Below, in pieces: positions 1 through 64,000 of a stretch of 64,000 bases of DNA. The notes beneath the pieces are model-generated. The model saw nothing but the letters and a program-made list of their open reading frames with translations. It was not told where the DNA came from and searched no databases. The first letter of the stretch is position 1, and every line of letters starts with the position of its first letter. The DNA comes from Actinokineospora xionganensis (lineage in GTDB: Bacteria; Actinomycetota; Actinomycetes; Mycobacteriales; Pseudonocardiaceae). The stretch is from the NCBI RefSeq assembly GCF_014323725.1, contig NZ_JABVED010000007.1, forward strand, positions 182,251 to 246,250. Reading direction: 5' to 3'. The position numbers were made by a program, and so were the translations under genes.

Positions 1-99
1 ACGGACTTAACCCATGTCCCGTGTTACAGCGGTGGTCGGTCGGGGGACGGACTTAACCCATGTCCCGTGTTACAGCGGTGGTCGGTCGGGGGGACGGAC

Positions 100-116
<17 letters not shown>
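1..116. repeat. 46/47-bp tandem repeat derived from the pruA 3' end
   Basis: Two copies (1-46 and 47-93) are identical except for one extra G. A third, partial copy begins at 94 and is the end of pruA itself, including its stop codon. All three begin ACGGACTTAACCCATGT. The extragenic copies carry four extra bases relative to the gene copy, so they do not preserve the PruA reading frame. The array touches the window edge and may continue outside. It looks like local amplification of a gene end rather than a mobile element. Confidence 0.85.
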
Positions 117-1728
<1,612 letters not shown>

Positions 1729-1835
1729 CGTGTGGCTCGCCTCCCTGTGACTGGCTCACGGCAGTTGGGTTCGGCGAGTCCCGCTTGTGGCCACTCGCCC
1801 TTGAGCGCCATCCTGTCATGGGATGTTTCAGCGTT

Positions 1836-2339
1836 CTACAGCAACTCCAGCAAAAACGGCAGCTCCTGCGGCGCGTACCAGGCCAACTCGTGGTCCTCGG
1901 CGTCGCCAAGAGTGAATTCGGCGTCCGGATCGCCCATGTCGGCGGCGTCGATGACCGCGGCGGCGGCCCGCACGGCGTCCTGCGCGTCCTCGGTGTCGAG
2001 GTGGATCGCGGCGATCACCTTCAGCGGGATCGGACCGGCCAGCTTGACCACCGCGTAGTCCAGGTCGGGCCGCAGCAGGGCGCCGTCGACGTCGGCGGAG
2101 ACGACCGCGCGGCGCATGACGGTCTTCGGGTCTTTGTCCAACTCGGCGTTGAGCAGGCGCAGCGAGGCCCGGGCCGCGTCGAGCATGGCGGCGTACTCCA
2201 GCTCCTCGTCGCCGCCGGTCGCGTACGACTCACGCAGGGCGGGGGTCAGCGAGAACGCGGTGTTGCCCACCGCGACCAGCTCCCCGCCGGAGTTCAGCTC
2301 ATCCAGCATGGCCACCGTCGCCGGCACGTACACCCTCAC
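1836..2339 (-). CDS. DUF6912 family protein (Rv3231c-like), unknown function
   Basis: A 167-residue soluble protein beginning MRVYVPATVAMLDELNSGG, with no signal peptide or membrane segment. It matches the small conserved actinobacterial family found beside the WS/DGAT gene, as Rv3231c is in Mycobacterium. No catalytic motif is recognisable; the C-terminal half is acidic and Ala-rich. The GTG start at 2339 is supported by GAGGG about five bases upstream. It lies 25 bp downstream of the acyltransferase gene on the same strand and is probably cotranscribed with it. The intergenic DNA is a run of GTGANN hexamers, so several GTG triplets lie close to the start and its choice is less than certain. 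Confidence 0.75.
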   Translation of the reverse strand: MRVYVPATVAMLDELNSGGELVAVGNTAFSLTPALRESYATGGDEELEYAAMLDAARASLRLLNAELDKDPKTVMRRAVVSADVDGALLRPDLDYAVVKLAGPIPLKVIAAIHLDTEDAQDAVRAAAAVIDAADMGDPDAEFTLGDAEDHELAWYAPQELPFLLELL

Positions 2340-2382
2340 AGCACCCTCACAGTCACGCTCACGGTCACGCTCGGACAGTCGT
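2340..2382. repeat. GTGANN hexamer run between acyltransferase and DUF6912 genes
   Basis: On the minus strand the short gap and the end of the upstream gene read as successive GTGA-type hexamers (GTGACC, GTGAGC, GTGACT, GTGAGG). The run supplies the ribosome-binding region of the DUF6912 gene and several spare GTG codons. It is a low-complexity microrepeat that could change length by slippage. Confidence 0.5.
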
Positions 2383-3762
2383 CATGAGCTCTTCTACCGA
2401 CTCTTCCATCATCCTCGCCAACGCGGCCACATCGGACATCGCCGACCGGTCGCCGGTGAGCCCGAAAAACACGCCGCCGTCGTAGGACGTGACCCCGATC
2501 GCGAGGGCCTGGTTCTTGTTCAGCGGCATCACCGGGAACATCTCGGTCATCCGCGCCTGCCCCGCGTAGAGCGGAACCTGCGGGCCGGGCACGTTGGTGA
2601 TCACCAAGTTGAACACACGCTGGGAGAACGACGCCGCGGCGCGCGCGCCGAGCGAGTGCAGCGTCGGCGGGGCGAACCCGCCGACGCCGAGCAACGCCGA
2701 GGCCGCGACCAGGCCCGCGTCGCCGTGGGCGCGCATGGCGTGGCTGATGTGCTGCAGCCGCACGAACGGGTTCGGCTCGCCGACCGGCAGGTCCACGAGA
2801 TGGGCGCTGACCTTGTTGCCCAGCATCCCTGGAACGGTGCCATCCGCGTCGCCGTCGCGCACGGCGAGCGGGACCAGCGCCCGCACCCTCGTCGACGACG
2901 TGACCTGCTCCCCGCGCGAAAGCAGCCACGAGCGCAGCGCGCCGGAGATGACGGCGAGGACGACATCGTGCACGGTGCCGCCGTGGCCTTGGCGCACGCT
3001 GCGCAGGTCGTCGAGGCGGGCGCGGGCCACCGCGAACACCCGCGCCTTGCTCACCGGGGCGTTGAGCGGGCCGCCGGTGGTCGGGTGGGTGGCGATGCCG
3101 ATGGCTGAGACGATCGCCGCGGCGACCTTCTGGCTGGTGCTGACCACGTCGGAGACAGCCGAGCGCACGTTCTCGACGACCTCGCGCGGGCGGCGGACCG
3201 TGTCGGACACCGCGTCCATGACGAGCTTGGTCGGCCCCGGCATCCGGCGCGGCAGCCACGGCTCGTCCGGTTCGAGTTCGGGGGCGTGCGGCGAGGACTC
3301 CAGGATGATCTGGCCGAAGTCGATCGTGCGCACACCGTCGACCATGGCCTGGTGGGTCTTGGTGACCAGGGCGACGTGCCCCTGGGCGAGCCCCTCGATG
3401 AGGTACGCCTCCCAGAGCGGGCGGTTCTGGTCTAGCGGGCGGGCCATCAGCCGGGCCACCAGGTCGAAGAGCTGCTCGTCGCTGCCCGGTTTGGGCAGGG
3501 CGGATCGGCGCACGTGGTAGGCGACGTCGAAGTCCGGGTCGTCCACCCAGACCGGTCGGGCGAGGTAGCCGGGGACGGTGGCGACCTTCTGCCGGTAGCG
3601 CGGGACCAGCGGGAGCCGCTGCTCGATCAGCGAGACGAGTTGGGAGTAGGCGAAGCCCGACCGCGGTCTGCGGAACACCGCGACCCCCGCGACGTGCATC
3701 GGCGTCGCCTGGTCCTCGAGGTAGAGGAACGAGGCGTCGAGGGCGGAGAGGCGCTCGGGCAT
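2365..3762 (-). CDS. wax ester synthase/diacylglycerol acyltransferase (WS/DGAT)-like protein with HQxxxDG motif
   Basis: A 465-residue member of the bifunctional wax ester synthase/acyl-CoA:diacylglycerol acyltransferase family. It opens with the family N-terminus (LSALDASFLYLEDQATPMHV) and has the downstream NVPGPQ motif near the C-terminus. The family catalytic motif HHxxxDG is here THQAMVDG, so the second His, the presumed general base, is Gln. Either activity is altered or this subgroup is a non-canonical acyltransferase. It starts 44 bp from, and divergent to, the SpoU methyltransferase gene and heads a minus-strand group with the DUF6912 gene. Family membership is clear; catalytic competence is not. 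Confidence 0.85.
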   Translation of the reverse strand: MPERLSALDASFLYLEDQATPMHVAGVAVFRRPRSGFAYSQLVSLIEQRLPLVPRYRQKVATVPGYLARPVWVDDPDFDVAYHVRRSALPKPGSDEQLFDLVARLMARPLDQNRPLWEAYLIEGLAQGHVALVTKTHQAMVDGVRTIDFGQIILESSPHAPELEPDEPWLPRRMPGPTKLVMDAVSDTVRRPREVVENVRSAVSDVVSTSQKVAAAIVSAIGIATHPTTGGPLNAPVSKARVFAVARARLDDLRSVRQGHGGTVHDVVLAVISGALRSWLLSRGEQVTSSTRVRALVPLAVRDGDADGTVPGMLGNKVSAHLVDLPVGEPNPFVRLQHISHAMRAHGDAGLVAASALLGVGGFAPPTLHSLGARAAASFSQRVFNLVITNVPGPQVPLYAGQARMTEMFPVMPLNKNQALAIGVTSYDGGVFFGLTGDRSAMSDVAALARMMEESVEELMTTVRA

Positions 3763-3777
3763 GAACCCGATCCTGAC

Positions 3778-3789
3778 ACATCGCGATGT
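3778..3789. promoter_or_regulatory. palindrome in the WS/DGAT - SpoU divergent intergenic gap
   Basis: ACATCGCGATGT is a perfect 12-bp palindrome in the 44-bp gap between two divergent start codons. It could be a regulator site for either gene, but a 12-bp palindrome in GC-rich DNA is weak evidence. Confidence 0.25.
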
Positions 3790-3806
3790 CCCGAAGGTGA
3801 CGTGCG

Positions 3807-4598
3807 ATGCTGGGCGATGTGTCCCGCGATTTCTCTGGCCCTTCCCCCAAAGACCGGTTCGTCACCGTGTACGGCCGCAAGCCCGTGCTCGAGGCGCTCG
3901 CCGACGACCGGCTCTCGGTCGACAAGGTGGTGCTCGCCGACAACGCGCACGGCGCCGCCGCCCGGGAGATCCTCGACGCGGCCCGCCACCGCGGCGTGCC
4001 GGTCCAGCGGGCCACCGCGCAGCGGGTGAAAGTCTTGGCGGGCAACGGAAAGCAGGACCAGGGCGTCCTCGCCGACGTCGTCGCGCCGCGGATGCGCCTG
4101 CTCGCCGACGCCCTCGCGGGCCGCTCGGCGCCGCGCTCGGTGCTGCTTCTCGACGGCATCACGACCCCGGCGAACGTCGGGATGATCCTGCGCACCGCGA
4201 CCGCCGCGGGCCTCGGCGGGATCGTCGTCCCCCGACGCGGGGTGGCCACGATCGACCCGATGGTCGTGAAGGCGTCCGCCGGTGTGGCGTTCACCGCACC
4301 CGTCCTGCGCTGCGCCACCGCGGCCGAGGCGGCGGCCGACCTGCGGGCGGCGGGCTACACCCTCTACGGCATGGACGCGGGCGCACGGCGCACGGTGTTC
4401 GACGCGGAACTGCCGCAGCGGGTGGCGTTCGTGCTGGGCAGCGAGACGTCCGGGGTGACCGACGATGTGCGGCCGCACATCAACCGGTGGGTGTCGATCC
4501 CGATGGCGGGCGGTGTCGAGTCCCTCAACGTGGCCAGCGCCGCGGCGGTGCTGTGCTTCGAGCTGGTGCGGCGCTCACAGGTCCAGCAGGACCGCTAG
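3807..4598 (+). CDS. SpoU/TrmH-family RNA 2'-O-methyltransferase
   Basis: A 263-residue SPOUT methyltransferase that would transfer methyl from SAM to a ribose 2'-OH in rRNA or tRNA. The N-terminal substrate-binding domain (about residues 20-95, VYGRKPVLEAL onward) is followed by the knotted catalytic domain with the three SpoU motifs: LDGITTPANVGMILRTA, LGSETSGV, and IPMAGGVESLNVASAAAV. The substrate cannot be read from the sequence; 23S rRNA G2251 (RlmB-like) and other sites are both possible. The last 24 bases overlap the convergent mini-HAD gene. Confidence 0.9.
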   Translation: MLGDVSRDFSGPSPKDRFVTVYGRKPVLEALADDRLSVDKVVLADNAHGAAAREILDAARHRGVPVQRATAQRVKVLAGNGKQDQGVLADVVAPRMRLLADALAGRSAPRSVLLLDGITTPANVGMILRTATAAGLGGIVVPRRGVATIDPMVVKASAGVAFTAPVLRCATAAEAAADLRAAGYTLYGMDAGARRTVFDAELPQRVAFVLGSETSGVTDDVRPHINRWVSIPMAGGVESLNVASAAAVLCFELVRRSQVQQDR

Positions 4599-4943
4599 CT
4601 CGTCCATTGTGGACTCGATGGCCCGGTGGTGGATGCCGGTCATCCCCGCCTCCGCGGCCCCGCGCACGTACCTGGCGACGTCGTCGATGAACACGCAGCG
4701 GTCCGGCGTGGTGTCCAGGGACCTTGCCGTCAGTTCGAAGATGGCCGGGTTTGGTTTGGCCACACCGACTTCACCGGAGACGATCACCGCGTCGAACAGG
4801 TCGGGCAGCCCCCACGGCCTGCGGTCTGCGTTGGACAACAACGCGGTTCGAAGGCCTTTGGCCCGGGCGGACCGGACGACGTCCACGATCGCGGGGTCGG
4901 TGAAGACTCCCGCGTAGTCCACGACCAGGGCCTCGTACCTCAC
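4575..4943 (-). CDS. small capless HAD-like protein with incomplete catalytic motif I
   Basis: Only 122 residues from the GTG at 4943; a GTG at 4982 would give 135, but it sits inside a palindrome. Rossmannoid HAD motifs are visible in order: motif I VVDYAGVFTD, motif II LLSNAD, motif III Lys in VAKPNPAIF, and motif IV VFIDDV. There is no cap domain: motifs I and II are separated by only about 30 residues. In motif I the first Asp is present, but the second Asp of DxD (the general acid) is Ala. Phosphatase activity is therefore doubtful. It overlaps the 3' end of the SpoU methyltransferase gene and is divergent from the Rv3235-like gene. Confidence 0.75.
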   Translation of the reverse strand: MRYEALVVDYAGVFTDPAIVDVVRSARAKGLRTALLSNADRRPWGLPDLFDAVIVSGEVGVAKPNPAIFELTARSLDTTPDRCVFIDDVARYVRGAAEAGMTGIHHRAIESTMDELAVLLDL

Positions 4944-4975
4944 AGGTTCCGATACTGCCCTGCCTTGCCCGGGAT

Positions 4976-4991
4976 TCACCACAAGTGGTGA
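4976..4991. promoter_or_regulatory. 16-bp palindrome between mini-HAD and Rv3235-like genes
   Basis: TCACCAC-AA-GTGGTGA has 7-bp perfect arms around two bases. It lies in the gap between two divergent genes, just upstream of the preferred mini-HAD start and immediately before the GTG of the Rv3235-like gene. The position fits an operator covering both translation starts or promoters. Confidence 0.4.
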
Positions 4992-4994
4992 CGC

Positions 4995-5501
4995 GTGTCC
5001 TGTTTCACCTACCGAGACGCTCTGTATCGCATGCGGATCAGTGCGTTGGCGGAATACGAACCGCCGCTGTGCGGCGAAGCCGAGGAGAACCGGTGGATCA
5101 CCCCGGCGCCCCGGCTGGTGTCAGTCGGTGCTGTGCGTGCCCCGGCCCCAGGCCTCGGCCAGGAATCGCTCAGCCGGATGTTCGGGCTGGTGCTCGAGGC
5201 CTTGGACGGCAGACGGCCGGTCGCTCAACTCCGGGGAGCGATGTCGGCTGGGGTGTACGAGGCGATGGTGACCCGGGTGCGGTCGGCTTCGGGGTGGACG
5301 CACCGCCTGGCATCGCTGCGGTCGTGTGCGGTGTCGGGAGCGGTCGTTGAGGCCTCGGCGACCGTGCGGGTGTGGCGGCGGGGATCGCCGTGGCGGGCGG
5401 TGGCTGTGGTGGCGCGGGTCGAGTTGTCGGCGCACGGGTGGGTGTTCACGTACTTGCGGGTGATCACTCCGGCTTCGTCGGCTGCCCGTCGGGTGGGGTG
5501 A
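4995..5501 (+). CDS. Rv3235 family protein (secA-proximal), unknown function
   Basis: A 168-residue protein from the GTG at 4995, or 156 from the ATG at 5031; neither has a strong ribosome-binding site. It resembles the Rv3235 family that sits beside secA across actinobacteria. The C-terminal half (SAVVEASATVRVWRRGSPWRAVAVVARVE, about residues 110-150 in part) looks like an alternating beta-strand region with a basic character. There is no signal peptide or transmembrane segment. It converges on secA with a strong hairpin between them. The neighbourhood suggests a translocation link, but this is inference from position only. Confidence 0.75.
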   Translation: MSCFTYRDALYRMRISALAEYEPPLCGEAEENRWITPAPRLVSVGAVRAPAPGLGQESLSRMFGLVLEALDGRRPVAQLRGAMSAGVYEAMVTRVRSASGWTHRLASLRSCAVSGAVVEASATVRVWRRGSPWRAVAVVARVELSAHGWVFTYLRVITPASSAARRVG

Positions 5502-5528
5502 CTCCGCGTGAAGGACCGCCGAACAGCG

Positions 5529-5562
5529 AAGGAGCCCCCGCCTGATCAGGCGAGGGCTCCTT
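5529..5562. terminator. bidirectional hairpin between Rv3235-like gene and secA
   Basis: AAGGAGCCC and GGGCTCCTT flank an inner CGCC-TGATCA-GGCG stem, giving a nearly uninterrupted inverted repeat. It lies between two convergent stop codons and should terminate both transcripts. Confidence 0.85.
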
Positions 5563-5573
5563 CGAGCGAGCAA

Positions 5574-8450
<2,877 letters not shown>

Positions 8451-8635
8451 CCGGTCGACCTCGCTAGCTGATAGTCGTGCGCCCGCTGCGGACGCTCCTG
8501 TACGTCATCGTAGGCAACCGACGCCGCAGCGTGCACCGACGCTTGTCGGCAGCGCGCAGGGTACCCGGGTCGGCTCCACCTCCGGACAAACGGCTCAACG
8601 CCCCCGATGGTTCCGCACCCGACCCTCCGACACGC

Positions 8636-8669
8636 CGGTGCCCCGGAGCCGACACGCTCCGGGGCACCG
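8636..8669 (-). terminator. terminator after hpf
   Basis: CGGTGCCCCGGAGC pairs perfectly over 14 bp with GCTCCGGGGCACCG around a six-base loop, about 20 bp past the hibernation factor stop codon. It separates hpf from secA, which therefore needs its own promoter in 8451-8635. Confidence 0.85.
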
Positions 8670-8690
8670 ATCGGTCGGTGGCGGGCTGGA

Positions 8691-9350
8691 TCAGACCAGC
8701 TTGATCACGCCGTAGTCGAATCCCCTGCGGCGGTACACGACGCTGGGCTGCCCGGAGTCCGCGTCGGAGAAGAGGTAGAAGTCGTGTCCGACCAGTTCCA
8801 TCTCGTAGAGGGCCTGGTCGACGGTCATGGGCTTGGCCGGGTGCTCCTTTTCCCGGACTACACGCCCTGGCAGATTGTCGGCAGCCTGGTCGTCCCAGCG
8901 CTGCTGCTCGGGGAGGTCGGTCATCCCCTCGAATTCGGGCGCGTCCAGCACCGCGAGCTGCGACACCCGCTTGCCGTTGGTCTCGCGCGAGCCGTTGATG
9001 ACGGCGGATGTCGCCTCGGCGACCGAGGCCGGGCTGCGTCGCCCGTGGTGAACACGCCTGCGGTCGTGCGATCGGCGAAGCCGGTTTTCGAGCTTGGCCA
9101 CGGCTTGGTCCAGTGCGGCGTAGAAGTCGCCCGCACACGCCTCGGCGCGAACCGCCGGGCCCTTGCCCATACCGGTGATCTCGACCCGCTGGCAGTTCTT
9201 CGACTGCCTGCGGTTGGGCTCATGGAAAAGCTCCACGTCGAAGCGGATGACCTTGCGGTCGTACCGCTGCATTCGGGTCAGCTTGTCCTCGACGTGCACT
9301 CGGTAATGCTCCGGCACCTCGACGTTACGGCCCTTAACCACGATGTCCAT
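8691..9350 (-). CDS. hpf: long-form ribosome hibernation promoting factor HPF
   Basis: A 219-residue ribosome-associated factor that binds the 30S A/P sites in stationary phase and, in its long form, joins 70S particles into 100S dimers. The N-terminal S30AE/YfiA domain occupies about residues 1-105 (MDIVVKGRNVEVPEHYRVHV onward). A charged linker follows, then the dimerising C-terminal domain (about 155-219) with MTVDQALYEMELVGHDFYLF. The ATG at 9350 is preceded by GGGAGG. It is the Rv3241c equivalent between comF and secA. A 510-bp gene-free region lies upstream, which suggests a long or multiply regulated promoter, as expected for a growth-phase gene. Confidence 0.93.
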   Translation of the reverse strand: MDIVVKGRNVEVPEHYRVHVEDKLTRMQRYDRKVIRFDVELFHEPNRRQSKNCQRVEITGMGKGPAVRAEACAGDFYAALDQAVAKLENRLRRSHDRRRVHHGRRSPASVAEATSAVINGSRETNGKRVSQLAVLDAPEFEGMTDLPEQQRWDDQAADNLPGRVVREKEHPAKPMTVDQALYEMELVGHDFYLFSDADSGQPSVVYRRRGFDYGVIKLV

Positions 9351-9860
9351 ACACGACCTCCCTCGCTGCTTGCGAGCCTTGGATCCGCCGAAACTACGGC
9401 GCCGGTATGCCTGGATTCGACGTCCAGAGCGGGGGCCTGACCTGCGGAGAGACACCTCCGGAAGGTTCAGCGCTCCACCGGCGCCAGGGTCATGGGCTGA
9501 TCGCCTCCTCCCTGCGAACGGGAACGCTGATAGCGCTGAACGCTAGCTCGGGTTTCGGTTCTGCAACAGCCCCCGAGGCGGGGGACATCTCTGGGCAACC
9601 GAGAATCACGCCGTGCGACGACCCCGCAGGTAGCCAAGGCCCTTGATTCCGACACGCCGCCGGATGGGTGGTGGATCGTTCACCCACCTGGCGCAAAGTG
9701 GCCCACTGAGCGGCGTAGAAGGTTGCTGCGAACGCTTGAAGCACGCGTACCTCCGATGGAGTCTCGGCTCGGTTCGCGTAACGCCACATACCTGGCCAAC
9801 GGCTGTCGGCGCGGCTTGGTTCCCCGAACCAGGTTCACCCGTGTGGGTGTAGTCCTCGGG
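9351..9860. other. 510-bp gene-free region between comF and hpf
   Basis: No convincing coding frame is visible: the short frames here lack a ribosome-binding site and family resemblance. It should hold the hpf promoter(s) near its low-coordinate end. A small hairpin, TGGTTC-CCC-GAACCA, at 9817-9831 lies just downstream of the comF stop and may help terminate comF. Another run, CCCCCGAGGCGGGGG, sits near 9570. I see no recognisable riboswitch. Confidence 0.5.
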
Positions 9861-10502
9861 TCAGACCGTGGCCGTGAAAGCGAGGATCGCGACTACCGGA
9901 ATGTCTGCTTTGTCGAGTGCGCGCACGCAGGCGGCGGCTGTCGCGCCGGTGGTGACCACGTCGTCGACGAGGATCGCCGGGGTGCCGGGCGGAGGCGTGG
10001 TGCCGCGCTTGACCGAGACGGCGCCGCGAAGGTTCGCGGCTCGCTGACTTCTTGTCAGACCAACTGAATCCCTGGTCCCGGCGACTCGCAGGGCGGGGGC
10101 CACGTGCGCTGTCATGCCGTGCCTCGCCAGTTCTCCGGCGGTGTGGACGGCGGCTCGGAGCATGTGGTTGCCGCCCCTTCTCGCCGCCGCGACTGATCTT
10201 GAGGGGGCGGGGACCAGCCAGACGTCCTCGGCCCACGGTGGGGCGTCCTCCGCAAGTCGGATTAGCGCTTGCGCGAGGCATTTGCCGAGGATGGGGGCAA
10301 GTTCGCGCCTGTTGTCCTTGTAGTGGAGGACGAGTCTTCTGGCGGGGCCCGCGTATGGGGCCAGGGCGTAGGTGGGGGTGGTGAGCGTGCTTCGTTCTAT
10401 GGATCTCAGGGAAGTGGTGCGGGCGCATGGGGGGCACCAGCGGGTGTTGGGGGCTTCGCAGCCTGCGCAGGTTCTGGGGAGGATCAGGTCCAGGAGGGGC
10501 AT
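9861..10502 (-). CDS. comF: ComF-family phosphoribosyltransferase-like protein
   Basis: A 213-residue protein with an N-terminal four-Cys zinc motif (CAGC near residues 12-15, CPPC near 26-29) and a C-terminal type I phosphoribosyltransferase fold with the PRPP-binding signature AILVDDVVTTGAT around residue 180. In naturally competent bacteria ComF works in DNA uptake; in actinobacteria its role is undefined. It is the Rv3242c equivalent. It follows lpqB on the same strand with a gap of 78 bp and lies upstream of hpf. Confidence 0.88.
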   Translation of the reverse strand: MPLLDLILPRTCAGCEAPNTRWCPPCARTTSLRSIERSTLTTPTYALAPYAGPARRLVLHYKDNRRELAPILGKCLAQALIRLAEDAPPWAEDVWLVPAPSRSVAAARRGGNHMLRAAVHTAGELARHGMTAHVAPALRVAGTRDSVGLTRSQRAANLRGAVSVKRGTTPPPGTPAILVDDVVTTGATAAACVRALDKADIPVVAILAFTATV

Positions 10503-10580
10503 GAGTTGACGATCGCTTCTCGGACCGTCAGAAGTGGCGCATCCCCGCCGGGTTGTCCACAGGCTCCCGGGCCGCCTCGG

Positions 10581-12308
10581 TCAGCCGGGGAAGAAGGGTT
10601 GCGAGCCTGGGCCCTGGCTGTGCTGGTGGGCCTGCCAGACCTTCCCGGCCTCCTGCGTCGACCACATGCCGGAGCCGTCGGTGACCACGGCTGGTCTGCT
10701 CGGCGCGGCGGTGATCGCGGTGACGGGGAGGGTCAGGGTCGAACTGTTGTACGGGTTCACCGTCAGGCCGTCGATGGGCAGGCTCGCCACCGGCATCGTG
10801 TTCAGCTCCGTGGCGACGATCAGGGACACCTTGTTGAGCCAGTCGACGCTGATGACCTCTTTGACCTTGCCGCCCTGCAGGGTGCGTGGGAGGCGAATGG
10901 CCACGGCGTCGTTGGTGCGGACCACGGAGGCGACCTTGACCTCGCCGTTGACCACGGCGGCCACCCGGACGCCGTCTCGGGACAGGCGGAGTTGGGTGAT
11001 GGTGCCGCCGTCGGCCGTGAGCTCCGAGGCGTCCACTGAGAGGTCTTCCCAGGTGCCCTGGGAGGTTCTCACCGCCCGCACCACCACGGTCCCGTCCAGG
11101 ACCGTCCAGACCTCACCGCCACCGTTGGCGTCGCCCAGGAGCCAGGTGGGTCTGGTCAGGGTGGCTGCCGGTGGGAGGTCGATCTGCGGAAGGTCCGCGT
11201 TGATCTTGCCGATGCGCAGGCCCATGCCGTTGGGGGTCCGGTGCACCACCGCGAGCTGGCTGCCGTCGAGGGACTGTGCGGCGCTGACGATCTCGTAGGC
11301 GCCCGCGCCCGCCGGGCCCTCGATGGGTTTGCCGTCGCGCATCGAGCGGATGGTTCTGCCCGCGACCACGAGGCCCAGCAGGTCCGGTTTCGGGTTCGCC
11401 AGGACGTCGTATGAGCCCACGTCGGCCTGACGCCAATCGCCGTGTTGGGGGACGAGTTCGCGGCCCTCGGTGTTGAGGCGCAGGGGGCTGGTGGTGACCT
11501 CGGAGACCGATTTGACGATCTGCGCCGCCATTCGCTGGCGGTCCTCGATCGATTTGTCGACTTGGGTCAGGTTGATCAGGACAGCGCCGTCGTTCTCGCG
11601 GACGACGTTGGTGCGCAGGTCCACGCCCTCCAGCTGACTTCGGACCGCGCCCTTGAGGGAGTCCGACGGGCCCGCCAGCAGCAGGCGCATCACCCGGCCC
11701 TCGATGCCCTCGCTCGGCTCGATCTCCACGTAGCGGGGGTCGGAGACCATGACCCGCTGCTCCGGGTCGAAGAACTGCAGGTTGACCCGACGATAGGCCG
11801 CGTCGAACTTGGTCTGCTCGATGAGGAGCACGTCCGGCGGGGTCGAGATGCGCCACTGGCCGTCGGGCTGGCGGCGCACGACGATGCGGTATTCGACCGG
11901 CTGGACACCCGGGTAGAACGCGCGGTCGGCCTTGAGCCTGCCGATCTGGGTGGCCGTCAGCATGACGACCTTCTCCTCAGGGTCGGAACCCTGGGGCGGC
12001 CGGGTGTCCTGGACCGGTGCGGGCGGGGTCTTGAACCCGTCCTGCAGGATCGTCGGCTCCGGGATGCGCGGCCAGTGCTGCTTGGCCTCGTCGGTGAGAT
12101 ACGTCCGGGCCGCGTCCGGGGTGCCCGCGCGGAAGACGAACTCCTGCACCAGCGACAGCGGATCGAGGTCCGGCGTCGGCTTGCGGACCTGCCGCTCCTG
12201 CGGGCCGGGGGCGTCGAGGACCACCTTCGGCGGGGTGCGGTCGGGGATGTTGGCGCAGCCGGTGAGCAGGCCCGCGAACACCATCACGGCGACGAGCAAG
12301 CGCTTCAC
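10581..12308 (-). CDS. lpqB: lipoprotein LpqB, MtrAB accessory
   Basis: A 575-residue secreted lipoprotein with lipobox LLTGC (lipidated Cys18) after a short hydrophobic signal. A GerMN-like domain lies in the first half and a beta-propeller-like C-terminal region follows, as in mycobacterial LpqB (583 residues). LpqB interacts with the extracellular part of MtrB and tunes MtrA phosphorylation, cell-wall homeostasis and division. Its ATG overlaps the mtrB stop by four bases (ATGA), so the two are translationally coupled. Confidence 0.95.
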   Translation of the reverse strand: MKRLLVAVMVFAGLLTGCANIPDRTPPKVVLDAPGPQERQVRKPTPDLDPLSLVQEFVFRAGTPDAARTYLTDEAKQHWPRIPEPTILQDGFKTPPAPVQDTRPPQGSDPEEKVVMLTATQIGRLKADRAFYPGVQPVEYRIVVRRQPDGQWRISTPPDVLLIEQTKFDAAYRRVNLQFFDPEQRVMVSDPRYVEIEPSEGIEGRVMRLLLAGPSDSLKGAVRSQLEGVDLRTNVVRENDGAVLINLTQVDKSIEDRQRMAAQIVKSVSEVTTSPLRLNTEGRELVPQHGDWRQADVGSYDVLANPKPDLLGLVVAGRTIRSMRDGKPIEGPAGAGAYEIVSAAQSLDGSQLAVVHRTPNGMGLRIGKINADLPQIDLPPAATLTRPTWLLGDANGGGEVWTVLDGTVVVRAVRTSQGTWEDLSVDASELTADGGTITQLRLSRDGVRVAAVVNGEVKVASVVRTNDAVAIRLPRTLQGGKVKEVISVDWLNKVSLIVATELNTMPVASLPIDGLTVNPYNSSTLTLPVTAITAAPSRPAVVTDGSGMWSTQEAGKVWQAHQHSQGPGSQPFFPG

Positions 12309-14017
12309 GGCGACACCTCCTCCGGCACGCTCTGCGGCTGCGTCGCGGCGGTCGACGGCTCGACCGGGGGCAGCGACAGCGGGCTGTCCGAATACTCCTC
12401 ATCCTGGCGTCGGGGCAGTGTGAGCCGGAAGCAGGCCCCCTCCCCCGGCTCGCCCCAGGCGTCGAGGCCGCCGCCGTGCAGGCGCGCGTCCTCCAGGCTG
12501 ATCGCCAGGCCCAGGCCGGTCCCGCCGGTGTGCCGGTTGCGTGAGGGGTCGGCCCGCCAGAAGCGGTTGAAGACCAGTTCGGCCTCGCCGGTGCGCAGGC
12601 CGACGCCGTGGTCGCGGACGGTGATGGCGACGGCGTTGTCATTGGCGGCCAGGCACAGCTCGACCGGCCTGCCCTCGCCGTGGTCGATGGCGTTGGCGAG
12701 CAGGTTGCGCACGATGCGCTCGACGCGGCGGGGCTCGACCTCGGCGACGACCTCCTCGTCGGGCAGGTCGAGGACCACCTCGGAGCCGGAGCGCCGCGCG
12801 ATGACCCGGACGGACTCGACCGCGCGCCGGGCGATGGCCCGCATGTCGGCGTACTCGGACACCAGTTCCTCGACGCCGGCGTCGAGCCGGGAGATCTCCA
12901 GGAGGTCGGCGAGGAGCGTCTCGAACCGGTCCAGTTCGTCGACGAGCAGCTCGGTCGAGCGCGCCAGGCCCGCCGGGAACTGCTTGCGCGAGGCGTGCAG
13001 GACGTCGGCGGCCATCCGCACGGTGGTCAGCGGGGTGCGCAGCTCGTGGGAGACGTCGGAGGTGAACCGGCGCTGCAACTGGCCGAACTCCTCGAGCTGG
13101 CGGATCTGCCGCTCGATGCTCTCGGCCATCTCGTTGTACGACTGGGCCAGCCGGGCGACGTCGTCCTCCCCGGCCACGACCATGCGCTCGTCCAGCTCGC
13201 CGTCGGCGAACCGCTCAGCGGCGCGTGCGGCGCGGCGGACCGGGAGCACGACCTGGCGGGTGACCAGGTTGGTGATGCCCGCGAGCAGCAGCATCAGGAC
13301 CATGCCACCGACCAGCAGGGTGCTCTGGACGACGCCGATCGTGCGCTGCTCAGCGGTCAGCGGGTAGAGCATGTAGAGCTGGACCGCCGGTGAGGCGCTG
13401 GTGACGGGGGCGCCCACCATGAGGAACGTGACCCGCTCGCCGCCGCGGTCGACGGTGTAGATCTGCGAGACGGTGTTGTTGTTGCTCGACAGCACGAACT
13501 CGCGCAGCGACTTCGGCACGTCCTCGTACGGCCCGGCGACGTCGATGTTGGCCGCGGTCGACCCGGCCGAGTCACTGACCAGCACCGGCTCGAACGCGCC
13601 CGCCGAACCCGACGCGGACTGCTGGTCGGGGGAGATCGTGGTGAGCTTGTTGAGCGCGCCCTTGAGCCGGTTGGTGACGTCGGACGTGGCGCTGATGCCG
13701 ACGAGTTCGCGCTCGGCGATCTGCACGGCGGCCCGGGTCTGCTCGACCGCGGCCGTCTCCTTGGCGCCGACGAGCCGCTCGGTGATCTGGCTCTGCAGCA
13801 CCATGCCCAGGACGAACACGACCGCCGAGCCCAACGCGAGCGTGCTGACCACGACACGCAGCTGCAGCGAGCGGCGCCACAGGTCGCCGAACGCGGCGGA
13901 GCGGCGCCTTCCCGTCGCGACGAGCCTGGTCGCCGCGACGACGAGCGCGCGCAGGTGTCGGGTCAGGAACGCGCTCAACTCAGCACTCTCACGGAGGGCC
14001 CGCCTTGTAGCCCACAC
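12305..14017 (-). CDS. mtrB: sensor histidine kinase MtrB
   Basis: The membrane sensor kinase of the MtrAB system. Order of domains: cytoplasmic N-terminus, TM1 near residues 53-75, extracytoplasmic sensor region about 76-225, TM2 near 228-252, HAMP about 253-305, HisKA with phospho-acceptor His324 in SDVSHELRTPL, and an HATPase domain with NLLANAIDHG and GTGLGLAI. The GTG at 14017 makes a 29-base overlap with mtrA; a TTG at 13978 would remove the overlap and give 557 residues, closer to the conserved part, so the exact start is open. It sits in the order tmk, mtrA, mtrB, lpqB seen throughout actinobacteria. Confidence 0.95.
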   Translation of the reverse strand: MWATRRALRESAELSAFLTRHLRALVVAATRLVATGRRRSAAFGDLWRRSLQLRVVVSTLALGSAVVFVLGMVLQSQITERLVGAKETAAVEQTRAAVQIAERELVGISATSDVTNRLKGALNKLTTISPDQQSASGSAGAFEPVLVSDSAGSTAANIDVAGPYEDVPKSLREFVLSSNNNTVSQIYTVDRGGERVTFLMVGAPVTSASPAVQLYMLYPLTAEQRTIGVVQSTLLVGGMVLMLLLAGITNLVTRQVVLPVRRAARAAERFADGELDERMVVAGEDDVARLAQSYNEMAESIERQIRQLEEFGQLQRRFTSDVSHELRTPLTTVRMAADVLHASRKQFPAGLARSTELLVDELDRFETLLADLLEISRLDAGVEELVSEYADMRAIARRAVESVRVIARRSGSEVVLDLPDEEVVAEVEPRRVERIVRNLLANAIDHGEGRPVELCLAANDNAVAITVRDHGVGLRTGEAELVFNRFWRADPSRNRHTGGTGLGLAISLEDARLHGGGLDAWGEPGEGACFRLTLPRRQDEEYSDSPLSLPPVEPSTAATQPQSVPEEVSP

Positions 14018-14666
14018 CTCGGACCGTCAGCACGACCTCGGGGTGCTCCGGGTCGCGCTCGACCTTGGAGCGCAGGCGCTGGACGTGCACGTTGACCAGG
14101 CGCGTGTCGGCGGCGTGGCGGTAGCCCCACACCTGCTCAAGCAGCACCTCGCGGGTGAACACCTGGCGCGGCTTGCGGGCCAGGGCGACGAGAAGGTCGA
14201 ACTCCAACGGGGTGAGCTGGATGGCCTTGCCGTCGCGCAGGACCTCGTGGCCGGGCACGTCGATGGTCAGGTCGCCGATGCCGAGGGTCTCGGCGGGCTC
14301 GGACTCGGTGCGGCGCAGCCGGGCGCGCACCCGGGCGACGAGTTCCTTGGGCTTGAACGGCTTTACGACGTAGTCGTCGGCGCCGGACTCCAGCCCGAGG
14401 ACGATGTCGACGGTGTCGCTCTTGGCGGTCAGCATGACGATCGGCACGCCGGACTCGCCGCGGATCGCCTTGCACACGTCGATCCCGTTCATGCCCGGGA
14501 GCATCAGGTCGAGCAGCACCAGGTCGGGTTTGAGCTCACGCAGCGCGGGCAGCGCACGGGAACCATCGGCCACCACGGCGGTGTCGAAGCCCTCGCCGCG
14601 CAGCACGATGGTGAGCATCTCGGCCAGAGCCGGGTCGTCGTCCACTACCAGCACACGTGCCTTCAT
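13989..14666 (-). CDS. mtrA: two-component response regulator MtrA
   Basis: A 225-residue OmpR/PhoB-class regulator. The receiver domain (1-118) has the acidic pair in VVDDD and phospho-acceptor Asp53 in LLDLMLPG; the C-terminal winged helix ends in the usual VRGVGYKAGPP. MtrA controls genes for replication, division and cell-wall hydrolases. The ATG at 14666 gives a length matching the family. mtrB overlaps its end and tmk lies 37 bp upstream on the same strand. Confidence 0.97.
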   Translation of the reverse strand: MKARVLVVDDDPALAEMLTIVLRGEGFDTAVVADGSRALPALRELKPDLVLLDLMLPGMNGIDVCKAIRGESGVPIVMLTAKSDTVDIVLGLESGADDYVVKPFKPKELVARVRARLRRTESEPAETLGIGDLTIDVPGHEVLRDGKAIQLTPLEFDLLVALARKPRQVFTREVLLEQVWGYRHAADTRLVNVHVQRLRSKVERDPEHPEVVLTVRGVGYKAGPP

Positions 14667-14703
14667 GTGCACATCGTCGCATTGCGCACGGTCAGCGCGT
14701 GGA

Positions 14704-15345
14704 TCAGGGCTCAAGCAGGGTCGCGGCGAGGGCGGCGAAGTCGGTGTCCGCGGTCCCGTCGAGGACGTGCCACGGGGAGAGCCAGCCCTTCGCGGCGAGC
14801 CCGTCATAGACCGCCGCGCAGCGCGCCTGGAGCCCGCCGTCGGCCTCCCACTTGTCCCGCGCGCGGTCCTCGGTCTTCTCACGGTGCTCGGCGCGCGCGA
14901 CGGCGAGCTCGGCCGGAACACGGAGCAGCAGCTGCGCGTGCGGGACGGGAAGGGCGAACCGGTCGACCTCCAGGGCACGGACCCACTCGACGAACTCGCC
15001 GTCGGCGTCCTCGTGCAGGCGGGCGGCGCCGTACGCGGCGTTGGAGGCGATGTAGCGGTCGAGGAGGAGGACGTCGGAGGTGTCGAGGGCGAACTGGAGG
15101 TCGGCCGCGGCGCCCTGGCGGTCCAGGGCGTAGAGGACGGCGGTGCCATAGACGGACTCGCCGAGCTTGCCGAGCCTGCCGTGGAGGCCGTCGTGGACGA
15201 GGTCCGCGGTCACGGACTTGCCGTAGCGGGGGAACGCCTTGGTGATGACCTTGGCCCCGCGCTCGGTGAGAGCGGCGGTCAGCTTCTCGGCCAACGTGCG
15301 CTTGCCCGCGCCGTCCAGCCCCTCGATGACGATCAGTCGGCCCAC
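14704..15345 (-). CDS. tmk: dTMP kinase
   Basis: Phosphorylates dTMP to dTDP with ATP for DNA synthesis. The 213-residue protein starts at the GTG giving VGRLIVIEGLDG; the open frame extends 28 codons further upstream but without conserved sequence. It has a P-loop GLDGAGKRT, the DR motif in LLLDRYIASN, and a lid region rich in Arg near the C-terminus. This Tmk type is the actinobacterial one (Rv3247c-like). It is first in the tmk-mtrA-mtrB-lpqB group. Confidence 0.93.
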   Translation of the reverse strand: MGRLIVIEGLDGAGKRTLAEKLTAALTERGAKVITKAFPRYGKSVTADLVHDGLHGRLGKLGESVYGTAVLYALDRQGAAADLQFALDTSDVLLLDRYIASNAAYGAARLHEDADGEFVEWVRALEVDRFALPVPHAQLLLRVPAELAVARAEHREKTEDRARDKWEADGGLQARCAAVYDGLAAKGWLSPWHVLDGTADTDFAALAATLLEP

Positions 15346-15498
15346 GCCGGAAACCCTACGTGGAGCGGCGGGGCGCAGACCTGGAGGGCCGCCGTCCGGC
15401 GGCGCTCCAGGCCCACTTCTCCGGCTCATCAGCCTTCGCGAACGGAACCTTACGTGATCACATGGTTACTCAATCGTGTCAGGTCCGGCGTTGCCATC

Positions 15499-16044
15499 AT
15501 GAACCGCACCATGACCGTTCACGCCTTCGTCGACGAGTCCCGTCGCGGATTCCGGTACTTCGTCGCAGCAGCCATCGCACAGCCCACGCATCTGCACACA
15601 CTCCGCCGCGATCTTCGCAAGCTACTCATCCCTAACCAACGAGAGATCCACTTCGCGAAGGAGAAAGACGTTCAACGGCGGAAGCTGGCCGATGCGATTG
15701 CTCAGCTACCGATTGAAGTCGCCATGTACAGCCGAATGTGCGGCCGCCAGGACGAATCCGCACGGCAGACATGTCTGAGGGCCATGACCCAGGACCTCCT
15801 GCGACGCAAAGCCCAACGTCTGGTCCTCGACAGCAGGTCACAGAGTGACGTGATCGACAGGGCGACGCTCAGCCATGCCTTGCGCGATGCTGAGGAATCC
15901 CGATTCGGATATGACCACCTCAGCACGGGCGAACCGTTGCTCTGGGTGGCGGACGTGGCCGCGTGGTGCTACGGGGCTGGGGCGGAGTGGCGCAAGCGGA
16001 TCGCGCCGATCATCACGCAAGAGATCGACCTGGACTACCCCTGA
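15499..16044 (+). CDS. DUF3800-like protein of unknown function
   Basis: 181 residues from ATG 15499, or 177 from the second ATG at 15511. The N-terminal strand HAFVDESRRGFRYFVAAAI has the FxDES signature of DUF3800, a predicted RNase H-like fold family found in accessory regions and near defence genes. Other acidic candidates are LVLDSRSQSDV in the middle and VADVAAWC near the C-terminus. It is on the plus strand inside a minus-strand core block, between tmk and sahH, which are close neighbours in mycobacteria. Base composition here looks somewhat less GC-biased than in the flanking genes. No partner gene is beside it. The function is unknown. Confidence 0.75.
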   Translation: MNRTMTVHAFVDESRRGFRYFVAAAIAQPTHLHTLRRDLRKLLIPNQREIHFAKEKDVQRRKLADAIAQLPIEVAMYSRMCGRQDESARQTCLRAMTQDLLRRKAQRLVLDSRSQSDVIDRATLSHALRDAEESRFGYDHLSTGEPLLWVADVAAWCYGAGAEWRKRIAPIITQEIDLDYP

Positions 16045-16052
16045 CAGCGCGA

Positions 16053-16089
16053 AGCCCGAAGGGTAACCGTCCGGATACCTCTTCGGGCT
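16053..16089 (+). terminator. terminator after the DUF3800-like gene
   Basis: AGCCCGAAGGGTA pairs with TACCTCTTCGGGCT with one mismatch or bulge, nine bases after the stop codon. A short minus-strand reading frame ends inside its right arm. Confidence 0.7.
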
Positions 16090-16320
16090 CACTTCATCGG
16101 CTCAACAGCCTCAGCAAGAACGACTTTAGCACGCTGAACCTGGACGCCGGTGGACGAGACGTTCCCCGTACCCCAATCGTGGAATGTCCCCTCCACCGGC
16201 GTCATCCGCCCGCGGGCGGCAGGTGCTCTGGCCCACCCCTCGCTCAGGCCAGAACTTTGCAAGATCGCTACGGCGGCCCACCGCGTTACACATCCGCCGG
16301 AACTTTCTTCCGGATAGACG
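16090..16320. other. gap between DUF3800-like gene and sahH, with a 38-codon minus-strand frame
   Basis: Most of this stretch has no clear gene. On the minus strand an ATG at 16205 opens a 38-codon frame (to 16089) ending QRAKVVLAEAVEPMK, with T-rich third positions unlike the surrounding genes. It has no strong ribosome-binding site and I recognise no family. It may be a remnant of whatever brought in the DUF3800-like gene. Confidence 0.3.
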
Positions 16321-16355
16321 CCGGCCCCGGCACGCGGGTTGCGTGTCGGGGCCGG
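16321..16355 (-). terminator. terminator after sahH
   Basis: CCGGCCCCGGCACGC pairs with GCGTGTCGGGGCCGG (15-bp stem, one G-T wobble) around a five-base loop, 15 bp past the sahH stop codon. Confidence 0.88.
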
Positions 16356-16369
16356 AAAGCGCCGGGGAC

Positions 16370-17860
16370 TCAGTAGCGGTAGTGCTCCGACTTGAACGGG
16401 CCTTCGACGTCGACGTCGATGTACTCGGCCTGGTCCTTGGTCAGCTTGGTGAGCGAGCCGCCGAGTGCTTCCAGGTGGATGCGGGCGACCTTCTCGTCCA
16501 GCTTCTTCGGGAGGCGGTAGACCTCGTTGTCGTATTCCTCGCGCTTCGTGTACAGCTCGACCTGCGCGATGACCTGGTTCGAGAAGCTGTTCGACATGAC
16601 GAACGAGGGGTGGCCGGTGGCGTTGCCCAGGTTCATCAGGCGGCCCTCGGACAGCACGATGATCGAGCGGCCGGTCGGGAACACCCACTCGTCGACCTGC
16701 GGCTTGATGTTGATCCGCTTGACACCCGGGTAGCGGGCCAGGCCCGCCATGTCGAGCTCGTTGTCGAAGTGGCCGACGTTGCCCAGGATCGCCTGGTGCT
16801 TCATCCGCGCCATGTGGTCGACGAGCACGACGTCCTTGTTGCCGGTCGTGGTGATCACGATGTCGGCCTTCTCGATGACCTCGTCGAGGGTCCGCACCTC
16901 GTACCCGTCCATCGCCGCCTGCAGCGCGCAGATCGGGTCGATCTCGGTGACGATCACCCGGGCGCCCTGGGCGCGCAGCGACTCCGCGGAGCCCTTGCCG
17001 ACGTCGCCGTAGCCGCAGACGACCGCGACCTTGCCGCCGATCAGCACGTCCGTGCCGCGGTTGATGCCGTCGACCAGCGAGTGGCGGATGCCGTAGCGGT
17101 TGTCGAACTTCGACTTCGTCACGGAGTCGTTGACGTTGATCGCCGGGAACAGCAGGGTCCCCTGGGCGGCCATCTGCGTGAGCCGCAGGACGCCGGTCGT
17201 GGTCTCCTCGGTGACACCCATGATCTGGGAGCCGATCTTCGTCCACTTGCCCGCGTCCGCCGCGAGCGAAGCCCGCAGCAGGTCGAGGAAGACGTTCCAC
17301 TCTTCGGGGTTCGCCTCGTCCGTGCCGGGCACGACACCGGACTTCTCGAACTCGGTGCCCTTGTGCACGAGCATGGTGGCGTCGCCACCGTCGTCCAGGA
17401 TCATGTTCGGGCCCTGGCCGTCGGGCCAGGTCATCATCTTCTCGGTCGCCCACCAGTACTCCGGCAGCGTCTCGCCCTTCCAGGCGTAGACCGGAACACC
17501 CTTGGGCTCCTCCTCGGTCCCGTGCGGGCCGACGACGACCGCGGCGGCCGCGTGGTCCTGGGTGGAGAAGATGTTGCAGGAACACCAGCGCACCTCGGCG
17601 CCCAGGTCCACCAGTGTCTCGATCAGTACAGCGGTCTGCACCGTCATGTGCAGCGAGCCGGAGATGCGCGCACCGCGGAGCGGGTACACCTCCGAGTACT
17701 CGCGGCGGAGCGCCATCAGGCCCGGCATCTCGTGCTCGGCCAGGCGGATCTCCTTGCGGCCGAATTCGGCCAACGAAAGATCGGCTACCGCGAAATCAAT
17801 GCCGTTGCGGGTCTGCGCGTAGCTCGCCCCGGTAGTGGTCCGCGTGTCTTCTGCGGTCAT
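16370..17860 (-). CDS. ahcY: adenosylhomocysteinase (S-adenosylhomocysteine hydrolase)
   Basis: Reversibly cleaves S-adenosylhomocysteine to adenosine and homocysteine using bound NAD+, clearing the product of SAM-dependent methylation. The 496 residues match the long actinobacterial form (about 495 in M. tuberculosis, where it is called sahH). Visible motifs include [16 protein letters not shown], the NAD-binding loop [12 protein letters not shown], and the C-terminal [10 protein letters not shown] ending. The upstream gap holds only about 100 bp shared with the divergent membrane-protein gene; I see no SAH or SAM riboswitch there. Confidence 0.97.
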
Positions 17861-17966
17861 CGAGTGAATCCTCCAGACTCTGGTCCCAGCAGAACACTAC
17901 CGTTGAGGGTCGTGGTGGGAATCGCCCAACGGGCTGTTCGGCGCCTATAGGCAACCTGGGAGAGAA

Positions 17967-20309
17967 GTGCTGCTGACTGGCACGGAAACGCGCGTTGTCG
18001 AATTACGCGTGCACGGGAACATGGGTACGAGCGCCGAGTCGCTGGTGTCCGCCGTCGCGGCGGTGGATGTGGCGGGCGACGGGGTGGGGCGGATCGTGCG
18101 CCCCGCCGACCGCCTGCTGCGTCCCGCACCTGGGCCGGTGCTGCGGGCCGAGGGCAGATCCGTGCCGCGCATCGTCGAGGGATACGTCTGGGGGGCGATG
18201 ACCTCAGGTGGCTGGGCGAAGGCGACGTGGGCGCTGCTCTTCCCGTTCTCCCTGGCCAACGTCGCGCACTGGATGCTGCCGCCGATCCCGAGCGGGAGCC
18301 GGGCGGGCAGGGTGCTGGGTGTGCTGAACCGGTCGCTGCTGCGGCTGGCGGCGGTGCTGCTGACGATGCTGCTGGTCGGCCAGGCCGCCGTGGTGAGCCT
18401 CGACCTGCTGGCCGCGCAGTGCCTGGCGCCGGGTGCGGACTGCCTGGCGTCGGTGCCCGACGCGGTGCGGGAGACCTACCCGATGCGGCAGGTCGCCGGG
18501 CTGCTGCCGGTGCTGCTGGCGGTCCTAGTGCTGCACCGCATCTCGGGTGTGGCCTGGGAGACCGCCGACACGCCGAACCCGCCCGCGGCGCGGCCGAACA
18601 CCAAGGTGGTGCTTCCCGGGCGCAACCTGGTCGCCGACCCGGACACCCCCGCCCTGCGGACGCTGCACCTGGTGTCGGCGCTGGCCACGGTCGCGCTGCT
18701 GGCCATGGGCGGACCGTTCGCGATGCCCGCGCAGCAGTCCGACCGGGTGCTCTGGTTCGGCGTCCTGGGTGTCCTCGGCTTCTGCCTGCCCGCCACGCTG
18801 ACACTTGACGATCCGCGCGGCGCCGTGCCGGAGCGCGCGGGCAAACTGCTGCGGGCCGCGCTGGGCCCGGTGAGCCGGGCCGTGCTGCTGTCGGTGGGCG
18901 TGATGCTGGTGCTCGGCGCGGGGGCGCTCGTCGAACTGCCCGCGTCCGGCCTGCCGGGTGCGGGCGCGACCGTCGAGGCGGTGGCGGGGGCGCTCATCGG
19001 CGTCGTCGTGCTGCTCGGGGTGCTGCTGGCCCCCGCCGCCCTGATCGCCCGGCGCACGTGGTCCGGCCTGCCGCGCGACCTGCGGCCGTGGGCGGGCGGG
19101 TGGATGTCGGCGCCGGTGCTGGCCGTCGCGGGCCTACTGGGCGGCGGCTTCGGCGCGGGGCTGGCGATCTCGGTGCGCAAGCTCGTCGGGACCGAGGGGA
19201 TCGAGCTGCCACCCGGGTACGAGCAGGTCACGCTGCTGTGGGGCGCGGGTGCGGCGATCGGGCTCGTCGTGGCGCTGCCGGTGGTGGGCTGGGTGGTCAT
19301 CAGGTACCTGCGCAGGCGCGGGCAGCACGAGGTCGACCTGCTGCACCAGGGAAGGCCGCGCGACCGGGTCCGCGCCGACCGCGCGTGGCACACCGCCACG
19401 TGGCAGCGCCGCAACCTGCACCGACTGCTGCTGACGGGAGCGACGGTCCTGGCCCTCGGCGCGGGCATCGCGGTCACGACCCGGGTTCTCGGCGTCAAGC
19501 CCCCGGTGTGGATGGAGCCGTTCTCCGCGGTCGGCATCGTCGCGCTCGGTTTGCTCGCGGTGTCGCTGCTGCGCGCGGTCTACACGGCGGCGACGGACCC
19601 GGCGCTGGGCAGGCGTCTGGGCGTGGTCGCCGACCTGGCCTGCTTCTGGCCGCGTGAGGCCCACCCGACGGTGCCGCCGTGCTACGCGCTCAAGGTCGCG
19701 CCGGAGCTGGCGGCGCGGGTGAGCTACCACCTTCAGGACCCGAACACCCGGGTCGTGCTGACCGGGCACAGCCAGGGCGGGCTGCTGGTGGCCGTCACCG
19801 CCGCGCGGCTGCTGGAGTCGCTCAACGAGCCGGAGCGGCAGCGGGTCGGGATCGTGACCGTGGGCTCGCAGCTGCAGTGGGCGTACTCGCGCGCGTTCCC
19901 CGCCGTGGTCCCCCACAGCTCGCTGAGCACCCTCGCGGGCGAGCTCGGCACCCGCTGGCGCGCCCTGTGCCGCGGCACCGACCCGGTCGGCGGCGCGGTG
20001 ACGACCTGGGGCAGGCAGGTGTGCGGTGACCGGCTGCTCGGCACGGGCTTCCGCCCGGACGGCACGGTCGGACCGCTGCCCGCCGCCATCCGAAGCCCCA
20101 CGGGCGCCTTGGTCCTCGGCGGCGACCACTGGCTGCCGGACCCGATGCGCGGCCCGTTCCCGACGCGGCGATGGGCGGCCGGGGTGCTCAAACACGGCAA
20201 CTACACGGCGGACCCGGAGTGGGACCGCGCGGTCGCGATGGCGGCGGGGCTCGACCCTGAGGAGCCGGAATCGTCCGGCCTGCCCTGGCCGAGCGCGGGG
20301 GCGCGCTAA
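17967..20309 (+). CDS. large integral membrane protein with C-terminal alpha/beta-hydrolase-like elbow
   Basis: 780 residues from a GTG preceded by GGGAGAGAAG. The N-terminus VVELRVHGNMGTS resembles the ELRVHG opening of a group of uncharacterised actinobacterial membrane proteins. Roughly eight hydrophobic segments lie between residues about 85 and 545. The C-terminal soluble region carries VVLTGHSQGGLLV near residue 600, a GxSxG nucleophile elbow, with a conserved DHW further on that could supply acid or base. This is consistent with a membrane-anchored lipase, esterase or thioesterase, but no substrate can be inferred. It is divergent from sahH and convergent with the GlmL-like gene. Confidence 0.8.
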   Translation: MLLTGTETRVVELRVHGNMGTSAESLVSAVAAVDVAGDGVGRIVRPADRLLRPAPGPVLRAEGRSVPRIVEGYVWGAMTSGGWAKATWALLFPFSLANVAHWMLPPIPSGSRAGRVLGVLNRSLLRLAAVLLTMLLVGQAAVVSLDLLAAQCLAPGADCLASVPDAVRETYPMRQVAGLLPVLLAVLVLHRISGVAWETADTPNPPAARPNTKVVLPGRNLVADPDTPALRTLHLVSALATVALLAMGGPFAMPAQQSDRVLWFGVLGVLGFCLPATLTLDDPRGAVPERAGKLLRAALGPVSRAVLLSVGVMLVLGAGALVELPASGLPGAGATVEAVAGALIGVVVLLGVLLAPAALIARRTWSGLPRDLRPWAGGWMSAPVLAVAGLLGGGFGAGLAISVRKLVGTEGIELPPGYEQVTLLWGAGAAIGLVVALPVVGWVVIRYLRRRGQHEVDLLHQGRPRDRVRADRAWHTATWQRRNLHRLLLTGATVLALGAGIAVTTRVLGVKPPVWMEPFSAVGIVALGLLAVSLLRAVYTAATDPALGRRLGVVADLACFWPREAHPTVPPCYALKVAPELAARVSYHLQDPNTRVVLTGHSQGGLLVAVTAARLLESLNEPERQRVGIVTVGSQLQWAYSRAFPAVVPHSSLSTLAGELGTRWRALCRGTDPVGGAVTTWGRQVCGDRLLGTGFRPDGTVGPLPAAIRSPTGALVLGGDHWLPDPMRGPFPTRRWAAGVLKHGNYTADPEWDRAVAMAAGLDPEEPESSGLPWPSAGAR

Positions 20310-20318
20310 AACCGGGCC

Positions 20319-21617
20319 TTATCCCGGGACGAGACTCGACTCGAGCAGCCGGTCGGCCGCCGCGCCGCGCCCGACGTCGGCGAGCAGTCCGGCGGGGGCC
20401 AGGACGTAGTCGCGGTCGACCACCACCCGTGCGGTTCGCAGCACCGGCCGCAGGATCGGGTCGGCTCGCAGCAGCTCTTCGACACGGGCGAGGCCTTCGG
20501 GCGTGGCGTGGCGGAAGACGCCACCGGACAGCACAAGCAGGCCTGCCCCCCGCGGGCCCAGCTGACCGTCGACCAGTCGCAGGTGCCGTCGGACCGCCAG
20601 GATCGCCGCCAGCGCCGCCAACCGGATGTCCACTTCGGACTCTTCGGTGGTCGACGGGATGAAGTCGACGTCGGCCGCCCGGTGTTTCGCCGACGCGGCA
20701 AGGTCTTCGGAGTCGCTGATGAGCCGCTCGACGACCGCCTCGGCGACGATCCCGGGGGCCGACCACCGCATGCCGATGTCGCCCTCGACCGTGCGCCGGT
20801 CCGCGGGCAGTGCCACCGTGGCGACCCGCTCACCCTCCACAGTGGACACGGCGGAGTACACGTCCGTCGTCGCGCCGCCCACGTCGACGACGAGCACCGC
20901 GCCCTGTTCCTCCTCGCGGGCCAGCACGCCCGCGAGCCGCGAGACCCCGGTGAGGACCGCGTCCGGGGTGACCGTGCGGACCAGCGACCGGAACCGGGGC
21001 CCGCGGGAGAGGCCCTTGCCGCCGATCACGTGGCTCAGGAACGCCGCCCGGATCGCCTTCCGCGCGGGCCCGGGAGCCAGTTCGCCCACGTCGGGCAGGA
21101 CGTTGTCGGTCGCCACGGCGCTGCGGCCCGCCAACAGCGCCAGCGCCTCCTCGCGCGCGTCGGCGTTGCCCGCCAGCACGATCGGGACCGTGATCCGGTT
21201 CGCCGCCAGCTTGCGCGCGTTGTGCAGCAGCACCCGCTGGTCGCCACCGTCGGTGCCGCCGACCAGCAACACGATGTCCGGGCGGTCCGCCCGCAGCGCC
21301 CGGATTCCGGCGCCGTCGAGGTCACCGCTGGACACGTGGACGACCTTCGCCCCGGCGGAGAGGGCCACCCGGTAGCCGGCTTCAGCGCTCACCAGCCGCT
21401 CCTGGCCGACGACCGCGAGCCGCAGGCCGCCACCCGCCGACGAACACGCCAGCACCTCCGCCTCGGCCGCACCGAGAGCCGACGTCACCGCGGCCACGCC
21501 GTCGAGGACCTCCGGGGGCGTCGTCTCATGCTGGGCGGTCCCCAGCAGGTCGCCGTCCGGCGACACCAGGGCGCCTTTGGTCCACGTCGAGCCGACGTCC
21601 AGGCAGAGCAGGGGCAC
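20319..21617 (-). CDS. GlmL/MutL-family ASKHA ATPase (glutamate mutase-associated)
   Basis: 432 residues from the GTG at 21617. The N-terminal phosphate-1 loop CLDVGSTWTKGAL and a second loop LVVDVGGATTDVYSAVST mark an actin/Hsp70-type nucleotide fold, matching the MutL/GlmL family encoded between the subunits of adenosylcobalamin-dependent glutamate mutase. That family is proposed to act as a chaperone or reactivase. No mutase subunit gene is in this window. It follows an APC permease gene by 11 bp on the same strand and is probably cotranscribed. The function here is open: reactivase for a mutase elsewhere, or an adapted orphan. Confidence 0.8.
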   Translation of the reverse strand: MPLLCLDVGSTWTKGALVSPDGDLLGTAQHETTPPEVLDGVAAVTSALGAAEAEVLACSSAGGGLRLAVVGQERLVSAEAGYRVALSAGAKVVHVSSGDLDGAGIRALRADRPDIVLLVGGTDGGDQRVLLHNARKLAANRITVPIVLAGNADAREEALALLAGRSAVATDNVLPDVGELAPGPARKAIRAAFLSHVIGGKGLSRGPRFRSLVRTVTPDAVLTGVSRLAGVLAREEEQGAVLVVDVGGATTDVYSAVSTVEGERVATVALPADRRTVEGDIGMRWSAPGIVAEAVVERLISDSEDLAASAKHRAADVDFIPSTTEESEVDIRLAALAAILAVRRHLRLVDGQLGPRGAGLLVLSGGVFRHATPEGLARVEELLRADPILRPVLRTARVVVDRDYVLAPAGLLADVGRGAAADRLLESSLVPG

Positions 21618-21628
21618 GAGCGCGAATC

Positions 21629-23152
21629 CTACTTGGCGACGGGCTCCCGCTTCCCGAGCACGGAATTGCGCCTGCTGTAGACGAAGTACACGACCACGCC
21701 GATCGCCATCCAGATGCCGAACCGCAGCCAGGTCAGCACCGTCAGGTTGAGCATCAGCCACAGGCACGCGCCGATCGCGAGCAGCGGGACGAGCGGCACC
21801 CACGGCACGCGGAACGCGCGCGGCAAGTCGGGCCGGGTGCGGCGCAGGACGATCACCCCGGCGGAGACGAGGATGAAGGCGAACAGCGTCCCGACGTTCA
21901 CCATCTCCTCCAGCTTGTCGGCCTCGAAGAAGGTCGCCGCGATCGCCACCAGCGCCGCGACCGCCGTGGTCGCCCGGGCGGGGGTGCCGCGGCTGCCGGT
22001 GTGCGCGAGTCCGCGCGGCATCAGGCCGTCGCGTGACATCGCGTAGATGACTCGGATCTGGCCGAGCATCAGCACCATGACCACCGTCGTCAGACCGGCG
22101 AGGGCGCCGACGGAGATGACCTGCGCCGCCCAGTCGACGTCGTTGAGGGCGAACGCGGTGGCGAGGGTCTTCTTGTCCTCGGTGCCGTCGGGCTTCACCG
22201 TGGTCGCCAGTTCCTGGTAGGACACCATCCCGACGAGCACCAAGGACACCGCCACGTAGAGCACGGTGACGATCGCGAGCGAGCCGAGGATGCCGCGAGG
22301 GACCGAGCGCTGCGGGTTGACCGTCTCCTCGGCGGTGGTGGCGACGATGTCGAACCCGATGAACGCGAAGAACACCAGCGACGCCGCCGCCAGCAGGCCG
22401 AAACCGCCGAAGGCGCTGCCCTCGCTGCCCGCGATCAGCGAGAACAGCGACTGCTCCACACCCCCGCCGGACCCATCGGACGGCGGACGCGCGGCAGGCA
22501 CGAACGGCGTGTAGTTGGCCGCCTTGACGAAGAACAACCCCAACACGATCACGAACAGGACGATCGCGACCTTGATCCCGGTGATCACCATGCTGACCCG
22601 CGAGGACAGCTTGGTGCCGATGCCCAGCAGCATGGCCAGGGTCACCACAAGCAGCAGGGCGCCCCAGTCGACCGCGAAACCGGCGATCTTGACCACCGTC
22701 GCCGTGGTCGCCGCGGGGTCGAAGCCGACGACGTAGCCGAGGACAGTGTTGAGGTACACCGACCACCCCTTGGCGACCGCCGCCGAGCCGACCGCCAGTT
22801 CCAAGATCAGGTCCCAGCCGATGATCCACGCCATGAACTCGCCGAAGGTGGCATAGGAGAACGTGTACGCACTGCCCGCGACCGGAACAGTGGAGGCGAA
22901 CTCGGCGTAGCAGAGCGCCGCGAGCGCACAGGCGATGGCGGCGAAGACGAACGCCAGTGAGGTCGACGGGCCTGCGAGGTCACCGGCGGTGCGGGCGGTC
23001 AGGGTGAAGATCCCGGCGCCGATGACGACCGCGACACCGAAGACCGTGAGGTCCCAGGTGGAGAGGGTGCGGCGGAGTCTGGTGTCCGGATCATCGGTGT
23101 CCGCGATCGACTGCTCCACCGACTTCGTGCGCCACAAACCGTTCCCAGGCAT
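21629..23152 (-). CDS. APC-family (cationic) amino acid permease
   Basis: 507 residues from the ATG at 23152; the frame is open 21 codons further upstream but without conserved sequence. About twelve hydrophobic segments are visible, with the APC signature around the first one (LTVFGVAVVIGAGIFTL) and the conserved EETVNPQRSVPRGI loop typical of cationic amino-acid transporters. It should import amino acids across the plasma membrane; the substrate is not readable. It is followed 11 bp later by the GlmL-like gene, which hints at glutamate or related amino acid metabolism, by inference only. Confidence 0.9.
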   Translation of the reverse strand: MPGNGLWRTKSVEQSIADTDDPDTRLRRTLSTWDLTVFGVAVVIGAGIFTLTARTAGDLAGPSTSLAFVFAAIACALAALCYAEFASTVPVAGSAYTFSYATFGEFMAWIIGWDLILELAVGSAAVAKGWSVYLNTVLGYVVGFDPAATTATVVKIAGFAVDWGALLLVVTLAMLLGIGTKLSSRVSMVITGIKVAIVLFVIVLGLFFVKAANYTPFVPAARPPSDGSGGGVEQSLFSLIAGSEGSAFGGFGLLAAASLVFFAFIGFDIVATTAEETVNPQRSVPRGILGSLAIVTVLYVAVSLVLVGMVSYQELATTVKPDGTEDKKTLATAFALNDVDWAAQVISVGALAGLTTVVMVLMLGQIRVIYAMSRDGLMPRGLAHTGSRGTPARATTAVAALVAIAATFFEADKLEEMVNVGTLFAFILVSAGVIVLRRTRPDLPRAFRVPWVPLVPLLAIGACLWLMLNLTVLTWLRFGIWMAIGVVVYFVYSRRNSVLGKREPVAK

Positions 23153-23232
23153 GCCCACGAGGCTAAGCCGGCGCGAATCAGGATGCACGATGATGATCCG
23201 GTTTGTGATTCCCAACCCATATAGTCGAGGTC

Positions 23233-23913
23233 GTGATCAATGCGATCTTCTTTGACATCGGCGGAACGATCCTCGACGAGTCCCGCGAGTTCGAAACCTG
23301 GGCGGACTGGTTCGGCGTTCCGCGACATACGTTCTCGGCGGTCTTCGGTGCGGTGATCGCCCGGGGCCTGGACTATCAGGAGACGTTCCGGGTCTTCCGG
23401 GCCGATTTCGATCTCGCGGCCGAGCGCGAGCGCCGAGTGGCCGCAGGCAAACCGGAGTCGTTCGGCGAAGAGGATCTCTACCCCGACGCGCGAGCGTGCC
23501 TGACCTCTTTGAAGGACCAGGGCCTGTTCGTGGGCTTGGCAGGCAACCAGCCCGCCCATGCCGAGACGACTCTCCGCGCTCTCGACCTGTCCGTGGACGT
23601 GATCGGCACGTCGCACGGCTGGGGTGTGGAGAAGCCGTCATCGGCATTCTTCGAGCGGGTCATCCGCGAAGGCGGTGGCGACGCGTCTTCGGTTCTGTAC
23701 GTCGGCGATCGGCCCGACAACGATGTGCGTCCGGCCAAGGCGGCCGGCATGAAGACGTGCCTGATCCGACGCGGGCCGTGGGGTCACATCCTCGACATGC
23801 CTGCCGTGGCCGAGCAGTGCCTGTTCCGCATCGATTCGCTGGACGAACTCCCAAGCCTCGTTGCGCAGCACAACACGGCTAGGGCGGCACCGGATCAGAC
23901 CGGGGCGCGGTAG
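23233..23913 (+). CDS. HAD-family hydrolase with alpha-helical cap
   Basis: 226 residues from a GTG. Motif I is FFDIGGTI (first Asp present, second position Gly as in some DxGGT HADs), the C1 cap occupies about residues 15-85, motif II is GLAGNQ, motif III Lys lies in VEKPSSAFF, and motif IV is YVGDRPDNDV. It is likely a small-molecule phosphatase or related hydrolase in the cytosol; the changed second acidic residue of motif I leaves the reaction uncertain. The last 19 bases overlap the convergent CDF gene. Confidence 0.85.
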   Translation: MINAIFFDIGGTILDESREFETWADWFGVPRHTFSAVFGAVIARGLDYQETFRVFRADFDLAAERERRVAAGKPESFGEEDLYPDARACLTSLKDQGLFVGLAGNQPAHAETTLRALDLSVDVIGTSHGWGVEKPSSAFFERVIREGGGDASSVLYVGDRPDNDVRPAKAAGMKTCLIRRGPWGHILDMPAVAEQCLFRIDSLDELPSLVAQHNTARAAPDQTGAR

Positions 23914-24809
23914 AGGTCTGGCTCCAGGTAGATCAGGCGGGCTGAGGGGACGGCGGCGCGGATGCGGGCCTCGGCGTGGTCGATGGCCTGGGCGATCTCC
24001 GCCAGAGTCATGTCCGCCGCGAAACCGATCTTGGCGGCGATGAGCAGCTCGTCCGGCCCGACGTACTGGGTGCGGATGTGGATGACGCGCTCGATCTTGT
24101 CGCTCACCAGGCTGGCCTCGATCGTCTCGGACTCGCCAGGTGTGGCGCCCTCGCCGATCAGCAGCGACTTCATCTCGATGATCAGGATGATCGCGATGAC
24201 ACCCAGCAGCACACCGATGCAGATAGTGCCGACGGCGTCCCACATCGGGTCGCCGGTGAGGACCGTCAGGCCGACGCCGAAGAGGGCGAGGATCAGGCCG
24301 AACAGGGCGCCCGCGTCCTCCAGCAGCACCACCGGCAGCTCCGGGGTGCGCGACTGGCGGATGAAGCCCCACCAGGACGCGTCGCCCTTGATCTTCTTGG
24401 ACTCGACGATGGCTGTGTAGAACGAGTAGCACTCCAGGCCGATCGCCACCACGAGGATGACCACCGCGACCATCGGCGAGGTCAGCGCCTCCGGGGCGCT
24501 GAGCTTGTGGATGCCCTCGTACAGCGCGAACGCCGAACCAAGCGTGAACAGCATCAGCGCCACGATGAACGAGTAGAAGTACCGGTCGCGGCCATAGCCG
24601 AACGGGTGCATCTTCGTCGCGGCGCGCTGGGAGGTCTTCTGCCCGAGCAGCAGCAGGCCCTGGTTGGACGTGTCGGCCACGGAGTGCACGGACTCCGCGA
24701 GCATCGATGACGACCCAGTCACCAGGAACCCGACGAACTTCGCCACGGCGATACCGGCGTTGGCGAACAGCGCGGCCAGGATCGCCTTGGTGCTACCCCC
24801 TGCGGACAC
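23895..24809 (-). CDS. cation diffusion facilitator (CDF) metal transporter
   Basis: 304 residues with about six transmembrane segments. The metal-binding site in TM2 reads SVHSVADTSNQ (HxxxD); the second half of the site is LEDAGALFG in TM5. A cytoplasmic C-terminal domain about 215-304 follows. CDF proteins export zinc, manganese or iron in exchange for protons. The sequence resembles the ZNT9-like branch. GTG start preceded by GAGGAG. It lies downstream of manA on the same strand (37 bp). Confidence 0.88.
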   Translation of the reverse strand: MSAGGSTKAILAALFANAGIAVAKFVGFLVTGSSSMLAESVHSVADTSNQGLLLLGQKTSQRAATKMHPFGYGRDRYFYSFIVALMLFTLGSAFALYEGIHKLSAPEALTSPMVAVVILVVAIGLECYSFYTAIVESKKIKGDASWWGFIRQSRTPELPVVLLEDAGALFGLILALFGVGLTVLTGDPMWDAVGTICIGVLLGVIAIILIIEMKSLLIGEGATPGESETIEASLVSDKIERVIHIRTQYVGPDELLIAAKIGFAADMTLAEIAQAIDHAEARIRAAVPSARLIYLEPDLYRAPV

Positions 24810-24846
24810 GGGATCTCCTCAATCAGTCCGGTATGTCGGGATGAGA

Positions 24847-26079
24847 CTAAAGCGTGTCGTGCGCCGGTGACTCGGCACCCACTGTCGCGATGAAAATCTG
24901 CGCGCGGCCAGACCCGTCGGGGCGCACCTTCAGCTCCGGGTCGGCGGCGGGCACCCAGATCGAGTGACCCCGGGCCAGGGCGACCTCGCCGCTGTCTCCC
25001 CGCACCGTGACCGACCCCTCGGTGCAGACGACGATCTGCGGACGCCCGCTCGGCATCGCGACCTCCGCGCGGTCGTCGTCCTGCCACTCGATGCGGGACA
25101 GCTCGAACTCGGCCGCGTCCGTCCGGTACGTGCGCAGCTCGCCGTCGTGGTCGCCGGTCGTGACCGGCATGTCGCCGCAGCGGAAGTCGAGGACCCGCAG
25201 CAGCTCCGGGACGTCGACGTGCTTGGGGGTGAGCCCGCCGCGCAGGATGTTGTCGGAGTTGGCGAGGATCTCCACCGCGGTGCCGTGCAGGTACGCGTGC
25301 AGGTTGCCCGCGGGCAGGTAGATCGCCTCGCCGGGGCCGAGGACCAGCCGGTTGAGCAGCAAAGCGGCCAGCACACCCGCGTCGCCGGGGTAGCGCTCAC
25401 CGAGTTCGAGCACGGTCTGGCATTCCGCGGTGAACTCGCCGTGCTCCTTCATGTGCCGGACGCACGCGTCGAACAGGTCCGGCAGCAGGCTCTCCAGCGA
25501 GGTCTGCGGCAGCGTGATCCACGTGGTGAACAGCGCGCGAAGCCCGTCGGAGTCGGGCTGGTCGCCCAACAGATCGATGTAGGGCGACAGACTCGGGGTG
25601 CGCACCGCGTCGAGGAGGGCGACCGTGCGGTGCGGGTCTCGGAAACCGGCGAGCGCGTGGAACTCGGTCAGCGCGCACACCAGTTCCGGCTTCGCCGTCG
25701 GGTCCGGGTAGTTGCGCTCTCCCGCGTCGCGCGCGATGCCGAGGGCCTCTTCGCGCGCGTAACCGTCAGCGGCCTGCGCGGCCGAGGGGTGCGCCTGCAG
25801 GCTCAGCGGCTCCTCGACAGCGAGGATCTTGAGCAGGAACGGCAGCCGGTTGCCCCACCGGGCGGCGTTCTCCGCGCCTAGCTGGCGCTCCGGGTCGGCT
25901 TCGATGCAGTCGATCAGCGAGAGGCCCGTGCGCGCCAGGTGTGACGGGTCGCCCGGGTGCGCACCCATCCACAGTTCGGCCTCCGGGTGCGGGGCGGGCA
26001 CCGGCTTGCCAAGCAGCTCGGCAATGGTCGTGCGCGACCCCCAGGCATACGGGCGCACAGCATTGCGCAAAAGCTCCAC
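24847..26079 (-). CDS. manA: mannose-6-phosphate isomerase, class I
   Basis: Zinc enzyme interconverting fructose-6-P and mannose-6-P, the entry to GDP-mannose. 410 residues from the GTG giving VELLRNAVRPYAWGS, with GGATGGAG as ribosome-binding site. The type I signature is clear: metal ligands in LQAHPSA (Gln and His), KPELVCAL (Glu), and GEAIYLPAGNLHAYLHG (His). A C-terminal cupin completes it. It follows the SIS-domain gene on the same strand by 43 bp, in the manB, Trm112-like, SIS, manA order of mycobacteria. Confidence 0.94.
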   Translation of the reverse strand: MELLRNAVRPYAWGSRTTIAELLGKPVPAPHPEAELWMGAHPGDPSHLARTGLSLIDCIEADPERQLGAENAARWGNRLPFLLKILAVEEPLSLQAHPSAAQAADGYAREEALGIARDAGERNYPDPTAKPELVCALTEFHALAGFRDPHRTVALLDAVRTPSLSPYIDLLGDQPDSDGLRALFTTWITLPQTSLESLLPDLFDACVRHMKEHGEFTAECQTVLELGERYPGDAGVLAALLLNRLVLGPGEAIYLPAGNLHAYLHGTAVEILANSDNILRGGLTPKHVDVPELLRVLDFRCGDMPVTTGDHDGELRTYRTDAAEFELSRIEWQDDDRAEVAMPSGRPQIVVCTEGSVTVRGDSGEVALARGHSIWVPAADPELKVRPDGSGRAQIFIATVGAESPAHDTL

Positions 26080-26122
26080 TACAACTCCATCCTCAGTCCA
26101 CCAAGAACTCGCCCGATCCGAA

Positions 26123-27214
26123 TCAGGCGTTAGTGGGCGCGTACGGCCCCGATCCCCCCGCGGTACCCGCCGCCAGGCCGAGATAGAGCGCGGCGAGTTC
26201 GAATCTGAGCGCGAGCACGGCGGCGAGCGTCGGCTCGTCACCGGTCACCTCTTCGGCGATGGAAAGCAGGTCGGCCCCCGGCAGCGTCGCCGCCGCGTGT
26301 GCGCGCGCCGGGTCACCGGGAACCGAGCGGACCGCGAGGAGCAGCACGCGCAGCACGGTGGCGGGGGCGTCGAAGTCGTCGGGGTCGGCGAAGACGTCGC
26401 GGCCGGAGGTGGCGGCGACCGCCGCGCGGTGCAGGGCGGTTCGGCTCATCGCCTGCGGGTAGCCCGCGACGTCGCACACCGCCTCGGTGTGGGTGGCCAG
26501 GACCTGCGCGGCGTGCCTGCCCACGGCGGAGGCGACCGGGTCGAGGCCCCAGAGCAGCGGCGTGTGGTCGGCCAGGCGCAGCGCGAGCGTCTTCGCGGGG
26601 TTCACGAACGACTCGTGCTGCATGTGGTCGCGCTCGGCCTCTTTGTCGAGTTCGTCGGCGAGGGCCTCGATGTCGACCTTGAGCAGGCCGAGGGAGCGCA
26701 TCGCGAGCAGACCCGACGTGAGCGCCTTGGCGAAGCCGAACCCCGGTGGCACGGAGATGCGCGGGGTGATCAGCACGGCCTGTCCCGCCGCGGCGGCGGC
26801 GACCGGCCCCTGCTCGGGGGCGGTCAGCACAATGCTCGCGCCGAAGCGGCCCGCGCGGGCGATCGACTCGGCGAGCACGGTCTCGCCCGCGTCGTCGGTG
26901 TGCGCGATCACGACGTCGAGCGGGCCGATCCAGTTCGGCACCAGGTCGGTGACTACGAGCGGCACCGGGCACGACGGCAGCAGCAGCGCGGCGAGCAGAT
27001 GCGACACGGCCGGGCCCAGACCGGGCCGGGTGACCAGCACGATCGCCCGGGGCTTGAACCCCTCCAGCCGCTCGATCCTGGCCTCGGCCGCGGCGTCGGC
27101 GGTGGCGCGCACCTGGGCGCCCGCGAGCGCGGCGGCGCGAAGCAGCCCGTGGGTGTCGACCTCGGCCAGCCGGACGGCGTCGTCCAGCAGGCTGTCGTCG
27201 GGCAGGGCGGTCAC
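26123..27214 (-). CDS. SIS-domain protein (Rv3256c/TobH-like)
   Basis: 363 residues from a GTG that overlaps the end of the Trm112-like gene (GTGA). It resembles the bifunctional phosphoglucose/phosphomannose isomerase-like proteins: two SIS-type halves, RAIVLVTRPGLGPAVSH near residue 55 and a second half with YPQAMSRTALHRAA, but typical active-site residues are not obvious. It is conserved between manB and manA in actinobacteria, so a role in hexose-phosphate metabolism or its control is expected from context. The precise activity is unknown. Confidence 0.8.
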   Translation of the reverse strand: MTALPDDSLLDDAVRLAEVDTHGLLRAAALAGAQVRATADAAAEARIERLEGFKPRAIVLVTRPGLGPAVSHLLAALLLPSCPVPLVVTDLVPNWIGPLDVVIAHTDDAGETVLAESIARAGRFGASIVLTAPEQGPVAAAAAGQAVLITPRISVPPGFGFAKALTSGLLAMRSLGLLKVDIEALADELDKEAERDHMQHESFVNPAKTLALRLADHTPLLWGLDPVASAVGRHAAQVLATHTEAVCDVAGYPQAMSRTALHRAAVAATSGRDVFADPDDFDAPATVLRVLLLAVRSVPGDPARAHAAATLPGADLLSIAEEVTGDEPTLAAVLALRFELAALYLGLAAGTAGGSGPYAPTNA

Positions 27215-27420
27215 TGGTCCGCCGGCTGCTCGCCCGGCTCGATGGCCTCGTCGAGCAACAAGACGGGGACGCCGTCGTCCACGCGGAACTGGCGGCCGCA
27301 CTCGGTGCAGGTCAACGCGTCCGCCTCGGGGTCGCCGGGCGTGCCCACGACCAGTTTGGCGTGGTCATCCGACGGGCACGCGAGGATGTCGAGCAACTGC
27401 GGGTCCAGGTCGACTGCCAT
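27211..27420 (-). CDS. Trm112-family small zinc-ribbon-like protein
   Basis: 69 residues: LDPQLLDILACPSDDHAKL, then CTECGRQF and DDGVPVLLLDEA. Trm112 proteins bind and stabilise SAM methyltransferases in eukaryotes and archaea; bacterial members are largely unassigned. Only three of the four classical cysteines remain (Cys15, Cys38, Cys41), with the SDDH stretch in place of the second Cys, as is usual in the actinobacterial form. Its stop overlaps the SIS gene start and it sits 67 bp after manB. Confidence 0.85.
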   Translation of the reverse strand: MAVDLDPQLLDILACPSDDHAKLVVGTPGDPEADALTCTECGRQFRVDDGVPVLLLDEAIEPGEQPADQ

Positions 27421-27487
27421 GGTGGTCCTCCTCGTGGTCTGAGTGTCCCAGGGCGGGACGGCTCCCGCTCGGTCAAGATCAGCGACG

Positions 27488-28846
27488 TCAGGCCCGCACG
27501 ATGGCCAGCACCTCGTCGCGCAGCGCGGCGACCGCGGCGTCGTCGGCGGCCTCGACATTCAAGCGCAGCAGCGGCTCGGTGTTGGACGCGCGCAGGTTGA
27601 ACCACGCGCCGTCCGGCAGCTGCACGGTCAGGCCGTCGAGCTCGTCGAGCTCAACGCCGTCGCGGGCGCCGAAGTCGGCCTTGATCGCGGCGAGCCTGCC
27701 GGCCTGGTCGGCGACGGTCGAGTTGACCTCACCCGAGGCGGCGTAGCGGTTGTACTCGCTGGTGAGCGCCGAGAGCGGGCCGTCCTGCTCGCCGAGCGCG
27801 GCCAGCACGTGCAGCGCGGCCAGCATGCCTGTGTCGGCCTTCCAGAAGTCGCGGAAGTAGTAGTGCGCCGAGTGCTCGCCGCCGAAGATCGCGCCGGTGC
27901 GCGCCATCTCCTCCTTGATGAACGAGTGGCCGACGCGGGTGCGGACCGGCTTGCCGCCGTGCTCGGCGACGATCTCGGGGACGGCCTTGGAGGTGATCAG
28001 GTTGTGGATCACCGTGCCGCCCGGGTCCTTGGCCAGCTCGCGCACCGCGACCAGCGCGGTGACCGCGCTCGGTGACACCGGCTGCCCGAGCTCGTCGACG
28101 ACGAAGCAGCGGTCGGCGTCGCCGTCGAAGGCGAGGCCCGCGTCCGCGCCGACCTCGACGACCTTGGCCTGCAGGTCGACGATGTTCTTCGGGTCGAGCG
28201 GGTTCGCCTCGTGGTTGGGGAAGTTGCCGTCGAGCTCGAAGTACATCGGGATGATCTCGATGGGCAGACCCTCGAACACGGTCGGGACGGTGTAGCCGCC
28301 CATGCCGTTGCCCGCGTCCACCACGATCTTGAGGGGGCGGCTGCCGGACAGGTCGACCAGCCTGCGGAGATAGACGGCGTAGTCGGCGAGCAGGTCCCGC
28401 GTCTCGACGGCGGCGGTCTTGCCCGACTTTGCGGCCCCCTCCGCTGTGGCGTTCTCCACGTAACGGCGGATGTCGGTGAGGCCGCTGTCCTGGCCGACCG
28501 GGGACGCGCCCGCGCGGCAGAGCTTGATCCCGTTGTACTGCGCGGGGTTGTGGCTCGCGGTGAACATCGCGCCGGGCAGGTTCAGGCTGCCGGAGGCGTA
28601 GTAGAGCATGTCGGTGCTGGCCAGGCCGATGTTGATCACCTCGACGCCCTCGCCCGCCGCGCCCTCGGCGAACGCCTCGGCCAGGCCGGGAGACGAGTCG
28701 CGCATGTCGTGACCGACGACGATGGTCGGACCGCCGACGAGTCGGGCGAACCCGGCTCCGGTGGCTCGGACGAGGTCGGCGTCGATCTGCTCGCCGACGA
28801 CGCCGCGGATGTCGTAGGCCTTGAAGACGCCGGACAGGTCACGCAC
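27488..28846 (-). CDS. manB: phosphomannomutase/phosphoglucomutase
   Basis: Converts mannose-6-P to mannose-1-P, and possibly the glucose pair. 452 residues of the alpha-D-phosphohexomutase superfamily, with phosphoserine Ser98 in TASHNP, metal loop FDGDADR, sugar-specificity loop GGEHSAHYYF and phosphate-binding RASNTEPLLRLN near the C-terminus. It is the Rv3257c equivalent. With manA here and manC at 39.3 kb the GDP-mannose route is complete in the window. Confidence 0.94.
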   Translation of the reverse strand: MRDLSGVFKAYDIRGVVGEQIDADLVRATGAGFARLVGGPTIVVGHDMRDSSPGLAEAFAEGAAGEGVEVINIGLASTDMLYYASGSLNLPGAMFTASHNPAQYNGIKLCRAGASPVGQDSGLTDIRRYVENATAEGAAKSGKTAAVETRDLLADYAVYLRRLVDLSGSRPLKIVVDAGNGMGGYTVPTVFEGLPIEIIPMYFELDGNFPNHEANPLDPKNIVDLQAKVVEVGADAGLAFDGDADRCFVVDELGQPVSPSAVTALVAVRELAKDPGGTVIHNLITSKAVPEIVAEHGGKPVRTRVGHSFIKEEMARTGAIFGGEHSAHYYFRDFWKADTGMLAALHVLAALGEQDGPLSALTSEYNRYAASGEVNSTVADQAGRLAAIKADFGARDGVELDELDGLTVQLPDGAWFNLRASNTEPLLRLNVEAADDAAVAALRDEVLAIVRA

Positions 28847-28945
28847 TGATGCTCCCAGGGGTCGAATCGGCGGCGCTGCGATGCCACCTGCGATGCCTCC
28901 GGCAGCCTACCGGCGAGGAACAACCGGGCAGTACCGACCGCGAAA

Positions 28946-29302
28946 TCAATCGTTGACTGGGTCGGGGAGGACTCGGAGGTGGCCGCGGCGGAAGCCCATG
29001 CCTGGGTCCGGGGGCTCGATGGGCCGGTCCACGCGACCAGCCTCGCGGACGGCCTCCGCCAACGCCGTCAGGTCGTCCACCGTCGGCTCCGGCAGGGCGA
29101 ACTCGCCGTCATGCCGGACGACCTCCCACCCGCGCGGCACGGTCAGCCGCAGGGCGTGTTCCTCGCACAGGTCGTAGCTGTGCGGTTCGGAGTAAGTGGC
29201 CAGTGGCCCGACGACGGCGGTGGACTCCGCATAGGCGTAGGTCAGCGTGGCGACGGCCGGGTTGAGACACCCGGTTCGCGAACACCGTCTCACGCTCCGC
29301 AC
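28946..29302 (-). CDS. DUF3499 family protein (Rv3258c-like)
   Basis: 118 residues from GTG 29302; a second GTG at 29293 is also possible. The sequence RRCSRTGCLNPAVATLTY followed by LCEEHALRLTVPRGWEVVRH suggests a small zinc-binding module (two N-terminal Cys plus CxxH). The family is confined to actinobacteria and lies between manB and the zincin-like gene. The function is unknown; nucleic-acid or protein binding would be typical of such a module but is inference. Confidence 0.8.
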   Translation of the reverse strand: MRSVRRCSRTGCLNPAVATLTYAYAESTAVVGPLATYSEPHSYDLCEEHALRLTVPRGWEVVRHDGEFALPEPTVDDLTALAEAVREAGRVDRPIEPPDPGMGFRRGHLRVLPDPVND

Positions 29303-29404
29303 GATCGGTGACCATAGCGCCTCCGAGGGTTCGCACGACGCAGACGCGCCCGCGACACGCCCTGCTACCCGCCGCCGTCGGGCAAGGCACGCCCAATCGG
29401 CGCA

Positions 29405-29893
29405 GTGGGGCGACCGCGTAACCTGCTCTTCGTGGTGACGGCTCGCAGTTCCCGGCGGCGCGGACGACGCAACCGCGATCGACACGGCCGCGGTCTGCGC
29501 GGTCCACTGTTCCCTTCGACCCTGCCCGCGGCCAGCACGCGCGCGGAGAAGTTCGACGCGCTCGTGCTCGACGCGCTGGAGCCGATCGAGGCCCGGTGGC
29601 GCACGGAGCTGACCAAGCTCGACGTGGCGGTCGACGACGTGCCCGAGGTCCCGGACGGCACCGCGCCCGACGGGGTGCTCGCCGACAGCGGCGTGCCGCT
29701 CGCGCGCCTGGTGGCCGCGGGTGTCGACCGCCGTGGACAGCCGACCCGCGCGCGCATCGTCCTGTACCGCAGGCCCCTGGAGGCCCGGGCGAAGGACGGC
29801 GCCGACCTGGCCGACCTGATCCACGACGTCCTGGTCGAACAGGTCGCCAACTACCTCAACCTCGACCCCGGCGTAATCGACGGCGAAGCCTAA
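29405..29893 (+). CDS. metallopeptidase (zincin-like) family protein without HExxH
   Basis: 162 residues (Rv3259-like). After a basic N-terminus RRRGRRNRDRHGRG the conserved part begins LRGPLFP and runs through FDALVLDALEPIEARW. Where the zincin family should carry HExxH the sequence is LIHDVLVEQVANYLNLDP, so the zinc-binding signature is not intact. It is therefore a family member of doubtful peptidase activity. It is divergent from DUF3499 (about 100 bp apart) and convergent with the GT2/membrane protein, separated by the long inverted repeat. Confidence 0.75.
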   Translation: MGRPRNLLFVVTARSSRRRGRRNRDRHGRGLRGPLFPSTLPAASTRAEKFDALVLDALEPIEARWRTELTKLDVAVDDVPEVPDGTAPDGVLADSGVPLARLVAAGVDRRGQPTRARIVLYRRPLEARAKDGADLADLIHDVLVEQVANYLNLDPGVIDGEA

Positions 29894-29895
29894 CC

Positions 29896-30022
29896 CCGCG
29901 AGTCCAACGTTCAGGACGATGAGTTCAACGTTCAGAACATCCAGTTCAACTTTGGTGATCGGCGAGCAACCAACTCGATGTTCTGAATGTTGAACTCATT
30001 GTCCTGAACGTTGGACTCGCGG
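29896..30022. repeat. long inverted repeat of 46-bp arms made of 21-bp units
   Basis: The left arm (29896-29941) and right arm (29977-30022) are complementary over 46 bp with two positions that become G-U wobbles in RNA. Inside the left arm are two tandem 21-bp units, GAGTCCAACGTTCAGGACGA and GAGTTCAACGTTCAGAACAT (last base omitted in each), and the 35-base loop starts with a third, degraded unit, CAGTTCAACTTT. It fills the space between two convergent genes, so it would serve as a strong bidirectional terminator, but it is far longer and more regular than a usual terminator. Confidence 0.88.
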
Positions 30023-30030
30023 CATTGAAT

Positions 30031-33000
30031 TCAGTCTTCTTCTTCTCGGCGGCCGGGGATGGCGGTGAGGAGGATGAAGAGGACTACGGCGCCCTGGGTC
30101 AGGAGCAGGACGCTTCGTAGGGCCGTGGGCTGCTCTATCCGGACTTCCGCTTCGCGGGTCGGGATCACGATGGCGACAAGGTGGCCCCAGGCCCGCACGA
30201 TCGTGGCCTGCTTGCCGTCGATCGTCGCCTGCCAGCCCGGCTCCTCCTCCGCGGCCACCACCAGCAGCCTGCCCTGCGGACCGTCCGAGACCCGCACCGC
30301 GACGCTGGGTGGCGCGGCGTCGACCGGGACCACGCCGCCCGCGTCGAGTCGGGTCGGGGGTTCGCCGCCGGTGACGGCCGCACGGGCCAGTTCCGGTGAG
30401 AGCAGCGCGGCCGATCCGGCGGCGGGCTGCAGCCGCAGGACCGGTCGGCCGTCGGAGGTCTCCGGGGCGTCGGCGACGAGTTCGCCCGCGAGCCTGCGCA
30501 GCTGCTCCCCCGCACCCTGGTCGGGCGGGACGACGAACAGCACGCCGCCCGCGGCCGCGCGGACCACGGCGGACCGCACGGTGGGCGAGTCGGCGGCGCG
30601 CAGGTCCGCGTCGAGGTCGGCGAGCCGCAGCGGGGCGGCGGGGGTCGGCGCGTAGTCGTCGTCGCCGAAGCGTGGCGGCCGGGCGGCGATCTGCCGGACC
30701 GGTCCGTCGGTGGCGCTGATCAGGACCGACCGGCGCGTCTCCGCGAGTTCGCGGACCAGGGTGCTCGGCAGCGCCATGCCGCCGCCCTCGCGCAGCGGGC
30801 CTTCCCGGCCGGGAATCATCGCGTTGGCGACGAGGGCCCCGAGGATCAGCACGCCCACCACCGCGGCGGGTCGCGTGAGCGGGCTACGGGTGGCGCCCGG
30901 ATCCGTCCGGCACAGGCCGAGCATCGCCCAGAGCAGACCCCAGCCGACGATCAGCATCGGCGCGCCCGTCCAGCCGTGCGCGGGTTCGGTGGCGCCCAGC
31001 GGCGTGGCGGGGACGACCCGGACGAGCGCCACGGCGAGCACACCGAGCAGGGCGAAGCCGAGTCCGGGCAGCGCGCCGCGGTGCGGCCGGATCAGCAGGC
31101 CCGCCAGGACGGCGAGCACGATCGCGCCGCCGACGTACGGCCACGCCCCGGGTCCGCCCGCGTGCAGGGTCAGCAGATCGACGACCGACGCCGTCTGGTT
31201 CTCGATCAGCGTGCCGACGCCGTGCAGCACGACGGCGGGGTGCTGGATCACCACTGCGGGCCACGGGAGCAGCAGTGCCAGCGGCATCAGGACCAGCAGG
31301 AACAGCGCGGCGCCGCGGCGGGTTCCGTTGCCCGGCACCAGCACGAAGCCACCGAGGGCGACCACGACGATCACCAGGTGCACGAGCGGCGTGAACGCGC
31401 CGATCACCGCGATCCCCAGTGCCGTGCCCGCCGCGGTCGACAGCCAGGCCCGCCCGCCCGCGCTGGTGCGCCTGCGGACCAGCAGCGAGGCGATCCCCGA
31501 CACCACCAGCGGCAGCAGGATATGGACCACGACGACGTCGAGCCTGCCCTGCGCGACGGCGGCCGTGGCGGGCGGGAGCAGCGCGTAGCCGAGCGCCAGG
31601 AGCGCGCGCACCCAGCGGCGCACGGGAGCCCGGCGGGTCGCGACGTAGGCGGCGAGGCCGGCGAGCGGGAGGTCGGCGAGGAAGAGGAACGCGACGGCGG
31701 CGGGTGGCCCGCCCAGCGGCGCGAAGAGCGCCCCAAGGGTGCCCACGACGGCCAGGGCGGCGGGCGCGGGCGCGGCGGTGCCACCGGCGACGCCGTGCCA
31801 GGTGGCCACGTAGTCCGACCACGTCTGGCCGAGGTCGCCGACCGGCAGCAGCCTGCCGCCCGCCAGATCGGTCCCCCAGCGCGCCGAGTTGACCGCGATG
31901 GCGAGGGCGATCAGGCCGAGCATGAGCAGCAACGGCGGGGAGAACGCGATCTGGCGCAGCACCGCGCCGCGGTTGACGTGGACGAGCATCAGGTCGCCCG
32001 CGGGCTCCGGGCCGCTGCCGTCGCGCGGGACCGGCGACGGCCGGGGTCGGGGGCTCGGCCGCAGGCCGGCGGGGACGTCGTCGGGGACGGCGACCGGCAC
32101 CGCGATGGCGTCCGGGGGCCTGCGCAGACCGGCCCGCTTGGGCCTGCCCAGCGCGCCCGCCGGGAGCGCGTCCGGGCCGAGCGGCGCCCGGGGCGTCTGG
32201 CCCGCCTCCGGTGGGGTCCACACGACACCGGGGTCGGGCAGCCTGCCGAGCGCGGCGTCGGCGGCGACCCGCCTGCGGACCATCGTGGACAGCGCGCCGC
32301 GCACGGCGTTGCGGAATCTGGTGAGCCTGCTGGTGAACAGGCCACGGACACTGCCGCGGCCCGCGGTGGCCGACCGCGCCGCGCGGGCTTCACGCAGCCG
32401 CGCGCCGCCGCCGAGGAGGTAGCCCGCGGCACGGAGTTCGAGCCTGCTCTCGGTGAGTCTGCGCTGCATCGCGAAGCCGAGCGCGCGCAACAGGCACAGC
32501 ATGACCAGACGCGGCACGCCGATCAGGAACGACAGGGTCGAGCAGTTCACCAGGAACGTGCGCAGACCGTGGGCGCGGTCGATCGCCCGGGTCGAGGGCC
32601 CCACGGCCGAGCGCGCGTCGATCCCGCGCAGGTCGCGGGCCACGGCGCGGACGTGTCGGATGCGGGCGGCGGGGACGCAGAGGACGATCTGGCCCGCCCG
32701 GTTGGCCCGCCAGCCGAAGTCGATGTCCTCGCGCATCATGGGGATGGCGCGGTCGAAACCACCGAGCCGCTCCCAGAGTTCGCGGCGGATCAGCATTCCG
32801 GCCGAGGACACGGCGAGCACCTCGGTGCTCTGCTCGAACCGCCGATCGTCGTCGGCCGTCCGGCCCAGCGCGTTCCAGTCCACTTCGGACGGACCGATGC
32901 CGGTCTGCCGGTGTCCGGACGCGTCGGTCGACAGGCCCGCCTCGATCACCAGCCGCGGGTCGTGCCACTCGACGGCGAGCGGGCCGAGCACTCCCGCGCC

Positions 33001-33435
33001 GGGCGACATCTCAGCGGCCAGCAGCAGGGTGGCGAGGCACTCCGGGTCGGCAGCGGAATCGTCGTGCAGCAACCAGATCCAGCCGCCCGGGTCGCCCCAG
33101 CGCCGCACGGCGTGGTCGACCGCGGCGTGCACGGCGTCGCTGTAGCCGGTGTCGCGGTCGAGGGTGAGGACGCCGTCGAGGATGCGGTCGGGGCCGTTGG
33201 CGGCCGCGGCGAGCACCGTCGCCGTCTCGTCGGTCGAGCCGGTGTCGACCGCGATGATGTGCCTGGGCCTCGGTGTGGAATGGCGCAGCGCGGAAAGCGC
33301 CAGCCGCAGCCATTGCGCGCCGTCGTGGCACACCAGCACGGCCAATACGGGTGCTGTGCGCAACACGGGGGCACCACGACTCGACACCTGCCGCGACCGA
33401 GGAGGCACGACTGCGAACACCTCCCGTGGCATCAC
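30031..33435 (-). CDS. family 2 glycosyltransferase fused to a polytopic membrane domain
   Basis: 1134 residues. Residues about 28-290 are a GT-A glycosyltransferase (VLAVLVCHDGAQWL, AVDTGSTDETATVL, LLHDDSAADP as the DxD-like site, and MMREDIDFGWRANRAG as the acceptor-side ED motif). A basic, Pro-rich linker about 390-495 leads to about twelve hydrophobic segments (500-880), then an extracytoplasmic soluble domain and a last TM near 1105-1125. The arrangement suggests a sugar transferred at or across the membrane, with the C-terminal domain outside. The acceptor is unknown. It lies upstream of the inverted repeat and between the whiB2 and Rv3259-like genes. Confidence 0.88.
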   Translation of the reverse strand: MMPREVFAVVPPRSRQVSSRGAPVLRTAPVLAVLVCHDGAQWLRLALSALRHSTPRPRHIIAVDTGSTDETATVLAAAANGPDRILDGVLTLDRDTGYSDAVHAAVDHAVRRWGDPGGWIWLLHDDSAADPECLATLLLAAEMSPGAGVLGPLAVEWHDPRLVIEAGLSTDASGHRQTGIGPSEVDWNALGRTADDDRRFEQSTEVLAVSSAGMLIRRELWERLGGFDRAIPMMREDIDFGWRANRAGQIVLCVPAARIRHVRAVARDLRGIDARSAVGPSTRAIDRAHGLRTFLVNCSTLSFLIGVPRLVMLCLLRALGFAMQRRLTESRLELRAAGYLLGGGARLREARAARSATAGRGSVRGLFTSRLTRFRNAVRGALSTMVRRRVAADAALGRLPDPGVVWTPPEAGQTPRAPLGPDALPAGALGRPKRAGLRRPPDAIAVPVAVPDDVPAGLRPSPRPRPSPVPRDGSGPEPAGDLMLVHVNRGAVLRQIAFSPPLLLMLGLIALAIAVNSARWGTDLAGGRLLPVGDLGQTWSDYVATWHGVAGGTAAPAPAALAVVGTLGALFAPLGGPPAAVAFLFLADLPLAGLAAYVATRRAPVRRWVRALLALGYALLPPATAAVAQGRLDVVVVHILLPLVVSGIASLLVRRRTSAGGRAWLSTAAGTALGIAVIGAFTPLVHLVIVVVALGGFVLVPGNGTRRGAALFLLVLMPLALLLPWPAVVIQHPAVVLHGVGTLIENQTASVVDLLTLHAGGPGAWPYVGGAIVLAVLAGLLIRPHRGALPGLGFALLGVLAVALVRVVPATPLGATEPAHGWTGAPMLIVGWGLLWAMLGLCRTDPGATRSPLTRPAAVVGVLILGALVANAMIPGREGPLREGGGMALPSTLVRELAETRRSVLISATDGPVRQIAARPPRFGDDDYAPTPAAPLRLADLDADLRAADSPTVRSAVVRAAAGGVLFVVPPDQGAGEQLRRLAGELVADAPETSDGRPVLRLQPAAGSAALLSPELARAAVTGGEPPTRLDAGGVVPVDAAPPSVAVRVSDGPQGRLLVVAAEEEPGWQATIDGKQATIVRAWGHLVAIVIPTREAEVRIEQPTALRSVLLLTQGAVVLFILLTAIPGRREEED

Positions 33436-33601
33436 GTGCGGACGAGCCGGTGGTCATGACGTTCGGCCACCGGTCACACACCGTACGATGCCACCGCGCG
33501 AAACCCGCGCAACCCAGCACAAATCGTTGCGCGCCCGGCGAGACTCCCCGCCGGTCCGGCGTTCGGGGCGAAGGAACCCGGGCGTCGAAACGCCCGGGTG
33601 C

Positions 33602-33913
33602 CTACATCGCCTTTTTCAGACGCCTGCGCTCCCGTTCGGACAGACCGCCCCAGATGCCGAAGCGCTCATCATGTGCGAGGGCGTATTCGAGGCACTCCGA
33701 ACGAACCTCACAGCCCAGGCAAATGCGCTTCGCCTCACGAGTCGATCCACCCTTTTCGGGGAAGAACGCCTCCGGGTCGGTTTGCGCGCACAAGGCGCGC
33801 TCCTGCCACTCTTGTTCATCGGCCTCGTCGAAGAATCCGGCGAACACGTCCAGTTCCTCGGTCGGACGCTCGCCCCACTCCACGACGCGACCCCCGTCAC
33901 TCAATCCCTGCAT
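33602..33913 (-). CDS. whiB2: WhiB-family iron-sulfur transcription factor (WhiB2/WhmD type)
   Basis: 103 residues with the four cluster cysteines Cys42, Cys65, Cys68 and Cys74 (CxxC-x5-C in CLGCEVRSEC), the turn motif FGIWGG at 85-90 and a basic tail RERRRLKK. WhiB proteins bind a [4Fe-4S] cluster and the primary sigma factor. WhiB2/WhmD/WhiB is needed for septation and sporulation control. The ATG at 33913 is chosen because the open frame upstream is not conserved. It is the Rv3260c equivalent, facing fbiA across a 229-bp gap that contains a 16-bp palindrome. Confidence 0.94.
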   Translation of the reverse strand: MQGLSDGGRVVEWGERPTEELDVFAGFFDEADEQEWQERALCAQTDPEAFFPEKGGSTREAKRICLGCEVRSECLEYALAHDERFGIWGGLSERERRRLKKAM

Positions 33914-34059
33914 ATCGCCCGCCTCCTCGCCTTCCGCACTCCCCGGCTGGCGGATGCCGTTACGCCGTCCCCCGGCGAATGACATCGATGTGATTACACC
34001 CGTGTCATGGCGGCGGGTCAAGCGGTGCCCCCAGGTGGGTGATGCGTTATGAGCAGCCT

Positions 34060-34075
34060 GTACCCGATCGGGTAC
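34060..34075. promoter_or_regulatory. 16-bp perfect palindrome between whiB2 and the site-2 protease gene
   Basis: GTACCCGATCGGGTAC is fully self-complementary and lies 68-83 bp before the protease start and about 147 bp before whiB2. The outer AGC/GCT triplets also pair. It is a good candidate for a dimeric regulator site in this divergent promoter region. Confidence 0.45.
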
Positions 34076-34142
34076 CAGCTGAAACTGTGCGCGTTCGCGG
34101 GGTGGCGAACACGCAACCGACGAACATTGCCACACTGGGTGT

Positions 34143-34892
34143 GTGCAGAGATCAGCGGTTCGCCCCTCGCCCATCTTCCTCGGCCTGATCGGCATCACCA
34201 TCGGTGGCGCGTTGCTCACCCTGGTGGAGAACCAGGCCGCCATCAACGCAGGTGTGGTGCTGCTGGTCCTCGGCGGCTGGGTGGTGTCCCTGTGCCTGCA
34301 CGAGTTCGGCCACGCGCTTGTCGCATTCCGCGGCGGCGACCGCGAGGTCTATTTCAAGGGTTATCTCACACTTGATCCGCGCCGGTACACCGATCCGGTC
34401 CTGAGCCTGCTGATGCCGGTGCTGTTTCTGGCGATCGGCGGCATCCCGCTGCCGGGCGGCGCGGTCTGGATCAACCACCACGCGTTGCGGTCCAAGGCGG
34501 TGGAATCGACCGTCTCCCTGGCCGGGCCTGCCGCGAACCTGATCGCGGGGGTCCTGCTGGCGTTGTCCGTCCAGGTCTTCGAACCAGCGCCGATGATGGC
34601 CGCCGGGCTGTCGTTCCTGGCGCTGCTGCAGCTCGCGGCGTTCGTGCTGAACATGCTTCCGGTGCCCGGCCTCGACGGCTGGGGCGCGATCGAGCCGTAC
34701 CTGTCCTATGAGGCGCGCAAGTTCGGCGCGAAGGCCCGGCCGTGGGCGCCGCTGTTCCTGTTCGCCGCCCTGATCGGCATCCCGGGTGTCGGCCAGGCGT
34801 TCTGGGACGTCGTCACCGCGCTGTTCGACGCCATCGGCGGCGACCGGTTCCTGGGCTACCTCGGACAGGACGCTTTCTTCTTCTGGCGCTGA
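34143..34892 (+). CDS. site-2 protease family (M50) membrane metalloprotease
   Basis: 249 residues with about six hydrophobic segments. The zinc-binding HEFGH is at 53-57 and the third ligand in NMLPVPGLDGW (Asp178), both inside predicted membrane helices, as in intramembrane S2P proteases. There is no PDZ domain, so it belongs to the short group-III-like type. Substrates are unknown; anti-sigma factors are usual targets. GTG start. It lies about 50 bp upstream of fbiA on the same strand and divergent from whiB2. Confidence 0.88.
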   Translation: MQRSAVRPSPIFLGLIGITIGGALLTLVENQAAINAGVVLLVLGGWVVSLCLHEFGHALVAFRGGDREVYFKGYLTLDPRRYTDPVLSLLMPVLFLAIGGIPLPGGAVWINHHALRSKAVESTVSLAGPAANLIAGVLLALSVQVFEPAPMMAAGLSFLALLQLAAFVLNMLPVPGLDGWGAIEPYLSYEARKFGAKARPWAPLFLFAALIGIPGVGQAFWDVVTALFDAIGGDRFLGYLGQDAFFFWR

Positions 34893-34941
34893 ACACTCCC
34901 GACCCCACCGGGGTCACCCGACCGTGCGAGGATCACTGACC

Positions 34942-35943
34942 GTGAAGGTTGCCGTAGTCGTCGGCGGAGTCGGCGGAGCCCGATTCCTGCTCGGCGTGAA
35001 GAAACTGCTCGGATTCGACCCGGTGGGGCCCGGCCCCGTGGGTTCTCCGCACGAGATCACCGCGGTGGTGAACACCGCCGACGACATCTGGCTGCACGGG
35101 CTTCGCGTCTGCCCGGACCTCGACACGTGCATGTACACCCTCGGCGGCGGCATCGACACCGAGCGCGGCTGGGGCCGCACGGACGAGACCTGGGCGGTCA
35201 AGGACGAACTCGCCGCCTACGGCGCGGACCCCGATTGGTTCGGCCTGGGTGACAAGGACATCGCCACCCACCTGGTGCGCACCCGGATGATGCGGGCGGG
35301 CTATGAGCTTTCCGACATCACCGCGGCGCTGTGCGACCGCTGGAAACCGGGGGTGCGGCTGCTGCCGATGACAGACGACCGGGTCGAGACCCACGTCGTC
35401 ATCGACGAGCCGGGCACGGGCGAGCGCAAGGCGGTGCACTTCCAGGAATGGTGGGTGCGCTACCGCGCCGAGCCGCGGGCCCGGTCGATCGTGGCGGTCG
35501 GCGCCGACGAGGCCACGCCAGGCCCGGGGGTGGTCGAGGCGATCAGCGAGGCCGACATCGTGCTCCTCGCGCCGTCGAACCCGGTGGTGAGCATCGGGAG
35601 CGTGTTGTCCGTGCCGGGTCTGCGCACGGCGCTGCGCAAGACCGAGGCTCCTGTGGTGGGGATCTCCCCGATCATCAACGACGCCCCGGTGCGCGGGATG
35701 GCCGACGCGTGCCTGAGCGCGATCGGCCTCGATGTGTCCGCGGAGGCCGTGGGCAGGCACTACGGCTCGCGCGGGTGCTCCGACAACGGCATCCTCGACG
35801 GGTGGCTGGTGCACTCGGGCGACACCGCCGACGTGCCCGGCGTGCTGGTGCGCGCCGTGCCGCTGCTGATGTCCGATGTGGACGCCACGGCGGCCATGGC
35901 GCGCGCGGCGTTCGACCTCGGCGGAATCAGCACTGGGGAGTGA
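34942..35943 (+). CDS. fbiA: 2-phospho-L-lactate transferase (EPPG:Fo transferase), F420 biosynthesis
   Basis: Transfers the enolpyruvyl/lactyl phosphate group from its GDP- (or GPP-) activated donor to the deazaflavin Fo, making dehydro-F420-0. 333 residues from the GTG giving [16 protein letters not shown]. The CofD/FbiA core includes [17 protein letters not shown], the acidic metal region GWGRTDE, and [22 protein letters not shown] precedes the start. It is followed directly by fbiB. fbiC is not in the window. Confidence 0.95.
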
Positions 35944-35945
35944 AA

Positions 35946-37283
35946 ATGGACGACATCGAGCACGGCGCGCGCGGGTCGGTCGAGATCCTGCCGGTCCGCG
36001 GCCTGCCCGAGTTCCGGCCCGGCGACGACCTCACCGGGGCGATCGCGGCGGCGGCGCCGTGGCTGCGCTCCGGTGACATCGTGGTGGTCACCAGCAAGGT
36101 GGTGTCCAAAGTAGAGGGCCAACTGGTGTCGGTCCCGTCCGACCCGGAGGCCCGCGACGCTGCCCGGCGCAAACTGGTGCTCGACGAGGCCGTGACCGTG
36201 GTCGCGCGGAAGTTCCGCTCGCTGATCACGCAGAACCGCCTCGGCATCGTGCAGGCGGCGTCGGGGATCGACTCGTCCAATGTGGCGGGCGACGAACTCG
36301 CGCTGCTGCCGGTCGACCCGGACGCCTCGGCCCGCGCCCTGCGCGGCGGGCTGCGCGAGCGGCTGGGTGTCGAGGTGGCCGTGGTGATCACGGACACGAT
36401 GGGCCGGGCCTGGCGGATCGGGCAGACCGACGCCGCGATCGGGTCGTCCGGCCTGCGGGTGCTGCACTCCTACGCGGGTCGGATCGACTCGCAGGGCAAC
36501 GAGCTCTCGGTCACCCGGGTGGCGGTCGCCGACGAGGTCGCCGCGGCGGCCGACCTGGTGAAGGGCAAGCTCGGCGGGGTCCCGGTGGCGGTGGTGCGCG
36601 GCCTGGAGATCGGCGACGAGACGTCCACCGCCCGCGACCTGCTGCGTCCGGTCGAAGAGGACCTGTTCCGGTTGGGCACCGAGGAATCGATCGCCCAGGG
36701 CAGGCGGGAGGCGGTGCTGCTGCGCCGCTCGCTGCGCGAGTTCTCCGGCGAGCCGGTCGACCCGGAGTCGCTGCGTCGCGCGGTGGCGGCGGGTTTGACC
36801 GCGCCCGCGCCGCACCACACCAAGCCGGTGCGCTTCGTCCGGCTCGCCGAGCACCGCAAGGCACTGCTGGAGGCGATGCGCGAGGCGTGGAAGGTCGATC
36901 TGCGCGCCGACGGCAAGTCCGAGGAGTGGATCGAGCGCCGGGTCACCCGCGGCGAACTGCTCTTCGACGCGACGGAGGTCCTGCTGCCGTTCCTCGTGCG
37001 CGAGGGCGCCCACTCCTACCCCGACGCCCGGCGGGCCGAGGCCGAGCGGACCATGTTCACCATCGCCGGCGGCGCGGCCGTGCAAGGCGTCCTGGTGGCG
37101 CTGGCCGCCGAGGGCCTTGGCTCCTGCTGGGTGTCGTCCACGATCTTCTGCCCCGACGTCGTGCGCGAAGTGCTCGACCTGCCCGCGAACTGGGAGCCTC
37201 TGGGCGCGGTCGCGGTCGGCCATCCGCTCGAGGAGCTGACCCCGCGCGAGGTCCCGACCGCCGACTGCTGGATCGAGAAGTGA
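35946..37283 (+). CDS. fbiB: bifunctional F420:gamma-glutamyl ligase / dehydro-F420-0 reductase FbiB
   Basis: 445 residues from the ATG at 35946, which has GGGGAG at good spacing; a GTG at 35940 overlapping the fbiA stop is also possible. The N-terminal half (about 1-245) is the CofE-type ligase with [11 protein letters not shown] and [13 protein letters not shown]. The C-terminal half (about 255-445) is an FMN nitroreductase fold beginning [17 protein letters not shown]. The two-domain form is the actinobacterial FbiB: the ligase adds glutamates and the reductase domain reduces the dehydro intermediate. Its stop overlaps the Nudix start (GTGA). Confidence 0.95.
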
Positions 37284-37819
37284 CCCTGCACGCGGACGCG
37301 GTCCGGACCATGACGGCGTGGAAACCCCTCGACCGCGGCCAGGAATCCCTGCGCCAGGCGTACCTGGGGTTCCTGGCGGCCCGCCCGGACGCGTGTCAGC
37401 GCTCGTGCGAACCCGGTCACCTCACCGCGTCGGCGCTGCTCTTGGACCACACGGGCGCCAACGTCCTGCTGACGCTGCATCCCCGCGTGGGCCGGTGGCT
37501 GCAGCTGGGCGGCCACTGCGAACCGGGCGACGAGACCCTGGCGGGCGCGGCCTTGCGGGAGGCGACCGAGGAGTCCGGCATCGAGGGACTGGAGATCGAC
37601 CCGGTGCCGCTGCATGTGGACGTCCATCCGATCACCTGCTCGCTGGGCCTGCCCACCCGCCACTTCGACGTCCGCTTCGTCGTGCGGGCCCCCGCCGGTG
37701 CCGAAGCGGTGTGCAGCTCGGAGTCGCTGGACCTGCGCTGGTGGCCGATCGACGCGCTGCCCGACGACCCGGACGGCAACGCGGGAATCGGCGAGATGCT
37801 CGCGGCGGTGCCGTCGTGA
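37280..37819 (+). CDS. Nudix hydrolase coupled to fbiAB
   Basis: 179 residues from a GTG overlapping the fbiB stop. The Nudix box [24 protein letters not shown] (about residues 77-100, shown here in part as GX5EX7REX2EEXGI) is intact. Nudix enzymes hydrolyse nucleoside diphosphates linked to another group. Translational coupling to fbiB suggests a role near F420 or its GDP/GTP-linked precursors, but it could equally be a general nucleotide-cleaning enzyme. Its stop overlaps the GntR gene by four bases. Confidence 0.85.
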
Positions 37820-38175
37820 TCACCATCGACCCGAATTCGGCGGTGCCGCCGTTCGAGCAGGTGCGGGGCGGGCTCGCGCAGCAGATCAACGACCACACGC
37901 TGGCGGTGGGGACGAAGCTGCCCACGGTGCGCCAGTTGGCCACAGACCTGGGCCTGGCGGCGAACACCGTGGCGCGGGCATACCGGGAGCTTGAGGAAGC
38001 GGGCTTGGTCGAGACCCGAGGCCGCGCGGGCACCTTCGTCGGCGCGGCGGGAGATCGAACCATGGAACGCGCCCGCAAAGCCGCGGACACCTATGCGGAC
38101 GCCATGCACAAACTAGGCCTCGATACCGCCACCGCTCTGTCGATCGCCGAAGCCGCCCTGACCGCCCGCGGCTAG
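37816..38175 (+). CDS. short GntR-family regulator (YtrA type)
   Basis: 119 residues: a GntR winged helix (about 10-75, FEQVRGGLAQQINDHTL, LPTVRQLATDLGLAANTVARAYREL) followed by only a short helical tail, the YtrA subfamily layout without a large effector domain. YtrA-type regulators usually control transporter operons near their own gene; here it is the last member of the fbiA-fbiB-Nudix group and overlaps the Nudix stop. It may autoregulate this operon. GTG start at 37816. Confidence 0.85.
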   Translation: MITIDPNSAVPPFEQVRGGLAQQINDHTLAVGTKLPTVRQLATDLGLAANTVARAYRELEEAGLVETRGRAGTFVGAAGDRTMERARKAADTYADAMHKLGLDTATALSIAEAALTARG

Positions 38176-38212
38176 TCCCGATTCGCGGTAAACCGCCCCC
38201 GCGCGACAACAA

Positions 38213-38236
38213 AGCCCCCACCCACCACGGGGGGCT
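38213..38236. terminator. hairpin between GntR gene and the DNA glycosylase gene
   Basis: AGCCCCC and GGGGGCT form a 7-bp stem around a 10-base loop between convergent genes. It is probably a terminator for both, more clearly for the plus-strand operon. Confidence 0.55.
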
Positions 38237-38333
38237 GCCCTTGGCCAGTCTATCGGTGAGGGGTGACGGAAACCCTGGTCGCGGGTGCTGCTGTGGATAA
38301 CCGGTCCGGCTGTGGACAAACAGGGGACGACGC

Positions 38334-39251
38334 TCAGAAGCGGCGGTAGTCGCGTGGGGAAAAGCGTGGCGCGAAGCGGGGTTTGCCCAGGCCGGCGGCG
38401 AGTACGTACAGAGCGGCGCGATGGCGTTGGGGTTCGTAGGCCGCCAGCTCCTCCAGCATCTGGTCATCGGACATCCGGCGCCCGGCCAACGCGTGCCCGA
38501 TCAGGTTCGACAGGTGGTAGTCCCCGATGCTGAGCGCGTCGGGATCGCCCCAGGCGCGTTGGGCCACCTCAGCGGCCGTCCAGACGCCGATTCCCGGCAC
38601 CTTGCACAACAGCTCCCGGCCGGCGGCGCCGCCCAGTGAAGCGGCGCGTTCCAAGCGGCCTGCCACCTGGGCGGCGGCGAGGACCGTGCGGCGGCGGGCG
38701 CCATCCAGGCCTGCCTTGTGCCACTCCCAGTCCTCGATCCCCATGACCGCCCGCGGCGTGGGCGGTGCGAAAAGGCCGCCCACGGGCCCTGGTGCGGGCG
38801 ACCCGAACCGTCGGGCCAGGTCGCGCCAGGTGCGATGCGCTTCGGTGCCGGTCACCTTCTGCTCGATGATCGCCGCGAGCAACACGTCCCACACCCGGCC
38901 GGTGGCGCCGAGCCGCATCCCCGGCCGCCGGCGTCGGACCTCGGCGACCAGCGGATGGTGCGCGACGAAGCCCGAGTCGTCGTCGCAGGCGCCCAACAGG
39001 GCGGGCAGACCGTCGAGCAGCACGTCCGCACCCGGCCCCCAGGCCGAGGCGTGCACCTCGCCCGCGATGCGCAGGCGCAGCGTGCCGACACCGGCGGGGG
39101 TGTTCGCGGCGAGCCAGAGGCCGTCGACGTCCTCGCGGAAAGCCGGGTCGTGCGGGCCCCGCCGCAGCGGCCGCAGAGCGCCCGCGACGTCATGCGGACC
39201 GTCGGGCACCCAGTGCCTGGTCCGCTCGGTTCCGGTCGGGATCGCGGTCAT
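38334..39251 (-). CDS. DNA-3-methyladenine glycosylase / HhH-GPD superfamily protein
   Basis: 305 residues from the ATG at 39251. The C-terminal half is the HhH-GPD fold: hairpin LLCKVPGIGVWTAAEVA and the catalytic Asp244 in SIGDYHLSN. The N-terminal half resembles the AlkA-type beta domain. Such enzymes remove alkylated purines and start base-excision repair. There is no iron-sulfur Cys cluster at the C-terminus, so it is AlkA-like rather than Nth- or MutY-like. It is divergent from manC by about 70 bp. Confidence 0.88.
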   Translation of the reverse strand: MTAIPTGTERTRHWVPDGPHDVAGALRPLRRGPHDPAFREDVDGLWLAANTPAGVGTLRLRIAGEVHASAWGPGADVLLDGLPALLGACDDDSGFVAHHPLVAEVRRRRPGMRLGATGRVWDVLLAAIIEQKVTGTEAHRTWRDLARRFGSPAPGPVGGLFAPPTPRAVMGIEDWEWHKAGLDGARRRTVLAAAQVAGRLERAASLGGAAGRELLCKVPGIGVWTAAEVAQRAWGDPDALSIGDYHLSNLIGHALAGRRMSDDQMLEELAAYEPQRHRAALYVLAAGLGKPRFAPRFSPRDYRRF

Positions 39252-39323
39252 CACGACGACCGTACCGGCCGGTTGGCTAGAGTTGGCCCACCACTCACGC
39301 CGGGGACAAGGACACAGGTAAAA

Positions 39324-40430
39324 GTGACGCCACCCGAACTGCACATCGTCGTGCCCGCCGGTGGAAGCGGCACTCGCCTGTGGCCGCTCTCCCGCGCGGG
39401 CAACCCGAAGTTCCTGCACGCGCTGACCGGCACCGACCGGTCGCTGCTGCAAGCGACCTTCGACCGGCTGGCACCGCTGTCGTCGCCGGAGCACCTGCTG
39501 GTGGTCACCGGCACCGCGCACGCCGCCGGTGTGGCCCGGCAGCTGCCGGACCTGCCGGAACGCAACATCCTGGTCGAGCCGCTCGCCCGCGACTCGTGCG
39601 CGGCGATCGCGCTGGCCGCCGCGGTGATCGAGAAGCGGTCCCCCGGCGCGGTGATGGCGTCGTTCGCCGCCGATCACCTGATCACCGACGGAGACGAGTT
39701 CGCCCACACCGTGGGCCGGGCCGTCGACGGCGCCCGCGACGGGCTGCTGATGACCATCGGCATCACCCCGACCCGCCCGGAGACCGGCTATGGCTACCTG
39801 CGCTGCAGCGAGCCCGCGCAGCGCTCGGTCATCCAGAAGGTGTTGGAGTTCAAGGAAAAGCCGGCCAAGGACGTGGCCACCCGCTACGTGGAGTCGGGCA
39901 GCTACCTGTGGAACGCCAGCATGTTCGTCTGGCGCACCGACGTGTTCCTGGCCGAACTCGCCGCGCGGCGGCCGGATGTGGCCAAGCCCATCCTCGCCAT
40001 CGCCGCCGCCTGGGACACCCCGGAGCAGGAGGCGGTCCTGGCGGAGCTGTGGCCGACCGTGCCGAAGGTCGCCGTCGAGTACGCGGTGATGGAACCGGCC
40101 GCCGCCGACGGCCTGGTCGCCACCGTGCCCGGCGACTTCGGCTGGAGCGACATCGGCGACTTCGAGACCCTCGGCGACCTCCTCGGCACCGATGTCGGCG
40201 ACGGCGGCAGGCTGTTCGTCACCGCGGGCGGCAAAGCGAACGTCGTGGTGGTCGACGGTGCCGGCGTCATCGTGGTCCCCTCGGACCGACTGGTCGCCAC
40301 GCTCGGCGTCAACGACCTCATCATCGTCGACACCGACGACGCCGTCCTGGTCTGCAGGCGCGACCGAGCCCAGGACATCAAGCGCCTGACCGAGATCCTG
40401 CGCGACCGGGGCGATCTCGACTACATCTGA
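39324..40430 (+). CDS. manC: mannose-1-phosphate guanylyltransferase
   Basis: Makes GDP-mannose from mannose-1-P and GTP. 368 residues, beginning LHIVVPAGGSGTRLWPLSRAG (nucleotide-binding signature), then FAADHLI with the metal Asp, FKEKPA, and GDFGWSDIGDF. It is the single-domain GMP type without a C-terminal isomerase cupin. GTG at 39324. With manA and manB this completes the GDP-mannose pathway in the window. It is the Rv3264c equivalent (named manB in older mycobacterial lists). Confidence 0.93.
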   Translation: MTPPELHIVVPAGGSGTRLWPLSRAGNPKFLHALTGTDRSLLQATFDRLAPLSSPEHLLVVTGTAHAAGVARQLPDLPERNILVEPLARDSCAAIALAAAVIEKRSPGAVMASFAADHLITDGDEFAHTVGRAVDGARDGLLMTIGITPTRPETGYGYLRCSEPAQRSVIQKVLEFKEKPAKDVATRYVESGSYLWNASMFVWRTDVFLAELAARRPDVAKPILAIAAAWDTPEQEAVLAELWPTVPKVAVEYAVMEPAAADGLVATVPGDFGWSDIGDFETLGDLLGTDVGDGGRLFVTAGGKANVVVVDGAGVIVVPSDRLVATLGVNDLIIVDTDDAVLVCRRDRAQDIKRLTEILRDRGDLDYI

Positions 40431-40509
40431 TGCCGTGGAACGATGACGCGGCGCGACTGGCGGGATACTCTGACCAGAGCACATCGAGCGACGCAGGAGA
40501 GGCCACCGT

Positions 40510-40923
40510 ATGGACCCCCGTGAGCGCGCCGACGCCATCCTGGCCCGTGCCCGCGCACGCGGCTCGTACGTAGTCACCCCCGAGAGCGCCATCTCACCGA
40601 TGGACGCCTCGGCGACCCTGCAGATCCCCCGTGCTGTGGTGAACGCGCTCGATGAGGACCCGGAAGTGACCATGGTCTTCCCGATCACCCGTGGCCGGGA
40701 GGAACTTCCCGCGATCGCCCAGGAAGCCGCCACGACTTCGGTGGCCTCGCCGGGTCGGCCGACCGAGCGGCTGCCGGTTCCGCAGCAGCAGCAGCAGCGA
40801 CAACAGCAACAGCCGTCGTCGCGGCCACCGCAGGCACCGGAGCAAGTGGACGGTTTGGTGCCGACCATGAAGCCCCGGCCGCACCCGGACCGGCCTACGC
40901 TCGGTCAGCGGCTCGACGGCTAG
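40510..40923 (+). CDS. conserved actinobacterial protein with Gln-rich linker, unknown function
   Basis: 137 residues, ATG with AGGAGAGG upstream. An ordered N-terminal part (1-75, MDPRERADAILARARARGS, TPESAISPMDAS, IPRAVVNALDEDPEVTMVF) is followed by a Gln/Pro-rich low-complexity segment about 90-115 encoded by CAG/CAA runs, and a conserved-looking tail RPTLGQRLDG. There is no signal peptide. It sits 79 bp after manC and convergent with wbbL. I recognise no domain; the Gln run could vary in length between strains. Confidence 0.7.
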   Translation: MDPRERADAILARARARGSYVVTPESAISPMDASATLQIPRAVVNALDEDPEVTMVFPITRGREELPAIAQEAATTSVASPGRPTERLPVPQQQQQRQQQQPSSRPPQAPEQVDGLVPTMKPRPHPDRPTLGQRLDG

Positions 40924-40941
40924 CCACCGCTGTTCGACGTC

Positions 40942-41796
40942 CTAGCGGGTTTCCATCTTCAGGCGCAGAGCCAGTCCGGCCTTGATCGCGGCCCGCACCG
41001 GCGCCCACAGTGGGCCCTGGTGTCGATCGGCGATGAAGCGGTAGGCGCTCTCGTGGTGTGCCGCGAGCATCCTGGTCGACGCCTTGGCCGTCGACACGCC
41101 CTGGACGTGCATCACCTTCGCCGAGGGCACATACACGTTCTGCCAACCCGCCCGGCTCAGCCGTTCGCCGAGGTCGACGTCCTCGAAGTACATGAAGTAC
41201 CGCGAGTCGAACCCGTCGACCGAGTCGAACGCCTCGCGCCGGATCAGGAAGCAGGAGCCTGAAAGCCAGCCCGCGACCCGTTCGCGCACGTCCGAAGCGG
41301 ACTGCTTGTACGCACGGGTCCAGGGGTTGCCCGGCCACACCTTCCCCAGCACCCCGTGCCCGATCCCCTTGCCCAGCGAGGGAACCTCGCGCGCCGACGG
41401 GTAGACCGCGCCGGACGGTTCGGTGATCAGCGGCCCGAACGCCCCGCCCCGCGGCCACCGCTCGGCCGCGGCGATCAGCTCGTCGAGGGATCCCGGCTCC
41501 CATTCCACGTCCGGGTTGGAGATCACCACCCAGCCGTGGCAGGCGTCCAGCGCCGCCACACCGCGGTTCGCGCCGCCGCCGTAGCCCAGGTTGCCGCCGG
41601 TGCGCACCAGTTCGACGTTCGAGCGGGCCGCCGCGGCGGCCTCAGGGGCGCCGTCGGTCGAGCCGTTGTCGGCCAGGATCACGTGGACCGGGCGGGTGGT
41701 GGCCTTCTCGAGGGTGTCGAGGAACCGGTCCAGGGTCTCGCCGGGCGAGTAGGTCACGGTCACGACGGCGATCTCGGCACCGTAGGTTTCGGTCAC
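40942..41796 (-). CDS. wbbL: WbbL-type rhamnosyltransferase (GT2)
   Basis: 284 residues of GT-A fold: VVTVTYSPGETLDRFLDTL, ADNGSTDGAP, NPDVEWEPGSL as the DxD-like site, and MYFEDVDLGERLSRAG. By position and similarity it is the Rv3265c equivalent, the dTDP-rhamnose:GlcNAc-PP-lipid rhamnosyltransferase that completes the linkage unit joining arabinogalactan (or a related wall polymer) to peptidoglycan. It works at the inner membrane face. It is the last gene of a minus-strand group of three glycosyltransferases. Confidence 0.88.
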   Translation of the reverse strand: MTETYGAEIAVVTVTYSPGETLDRFLDTLEKATTRPVHVILADNGSTDGAPEAAAAARSNVELVRTGGNLGYGGGANRGVAALDACHGWVVISNPDVEWEPGSLDELIAAAERWPRGGAFGPLITEPSGAVYPSAREVPSLGKGIGHGVLGKVWPGNPWTRAYKQSASDVRERVAGWLSGSCFLIRREAFDSVDGFDSRYFMYFEDVDLGERLSRAGWQNVYVPSAKVMHVQGVSTAKASTRMLAAHHESAYRFIADRHQGPLWAPVRAAIKAGLALRLKMETR

Positions 41797-41830
41797 GATC
41801 TGACATTCTGCACGCCAACCCGGCCGCGGC

Positions 41831-42976
41831 TCATCGACCCCTGCGGTGGAGCTGGTGGGCCCGGCCGTATACCTCGCGGTGTCGTTCGGCGCTCAGGCCC
41901 CAGGAGAACTCCTTGGCCCGGCGCTGCGCCGCCACGGAGAGCGCCGCGCGGCGGCCCGGGTCGTCGAGGAGGTCGCTGATGGTGGCGGCGATGTCGCCCG
42001 CGCCGACACCGCAGTAGGCGACCGCGTCGCCGCCGACCTCCGGCAACGAGAGCCGCCGGGTCGTCAGGACGCACGCGCCCGCGGCCATCGCCTCCAGCAC
42101 GGGCAGGCCGAAACCCTCGCCCAGGCTCGGATACGCGACCAGCGCGGCGCCGCCGAGGAACCCGGACAGGTGCTCGAACGGCAGGTAGCCCGCGCGGATG
42201 ACTCGCAGCCGGTGCGGCGCGGCGTCGAGGGCGCGTTCGATCTGGTGGTCCCAGCCGGGCTGCCCGGCCAGCACCAGGGCGGGTGGGTCGACCCGGCCGG
42301 CGCAGGCGGCGGCGAAGCCGCGGATGAGCGCGGGCACGTTCTTGCGCGGTTCCAGCGCCCCCAGGAACGCCACGTAGGGTTGCTCGCCCAGGCCGATGGC
42401 GGCCCGGGCGGCGGCGACCTCGGCAGGCGAGGGCGGGTGGAAGCGGTCGGTGTCCACGCCGTGCTGGATCACGTCGAGTGCGCGCGGGTCGGCGCGCACG
42501 ACCCTGGTCAGCTCGGCCGCGGTGGCCTCGCTCGGCACGACGCAGCGCGACGCGCGCACGAGCGCGGTCTTGGTCCAGGCGCGGAAGAACCGGGCCTTGA
42601 TCGAGTGGTGCAGGCCCGCGTCGGTGAAGAACGTCGCGTCGTGCAGCGTCACCACCGACGCCACCGGGTTGGCCAGCGGGATCGTGTAGTGCGGCGAGTG
42701 CAGGACGTCGACGCCGAGTCTTCGGACCAGCCGCGGCAGCGTGGTCTGCTCCCAGGCCAGCCGGGCCGTGCGGGTGGTGACCGACTCGGAGGTCGGCACG
42801 ATCCGCGCGCTGGGCGCGAGCTCGCCGTAGAGCCTGCTGTCGCGGGGCTGGCAGACGACGCTGAGGTCGGCGCCGTCGGCGGCCAGCGCCGCGACCAGCG
42901 AGTCGACATAGCGGCCCACCCCACCGCGGTCCGCGGGCACCGCGGTCGCGTCGATAAGCACGGTGGGGTCGGACAC
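41831..42976 (-). CDS. family 4 glycosyltransferase
   Basis: 381 residues from the GTG giving VSDPTVLIDATAVPADRGGVGRY. GT-B fold: N-terminal acceptor domain to about 185, then the GT4 nucleotide-sugar domain with FLGALEPRKNVPALIRGF, PSLGEGFGLPVLEAMAAGA (the EX7E motif). It is likely a retaining mannosyl-, rhamnosyl- or glucosyltransferase. It lies between a similar GT4 gene (46 bp upstream) and wbbL (34 bp downstream), so all three are probably cotranscribed. Confidence 0.88.
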   Translation of the reverse strand: MSDPTVLIDATAVPADRGGVGRYVDSLVAALAADGADLSVVCQPRDSRLYGELAPSARIVPTSESVTTRTARLAWEQTTLPRLVRRLGVDVLHSPHYTIPLANPVASVVTLHDATFFTDAGLHHSIKARFFRAWTKTALVRASRCVVPSEATAAELTRVVRADPRALDVIQHGVDTDRFHPPSPAEVAAARAAIGLGEQPYVAFLGALEPRKNVPALIRGFAAACAGRVDPPALVLAGQPGWDHQIERALDAAPHRLRVIRAGYLPFEHLSGFLGGAALVAYPSLGEGFGLPVLEAMAAGACVLTTRRLSLPEVGGDAVAYCGVGAGDIAATISDLLDDPGRRAALSVAAQRRAKEFSWGLSAERHREVYGRAHQLHRRGR

Positions 42977-43022
42977 GGCGATCAGCGTACGACGTGCGAT
43001 TGCCGGAGATTTACCGAATGGA

Positions 43023-44114
43023 TTAACTCGCGCCACCGCCCAGACCCACGTGCAGCCGCCACAGCGCCTCGGCCGCTCCGTCCCAGGTGAATCCCGCCGC
43101 CCGCGCGCGGCCACGCTCGACCATCGACGCGGCCAGGTCCGGGGAGTCCAGCACCGTCCGCAGGGCGTCGGCGAGCGCACCCGGGTCGTCACGTTTCACC
43201 TGCGTTCCCGCACCACCGGCGACTTCGACCAGGGCTGGCGCGTCCGAGTGCACAACAGGCACACCCGCCGCCATGGCCTCCAGCACGGGGAGCCCGAAGC
43301 CCTCGGCCCGGCTCGGCGCGGCCAGCACCGTCGCGCCGTGCAGGGCGGCGGCGAGTTCCTCGTCACTGAGCCTGCCGAGCACCCGCACCCGATCGGGGGG
43401 CAGTCCGTGTCGCGCGGCGAGGGCGCGCGGGTCCACCCCGCCCCAGCCCGCGGGACCGGCCACGACCAGCGGCACACCGGGGACGGCCGCCATGGCCTCG
43501 ATGAGCACGTCGAGTCCCTTGCGCGGCTCGACGGTGCCCACAGCGAGCACGTACGCGCCGGGGAGATCGAGGTCCACCGCCGAAGGGGCGCTGAGCACCG
43601 AGGACACCCCGTGGCCGACGACGTGGACCGGCGCGGGTCCGGGGGCATGCCGGGCAAGGTCGTCCGCGACGGCCCGGGTCGGGACCACGATCGCGTCGGC
43701 CGTGCGGGTGGCGCGCCGGATCACCTTGCGGTGCCAGGCCGCGCCCCGGCTGGTCAGCGTCTCCGGGTGGGTGAACGGCACGGTGTCGTGCACGGTCACG
43801 ACCAGCCGCCTGCCACGCCGGGCGGGTGGGGCGAGCGGGGTCGGCGCGTGCACGGTCTCGCCGCCGGGCCACAGCGGCAGCCCGTGCTCCCAGGCGAGAG
43901 TCAGCGCGCGCCGGGGCAGCGCGAGGGCGGTCGGCCCGGCCACACCGCCGACCACGGCCGGGGCGAGGTCGCCGTGGCGGGCGGTGACGCCGCGGACGGA
44001 CCAGCCCGCGGGCGCCGTGCGGGCCAGCGCGGCGGCCAGTTCCCGGGTGTAGCGGCCGGTGCCGCCCGGGACCGGCGCCAGCAGTTGCTCGGTGAGGACG
44101 ACCAGCTCAGGCAC
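43023..44114 (-). CDS. family 4 glycosyltransferase
   Basis: 363 residues from GTG 44114. GT-B protein with N-terminal VLTEQLLAPVPGGTGRYTREL, the inter-domain VVVTVHDTVPFTHPE region, and the donor domain VGTVEPRKGLDVLIEAM and PSRAEGFGLPVLEAMAAGV (EX7E). It is related to the next gene in the operon (paralogues). It begins a minus-strand group of three and is divergent, over 45 bp, from the plus-strand glycosyltransferase group. Confidence 0.88.
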   Translation of the reverse strand: MPELVVLTEQLLAPVPGGTGRYTRELAAALARTAPAGWSVRGVTARHGDLAPAVVGGVAGPTALALPRRALTLAWEHGLPLWPGGETVHAPTPLAPPARRGRRLVVTVHDTVPFTHPETLTSRGAAWHRKVIRRATRTADAIVVPTRAVADDLARHAPGPAPVHVVGHGVSSVLSAPSAVDLDLPGAYVLAVGTVEPRKGLDVLIEAMAAVPGVPLVVAGPAGWGGVDPRALAARHGLPPDRVRVLGRLSDEELAAALHGATVLAAPSRAEGFGLPVLEAMAAGVPVVHSDAPALVEVAGGAGTQVKRDDPGALADALRTVLDSPDLAASMVERGRARAAGFTWDGAAEALWRLHVGLGGGAS

Positions 44115-44159
44115 GCGGTCAGAATCGCACGCACCGCCGCGACCGGTAGCGTCGCGGCC

Positions 44160-45071
44160 GTGAACGTCCGCACGACGGTCGTCGTGGTCACCTGGCGTGG
44201 CCGCGCCCACCTCGCCGCCTGCCTCGACGCACTGGCCGCGCAGACCCGGCCGCACCGGACGCTGGTGGTCGACAACGCCTCCGACGACGGCACCGCCGAG
44301 GTGATCGCCCGCCATCCGAGCGACCCGGAGGTCCGCAGGCTGCCGGTCAACGTGGGCTACGCGGGCGCGCTGGCCGGGGTCGAACCCGAGACCGAGTTCG
44401 TGGCGTGGCTCAACGACGACGCCGTCCCCCGTCCCGACTGGCTGGCCCGCATGGAGAACGCCCTCGACGCCGACCCGGGCGCCGCCGCGGCGAGCGCGCG
44501 GCTGATCAGCCCCACCGGCGAAGTCCAGTCGGTCGGCGTCCGGCTGACCGCCGACGGGCACGGCGCGGACGCCGTCACCGGCCCGGTCTTCGGTTTCTGC
44601 GGCGGCGCCGCGCTGCTGCGCGCGGACGCGCTGGCCGCCGTGGGCGGGGTCCCCGCCGACTTCTTCTGCTACTACGAGGACACCGACACGTCGTGGCGGC
44701 TGCGGCTGGCGGGCTGGTCGATCGTGCCGGTCGAGGCCGACGTCACCCATCTGCACGGGGCGAGCACCGCACCCGGCTCGGACCGGTTCCACCTGTGGAA
44801 CGAGCGCAACCGCCTGCTGACCCTGCTTCGCTGTGCCCCGCTGGGCGTCGCGCTCACCCAGTTGGCCCGGTTCGCCGCGCTCACCGCGGTGCTCCCGACC
44901 AGGCGAAACGTGGGTCCGGAGGCCAACTTCCGGGTGGGTCTGCGACTGCGGGTGCTGGGCCAGGTGGCCGCTCGGCTGCCGAGGACGGTGATCGCCCGCA
45001 ACAAGATCGACACCGACCGCGCCACCCGATCGCGGGTCTGGCGACACCAGTTCGCCAGTCGGGCGACATGA
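44160..45071 (+). CDS. family 2 glycosyltransferase
   Basis: 303 residues from GTG 44160: TVVVVTWRGRAHLAACLDAL, VVDNASDDGTAEV, WLNDDAVPRPDWL (DxD region), and CYYEDTDTSWRLRLAGW. The C-terminal part contains a short hydrophobic stretch (FAALTAVL) and a basic tail. It is a WbbL-like inverting enzyme, probably adding a deoxyhexose such as rhamnose. It is first in a plus-strand group with the GT2-GT4 fusion (52 bp) and a GT4 gene. Confidence 0.88.
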   Translation: MNVRTTVVVVTWRGRAHLAACLDALAAQTRPHRTLVVDNASDDGTAEVIARHPSDPEVRRLPVNVGYAGALAGVEPETEFVAWLNDDAVPRPDWLARMENALDADPGAAAASARLISPTGEVQSVGVRLTADGHGADAVTGPVFGFCGGAALLRADALAAVGGVPADFFCYYEDTDTSWRLRLAGWSIVPVEADVTHLHGASTAPGSDRFHLWNERNRLLTLLRCAPLGVALTQLARFAALTAVLPTRRNVGPEANFRVGLRLRVLGQVAARLPRTVIARNKIDTDRATRSRVWRHQFASRAT

Positions 45072-45123
45072 CGGCCCTCCGATAAGGCACCCTGTCCCCA
45101 GGAGCAACCCGGGAGGAGACAGC

Positions 45124-47655
45124 GTGGCTGAGGGGGCCTTGCCCATACTGTCGGTCGTACTCGTCAATTACCGAGGAGTCGACGACACCCTGACCTGCCT
45201 GCGGTCGCTGAAGTCGGACCTCGACTACCCGGCCGACCGCCTGCAGATCATCTGCGTGGACAACGCCTCGGGGGACGGCAGCGCGGAGAAGATCCGGGCG
45301 GTCGACGGCGTCGAGTTGGTCGAGTCCCCGGACAACCTCGGCTTCGCGGGCGGCTGCAACCTCGGCGTCGAACACGCCAAAGGCTCCGTGCTGGCCTTCC
45401 TGAACAACGACGCCCGGCCCGACCCGCAGTGGGCGCGCGCGGCCGTGCGGGTGCTCACCGAGCAGCCCGACGTCGCCGCCGTGGCCAGCAAGGTCCTCGA
45501 CTGGGACGGCGCGAACATCGACTTCGTCGACGCGGGTCTCACCTGGTTCGGCATGGGCTACAAGCGCCACGCGGGCACCCCGGACGACGGCAGCCACGAC
45601 GACCCGCGCGACGTCCTGTTCGCCACGGGCTCGGCGATGTTCGTCCGCGCGGGCGTGTACCGCGAGCTGGGCGGGTTCGACGAGAGCTTCTTCATGTTCT
45701 ACGAGGACGTCGACCTCGGCTGGCGGCTGAACCTGCGCGGCTGGCGGGTGCGCTACGAGCCCAAGTCGCTGGCCTACCACCGCCACCACGCCTCCATGTC
45801 CGAAGTGGACACCAAGGACCAGTCCCGCGAGCTGTACCTGCTGGAGCGCAACGCGTTGGCGGCGCTCTACAAGAACCTCTCCGACGCCACGCTGGCCAAG
45901 GCGCTGCCCGGCGCGCTGGCCTTGGCGGTGCGCCGGGCGACCGCGCGCGGCGAGATCGACCCGACTCAGCTCGAGATCACCCGCCGCGGCCGAGGTGACG
46001 GCTCGGAGACCGTCCCGATCGCCCGCACGGCGCTCGCGGGAATGCTGGCGATCGACCAGTTCGTCGAGATGCTGCCCGCGCTGGCGGCGTCCCGCGCGGT
46101 CGAGCAGGCCGCCCGGGTGCGTTCGGACGCCGACCTGGTTCCCTTGATGCGCAAGGCGATGGAGCCCGCCTACCCGCTGCCGCGCTACCTCGCCGCGCAC
46201 GAGGCGATCGTCGAGGCGTTCGGGCTGGAGCAGGCGTTCGGTGCGCGCAGGCGGGTCCTGGTGATCACCGGCGACGCGGTGTCAGAGCGGATGGCCGGTC
46301 CGGCGATCCGCGCGTGGAACATGGCCGACGTCCTGTCGGCCGAGCACGAGGTCCGGCTGGTCACGGTCAACCCGGTGTGCGCCCCGCCGCCCGCGGCTTT
46401 CCCTGTGGCGCAGTCGAAGCGGCGCGACTTGGAGTCGCACGTGACCTGGGCGGACGTGGTGATCCTGCAGGGTCACGCGATGGAACTGGTGCCGTCGCTG
46501 AAGAAGGCCGACTCCAGCAAGATCGTCATCTGCGACGTCTACGACCCGATGCACCTGGAGTTGCTGGAGCAGGGCAAGGACGAGGGCAACAACACAGACG
46601 AACAACGTCAGCTGGATCTCGTCGGTGCCACGAAAGTGATGAACAACCAGCTCGACCGCGGCGACTTCTTCATCTGCGCCTCCGAGCGGCAGCGACACTT
46701 CTGGCTGGGCCACCTGCTCTCCCTGGGCAGGCTCACCCCGGCGCTCTACGACAACGACCCGACGCTGCGCTCCCTGCTCGACGTCGTCCCGTTCGGGCTG
46801 TCCGGCAAGCCGCCACAGCAGAGCAAGTCGCCGATGAAGGGCGCGGTCCCGGGCATCGCCGAGGGCGACAAGGTCGTGCTCTGGGCGGGCGGAGTCTACA
46901 GCTGGTTCGATCCGCTGACCCTGGTCAGCGCCATCGGCGTGCTCGCCCGGCGACGCCCGGACGTGCGGCTGATGTTCCTGGGCATGAAGCATCCCAATCC
47001 CGAGGTGCCGGAGATGGACATCGGCGCCCGGGTGCGCGCGCTGTCCGGGCAGCTCGACCTGACCGGCAGGCACGTCTTCTTCAACGAGACCTGGGTGCCC
47101 TACGAGCAGCGGCAGGACTGGCTGCTCGACGCCGACTGCGGTGTCACCACGCACTACGAGCACGTCGAGACCACGTTCGCCTTCCGCACCCGGGTGCTCG
47201 ACTACCTGTGGGCGGGCCTGCCGATCGTCACCACCGACGGCGACTCGTTCGCCGACCTGGTGCGGCAGGAGAAGCTGGGCGTGGTGGTGCCCGCCGAGGA
47301 CACCGACGCACTGGCCGACGCCCTGGAGCGGGTGCTCTACGACGCCGAGTTCGCCGCCGCCTGCCAGGAACGCATCGCCGCCGTGCGCGAGCGGTTCACC
47401 TGGGAGAACGTGCTGGCCCCACTGACCGCCTTCTGCCGCGACCCGCGCCCGGCGACCGACCGCCTGCCGGGCTCGGAACCCCTGGTGCGCAAACCCGCCC
47501 TGGGCGCCGCGGGCACGGTTCGCCGGGACCTGGCGCTGGTCCGCGAGTACCTCGACGGCGGCGGCGCGACCGAGTTGGCCCGCCGCGCCGCGGGCCGGGT
47601 CCGCCGGGTCGCCCGTCAGCGGATGGCCGGACGCGGGGGGCGCGGAGATGGCTGA
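45124..47655 (+). CDS. bifunctional glycosyltransferase: N-terminal GT2, C-terminal GT4
   Basis: 843 residues from a GTG with GGGAGGAG upstream. The N-terminal GT-A enzyme (about 7-280) has SVVLVNYRGVDDTLTCLRSL, VDNASGDGSAEKI, FLNNDARPDPQWA and MFYEDVDLGWRLNLRGW. A helical linker about 290-375 leads to a GT-B domain (about 378-790) with VLVITGDAVSERMAGPAIRA, LWAGGVYSWFDPLTLV, and DYLWAGLPIVTTDGDSFADL. A basic tail follows. Two transferases on one chain suggest consecutive additions to one growing glycan. The next gene overlaps by eight bases. Confidence 0.9.
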   Translation: MAEGALPILSVVLVNYRGVDDTLTCLRSLKSDLDYPADRLQIICVDNASGDGSAEKIRAVDGVELVESPDNLGFAGGCNLGVEHAKGSVLAFLNNDARPDPQWARAAVRVLTEQPDVAAVASKVLDWDGANIDFVDAGLTWFGMGYKRHAGTPDDGSHDDPRDVLFATGSAMFVRAGVYRELGGFDESFFMFYEDVDLGWRLNLRGWRVRYEPKSLAYHRHHASMSEVDTKDQSRELYLLERNALAALYKNLSDATLAKALPGALALAVRRATARGEIDPTQLEITRRGRGDGSETVPIARTALAGMLAIDQFVEMLPALAASRAVEQAARVRSDADLVPLMRKAMEPAYPLPRYLAAHEAIVEAFGLEQAFGARRRVLVITGDAVSERMAGPAIRAWNMADVLSAEHEVRLVTVNPVCAPPPAAFPVAQSKRRDLESHVTWADVVILQGHAMELVPSLKKADSSKIVICDVYDPMHLELLEQGKDEGNNTDEQRQLDLVGATKVMNNQLDRGDFFICASERQRHFWLGHLLSLGRLTPALYDNDPTLRSLLDVVPFGLSGKPPQQSKSPMKGAVPGIAEGDKVVLWAGGVYSWFDPLTLVSAIGVLARRRPDVRLMFLGMKHPNPEVPEMDIGARVRALSGQLDLTGRHVFFNETWVPYEQRQDWLLDADCGVTTHYEHVETTFAFRTRVLDYLWAGLPIVTTDGDSFADLVRQEKLGVVVPAEDTDALADALERVLYDAEFAAACQERIAAVRERFTWENVLAPLTAFCRDPRPATDRLPGSEPLVRKPALGAAGTVRRDLALVREYLDGGGATELARRAAGRVRRVARQRMAGRGGRGDG

Positions 47656-48724
47656 CAGACCGATTCGGGTCCTCATCGACGGCACGCCGCTGTTGGGCTC
47701 GCGCACCGGCATCGGCCGCTACACCGCCGCACTGGCCGAGGAACTGGCGTCCTCACCGGATGTGGACATGCGCGCGGTGGCGTTCACCCTGCGCGGCTGG
47801 CGCAAGCTTCGCCACGTCCTGCCCCACGGCTCACAGGCACGCGGGATGCCCGTGCCCGCCCGACTGCTGCGCAAGGCCTGGCTGCGCGGCTCGTTCCCCC
47901 CGGTCGAGCTGTTCGCCGGGCTGACCGATGTCGTGCACGGCACCAACTTCGTGCTCCCGGCGGCGTTCCGGGCGGCGGGCGTGCTGACCATCCACGACCT
48001 CGCATTCCTGGACTACCCCGGCGACCTACCACCCAGCGACGCCGAACTCCCGGAACTGGTCCAGCTTTCGGCACGGCGGGCACACGTCATCTGCACCCCG
48101 ACCAGGGCCGTCGCCGAACGGGTAGTAGAGCGCCTGGGTGTCTCGGACTCGAAGGTGCGGGTCACCCCCCTGGGCGTCGACCCCCAGTGGTTCGCCGCCC
48201 GCCCACCGAACGAGTCCCTGGTGGAGCGAGTCGGACTCCCGTCGGAATACCTACTGTTCGTCGGCGCGGCCGGCCCACGCAAGGCGTTGAGCTGGCTGCT
48301 TGACGCCCATGCGGCCACACCTTCACTGCCACCGCTGGTACTGGCCGGGCCTGGTCACACCGTTGGGTCGGAGCGCGTCATCTCGACCGGATATCTTTCC
48401 GAAGTGGATCTTCGGGGTGTGGTGGCAGGAGCCAGCGCGCTGGTGCTGCCTTCGCGTGATGAGGGTTTCGGGTTGCCGGTACTGGAGGCGATGGCCTGCG
48501 ACGTACCGGTGGTGTGCTCCGACGTCCCGGCGTTGCGCGAGGTTTCAGGCGGCCACGCCACCCTGGTTCCGTTTGGAGACAAGGAAGCGATGGCCGTCGC
48601 CCTCACCGCCGCACTCGAGAATCCGCCCTCACCCGCGGTCATGTCCGCGCGACGGACCCACGCGGCCGCACACACATGGCGACGCTGCGCCGAGTTGACG
48701 ATCGCGGCCTACCAGTCCACTTAG
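47648..48724 (+). CDS. family 4 glycosyltransferase
   Basis: 358 residues; the ATG lies inside the end of the preceding fusion gene, so translation is coupled. GT-B fold with RVLIDGTPLLGSRTGIGRYTAAL, the HGTNFVLP and LTIHDLAFLDYPGDL region, LFVGAAGPRKALSWLLDAH, and PSRDEGFGLPVLEAMACDV (EX7E). It is a paralogue of the two minus-strand GT4 genes. The final bases overlap the convergent SnoaL-like gene. Confidence 0.9.
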   Translation: MADRPIRVLIDGTPLLGSRTGIGRYTAALAEELASSPDVDMRAVAFTLRGWRKLRHVLPHGSQARGMPVPARLLRKAWLRGSFPPVELFAGLTDVVHGTNFVLPAAFRAAGVLTIHDLAFLDYPGDLPPSDAELPELVQLSARRAHVICTPTRAVAERVVERLGVSDSKVRVTPLGVDPQWFAARPPNESLVERVGLPSEYLLFVGAAGPRKALSWLLDAHAATPSLPPLVLAGPGHTVGSERVISTGYLSEVDLRGVVAGASALVLPSRDEGFGLPVLEAMACDVPVVCSDVPALREVSGGHATLVPFGDKEAMAVALTAALENPPSPAVMSARRTHAAAHTWRRCAELTIAAYQST

Positions 48725-49119
48725 GACTCGGTGCGCCAGATCCGGTCGACAGCGATGCTCGCGAGCCGCCAGTCTCCGTCGCGACGAGCGGTGAAGCGGT
48801 AGATCCCACCCATTTCCAGCACGACCCGAGCGGCCGAGTCGACGAAGGTCCCAAGCAGATTGGCCCGCACAGCGGCGCGGTCTCCGTCGAGGTCGACCAC
48901 CACATTTGTGATCAAGTGCTGGATGCGGTGGTACTCGCCATGATTCCTGGTCGCCTGTGCGATCACCGCGTCCCGACCCCGCGCCAGACCACCTGGCGTC
49001 GCCGCGGTGACGTCGTCCGCGAACAGTTCCTTCAGGTCGTCGAAACGGTGGTCGTCCAGGCACGCGCCGAGACGCGAGACAAGGTCGGTGATGGCCGCGC
49101 GATCCTCGATGACGCTCAC
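48721..49119 (-). CDS. SnoaL-like/NTF2-fold protein
   Basis: 132 residues from the GTG giving VSVIEDRAAITDLVSRLG; AGGAGAG lies upstream. The pattern LGACLDDHRFDDLKELFADDV, ATRNHGEYHRIQHLITNVVVDLDGDRA (in part) and RRDGDWRLASIAVDRIWR is that of SnoaL_4-like proteins, a fold used by polyketide cyclases, dehydratases and many proteins without enzyme activity. It is divergent from a MarR regulator with palindromic sites between them, so it is probably the MarR target. Confidence 0.85.
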   Translation of the reverse strand: MSVIEDRAAITDLVSRLGACLDDHRFDDLKELFADDVTAATPGGLARGRDAVIAQATRNHGEYHRIQHLITNVVVDLDGDRAAVRANLLGTFVDSAARVVLEMGGIYRFTARRDGDWRLASIAVDRIWRTES

Positions 49120-49140
49120 GAAGCTCTCCTTCTGACATTT

Positions 49141-49174
49141 CGTTGGAATCACCAACGTTGGCATTGCCAACGTT
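49141..49174. promoter_or_regulatory. overlapping palindromic operators of the SnoaL/MarR divergent promoter
   Basis: CGTTGG-AATCA-CCAACG (49141-49157) overlaps a longer perfect palindrome AACGTTGGCA-T-TGCCAACGTT (49154-49174). The repeated half-site CCAACG occurs at the shared junction. The location between the start codons of the SnoaL-like and MarR genes is typical of an autoregulatory MarR site. Confidence 0.75.
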
Positions 49175-49217
49175 AGCGAGTGGCCGCGGCCACCGTCAAG
49201 CGTTTACGGTGTTCGGC

Positions 49218-49667
49218 ATGGACACTCGCTCGGCACCGGGCAGGCTGCGTTCGCTGACGAGCTGGCTGATCAACCAGAACGCCATCACCGCACGCAACCT
49301 CGTCGCCGCCCATCTGGCGGGCGCCGCGACCCGCCGCTACCACTACTCGATGCTGGCCGCGCTCGACGAGTTCGGGCCCGCGAGCCAGGCGGACCTGGGC
49401 AGGCGGTGCGGGCTGGACCGCAGCGACGTCACGGCCTGCGTCACCGACCTCGCGGAGCGGGAGTGGATCGAACGCGCGCCGGATCCGGTGGACAAGCGGC
49501 GCAACATCGTGCGGCTGACCAAAGCGGGTCTCAAGCAGCTGCGCGCACTCGACCGGGTGGTCGCGGACGCGCAGGACGAGCTACTGGAGCCGCTGTCGGC
49601 CGCCGAACGAGCGCAGCTCAACGAGTTGCTGACCCGTGTCGCCGACCACCACACGGCTACTGCTTGA
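49218..49667 (+). CDS. MarR-family transcriptional regulator
   Basis: 149 residues from the ATG at 49218 (an open frame extends upstream through the operator, so this start is preferred). Winged-helix region about 40-110: HYSMLAALDEFGPASQADLGRRCGLDRSDVTACV (in part), DPVDKRRNIVRLTKAG as the wing. It should bind the palindromes just upstream and repress itself and the divergent SnoaL-like gene until a ligand releases it. The final 11 bases overlap rmlD. Confidence 0.92.
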   Translation: MDTRSAPGRLRSLTSWLINQNAITARNLVAAHLAGAATRRYHYSMLAALDEFGPASQADLGRRCGLDRSDVTACVTDLAEREWIERAPDPVDKRRNIVRLTKAGLKQLRALDRVVADAQDELLEPLSAAERAQLNELLTRVADHHTATA

Positions 49668-50562
49668 ACGCCGCCGCGTTCTCCTTGAACGCCCGCGCCA
49701 GGGACTCGCGCCACTGCGGCATCGGGGTGAGTCCCGCCTCGGCCCACGACGTGGGCGACAGCACCGAGTACGCGGGGCGCTTGGCGGGCGTCGGGTACTG
49801 CGCGGTCGTGATCGGCTGGACCCGAGACGGGTCGGCGCCCAACTCTTCGAAGACGGCGCGGGCAAAGCCGCACCAGGTCACCTCGCCCGCTCCCGTGCAG
49901 TGCGACACTCGACCCGTGGGAGCGTTTCCGGCGGCGATCTTGCCCGCCAGCTCGACAAGTCCGCGCGCCAGATCGCCGGTCCACGTCGGCGAACCCACCT
50001 GATCGTCCACAACGGACAGAGTGTCGCGCTGACCCTCCAGTCGGACCATGGTCTTCACGAAGTTGTTGCCGTGCGCCCCATACACCCACGACGTGCGGAC
50101 CACCCAGGCCCGCGCGCCCGAGGCGAGGACCGCGTTCTCCCCGGCGAGCTTGGTGATTCCGTACACCGACTGCGGCCGGGTCGGACTGTCCACTTCATAC
50201 GGCTCGGTCCCGTCCCCGGGGAACACATAGTCCGTGGACACGTGGATCAGCGGTACCCCGCGAGACGTGCAGGCGGCGGCGAGGACCCGCGGACCGTCGG
50301 CGTTGACCGCGACCGCTCGCGCGTGGTCGTTCTCAGCTTGGTCGACCGCCGTGTACGCGGCGGCGTTGATCACGACCGGCTTGCGCCCCTCGGCGCGGGC
50401 CCGGTCGGCCAGTTCCGCCACCGCCCGGATGACCGCGCCGGTGCTGGTGACGTCGAGCGTCGCCGAGCCGGGGGCGCTCACGGCCACGGAGTCGCTTGCC
50501 AGCGCGGCGATCTCGGCGCCGAGCTGCCCGGTCCCGCCGGGTACGAGGAGTTCCAGAGCCAC
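49657..50562 (-). CDS. rmlD: dTDP-4-dehydrorhamnose reductase
   Basis: Last step of dTDP-L-rhamnose synthesis, an NAD(P)H reductase. 301 residues from the GTG giving VALELLVPGGTGQLGAEI (dinucleotide-binding GxxGxxG). The SDR catalytic triad region is HVSTDYVFPGD and YGITKLAGE (YxxxK). The ribosome-binding GGAGG is formed by the last codons of rmlB, two bases away, so they are coupled. rmlA and rmlC are not in the window. It is the Rv3266c equivalent. Confidence 0.93.
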   Translation of the reverse strand: MALELLVPGGTGQLGAEIAALASDSVAVSAPGSATLDVTSTGAVIRAVAELADRARAEGRKPVVINAAAYTAVDQAENDHARAVAVNADGPRVLAAACTSRGVPLIHVSTDYVFPGDGTEPYEVDSPTRPQSVYGITKLAGENAVLASGARAWVVRTSWVYGAHGNNFVKTMVRLEGQRDTLSVVDDQVGSPTWTGDLARGLVELAGKIAAGNAPTGRVSHCTGAGEVTWCGFARAVFEELGADPSRVQPITTAQYPTPAKRPAYSVLSPTSWAEAGLTPMPQWRESLARAFKENAAAFKQ

Positions 50563-50564
50563 GC

Positions 50565-51542
50565 TCAGCCTCCGGCCTTCAGCGGTTCCCACCAGCCGCG
50601 GTTCTCCGAATACCACCGCACGGTCGCGGCCAGACCCTCGGCGAACGGAACCCGCGGCTGGTAGCCGAGTTCCTCGGAGATCTTGGTGATGTCGACCGAG
50701 TAGCGCCGGTCGTGGGCCAAGCGGTCGATCACCGGCTGCACGAACGAGTCATCCGCGCCGGTCGCCTCCAGCAGCAGAGCGGTCAGCTCACGGTTGGTCA
50801 GCTCGGTGCCGCCGCCGATGTTGTAGATCTCGCCCGCGCGGCCGCCGTCGGCGACGAGCTGGATGCCGTGGCAGTGGTCGTCGACGTGCAGCCAGTCGCG
50901 CACGTTGAGTCCGTCGCCGTAGAGCGGGATCTTCTTGCCGTCCAACAAGTTCGTGGTGAACAGCGGGATGACCTTCTCCGGGTACTGGTACGGCCCGTAG
51001 TTGTTGGAGCACCGGGTGACGCACACCGGGAGCCCATGGGTGCGGAAGTAGGAGCGGGCCAGCAGGTCCGAGGACGCCTTCGACGCCGAGTACGGCGAAT
51101 TCGGCTCCAGCGGGTGGGTCTCGGGCCAGGATCCCTCGTCGATCGATCCGTACACCTCGTCGGTGGACACATGGATGAACCGGCCGACCTCCGCCTCCAG
51201 CGCCGCCTGCAGCAGCGTCTGGGTGCCCAGGACGTTGGTGCGGACGAACTCCGCGGACCCGGCGATCGAGCGGTCGACATGGGACTCGGCGGCGAAGTGG
51301 ACGACCAGGTCGACCCCGGCCATCGTCTCGGCGACCAGTTCGCCGTCGCAGATGTCGCCCCGCACGAAGCGCAGCCGGTCACTGTCGGCGACGGGTGCGA
51401 GGTTCTCGCGGTTGCCGGCGTAGGTCAGCTTGTCGAGGACCACGACCTCGGCGTCGACCAGCGTCGGGTAGACACCTGACAGGGCTTGCCGCACGTAATG
51501 CGACCCGATGAATCCGGCACCACCCGTGACCAGCACCCGCAT
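50565..51542 (-). CDS. rmlB: dTDP-glucose 4,6-dehydratase
   Basis: NAD+-dependent dehydratase that makes dTDP-4-keto-6-deoxyglucose. 325 residues: MRVLVTGGAGFIGSHYVRQ, HFAAESHVDRSI, HVSTDEVYGSI with the catalytic Asp-Glu pair, YSASKASSD (YxxxK) and NNYGPYQYPEKVIPLF. The ATG at 51542 is chosen over the longer open frame because conserved sequence starts there. It is directly upstream of rmlD on the minus strand and divergent from the first LCP gene. In mycobacteria rmlB is elsewhere, so this pairing is a local difference. Confidence 0.94.
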   Translation of the reverse strand: MRVLVTGGAGFIGSHYVRQALSGVYPTLVDAEVVVLDKLTYAGNRENLAPVADSDRLRFVRGDICDGELVAETMAGVDLVVHFAAESHVDRSIAGSAEFVRTNVLGTQTLLQAALEAEVGRFIHVSTDEVYGSIDEGSWPETHPLEPNSPYSASKASSDLLARSYFRTHGLPVCVTRCSNNYGPYQYPEKVIPLFTTNLLDGKKIPLYGDGLNVRDWLHVDDHCHGIQLVADGGRAGEIYNIGGGTELTNRELTALLLEATGADDSFVQPVIDRLAHDRRYSVDITKISEELGYQPRVPFAEGLAATVRWYSENRGWWEPLKAGG

Positions 51543-51702
51543 GTCGCTTTCCACCGATCCTCTCGCTGTACAGGCCCCGAGTCTGTCATGCCAAACGGCA
51601 TGAGCGCCCACTCATGCGGGTAATCGACGTGAGGGCCAAGAGCCATCCGGGTGGCCTCTGGGTAATCTGAGGATGGACGGGATGGTTTGGGGAGGGCGGC
51701 TC

Positions 51703-53328
51703 GTGACCGAGCGTGCGCAAGGGGGCGTGGAGACCGCGGCGGCGCCCGTCGCGGAGTCCGCCGACGCCCAGGCTTCTCCCGGTCCCTGGTTATGGTTCGG
51801 CACGATCCTCGGCCGGACCCTCGCGCTGCTGACCTCGATGGTCGTGCTGGCCGCGATGGGGTACGGCTGGTGGACCTTCGGCGACGTCGACGACCACACC
51901 GTCACCACCGACGTCATCGCCGAGAAGGTGGGCAACCAGCCGACACCGCTCGACGGCGCCATCGACATGCTCCTGGTCGGTATGGACAGTCGCACCGACG
52001 CCTTCGGCAACCCGCTGCCGAAGGAAGTCCTGCAGCTGCTCAACGGCGGCAAGGTCGACGGTGAGCGCAACACCGACACGATGATCCTGGTGCACATCCC
52101 GGTCGACGGCAGGCGCGCGATCGCGTTCTCCTTCCCGCGTGACTCCTGGGTCGACGTCGGCGAGGGATTCGGCAAGCACAAGCTCAACTCCGCGTTCGTC
52201 TACGCCTACACCGACGCGCGCAAGACGCTCAGCGAGCAGGGTGTCACCGACCCGAGGGAACTCGAGACCAAGGCGACCGTCATCGGCCGCAAGAACCTCA
52301 TCTCCACGATCGAGCGACTGGTCGGCAACGCGGTCACCATCGACCGGTACGCCGAGGTCAACCTGGCGAGCTTCTACGAGGTCACCAAGGCCATCGGCGG
52401 CGTCGAGGTGTGCCTGAACAACGCCGTCAGCGAGCCGAAGTCGGGGGCGAACTTCGCCGCGGGCCGCCAGGTCATCTCCGGCAAGGAGGCGCTGTCGTTC
52501 GTGCGGCAGCGCTACGAGCTGCCCAACGGCGACCTCGACCGGATCGTGCGCCAGCAGGTCTTCCTGGCCGCGCTGGCCGACAAGGTGCTGTCGGCGGACA
52601 TGCTCACCAATCCGTCGCGGGCGCGCGACCTCATCGGCGCTGTCCAGCGCTCGGTGGTGCTGTCGAAGAACTGGAACCTGTCCCAGTTCGCCTCGCAGAT
52701 GCAGGGCCTCAGCGGCGGGAACATCGAGTTCCACACCATCCCGAACGACGGCCCGGCCAAGATCGGCGGCGCCGACGTCATCAAGGTCGACCCGGCGAAG
52801 GTGCACGAGTTCGTCGAGCAGCGGACCGGCGGCCCGACCCGGCCGACCTCGGGCAGGCCGACGGCGACCACCACCCCGTCGAGCAGCGACCCGTTCCCGG
52901 AGACCACGTCGGCGACGCCGTCGTCGACCAACGGCGTCATCGTCGACGTGCGCAACGGGTCGAAGACCAAGGGCCTGGCGGGCGTCGTGCTCGACGAGCT
53001 GAGCGGGCGCGGCTTCACTCGTGGCCAGGTGGGCGACAGCCCGGAGCAGATCGGCTCCGTCATCCGCTACGCGGCGGGCGAACTCGCCACGGCCAAGAGC
53101 ATCGCGGCGGTGTTGGCGGGCCCGTTCGTGTTCGAGGAGGACCGGACGCTGAGCGCGCAGCGGGTGCGGATCGTGCTCGGCACCAGCTACCAGGCAGGCG
53201 ACTCGCTGCGGCACGCGCCGATGCTGCGGCTGCAGCCCACGCCGACCGGATCGTCGAGCCCGTCCACCACCTCGTCGGTCAACCCGCCACCGAAAATCGA
53301 GGCGGGCGGCCTCAACTGCGTGAATTAG
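51703..53328 (+). CDS. LytR-CpsA-Psr (LCP) family protein with LytR_C domain
   Basis: 541 residues from the GTG at 51703, which has GGGGAGGG at good spacing; an ATG 30 bases upstream is the alternative. One TM (about 35-58), then the extracytoplasmic LCP catalytic domain with IDMLLVGMDSRTDAFG, ERNTDTMILVHIP, SFPRDSWVDVG, and the Arg-rich SFVRQRYELPNGDLDRIVRQQ, a Ser/Thr/Pro linker, and a C-terminal LytR_C domain (VIVDVRNGSKTKGLA). LCP enzymes transfer lipid-linked wall polymers to peptidoglycan. It is the Rv3267 position. rmlBD are divergent next to it. Confidence 0.92.
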   Translation: MTERAQGGVETAAAPVAESADAQASPGPWLWFGTILGRTLALLTSMVVLAAMGYGWWTFGDVDDHTVTTDVIAEKVGNQPTPLDGAIDMLLVGMDSRTDAFGNPLPKEVLQLLNGGKVDGERNTDTMILVHIPVDGRRAIAFSFPRDSWVDVGEGFGKHKLNSAFVYAYTDARKTLSEQGVTDPRELETKATVIGRKNLISTIERLVGNAVTIDRYAEVNLASFYEVTKAIGGVEVCLNNAVSEPKSGANFAAGRQVISGKEALSFVRQRYELPNGDLDRIVRQQVFLAALADKVLSADMLTNPSRARDLIGAVQRSVVLSKNWNLSQFASQMQGLSGGNIEFHTIPNDGPAKIGGADVIKVDPAKVHEFVEQRTGGPTRPTSGRPTATTTPSSSDPFPETTSATPSSTNGVIVDVRNGSKTKGLAGVVLDELSGRGFTRGQVGDSPEQIGSVIRYAAGELATAKSIAAVLAGPFVFEEDRTLSAQRVRIVLGTSYQAGDSLRHAPMLRLQPTPTGSSSPSTTSSVNPPPKIEAGGLNCVN

Positions 53329-53395
53329 GGGTCATCACGCTGCGTGTCCAACTAGGCTGCGACCAGGCGTGGACACGGTCGATTGGGGACACAAA

Positions 53396-54583
53396 GTGAC
53401 GGAGCGGACGCGGCGACGCCCGTGGCTGGTGCTCGGCCGGGTCTTGCTGGCGCTGGTGTCGACCGCGGCGCTGGTGGGCACCGGATTCGTGTGGTCGCGG
53501 GTCGACGCGCTGCAGGAGAGCGTCAACACGACCGACGCGATCGCCGCAGCGGCGGCCGGGCCGGACGCCCCCTCGGCTGACGACGGCGCGAACGACATCC
53601 TGGTCGTCGGCAACGACACCCGGACCGACCTCAAGGGCAGGCCCCTGTCCGCGCGGGTGCTGCGCGAGTTGCGCACCGAGGCGACCGACACCATCAACAC
53701 CGACACCCTGATCCTGCTGCGCCTGCCCCGCAACGGCGGCAAGAGCTTCGCCATCTCCATTCCGCGCGACACCTACGTGAAGGTCCCGGACTACCGCGAG
53801 GAGAAGATCAACGGCGCGTACGGGGTCATCAAGGCCCGGCACGCGCGGCGGATGGTCGACGGCGGCGAGCGCGACCGGGAGAAGATCGAACGCGAGTCGG
53901 ACAACGCGGGCCGCACCGCCCTGGTGCAGACCGTGCAGGGCCTCACCGGGGTGCGCGTCGACCACTACGTCGAAGTCACCCTCTACGGGTTCTACCTGCT
54001 CACCGAGGCCATCGACGGCGTCGACGTGTGCCTGAACCACTCGACCAGCGACCCGGACTCCGGCGCGAACTTCCGCAAGGGCCCGCAGACCGTGCGCGGC
54101 GGTGACGCGGTGGCGTTCGTCCGCCAGCGCAAGGGCCTGCCGCGCGGCGACCTCGACCGGATCGTGCGCCAGCAGACGTTCCTGGCCTCGGCGATGAACA
54201 AGGTGCTCAGCGGCGGGACGCTCGGCGACCCGGGCAAGCTCACCGCGCTGGAGGGCGCGGTGGCGAAGACCGTGGTCATGGACCCGGGGCTGCACTTCCT
54301 CGACCTGGTGAACCAGGCGCAGGCGCTGGCGTCGGGCGCGGTGGAGTTCGTGACGATCCCGGTGACCGGCGTGGGCGCGCGCAACGACCGGGGGCAGAGC
54401 ATCATCACCGTCGACCTCGCCGCGGTGCACGCCTACATCAGCGGCCTCGCCACGGCCAACCCGCCGCCCGCCCCCGCGCAGCCGTCGACCGTCGGTGAGA
54501 ACCTTGGTGGGGGCCGCCTGCTCGACTTCGGCGCACCCGCACCGCGGCGCACCGCGCTCGTGGCGCCGAACTGCATCGACTGA
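53396..54583 (+). CDS. second LCP-family protein, without LytR_C domain
   Basis: 395 residues from the GTG giving VTERTRRRPWLVLG, parallel to the VTER start of its neighbour, with GGGGA upstream. One N-terminal TM then the LCP domain: NDILVVGNDTRTDLKG, DTINTDTLILLRLP, SIPRDTYVKVP, and FVRQRKGLPRGDLDRIVRQQ. It lacks the C-terminal LytR_C domain. It lies 67 bp after the first LCP gene and is evidently a tandem paralogue. It ends in LVAPNCID, close to the NCVN end of its neighbour. Confidence 0.92.
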   Translation: MTERTRRRPWLVLGRVLLALVSTAALVGTGFVWSRVDALQESVNTTDAIAAAAAGPDAPSADDGANDILVVGNDTRTDLKGRPLSARVLRELRTEATDTINTDTLILLRLPRNGGKSFAISIPRDTYVKVPDYREEKINGAYGVIKARHARRMVDGGERDREKIERESDNAGRTALVQTVQGLTGVRVDHYVEVTLYGFYLLTEAIDGVDVCLNHSTSDPDSGANFRKGPQTVRGGDAVAFVRQRKGLPRGDLDRIVRQQTFLASAMNKVLSGGTLGDPGKLTALEGAVAKTVVMDPGLHFLDLVNQAQALASGAVEFVTIPVTGVGARNDRGQSIITVDLAAVHAYISGLATANPPPAPAQPSTVGENLGGGRLLDFGAPAPRRTALVAPNCID

Positions 54584-54598
54584 CCGGAGACGTTTCCT

Positions 54599-55282
54599 GT
54601 GAGCCTGACCGACCTCCTCCTGCGTCCGCTGCGTGCGGCCTCGGCGAAACCGCTGATCACCCACTACGACGACACCGTCGGCAGCCGGGTCGAGCTGTCC
54701 GTCGCGACGGTGACGAACTGGGCGGCGAAGACGGCGAACTGGCTGGTCGAGGAGCACGACGTCGAGCCGGGCACGCCGGTGTCGGTGCGGCTGCCCGCGC
54801 ACTGGCAGACCGCGGGCATCCTGCTGGGCGCGTGGTGGTGCGGCGCGCACATCACCGACGAGGACCCGGTGGTCACGTTCGTGGCGCCCGGCGAGGCGGG
54901 GGCAGGCGTGGTCGCGGCGGTGTCGCTGGACCCGATGGGACGCGACCTGGGCGGGTCCACCGACGGGGTGACCGACTTCGTCGGCGAGGCCCGGATGTTC
55001 GGCGACGACTACTTCGGGTCCAGTGTGGACGGCTCGACGCCTGCCCTGCTGGGGTCCACTGTGGACGAGGTGCTGGCCGCGGCGCGGCTGCTCGGCGCCG
55101 AATACGGTGCGGGGGCCCGGGTTCTGTGCACGCGGGAGTGGGCGATGCCCGATGGGCTGCTCGCGGCGCTGGTCGCACCGCTGGCGGTGGGCGGCTCGAT
55201 CGTCCAGGTCAGCAACGCCGACCCGGCCCGTCTCGACGCCCACCGCGCAGCGGAGCGCACCACCGTCGACCTGTTCGCCTGA
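54599..55282 (+). CDS. TIGR03089 family protein (truncated ANL-like), Rv3268 equivalent
   Basis: 227 residues. The sequence PLITHYDDTVGSRVELSVATV followed by NWAAKTANWLVEEHDVEPGTPVSV resembles the N-terminal part of acyl-adenylate-forming (ANL) enzymes, but the ATP-binding core and C-terminal domain are absent, as in the whole TIGR03089 family. It is not catalytically interpretable. GTG or ATG-type start 15 bp after the second LCP gene, hence probably cotranscribed. Role unknown. Confidence 0.85.
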   Translation: MSLTDLLLRPLRAASAKPLITHYDDTVGSRVELSVATVTNWAAKTANWLVEEHDVEPGTPVSVRLPAHWQTAGILLGAWWCGAHITDEDPVVTFVAPGEAGAGVVAAVSLDPMGRDLGGSTDGVTDFVGEARMFGDDYFGSSVDGSTPALLGSTVDEVLAAARLLGAEYGAGARVLCTREWAMPDGLLAALVAPLAVGGSIVQVSNADPARLDAHRAAERTTVDLFA

Positions 55283-55297
55283 CACACCCCTCGCGTA

Positions 55298-56533
55298 TCA
55301 AACAGGAACCGGATCCTCGGCCAGCTCGCGCAGGTGACGAACCCTGCTGAACCACAGCAACACCGGATCCACCAGGGTCATTCCGCAGAACACGATCAGG
55401 GCGGTGCGCGTGTCCGCCAGGGTGGCGACCACGCCGCCCGCGAGCGCGCCGACCGGGATGGCGCCCCACGAGACGAACCGCACGGTCGCGATGACCCTGG
55501 ACAGCAGCTCAGGCGGGCTCGCGACCTGCCGGTGCGTCCGCGCGCCGATGCTGAAGACCACAGTTCCGGCACCGAACCCGATGTTGCCCAGCGCGAAGAG
55601 CACCATCCCCCAGACGCCCGTGCCCAGCGGCATCAGCAGGGCGAGCGCGGCGCCGCCCGCGGACCCAACAATGATCGCCTTGGCGCTGCCCAACCGGCCG
55701 ATCAGCCACGGCGCGAGCGCCGCGCCGAGCAGGCTGCCGACGCCATCCGCGGCGATGAGCAGGCCGACGAGCACCGGTGAGGCGAACAGGTCCCGGACCA
55801 GGAACACCGGGATGAGTGCCATGAACGCGCCATTGGCGAAGTTGCTCGTGGTCGCGGCGAACATGCACGGCCGCATGACCGGATGTCCGACCACGAACCG
55901 CCAGCCCTCGCGGATCATCGCGGCCATGCCCGGCCGGTCCTCGACCCGGGGAGCGCTCGCCTTGGGCAGGCCCCGCAGCAGGACGGCGGAGGTCAGGAAG
56001 CTGACCGCGTCGATGATCAGGGTGGGCACGGCGCCCACGAGTTGGACGACGACGCCCGCGAGGCTGGGTCCGCCGAGGCTGGTGACCGAGTGCGTGCCGG
56101 AGACCAGGCTGTTGCGGGCGGTCAGCTCGTCGCGGCTGACGATCTGCGGCAGGAACGTCATGTTGCCGACATCGAAGAGCACGTTCGCCAGGCTGATCAC
56201 CAGCGCGGTCACGATGAGGTGGGCCAGGGTCAGCCGGTCCAGCCACCACGCCACCGGGATCGAGCCGATCGCCACGGCCCGAATGAGATCCATCGCCACC
56301 TGCGTCTCGCGCAGCGGCAGGCGCTGGACGATCACTCCCGAGGGCAGGCCGATCAGCAGCCACGCCAGATAGGAGGCGGCCGTGATGAGGCTGACCTCGA
56401 ACGCCGACGCGCCCATGGTGCTCACCGCGACCAGGGGCAGCGCCACGGTCGTCACAGCCGTCCCCGTGTTGCTGATCGTCATGGCCGACCAATATCGCCA
56501 GAACACCGCCACCCCCAGTAAGTGAGTTCCCAT
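55298..56533 (-). CDS. MFS transporter
   Basis: 411 residues from an ATG at 56533 that lies inside the operator palindrome; a GTG at 56512 (VAVFWRYWSAMTISNTG) is at least as likely. About twelve hydrophobic segments, with the motif-A-like loop LPSGVIVQRLPLRETQVAMD between TM2 and TM3. It is the enterobactin/macrolide-exporter-like MFS type, so drug or metabolite efflux is expected. It is divergent from the HxlR-peroxiredoxin fusion gene, with the shared palindrome suggesting control by it. Confidence 0.85.
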   Translation of the reverse strand: MGTHLLGVAVFWRYWSAMTISNTGTAVTTVALPLVAVSTMGASAFEVSLITAASYLAWLLIGLPSGVIVQRLPLRETQVAMDLIRAVAIGSIPVAWWLDRLTLAHLIVTALVISLANVLFDVGNMTFLPQIVSRDELTARNSLVSGTHSVTSLGGPSLAGVVVQLVGAVPTLIIDAVSFLTSAVLLRGLPKASAPRVEDRPGMAAMIREGWRFVVGHPVMRPCMFAATTSNFANGAFMALIPVFLVRDLFASPVLVGLLIAADGVGSLLGAALAPWLIGRLGSAKAIIVGSAGGAALALLMPLGTGVWGMVLFALGNIGFGAGTVVFSIGARTHRQVASPPELLSRVIATVRFVSWGAIPVGALAGGVVATLADTRTALIVFCGMTLVDPVLLWFSRVRHLRELAEDPVPV

Positions 56534-56550
56534 TCGGAACGCACTATAGT
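56517..56550. promoter_or_regulatory. operator and -10 element between MFS gene and HxlR-redoxin gene
   Basis: AGTGAGTTCC-CATTC-GGAACGCACT (56521-56545, written here as its two arms) is an inverted repeat with nine of ten arm pairs. It abuts TATAGT (56545-56550), a plausible -10 for the HxlR gene. The AGTAAGT at 56517-56523 matches the half-site in the second palindrome at 57434-57454. Confidence 0.65.
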
Positions 56551-56577
56551 GGTGGCAGCATCCGCGAAGCGAGGAGC

Positions 56578-57450
56578 ATGAAGCACACCGAACTCTCCGA
56601 CGCCGACTGCGCGATCGCCCAGGCGCTCAGCGTGGTGGGCGACTGGTGGACGCTGCTCGTCGTGCGCGACATCGCGGGCGGCATCACCCGGTTCGACGCC
56701 TTGCAGCGCGAACTCGCGGTCAGCCGCAAGACGCTCACCGAGCGACTCAAAGCGTTGGTGGAGCACGGAGTAGTCGAGCGACGGCAGTACTCCCAACACC
56801 CGCCGCGGTTCGAATACCACCTGTCCGACGCCGGCCGCGGGCTGCTGCCGGTGCTGATCGCGTTGCAGGACTGGGGAACCCGTCACGTCACCGGCGATGG
56901 CTCGCTCACCGCCACCACCACGCCGACTTCGACGGAGGCCGCTCGGGTACACGGCCTGGTGGGCCGCAGGATTCCGACGCTGACGCTGACGTCAGACCGC
57001 GGCGAACCGATGAAGCCTGTCGACGGGCGCTGGACGGTCCTGTACTGCTTCCCCGGCGCCTTCGCCCCTGGCGGGCAGGGCTATCCGCCGGGCTGGACCG
57101 ACATCCCCGGGGCGGCCGGGTGCACCCTTGAATCGACGACGTATCGCGACCGGTTCACCGACTTCGACCGACTCGGCGCCGCGGTCCACGGCGTGAGCAC
57201 CCAGCGGCCGGACCAGCTGCGGGCGTTCGCCGAACACGTCGACCTGCCGTTCACCCTGCTCTCGGACGAAGACCTGGCACTGGCCGCGGGCCTGCGGCTG
57301 CCCACGTTCCGGGCCGCGGGGGTCGACCGGCTCAAGCGGGCGACGCTCGTCGTCGACCCGGAGCGAACCGTGCGGGCGGTCCAGTTTCCGGTGGTCGACC
57401 CGGCGGCATCGGTCGACGAGACCCTTGCCCAGCTAACTTACTTCAAGTAA
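56578..57450 (+). CDS. HxlR-type regulator fused to a peroxiredoxin domain
   Basis: 290 residues. The N-terminal domain (1-105) is an HxlR winged helix: CAIAQALSVVGDWWTLLVVRD, FDALQRELAVSRKTLTERL, GVVERRQY. HxlR redox sensors such as YodB and HypR use an N-terminal Cys; Cys11 is present here. After a Thr-rich linker (106-122) comes an AhpC/TSA-type domain (about 125-290) with LYCFPGAFAPGG and IPGAAGCTLESTTYRDRF, whose Cys182 is the candidate peroxidatic residue. Cys157 could be a resolving partner. This couples a DNA-binding domain to a peroxidase on one chain, suggesting a self-contained oxidant sensor. It is divergent from the MFS gene and 34 bp upstream of the SDR gene. Confidence 0.88.
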   Translation: MKHTELSDADCAIAQALSVVGDWWTLLVVRDIAGGITRFDALQRELAVSRKTLTERLKALVEHGVVERRQYSQHPPRFEYHLSDAGRGLLPVLIALQDWGTRHVTGDGSLTATTTPTSTEAARVHGLVGRRIPTLTLTSDRGEPMKPVDGRWTVLYCFPGAFAPGGQGYPPGWTDIPGAAGCTLESTTYRDRFTDFDRLGAAVHGVSTQRPDQLRAFAEHVDLPFTLLSDEDLALAAGLRLPTFRAAGVDRLKRATLVVDPERTVRAVQFPVVDPAASVDETLAQLTYFK

Positions 57451-57454
57451 GTTA
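57434..57454. promoter_or_regulatory. palindrome at the HxlR-redoxin / SDR junction
   Basis: TAACTTAC-TTCAA-GTAAGTTA has perfect 8-bp arms and spans the stop codon of the fusion gene, about 30 bp before the SDR start. It contains the ACTT-N5-AAGT pattern common in HxlR-family sites and shares AGTAAGT with the upstream operator. It may control the SDR gene or act as a weak attenuator. Confidence 0.6.
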
Positions 57455-57484
57455 CTCGAAAGTCAACAACTTCGGGAGGCGTCG

Positions 57485-58297
57485 GTGAGGTCGTTCGCGG
57501 GCAAGGTCGCAGTGGTCACCGGCGCGGGCTCCGGCATCGGCCGGGCGCTCGTCGTCGCCCTGGTCGCCGAGGGCGCCAAGGTGGCCGCCTCCGACATCGA
57601 CGTGGCCGGGCTGGCGGAGACCGCGACCCTGGCGGGCGGCGAGGTCCGCACGTACAAACTCGACGTCGCCGACCGGGACGCCATCTACGCCCACGCCGAG
57701 CAGGTCGCCGCCGACTTCGGCAAGGTCGACCTGGTCATCAACAACGCGGGCGTGGCGCTGCAGGGCACGGTCGCGCAGATGACCGACGAGGACATGGCAT
57801 GGATCATGGACGTCGACTTCTGGGGCGTCGCCCACGGTTCGCGCGCCTTCCTGCCGCACCTGGTCGCCTCGCGCGGGCACCTGGTGAACATCTCCAGCGT
57901 GTTCGGGCTGATCGGGGTGCCGACGCAGAGCGCGTACAACGCGGCGAAGTTCGCGGTGCGCGGCTTCACCGAGGCGCTGCGGCAGGAAATGCAGATCGAG
58001 GGGACCAAGGTCGGGGTGTCGTGTGTGCACCCGGGCGGGATCAAGACCAACATCGCCCGCAACGGCCGGGTGTCCAACCCGGACGACGCCGCCGCGTTCG
58101 TGAAGGCGCTGGACAAGGTCGCCATGACGTCCCCGGAGAGCGCCGCCCGCACGATCCTCAACGGCGTCAAGCGCGACCGGGCCCGCATCCTCATCGGCGC
58201 GGACGCCTACGCGATCGACGCGCTGCCGCGGATCTTCGGATCGTTCTACCAGCCGCTCGTGCGGATCGCGTCGAGCCGGTTGAACTCAGGCCGCTGA
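57485..58297 (+). CDS. short-chain dehydrogenase/reductase
   Basis: 270 residues of the classical SDR family: cofactor loop VVTGAGSGIGRAL, NNAGV, catalytic Ser in VNISSVFG, and YNAAKFAV (YxxxK), with HPGGIKTN after it. An Asp in ASDID at the end of strand two favours NAD(H). GTG start with GGGAGG. The substrate is unknown. It follows the HxlR-peroxiredoxin fusion and a palindrome, so it may be part of the same response. The last 12 bases overlap the convergent oxidoreductase gene. Confidence 0.92.
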   Translation: MRSFAGKVAVVTGAGSGIGRALVVALVAEGAKVAASDIDVAGLAETATLAGGEVRTYKLDVADRDAIYAHAEQVAADFGKVDLVINNAGVALQGTVAQMTDEDMAWIMDVDFWGVAHGSRAFLPHLVASRGHLVNISSVFGLIGVPTQSAYNAAKFAVRGFTEALRQEMQIEGTKVGVSCVHPGGIKTNIARNGRVSNPDDAAAFVKALDKVAMTSPESAARTILNGVKRDRARILIGADAYAIDALPRIFGSFYQPLVRIASSRLNSGR

Positions 58298-60244
58298 CAC
58301 GGTGACGGGAACGCCGTTGAGCACGGCGTTCCCGCTCACGTCGAGCACGGCCGGGTCGGTCAGGTCGTTGGCGCTGACCTCCGCGTAACCGTGCGGCAGG
58401 CTGACGACGCCGGGCATGATGTCCTCCGTCGCGGCGACCGTGGCCGTGACTTCGCCCGCGGCGGACCGCACTCTGACCGAATCGCCGTCGCCTAGACCGT
58501 GCCCCTTCAGGTCGTCGGGGTGCATGAGCAGGTGGCTGCGGGCCTTGCCTTTGGTCAGGCGGGGGATGTCGTTCATCCACGAGTTGTTGGCCCGCAGGTG
58601 TCGGCGTCCGATCAGCAGCAGCCCTTGCGGCGCGGTCATTTTCCCGACTTCGCGGGCGGCGTCGGCGAGGAACTTCGGGGCTATGTCGAGCTTGTCCAAG
58701 CCGCGCGGGGTGAGTGGTCCCAGGTCCAGGCCGTGCGGGTGCTTCTTCAGTGTCCGCAGGGATAGTTTGCGGGATCCGGTGCGCAGCAACAGATCCACGA
58801 TCCGGGTCGGCGAGAGCCGCAGCAGCTGCGCCTTGAACCACTTGTCCCGGAACCGCTTCGCGTAGCGCAGGCCAAGTTCGCGGAAGATCTCCCAGTCGTG
58901 CCGGGCGCCCGCGGGCTTGGGGAACAGCGCCGGGGAGAACTTGGCCGTGTTGCGGACGGCGAGGGCATGGAAGACCAGGTCGTAGTGGTCGCGTTCCAGT
59001 GCGGTGGTCGGAGGGAGGATCACGTCGGCGTGCTTGGTGGTCTCGTTGATCTTCGGATCGACGGCGACCATGAAGTCGAGGGTGGACAAGGCTTTGTCGA
59101 GCTTCCCGCCGTCCGGAGTGGACAGAACGGGGTTGCCCGCGGACACCACCATGGCCCGTATCCCACCGATCTCCTCGGCGAGCGCGGCCACCGGCAGCTC
59201 ACCCGCGAACTCCGAGAGACCCCTCACCGAGCTTCGCCACCGGTCCCGCCCGCCTGCGCTCGTGATCCGCAGCAAATCCACCGCGGGCTTGGTGAACATC
59301 GCGCCTCCGGGCCGGTCAAGGTTGCCGGTGATGACGTTGAGGACCTGGATCGCCCACTGGCACACCGCGCCGTGGGCCTGCGTCGAGACACCCGTCCGGC
59401 CGTAGGCGACCGCGGTGTCCGCGGCCGCGAATTCCTGGGCGAGCGCACGGATTCCTGTGACACCGGTGACGGATTCGGCCCACTCCACCGTGATCGGCTC
59501 GACGATCTCCCGCACCTCGTCGTAGCCCTCCACCTTCTCCAGGACGACTCCCACCATCGCCAACAGCAGCGCCGCGTCGGTGCCCGGCCGGATGAAGTGG
59601 TGCGTGTCGGCGATCTTCGCCGTCTCCGTGCGCCTGGGGTCGACCACGACCATCCGCCCACCCCGCTCCCGCAACTCCGCCCGACGCCGGGCGAAGTCGG
59701 GGACGGTCATGATGCTTCCGTTGGACACCATCGGATTCGCGCCGATGACCAGGAAGAAGTCGGTGCGGTCGATGTCCGGGATGGGAATCAGGAACTGATG
59801 CCCGAACATCAGCGACGCGACCAACTGGTGCGGCAACTGATCGACCGAGGTGGCGGAGAAACGGTTGCGGGTGCGGAGGAGAGACAGGAACGTCGTGCCG
59901 TGAGTCAGCGCACCAAGGCTGTGGACCGTCGGATTCCCAAGATAAACCCCGACGGCGTTGCGCCCGTGCTCATTCCTGATGGCGGCCAGCCGCTCGACAA
60001 CCAGATCGAACGCCTCGTCCCACGAGATTTCTTCCCACCCGTCGGCGGTCTTCCGCACGGGGGTGCGCAGCCGCTCACCTTCGTGGAGGTCTTGGAGGGC
60101 AACGCCTTTGGGACAGATATGTCCACGGGAAAGCGGGTCGAGCCGGTCGCCCTTGATCGAGAGCACCCGCCCGGAGTCCACTTGGAACTCCAGACCACAG
60201 AGCGCCTCACAAAGCGTGCAACTCCCAAACCTGGTCTCCGCCAC
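58286..60244 (-). CDS. molybdopterin (bis-MGD) oxidoreductase, formate dehydrogenase/nitrate reductase-like
   Basis: 652 residues from the GTG giving VAETRFGSCTLCEALCG; further in-frame GTGs exist upstream in Pro/Gly-rich sequence. Motif C-x2-C-x3-C-x27-C (Cys9, 12, 16, 44) binds a [4Fe-4S] cluster. The MoCo domains follow, with FFLVIGANPMVSNGS, VDPRRTETAKIADTHHFIRPGTDAALLLAM (in part) and the C-terminal molydopterin dinucleotide-binding domain near 530-650. There is no Tat signal, so it should be cytoplasmic. No electron-transfer partner gene is adjacent. The substrate is unknown. Confidence 0.88.
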   Translation of the reverse strand: MAETRFGSCTLCEALCGLEFQVDSGRVLSIKGDRLDPLSRGHICPKGVALQDLHEGERLRTPVRKTADGWEEISWDEAFDLVVERLAAIRNEHGRNAVGVYLGNPTVHSLGALTHGTTFLSLLRTRNRFSATSVDQLPHQLVASLMFGHQFLIPIPDIDRTDFFLVIGANPMVSNGSIMTVPDFARRRAELRERGGRMVVVDPRRTETAKIADTHHFIRPGTDAALLLAMVGVVLEKVEGYDEVREIVEPITVEWAESVTGVTGIRALAQEFAAADTAVAYGRTGVSTQAHGAVCQWAIQVLNVITGNLDRPGGAMFTKPAVDLLRITSAGGRDRWRSSVRGLSEFAGELPVAALAEEIGGIRAMVVSAGNPVLSTPDGGKLDKALSTLDFMVAVDPKINETTKHADVILPPTTALERDHYDLVFHALAVRNTAKFSPALFPKPAGARHDWEIFRELGLRYAKRFRDKWFKAQLLRLSPTRIVDLLLRTGSRKLSLRTLKKHPHGLDLGPLTPRGLDKLDIAPKFLADAAREVGKMTAPQGLLLIGRRHLRANNSWMNDIPRLTKGKARSHLLMHPDDLKGHGLGDGDSVRVRSAAGEVTATVAATEDIMPGVVSLPHGYAEVSANDLTDPAVLDVSGNAVLNGVPVTVSAA

Positions 60245-60292
60245 ACCCCCAGTCTCGCCCCCCGCCCACCCCCAGTCCACCCCCGCACCGGC

Positions 60293-60391
60293 GAGTCGCC
60301 CCCTCCCAGCAACTGAGTCGCCCCTTCCGGCAACCGCGTTCGACATTCGCGCGTTCCGAACGTGCGACACACGTGCCCGATGGGGCGACTC
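60293..60391. repeat. intergenic GAGTCGCCCC repeats
   Basis: Two tandem units of about 22 bp start GAGTCGCCCC (at 60293 and 60315), and an inverted copy GGGGCGACTC lies at 60382-60391. Between them is GTTCGACATTC, reminiscent of the GTTCAACGTTC core of the 29.9-kb element. It fills the gap between DinB and the molybdopterin oxidoreductase. Confidence 0.6.
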
Positions 60392-60400
60392 GTGGGTGGG

Positions 60401-60916
60401 TCAGCCCATGCTCTTCTGGCCGTCGAGGGCTTCCCGGATGATGTCCGCGTGCCCGGCGTGCTGCGACGTCTCCGCGAGGATGTGCAACAACACCCGCCGC
60501 GCCGACCACCGAGCCCCCTTCTCGAACCACGGCGCCTCGGGCAGCGGGTGGTCGACATCGAGATCGGGCAGCGAGGCGACGATCTCGTCGGTCTTGCGGG
60601 CCACCTCCTGGTACCGGGCAAGCGCCCCGGCCAGCGTCTCCCCCTCCACCAACCGGTGCCCGTTCGCCCAGTCCTCGTTCCCGCCTGCCATCGCGGCGGG
60701 CCCCTCGACGATGAACCGCGCCCAGCTCTCCTCGACGTCGGCGACGTGCTTGATCAGCCCACCGAGCGTCAGCTCACTCACCGTGGTGCGCAGCTTGGCC
60801 TGCTCCTCGGTGATGTTCTGCACGGTGAAGAGGAGGAATCCCCGGTGCTTGCCCAGGGTCTGCAGCAGGTCCGCGCGCTCGCCGGTCAGGGTCGGGGTGG
60901 TCTGAGCGATGGTCAT
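60401..60916 (-). CDS. DinB-family protein (DUF664 type)
   Basis: 171 residues of a four-helix bundle: LTGERADLLQTLGKHRGFLLF, LGGLIKHVADVEESWARF, and LLHILAETSQHAGHADIIREALDG. The three metal-ligand histidines are in place (the His of IKHVADVE and the two in HILAETSQHAGH). DinB/YfiT members act as metal-dependent thiol transferases using mycothiol or bacillithiol. Actinobacteria use mycothiol, so a mycothiol-linked role is reasonable. Ends beside the repeat region. Confidence 0.9.
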   Translation of the reverse strand: MTIAQTTPTLTGERADLLQTLGKHRGFLLFTVQNITEEQAKLRTTVSELTLGGLIKHVADVEESWARFIVEGPAAMAGGNEDWANGHRLVEGETLAGALARYQEVARKTDEIVASLPDLDVDHPLPEAPWFEKGARWSARRVLLHILAETSQHAGHADIIREALDGQKSMG

Positions 60917-61238
60917 CTCGTTGGCCTTCCTCGTTGTCTGTTACTGAAAACGATAGAAGACCTTCCGGACAGCTTCGGTCCTAAAGAACAGACTTATTCG
61001 AACCAGTACGCGGATTCCAGCGCGGGCTCGGTGACCTTGAGGTCGATCGTCGGGCTCACAGCCACAGCACCCCACGGCCCGCGCCCACCGCACCTGCGCC
61101 CGAAGCTCGGCGACGTCGGGAAAGTCCGGCGACAACATCGCCCGGAGGGCAGCCCGCCCAACGGCGGTCAGCAGTTGATCCACCTGCGGCGGTTAAGTGC
61201 GACCAGGCTCCGAGCACACCTGATTTCCACGGACCTGC
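60917..61238. other. gap between DinB and fadE25, with a broken small gene
   Basis: This 322-bp stretch contains no intact gene that I can defend. Its middle holds the frameshifted minus-strand remnant at 60994-61183; the rest should hold the dinB promoter. The fadE25 terminator follows at 61239. Confidence 0.5.
60994..61183 (-). pseudogene. probable frameshifted small gene, unknown family
   Basis: From a GTG at 61183 the frame reads VDQLLTAVGRAALRAMLSPD then DFPDVAELRAQVRWARAVG, which looks like ordinary coding sequence. After that it turns to GCCGCEPDDRP, while a second frame (about 61055 down to a stop at 60994) reads SPTIDLKVTEPALESAYWFE. Joining them needs one frame shift near 61058-61080. 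This looks like one short protein broken by an indel, or a sequencing error. Confidence 0.4.
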
Positions 61239-61275
61239 GTCAGCCCCGGCCCGAAGAGTCCCGGCCGGGGCTGAC
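61239..61275 (-). terminator. terminator after fadE25
   Basis: GTCAGCCCCGGCC pairs perfectly with GGCCGGGGCTGAC (13-bp stem) around an 11-base loop, 12 bp past the stop codon of the acyl-CoA dehydrogenase gene. Confidence 0.88.
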
Positions 61276-61287
61276 GAGAGTCCGCTT

Positions 61288-62448
61288 TTAGCCCTTGAGC
61301 AGCTGTCGGGCCATGACCATGCGCTGGATCTGGTTGGTGCCCTCATAGATCTGGGTGATCTTCGCGTCGCGCATCATGCGTTCCACGGGGAAGTCGCGGG
61401 TGTAGCCGGCACCGCCGAACAACTGCACTGCGTCGGTCGTGACCGACATGGCGGTGTCCGAGGCGAAGGTCTTGGCGGCGCTTGAGGCGAACGAGGCGTC
61501 TGGTTCGCCGCGTTCGACCTTCGCCGCCGCGGCGTAGACCAGGTGGCGGGAGGCTTCGATCTTCATCGCCATGTCGGCGATCATGAACTGGACGCCCTGG
61601 AATTCGGCGATGGCCTTGCCGAACTGCTTGCGGTCACGCACGTAGGCGATCGACGCGTCGAGTGCGCCCTGGGCGATGCCGAGGGCCTGGGCGCCGATGG
61701 AGTGGCGGGTGTGGTCGAGGGTCTTGAACGCGAGCTTGAGGCCCTGGCCCGGGTCGCCGATGATCCGGTTCTCCGGGATGGCGCAGTCCTCGAAGTAGAT
61801 CTCGCGGGTGGGCGAGCCCTTGATACCGAGCTTGCGCTCCTTCGGCCCCACCACGAAGCCCGGGTCGTCCTTGTGGACCATGAACGCGGAGATGCCGTTG
61901 GCCGGACGGTCGGCGTTCGGGTCGGTCACGGCCATGACCGTGTACCAGCTGGACTCGCCCGCGTTGGTGATCCAGCACTTCGTGCCGTTGAGGACCCAGT
62001 GGTCGCCATCGAGCCTGCCGCGGGTGCGCATCGACGCGGTGTCCGACCCGGCCTCGCGCTCCGACAGCGCGTAGGAGGCCATCTCGCCCGCGGCGATCGA
62101 GGGGAGGACGAGCTTCTTGAGCTCCTCGGACCCACCCAGGATCAGGTTCATCGTGCCGAGCTTGTTGACCGCCGGGATCAGCGACGAGGACGCGCACACC
62201 CGGGCGACTTCCTCGATCACGATGTTCGTGGCGATCGAGTCCGCGCCCTGGCCGTCGTAGGCCTCGGGGATGTGCGGGGCCGCGAAGCCCGCCTTGGTCA
62301 GCGCCTTCTGCGCCTCGACCGGGTAGCGCTCGTTCTCGTCGACGTCGGCCGCGTGCGGCGCGATCTCCTTCTCCGCCAGGTCGCGAACGGCCTCGCGCAG
62401 CGCGTTGTGCTCGTCGCCGAGCTGGTAGAGACCGAAGCCCGCGTCCAC
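61288..62448 (-). CDS. fadE25: acyl-CoA dehydrogenase (FadE25-like)
   Basis: 386 residues of the three-domain acyl-CoA dehydrogenase family, which oxidises acyl-CoA to trans-2-enoyl-CoA with FAD. ALSEREAGSDTASMRT and KCWITNAGESSWYTVMAVTD cover the FAD-binding region, ARHLVYAAAAK-like helices follow, and the catalytic base is Glu369 in IYEGTNQIQR. Position and similarity match M. tuberculosis fadE25 (Rv3274c). It is divergent from a second acyl-CoA dehydrogenase, with a palindrome between. Confidence 0.93.
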   Translation of the reverse strand: MDAGFGLYQLGDEHNALREAVRDLAEKEIAPHAADVDENERYPVEAQKALTKAGFAAPHIPEAYDGQGADSIATNIVIEEVARVCASSSLIPAVNKLGTMNLILGGSEELKKLVLPSIAAGEMASYALSEREAGSDTASMRTRGRLDGDHWVLNGTKCWITNAGESSWYTVMAVTDPNADRPANGISAFMVHKDDPGFVVGPKERKLGIKGSPTREIYFEDCAIPENRIIGDPGQGLKLAFKTLDHTRHSIGAQALGIAQGALDASIAYVRDRKQFGKAIAEFQGVQFMIADMAMKIEASRHLVYAAAAKVERGEPDASFASSAAKTFASDTAMSVTTDAVQLFGGAGYTRDFPVERMMRDAKITQIYEGTNQIQRMVMARQLLKG

Positions 62449-62539
62449 GTCTTACCTCCAGGAAATCGTTGAGTCCACGAATGATGTTAGTACGCGTTTA
62501 CTTGGATGTCCTTGTGTCTTGCCGCACCGCTTCCCAACA

Positions 62540-62559
62540 AAGTTACCACCGGGTAACTT
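62540..62559. promoter_or_regulatory. palindrome upstream of the second acyl-CoA dehydrogenase
   Basis: AAGTTACC-ACCG-GGTAACTT has perfect 8-bp arms, seven bases before the ATG at 62567, between two divergent acyl-CoA dehydrogenase genes. The size and symmetry suit a TetR-family fatty-acid regulator; no such regulator gene is in the window. Confidence 0.6.
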
Positions 62560-62566
62560 GACCCCT

Positions 62567-64000
62567 ATGACAAGTCTGCTGTTCAACCCCTCGGACTATG
62601 ACCCGCGACACTTCGACGCGGAGACCCGCAGGCTGCTGCGCGCGACTATCGACTGGTTCGAGCAGCGCGGCAAGCGGACGCTCGTCGAGAAGTTCCACGC
62701 GAAAGAGTTCCACGCGGACTTCCTGGAGTTCGCCGCCAAGGAGAACCTCTTCGCGACGCTGCTGACCCCGGCGGCCGACGCCAAGGGCGACCCGGACAAG
62801 CGCTGGGACACCGCCCGGGTGGCCGCGCTGTCGGAGATCCTGGGCTTCTACGGGCTGTCCTACTGGTACCCGTGGCAGGTGACCATCCTCGGGCTCGGCC
62901 CGGTCTGGCAGAGCGCGAACCCGGCCGCCCGCGAGCGCGCCGCGAAGCTGCTCGCCGACGGTGGGGTGTGCGCCTTCGGCCTGTCCGAGAAGGACCATGG
63001 CGCGGACATCTACGCCACCGACATGGTCCTCACCCCGGACGGCCAGGGCGGCTACCGCGCCACCGGCGGCAAGTACTACATCGGCAACGGCAACGTCGCG
63101 GGCGTGGTCTCGGTGTTCGGCCGCATCGAGGGCGTCGAGGGCCCTGACGGCTACGTGTTCTTCGTGGCTGACAGCAGGCACGAGAACTACCACCTGGTGA
63201 AGAACGTCGTGCCGTCGCAGATCTTCGTCTCCGAGTTCCGGCTCGAGGACTACCCGGTGACCGCCGACGACATCCTGCACACCGGCCCGGCCGCGTTCGA
63301 CGCCGCGCTGAACACGGTCAACGTCGGCAAGTTCAACCTGTGCTTCGGCGGTATCGGCATCGCCGAGCACGCGTTCTACGAGGCCATCACGCACGCGCAC
63401 AACCGGATCCTCTACGGCCACCCGGTGACGGACTTCCCGCACGTCAAGGCCCAGTTCGTCGACGCGTACGCGCGCCTGGTCGCCTCGAAGCTGTTCTGCG
63501 ACCGCGCGGTCGACTACTTCCGCTCGGCGAACCCGGACGACCGCCGCTACCTGCTGTTCAACCCGGTCACCAAGATGAAGGCGACGACCGAGGCGGAGAA
63601 GATCATCGCGCTGCTGACCGAGGTGGTCGCGGCCAAGAGCTTCGAGGCCGACAGCTACCTGACGGTCGCCGCGACCGATATCCGCGGCCTGCCGAAGCTC
63701 GAGGGCACCGTCGCGGTGAACCTGGCGCTGATCTTGAAGTTCATGCCGAACTACCTGTTCGCGCCCACCGAGTACCCGCCGGTGCCGACCCGCCAGGACG
63801 CCGCGGATGACGAGTTCCTGTTCCGCCAGGGCCCGGCCCGCGGCCTGGGCAAGGTCCAGTTCCACGATTGGCGCGAGGCGTACCGGACGTTCGTGCACGT
63901 GCCCAACGTCGAGCGGTTCGCCCTGCAGGCCGAGGGCCTGGCCGAGTTGCTGATGACCGCGCCGCCGTCGGCCGAGCAGCAGAAGGACCTGGACTTCTTG
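62567..64000 (+). CDS. acyl-CoA dehydrogenase, partial (3' end beyond window)
   Basis: 478 codons are present from the ATG at 62567 (MTSLLFNPSDYDPRHFDAET) to the window end with no stop. An N-terminal helical domain (ATIDWFEQRGKRTLVEKFHA) leads into the acyl-CoA dehydrogenase middle domain: VCAFGLSEKDHGADIYATD, KYYIGNGNVAGVVSVFGR, then NVGKFNLCFGGIGIAEHAFYEAI. It is longer than FadE25 and belongs to a larger, divergent acyl-CoA dehydrogenase group common in Nocardia-like bacteria. The catalytic Glu cannot be placed with certainty. Function is probably fatty-acid or branched-chain acyl-CoA oxidation, from family only. Confidence 0.88.
   Translation, partial: MTSLLFNPSDYDPRHFDAETRRLLRATIDWFEQRGKRTLVEKFHAKEFHADFLEFAAKENLFATLLTPAADAKGDPDKRWDTARVAALSEILGFYGLSYWYPWQVTILGLGPVWQSANPAARERAAKLLADGGVCAFGLSEKDHGADIYATDMVLTPDGQGGYRATGGKYYIGNGNVAGVVSVFGRIEGVEGPDGYVFFVADSRHENYHLVKNVVPSQIFVSEFRLEDYPVTADDILHTGPAAFDAALNTVNVGKFNLCFGGIGIAEHAFYEAITHAHNRILYGHPVTDFPHVKAQFVDAYARLVASKLFCDRAVDYFRSANPDDRRYLLFNPVTKMKATTEAEKIIALLTEVVAAKSFEADSYLTVAATDIRGLPKLEGTVAVNLALILKFMPNYLFAPTEYPPVPTRQDAADDEFLFRQGPARGLGKVQFHDWREAYRTFVHVPNVERFALQAEGLAELLMTAPPSAEQQKDLDFL

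Follow-up and report, generated by a model that had tools for sequence, protein, structure and literature searches.

Many thiol-based redox regulators react with oxidants directly, and some eukaryotic ones are oxidized via a separate peroxidase, as when Orp1/Gpx3 hands oxidation to the transcription factor Yap1; the engineered roGFP-peroxidase sensors are peroxide relays. Among bacterial repressors, QsrR and CatR are single-domain proteins. Prx2 also hands oxidation to a transcription factor, STAT3, according to the part of the report that deals with this pair (PMC7481202). The DUF24 repressors YodB and QsrR, in the sections of two reports devoted to them, are inactivated when an N-terminal Cys forms a disulfide or is alkylated (PMC8063818, PMC6798810).

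The locus analyzed here lies in a 64,000-nucleotide stretch of Actinokineospora xionganensis DNA (the window) and encodes, at positions 56578 to 57450 on the plus strand, a 290-residue HxlR-peroxiredoxin fusion regulator with conserved Cys11 and Cys182. The first-pass annotation had read both domains into this single chain, and Pfam profile searches show that the combination is real: the N-terminal half is an HxlR winged helix (PF01638; residues 19 to 104; E value of 8e-24; 83.7 bits, above the Pfam cutoff of 20.8), and beyond a linker at about residues 105 to 125, the C-terminal half is an AhpC/TSA peroxiredoxin domain (PF00578; PrxQ-like; residues 128 to 267; E value of 4e-16), for which the predicted structure and its comparison with PDB structures also indicate a peroxiredoxin fold. 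None of the 38 PDB sequences matched contains both domains, and the list of structural matches was filled by the peroxiredoxin domain and is thus of little use on this point. As portrayed in the pertinent sections of the reports, YodB, QsrR, and CatR resemble the fusion in having an HxlR winged helix, a conserved N-terminal Cys, and a palindromic operator, and their control of detoxification genes can be counted as a further likeness (PMC8063818, PMC6798810). Unlike the fusion, YodB is described in the relevant part of one report as a 112-residue protein with no peroxidase domain, and the operators differ, that of YodB being TACT-N7-AGTA and that proposed for the fusion being AGTnnGTTCC-N5-GGAACnnACT (PMC8063818). 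The Orp1-Yap1 and Prx2-STAT3 pairs consist of two separate eukaryotic proteins, whereas the fusion is one chain with a putative relay. A natural peroxiredoxin fusion like that in the window is represented by the peroxiredoxin-nitroreductase 4eo3, but, as far as the entry describes it, this is an enzyme-enzyme fusion with no DNA-binding domain. No published description of an HxlR-peroxiredoxin fusion was found in open-license PMC papers, a collection that most subscription journals fall outside; as far as searched, each half belongs to a known family, and their combination in one chain, together with the palindrome and the efflux partner, has no earlier description. The public annotation of two fusions from a plasmid collection reads winged helix-turn-helix transcriptional regulator and nothing more.

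A search for the domain fusion in other genomes, which had been suggested when the locus was first annotated, located it in many actinobacteria, and the fusion is a patchy, conserved actinobacterial family. A pattern scan over 84,980 species genomes, which reaches close relatives only, yielded 50 relatives, of which 42 are fusions (L001 to L042) and the remainder (L043 to L050) are non-fusions; the hosts of the former are actinobacteria, such as Actinophytocola, Micromonospora, Nonomuraea, and Streptomyces, and L040 is truncated by a contig end. Full-length fusions were present in 9 of 150 genomes sampled from the window's family, in 1 of 6 from its genus (the window itself), and in 3 of 396 from its phylum, while the class sample gave matches at an E value of 1e-50 or better in 20 of 394 genomes, L156 among them. 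The plasmid collection contributed four more fusions (L088 to L091). This patchy distribution suggests gain and loss. In total, 72 members were counted: 55 aligned first, with the window included, and 17 found later, which share 59 to 95% identity with the nearest of the first 55. Outside the 55 stand L092, L096, and L051 (the window's own genome), as well as L097 and L100 (identical to L001 and L002); L133 and L136 to L138, repeat fetches of counted or partial fusions, were left uncounted, and L090 and L091, which are 99% identical, were both counted. Because only full-length members were selected, it carries no weight that split forms are rare in the set. Two degenerate loci were also seen: L139 (genome G450) contains a decayed fusion remnant at about 1020 to 1470, with the palindrome intact near 1506, and L156 (genome G617) is missing the HxlR N terminus, has no clear palindrome upstream, and retains the MFS homologue.

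Comparison of upstream regions identified a palindrome, AGTGAGTTCC-CATTC-GGAACGCACT, at positions 56521 to 56545, as a putative operator; the consensus common to the fusion upstream regions is AGTnnGTTCCnnnnnGGAACnnACT. The pattern AGTnnGTTCCn5GGAACnnACT precedes 66 of the 72 fusion genes. With up to 3 mismatches allowed over the 16 fixed positions, it lies no more than 200 bp upstream in 51 of the first 55 loci, compared with 6 of 11,000 dinucleotide shuffles, and it was detected in 15 of the 17 later loci, for which 30 bases of the gene were included in the search. Four of the first and two of the later loci have no clear palindrome, and we count these against the autorepressor reading proposed below. 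In the 6.8-Mb window genome, no copy other than the site at 56521 to 56545 has fewer than 3 mismatches, and nine have exactly 3, the number that a control pattern also gives. The palindromic site that an HxlR regulator would be expected to have before its own or a divergent gene is thus present here as a putative operator. The palindrome also precedes, at up to 3 mismatches, 16 of 44 HxlR-only matches (15 of 43 without the decayed L139; these counts have no separate shuffle control), an association that links the site with the HxlR domain. In L140 (genome G398), two GTTCC-N5-GGAAC copies, at 1506 and 1538, lie before a single-domain HxlR gene, and we take the divergent gene there to read like a DUF899-type thioredoxin-fold protein.

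ACTATAGT (positions 56543 to 56550) overlaps the palindrome at its right end and is a self-complementary sequence with a -10-like TATAGT on each strand. Self-complementary -10 symmetry can give divergent promoters, and ACTATAGT could be the -10 element in both directions, a possible shared bidirectional promoter element. Directly after the palindrome, ATA(G/C)T is found in 33 of 51 loci, creating a -10-like TATA(G/C)T that overlaps the right half-site. The start codon lies 11 to 14 bases past the palindrome in 23 of 55 loci, and this short distance suggests that the fusion genes have leaderless transcripts.

On the other side of the palindrome, an MFS exporter gene (MFS_3/MFS_1 by profile search) is transcribed divergently from the minus strand at positions 55298 to 56533; because its first ATG falls in the palindrome, the true start is probably inside 56480 to 56515. 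A divergent homologue of this gene adjoins the fusion in 50 of the 72 loci, the window included: 39 of the 42 from the pattern scan (not L031, L036, or L042), 3 of the 4 from the plasmid collection, 2 of a further 8, and 5 of the later 17. In seven more loci (L042, L060, L148 to L150, L152, and L160), the divergent gene is of a second MFS-like type, labeled MFS by eye and 46 to 77% identical to the L060 copy. Divergent alternatives, again labeled by eye, are dapD-like (L059, L146, and L147), methyltransferase-like (L101 to L104), and enolase-like (L159). Neither MFS type was found in 15 of the 72 loci, those with these alternatives among them, which counts against an autorepressor of an exporter, and the recurrent neighbor is an exporter and not an antioxidant gene, which counts against an oxidant sensor.

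With these reservations, we propose that the fusion is an autorepressor that works through thiols, also controls an efflux pump, and uses its peroxiredoxin domain as a one-Cys sensor, a reading whose chances of being right or wrong we consider evenly balanced. An HxlR dimer would bind the palindrome, which overlies the -10 region in the interval separating the fusion gene from the MFS gene. Such a position makes repression likelier than activation, and the bound repressor would hold its own expression and that of the divergent exporter low. The C-terminal domain would be descended from a PrxQ-like peroxidase and act as the sensor. Peroxide or a similar oxidant would oxidize Cys182, and the sulfenic acid, without the usual resolving Cys, would react with a second thiol, that of mycothiol or of the HxlR Cys11; the DNA-binding part would thereby be altered, the repressor would be released, and the exporter would be made. 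Since DUF24 repressors are inactivated at the N-terminal Cys and the palindrome is placed as described, the peroxiredoxin-derived domain is a natural place for oxidant sensing. What the sequences establish is the fusion itself, the conservation of Cys, Pro, and Arg residues, the palindrome and its position, and the MFS linkage; on this basis, the fusion may be a natural one-piece redox sensor. If so, efflux in actinobacteria would be connected with redox sensing.

The absence of conserved cysteines in orthologues had been named at the outset as one of two grounds for abandoning the sensor idea, and the idea survives this comparison. Cys182 is present in all 72 members (55 of 55 first and 17 of 17 later) and Cys11 in 71 (55 of 55 and 16 of 17; only the N-terminally broken L156 lacks it); Cys182 and Cys11 are the only two cysteines conserved throughout the fusion family. 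Also invariant in the aligned fusions are Pro159 (55/55), Thr183 (55/55), and Arg254 (54/54), and the GCT motif is present in all 17 later members. Pro159, Cys182, and Arg254 are presumably the catalytic residues of peroxiredoxins. The peroxidatic Cys of peroxiredoxins usually sits in the first turn of a helix, and the predicted structure places Cys182 in the first turn of the helix spanning residues 179 to 191.

Other active-site features have been lost from most fusions. A resolving Cys at +5 from the peroxidatic Cys is found in all 19 free-standing relatives but only in 6 of the first 55 fusions and 5 of the later 17. The window protein has Thr187 at this position and so does not fit the pattern of an atypical 2-Cys PrxQ; its scores of 44.9 and 39.8 bits against the NCBIfam equivalogs for thioredoxin-dependent PrxQ fall below the curated cutoffs of 140 and 260 bits, respectively. 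Two residues past the conserved Pro, all 19 free-standing relatives and 4 of the 55 fusions have Thr, with Ala (position 161) in the remaining 51 fusions; among the later 17, Thr is retained in at least six and replaced by Ser in one, and the L146 row was mis-anchored by the pattern. If this Thr is the catalytic one, its change to Ala may mean that peroxide reactivity is low in most fusions. Because the resolving Cys and the Thr are mostly lost, it is unlikely that the domain works as an ordinary 2-Cys peroxidase; it looks like a peroxidase on the way to a one-Cys sensor. The same losses, with Ala in 51 of 55 fusions and a resolving Cys in only 6, and the recurrence of an MFS_3-kind exporter as the neighbor would also fit a peroxiredoxin domain that had become a ligand-binding or dimerization module, with the repressor sensing a compound exported by the MFS protein and Cys182 either binding it covalently or persisting as a relic. 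We regard this as somewhat unlikely, since a relic would drift, whereas Cys182, Pro159, Thr183, and Arg254 are invariant in the 55 fusions and GCT in the 17.

Canonical PrxQ spacing lacks the ~15 to 16 extra residues that the fusion has before Cys182, and AhpE is reduced by mycothiol/mycoredoxin. Beyond this insertion, the fusion differs from PrxQ/Bcp proteins (M. tuberculosis BcpB, 5epf; Xanthomonas PrxQ, 5iiz) in that most members are without the resolving Cys and in being joined to a DNA-binding domain; AhpE, the 1-Cys peroxiredoxin of M. tuberculosis (4xih, 4x0x, and 1xxu), is, unlike the fusion, a free enzyme and not a regulator. The free-standing peroxiredoxins, e.g., L064 and L074, are PrxQ-like, with ~15 to 16 extra residues before a GCTPQSC motif, and a phmmer search of the PDB with L064 returned distant relatives only, six of them at an E value of 0.001 or better (best, 9.6e-08).

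The autorepressor reading allows two partners for an oxidized Cys182, and its strictest form is a relay, intramolecular or intersubunit, in which the sulfenic acid of Cys182 forms a disulfide with Cys11. That Cys11 and Cys182 are the only family-wide cysteines and that the usual resolving Cys is mostly gone both favor this special case; we nevertheless think it doubtful, given that the resolving Cys is retained in 11 of the 72 members and that a Cys at position 11 is general among HxlR relatives. Of the 46 HxlR-only loci, 44 were assessed (L118 and L050 being outside), and all 44, L139 included, have Cys at this position; with Cys11 equally conserved there, its conservation lends no support to a relay, and we rejected it as relay evidence. 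The claim that a one-chain peroxide relay, from oxidant capture at Cys182 to Cys11 of the attached repressor, switches on the efflux pump is therefore to be held with the same doubt. If true, such a relay would do within one bacterial protein what Orp1-Yap1 and the roGFP-peroxidase sensors do, and the conserved one-chain architecture, the well-defined palindrome, and the one recurrent neighbor make the idea readily testable.

The history of the two domains bears on whether they act together. On the peroxiredoxin-domain tree, one branch (support of 100/99) separates the 55 fusions from 19 free-standing relatives, and the Thr-keeping fusions L042 and L089 to L091 diverge early. On the HxlR-domain tree, with few columns and long branches, 71 fusions are separated from 43 single-domain relatives by a branch with support of 97/96. 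Since one branch groups the fusions on both trees, a single fusion event is the simplest reading of the sequences, although this is not proof. Purifying selection is apparent on both domains (dN/dS for 14 pairs, the closest pairs only). It is conceivable that the two halves have independent functions, with Cys11 sensing electrophiles, as in YodB and QsrR, and the peroxiredoxin scavenging peroxide and being reduced by mycothiol/mycoredoxin, like AhpE. We find this quite improbable: the fusions stay together on both trees, as if the pairing itself had been selected, and a protein made in repressor-level amounts would probably be a poor scavenger.

The check suggested with the first-pass annotation, expression of the MFS and SDR genes under oxidants, treats the MFS exporter and the downstream SDR gene (positions 57485 to 58297) as targets of the fusion. 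The MFS part of this picture gains support from the linkage in 50 of 72 loci and the conserved intergenic palindrome; the SDR part is not supported, since searches at E values of 1e-4 to 1e-6 in flanks of 3 to 4 kb or 1.5 kb detected no gene homologous to the window SDR next to other fusions (L001 and L040 have almost no downstream flank). L104 does have, 0.7 kb downstream on the opposite strand, an SDR-like gene that is more distantly related and was recognized by eye. The SDR gene is preceded by a perfect palindrome of its own, TAACTTACTTCAAGTAAGTTA, at positions 57434 to 57454, which overlaps the fusion stop codon and whose 19-base core is the only genomic copy at up to 3 mismatches. Palindromes like it also stand before SDR orthologues in fusion-less loci (L130 to L132; 57 to 61% identical) and before genes that look TetR-like by eye in L126 and L127. 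We considered TAACTTACTTCAAGTAAGTTA as a second operator for the fusion and rejected it because it recurs before SDR and TetR genes where no fusion is present; for the same reason, and with no SDR homologue beside other fusions, a place for the SDR gene in the fusion regulon is unsupported. Judging from these recurrences, TAACTTACTTCAAGTAAGTTA may instead be a TetR operator for the SDR gene.
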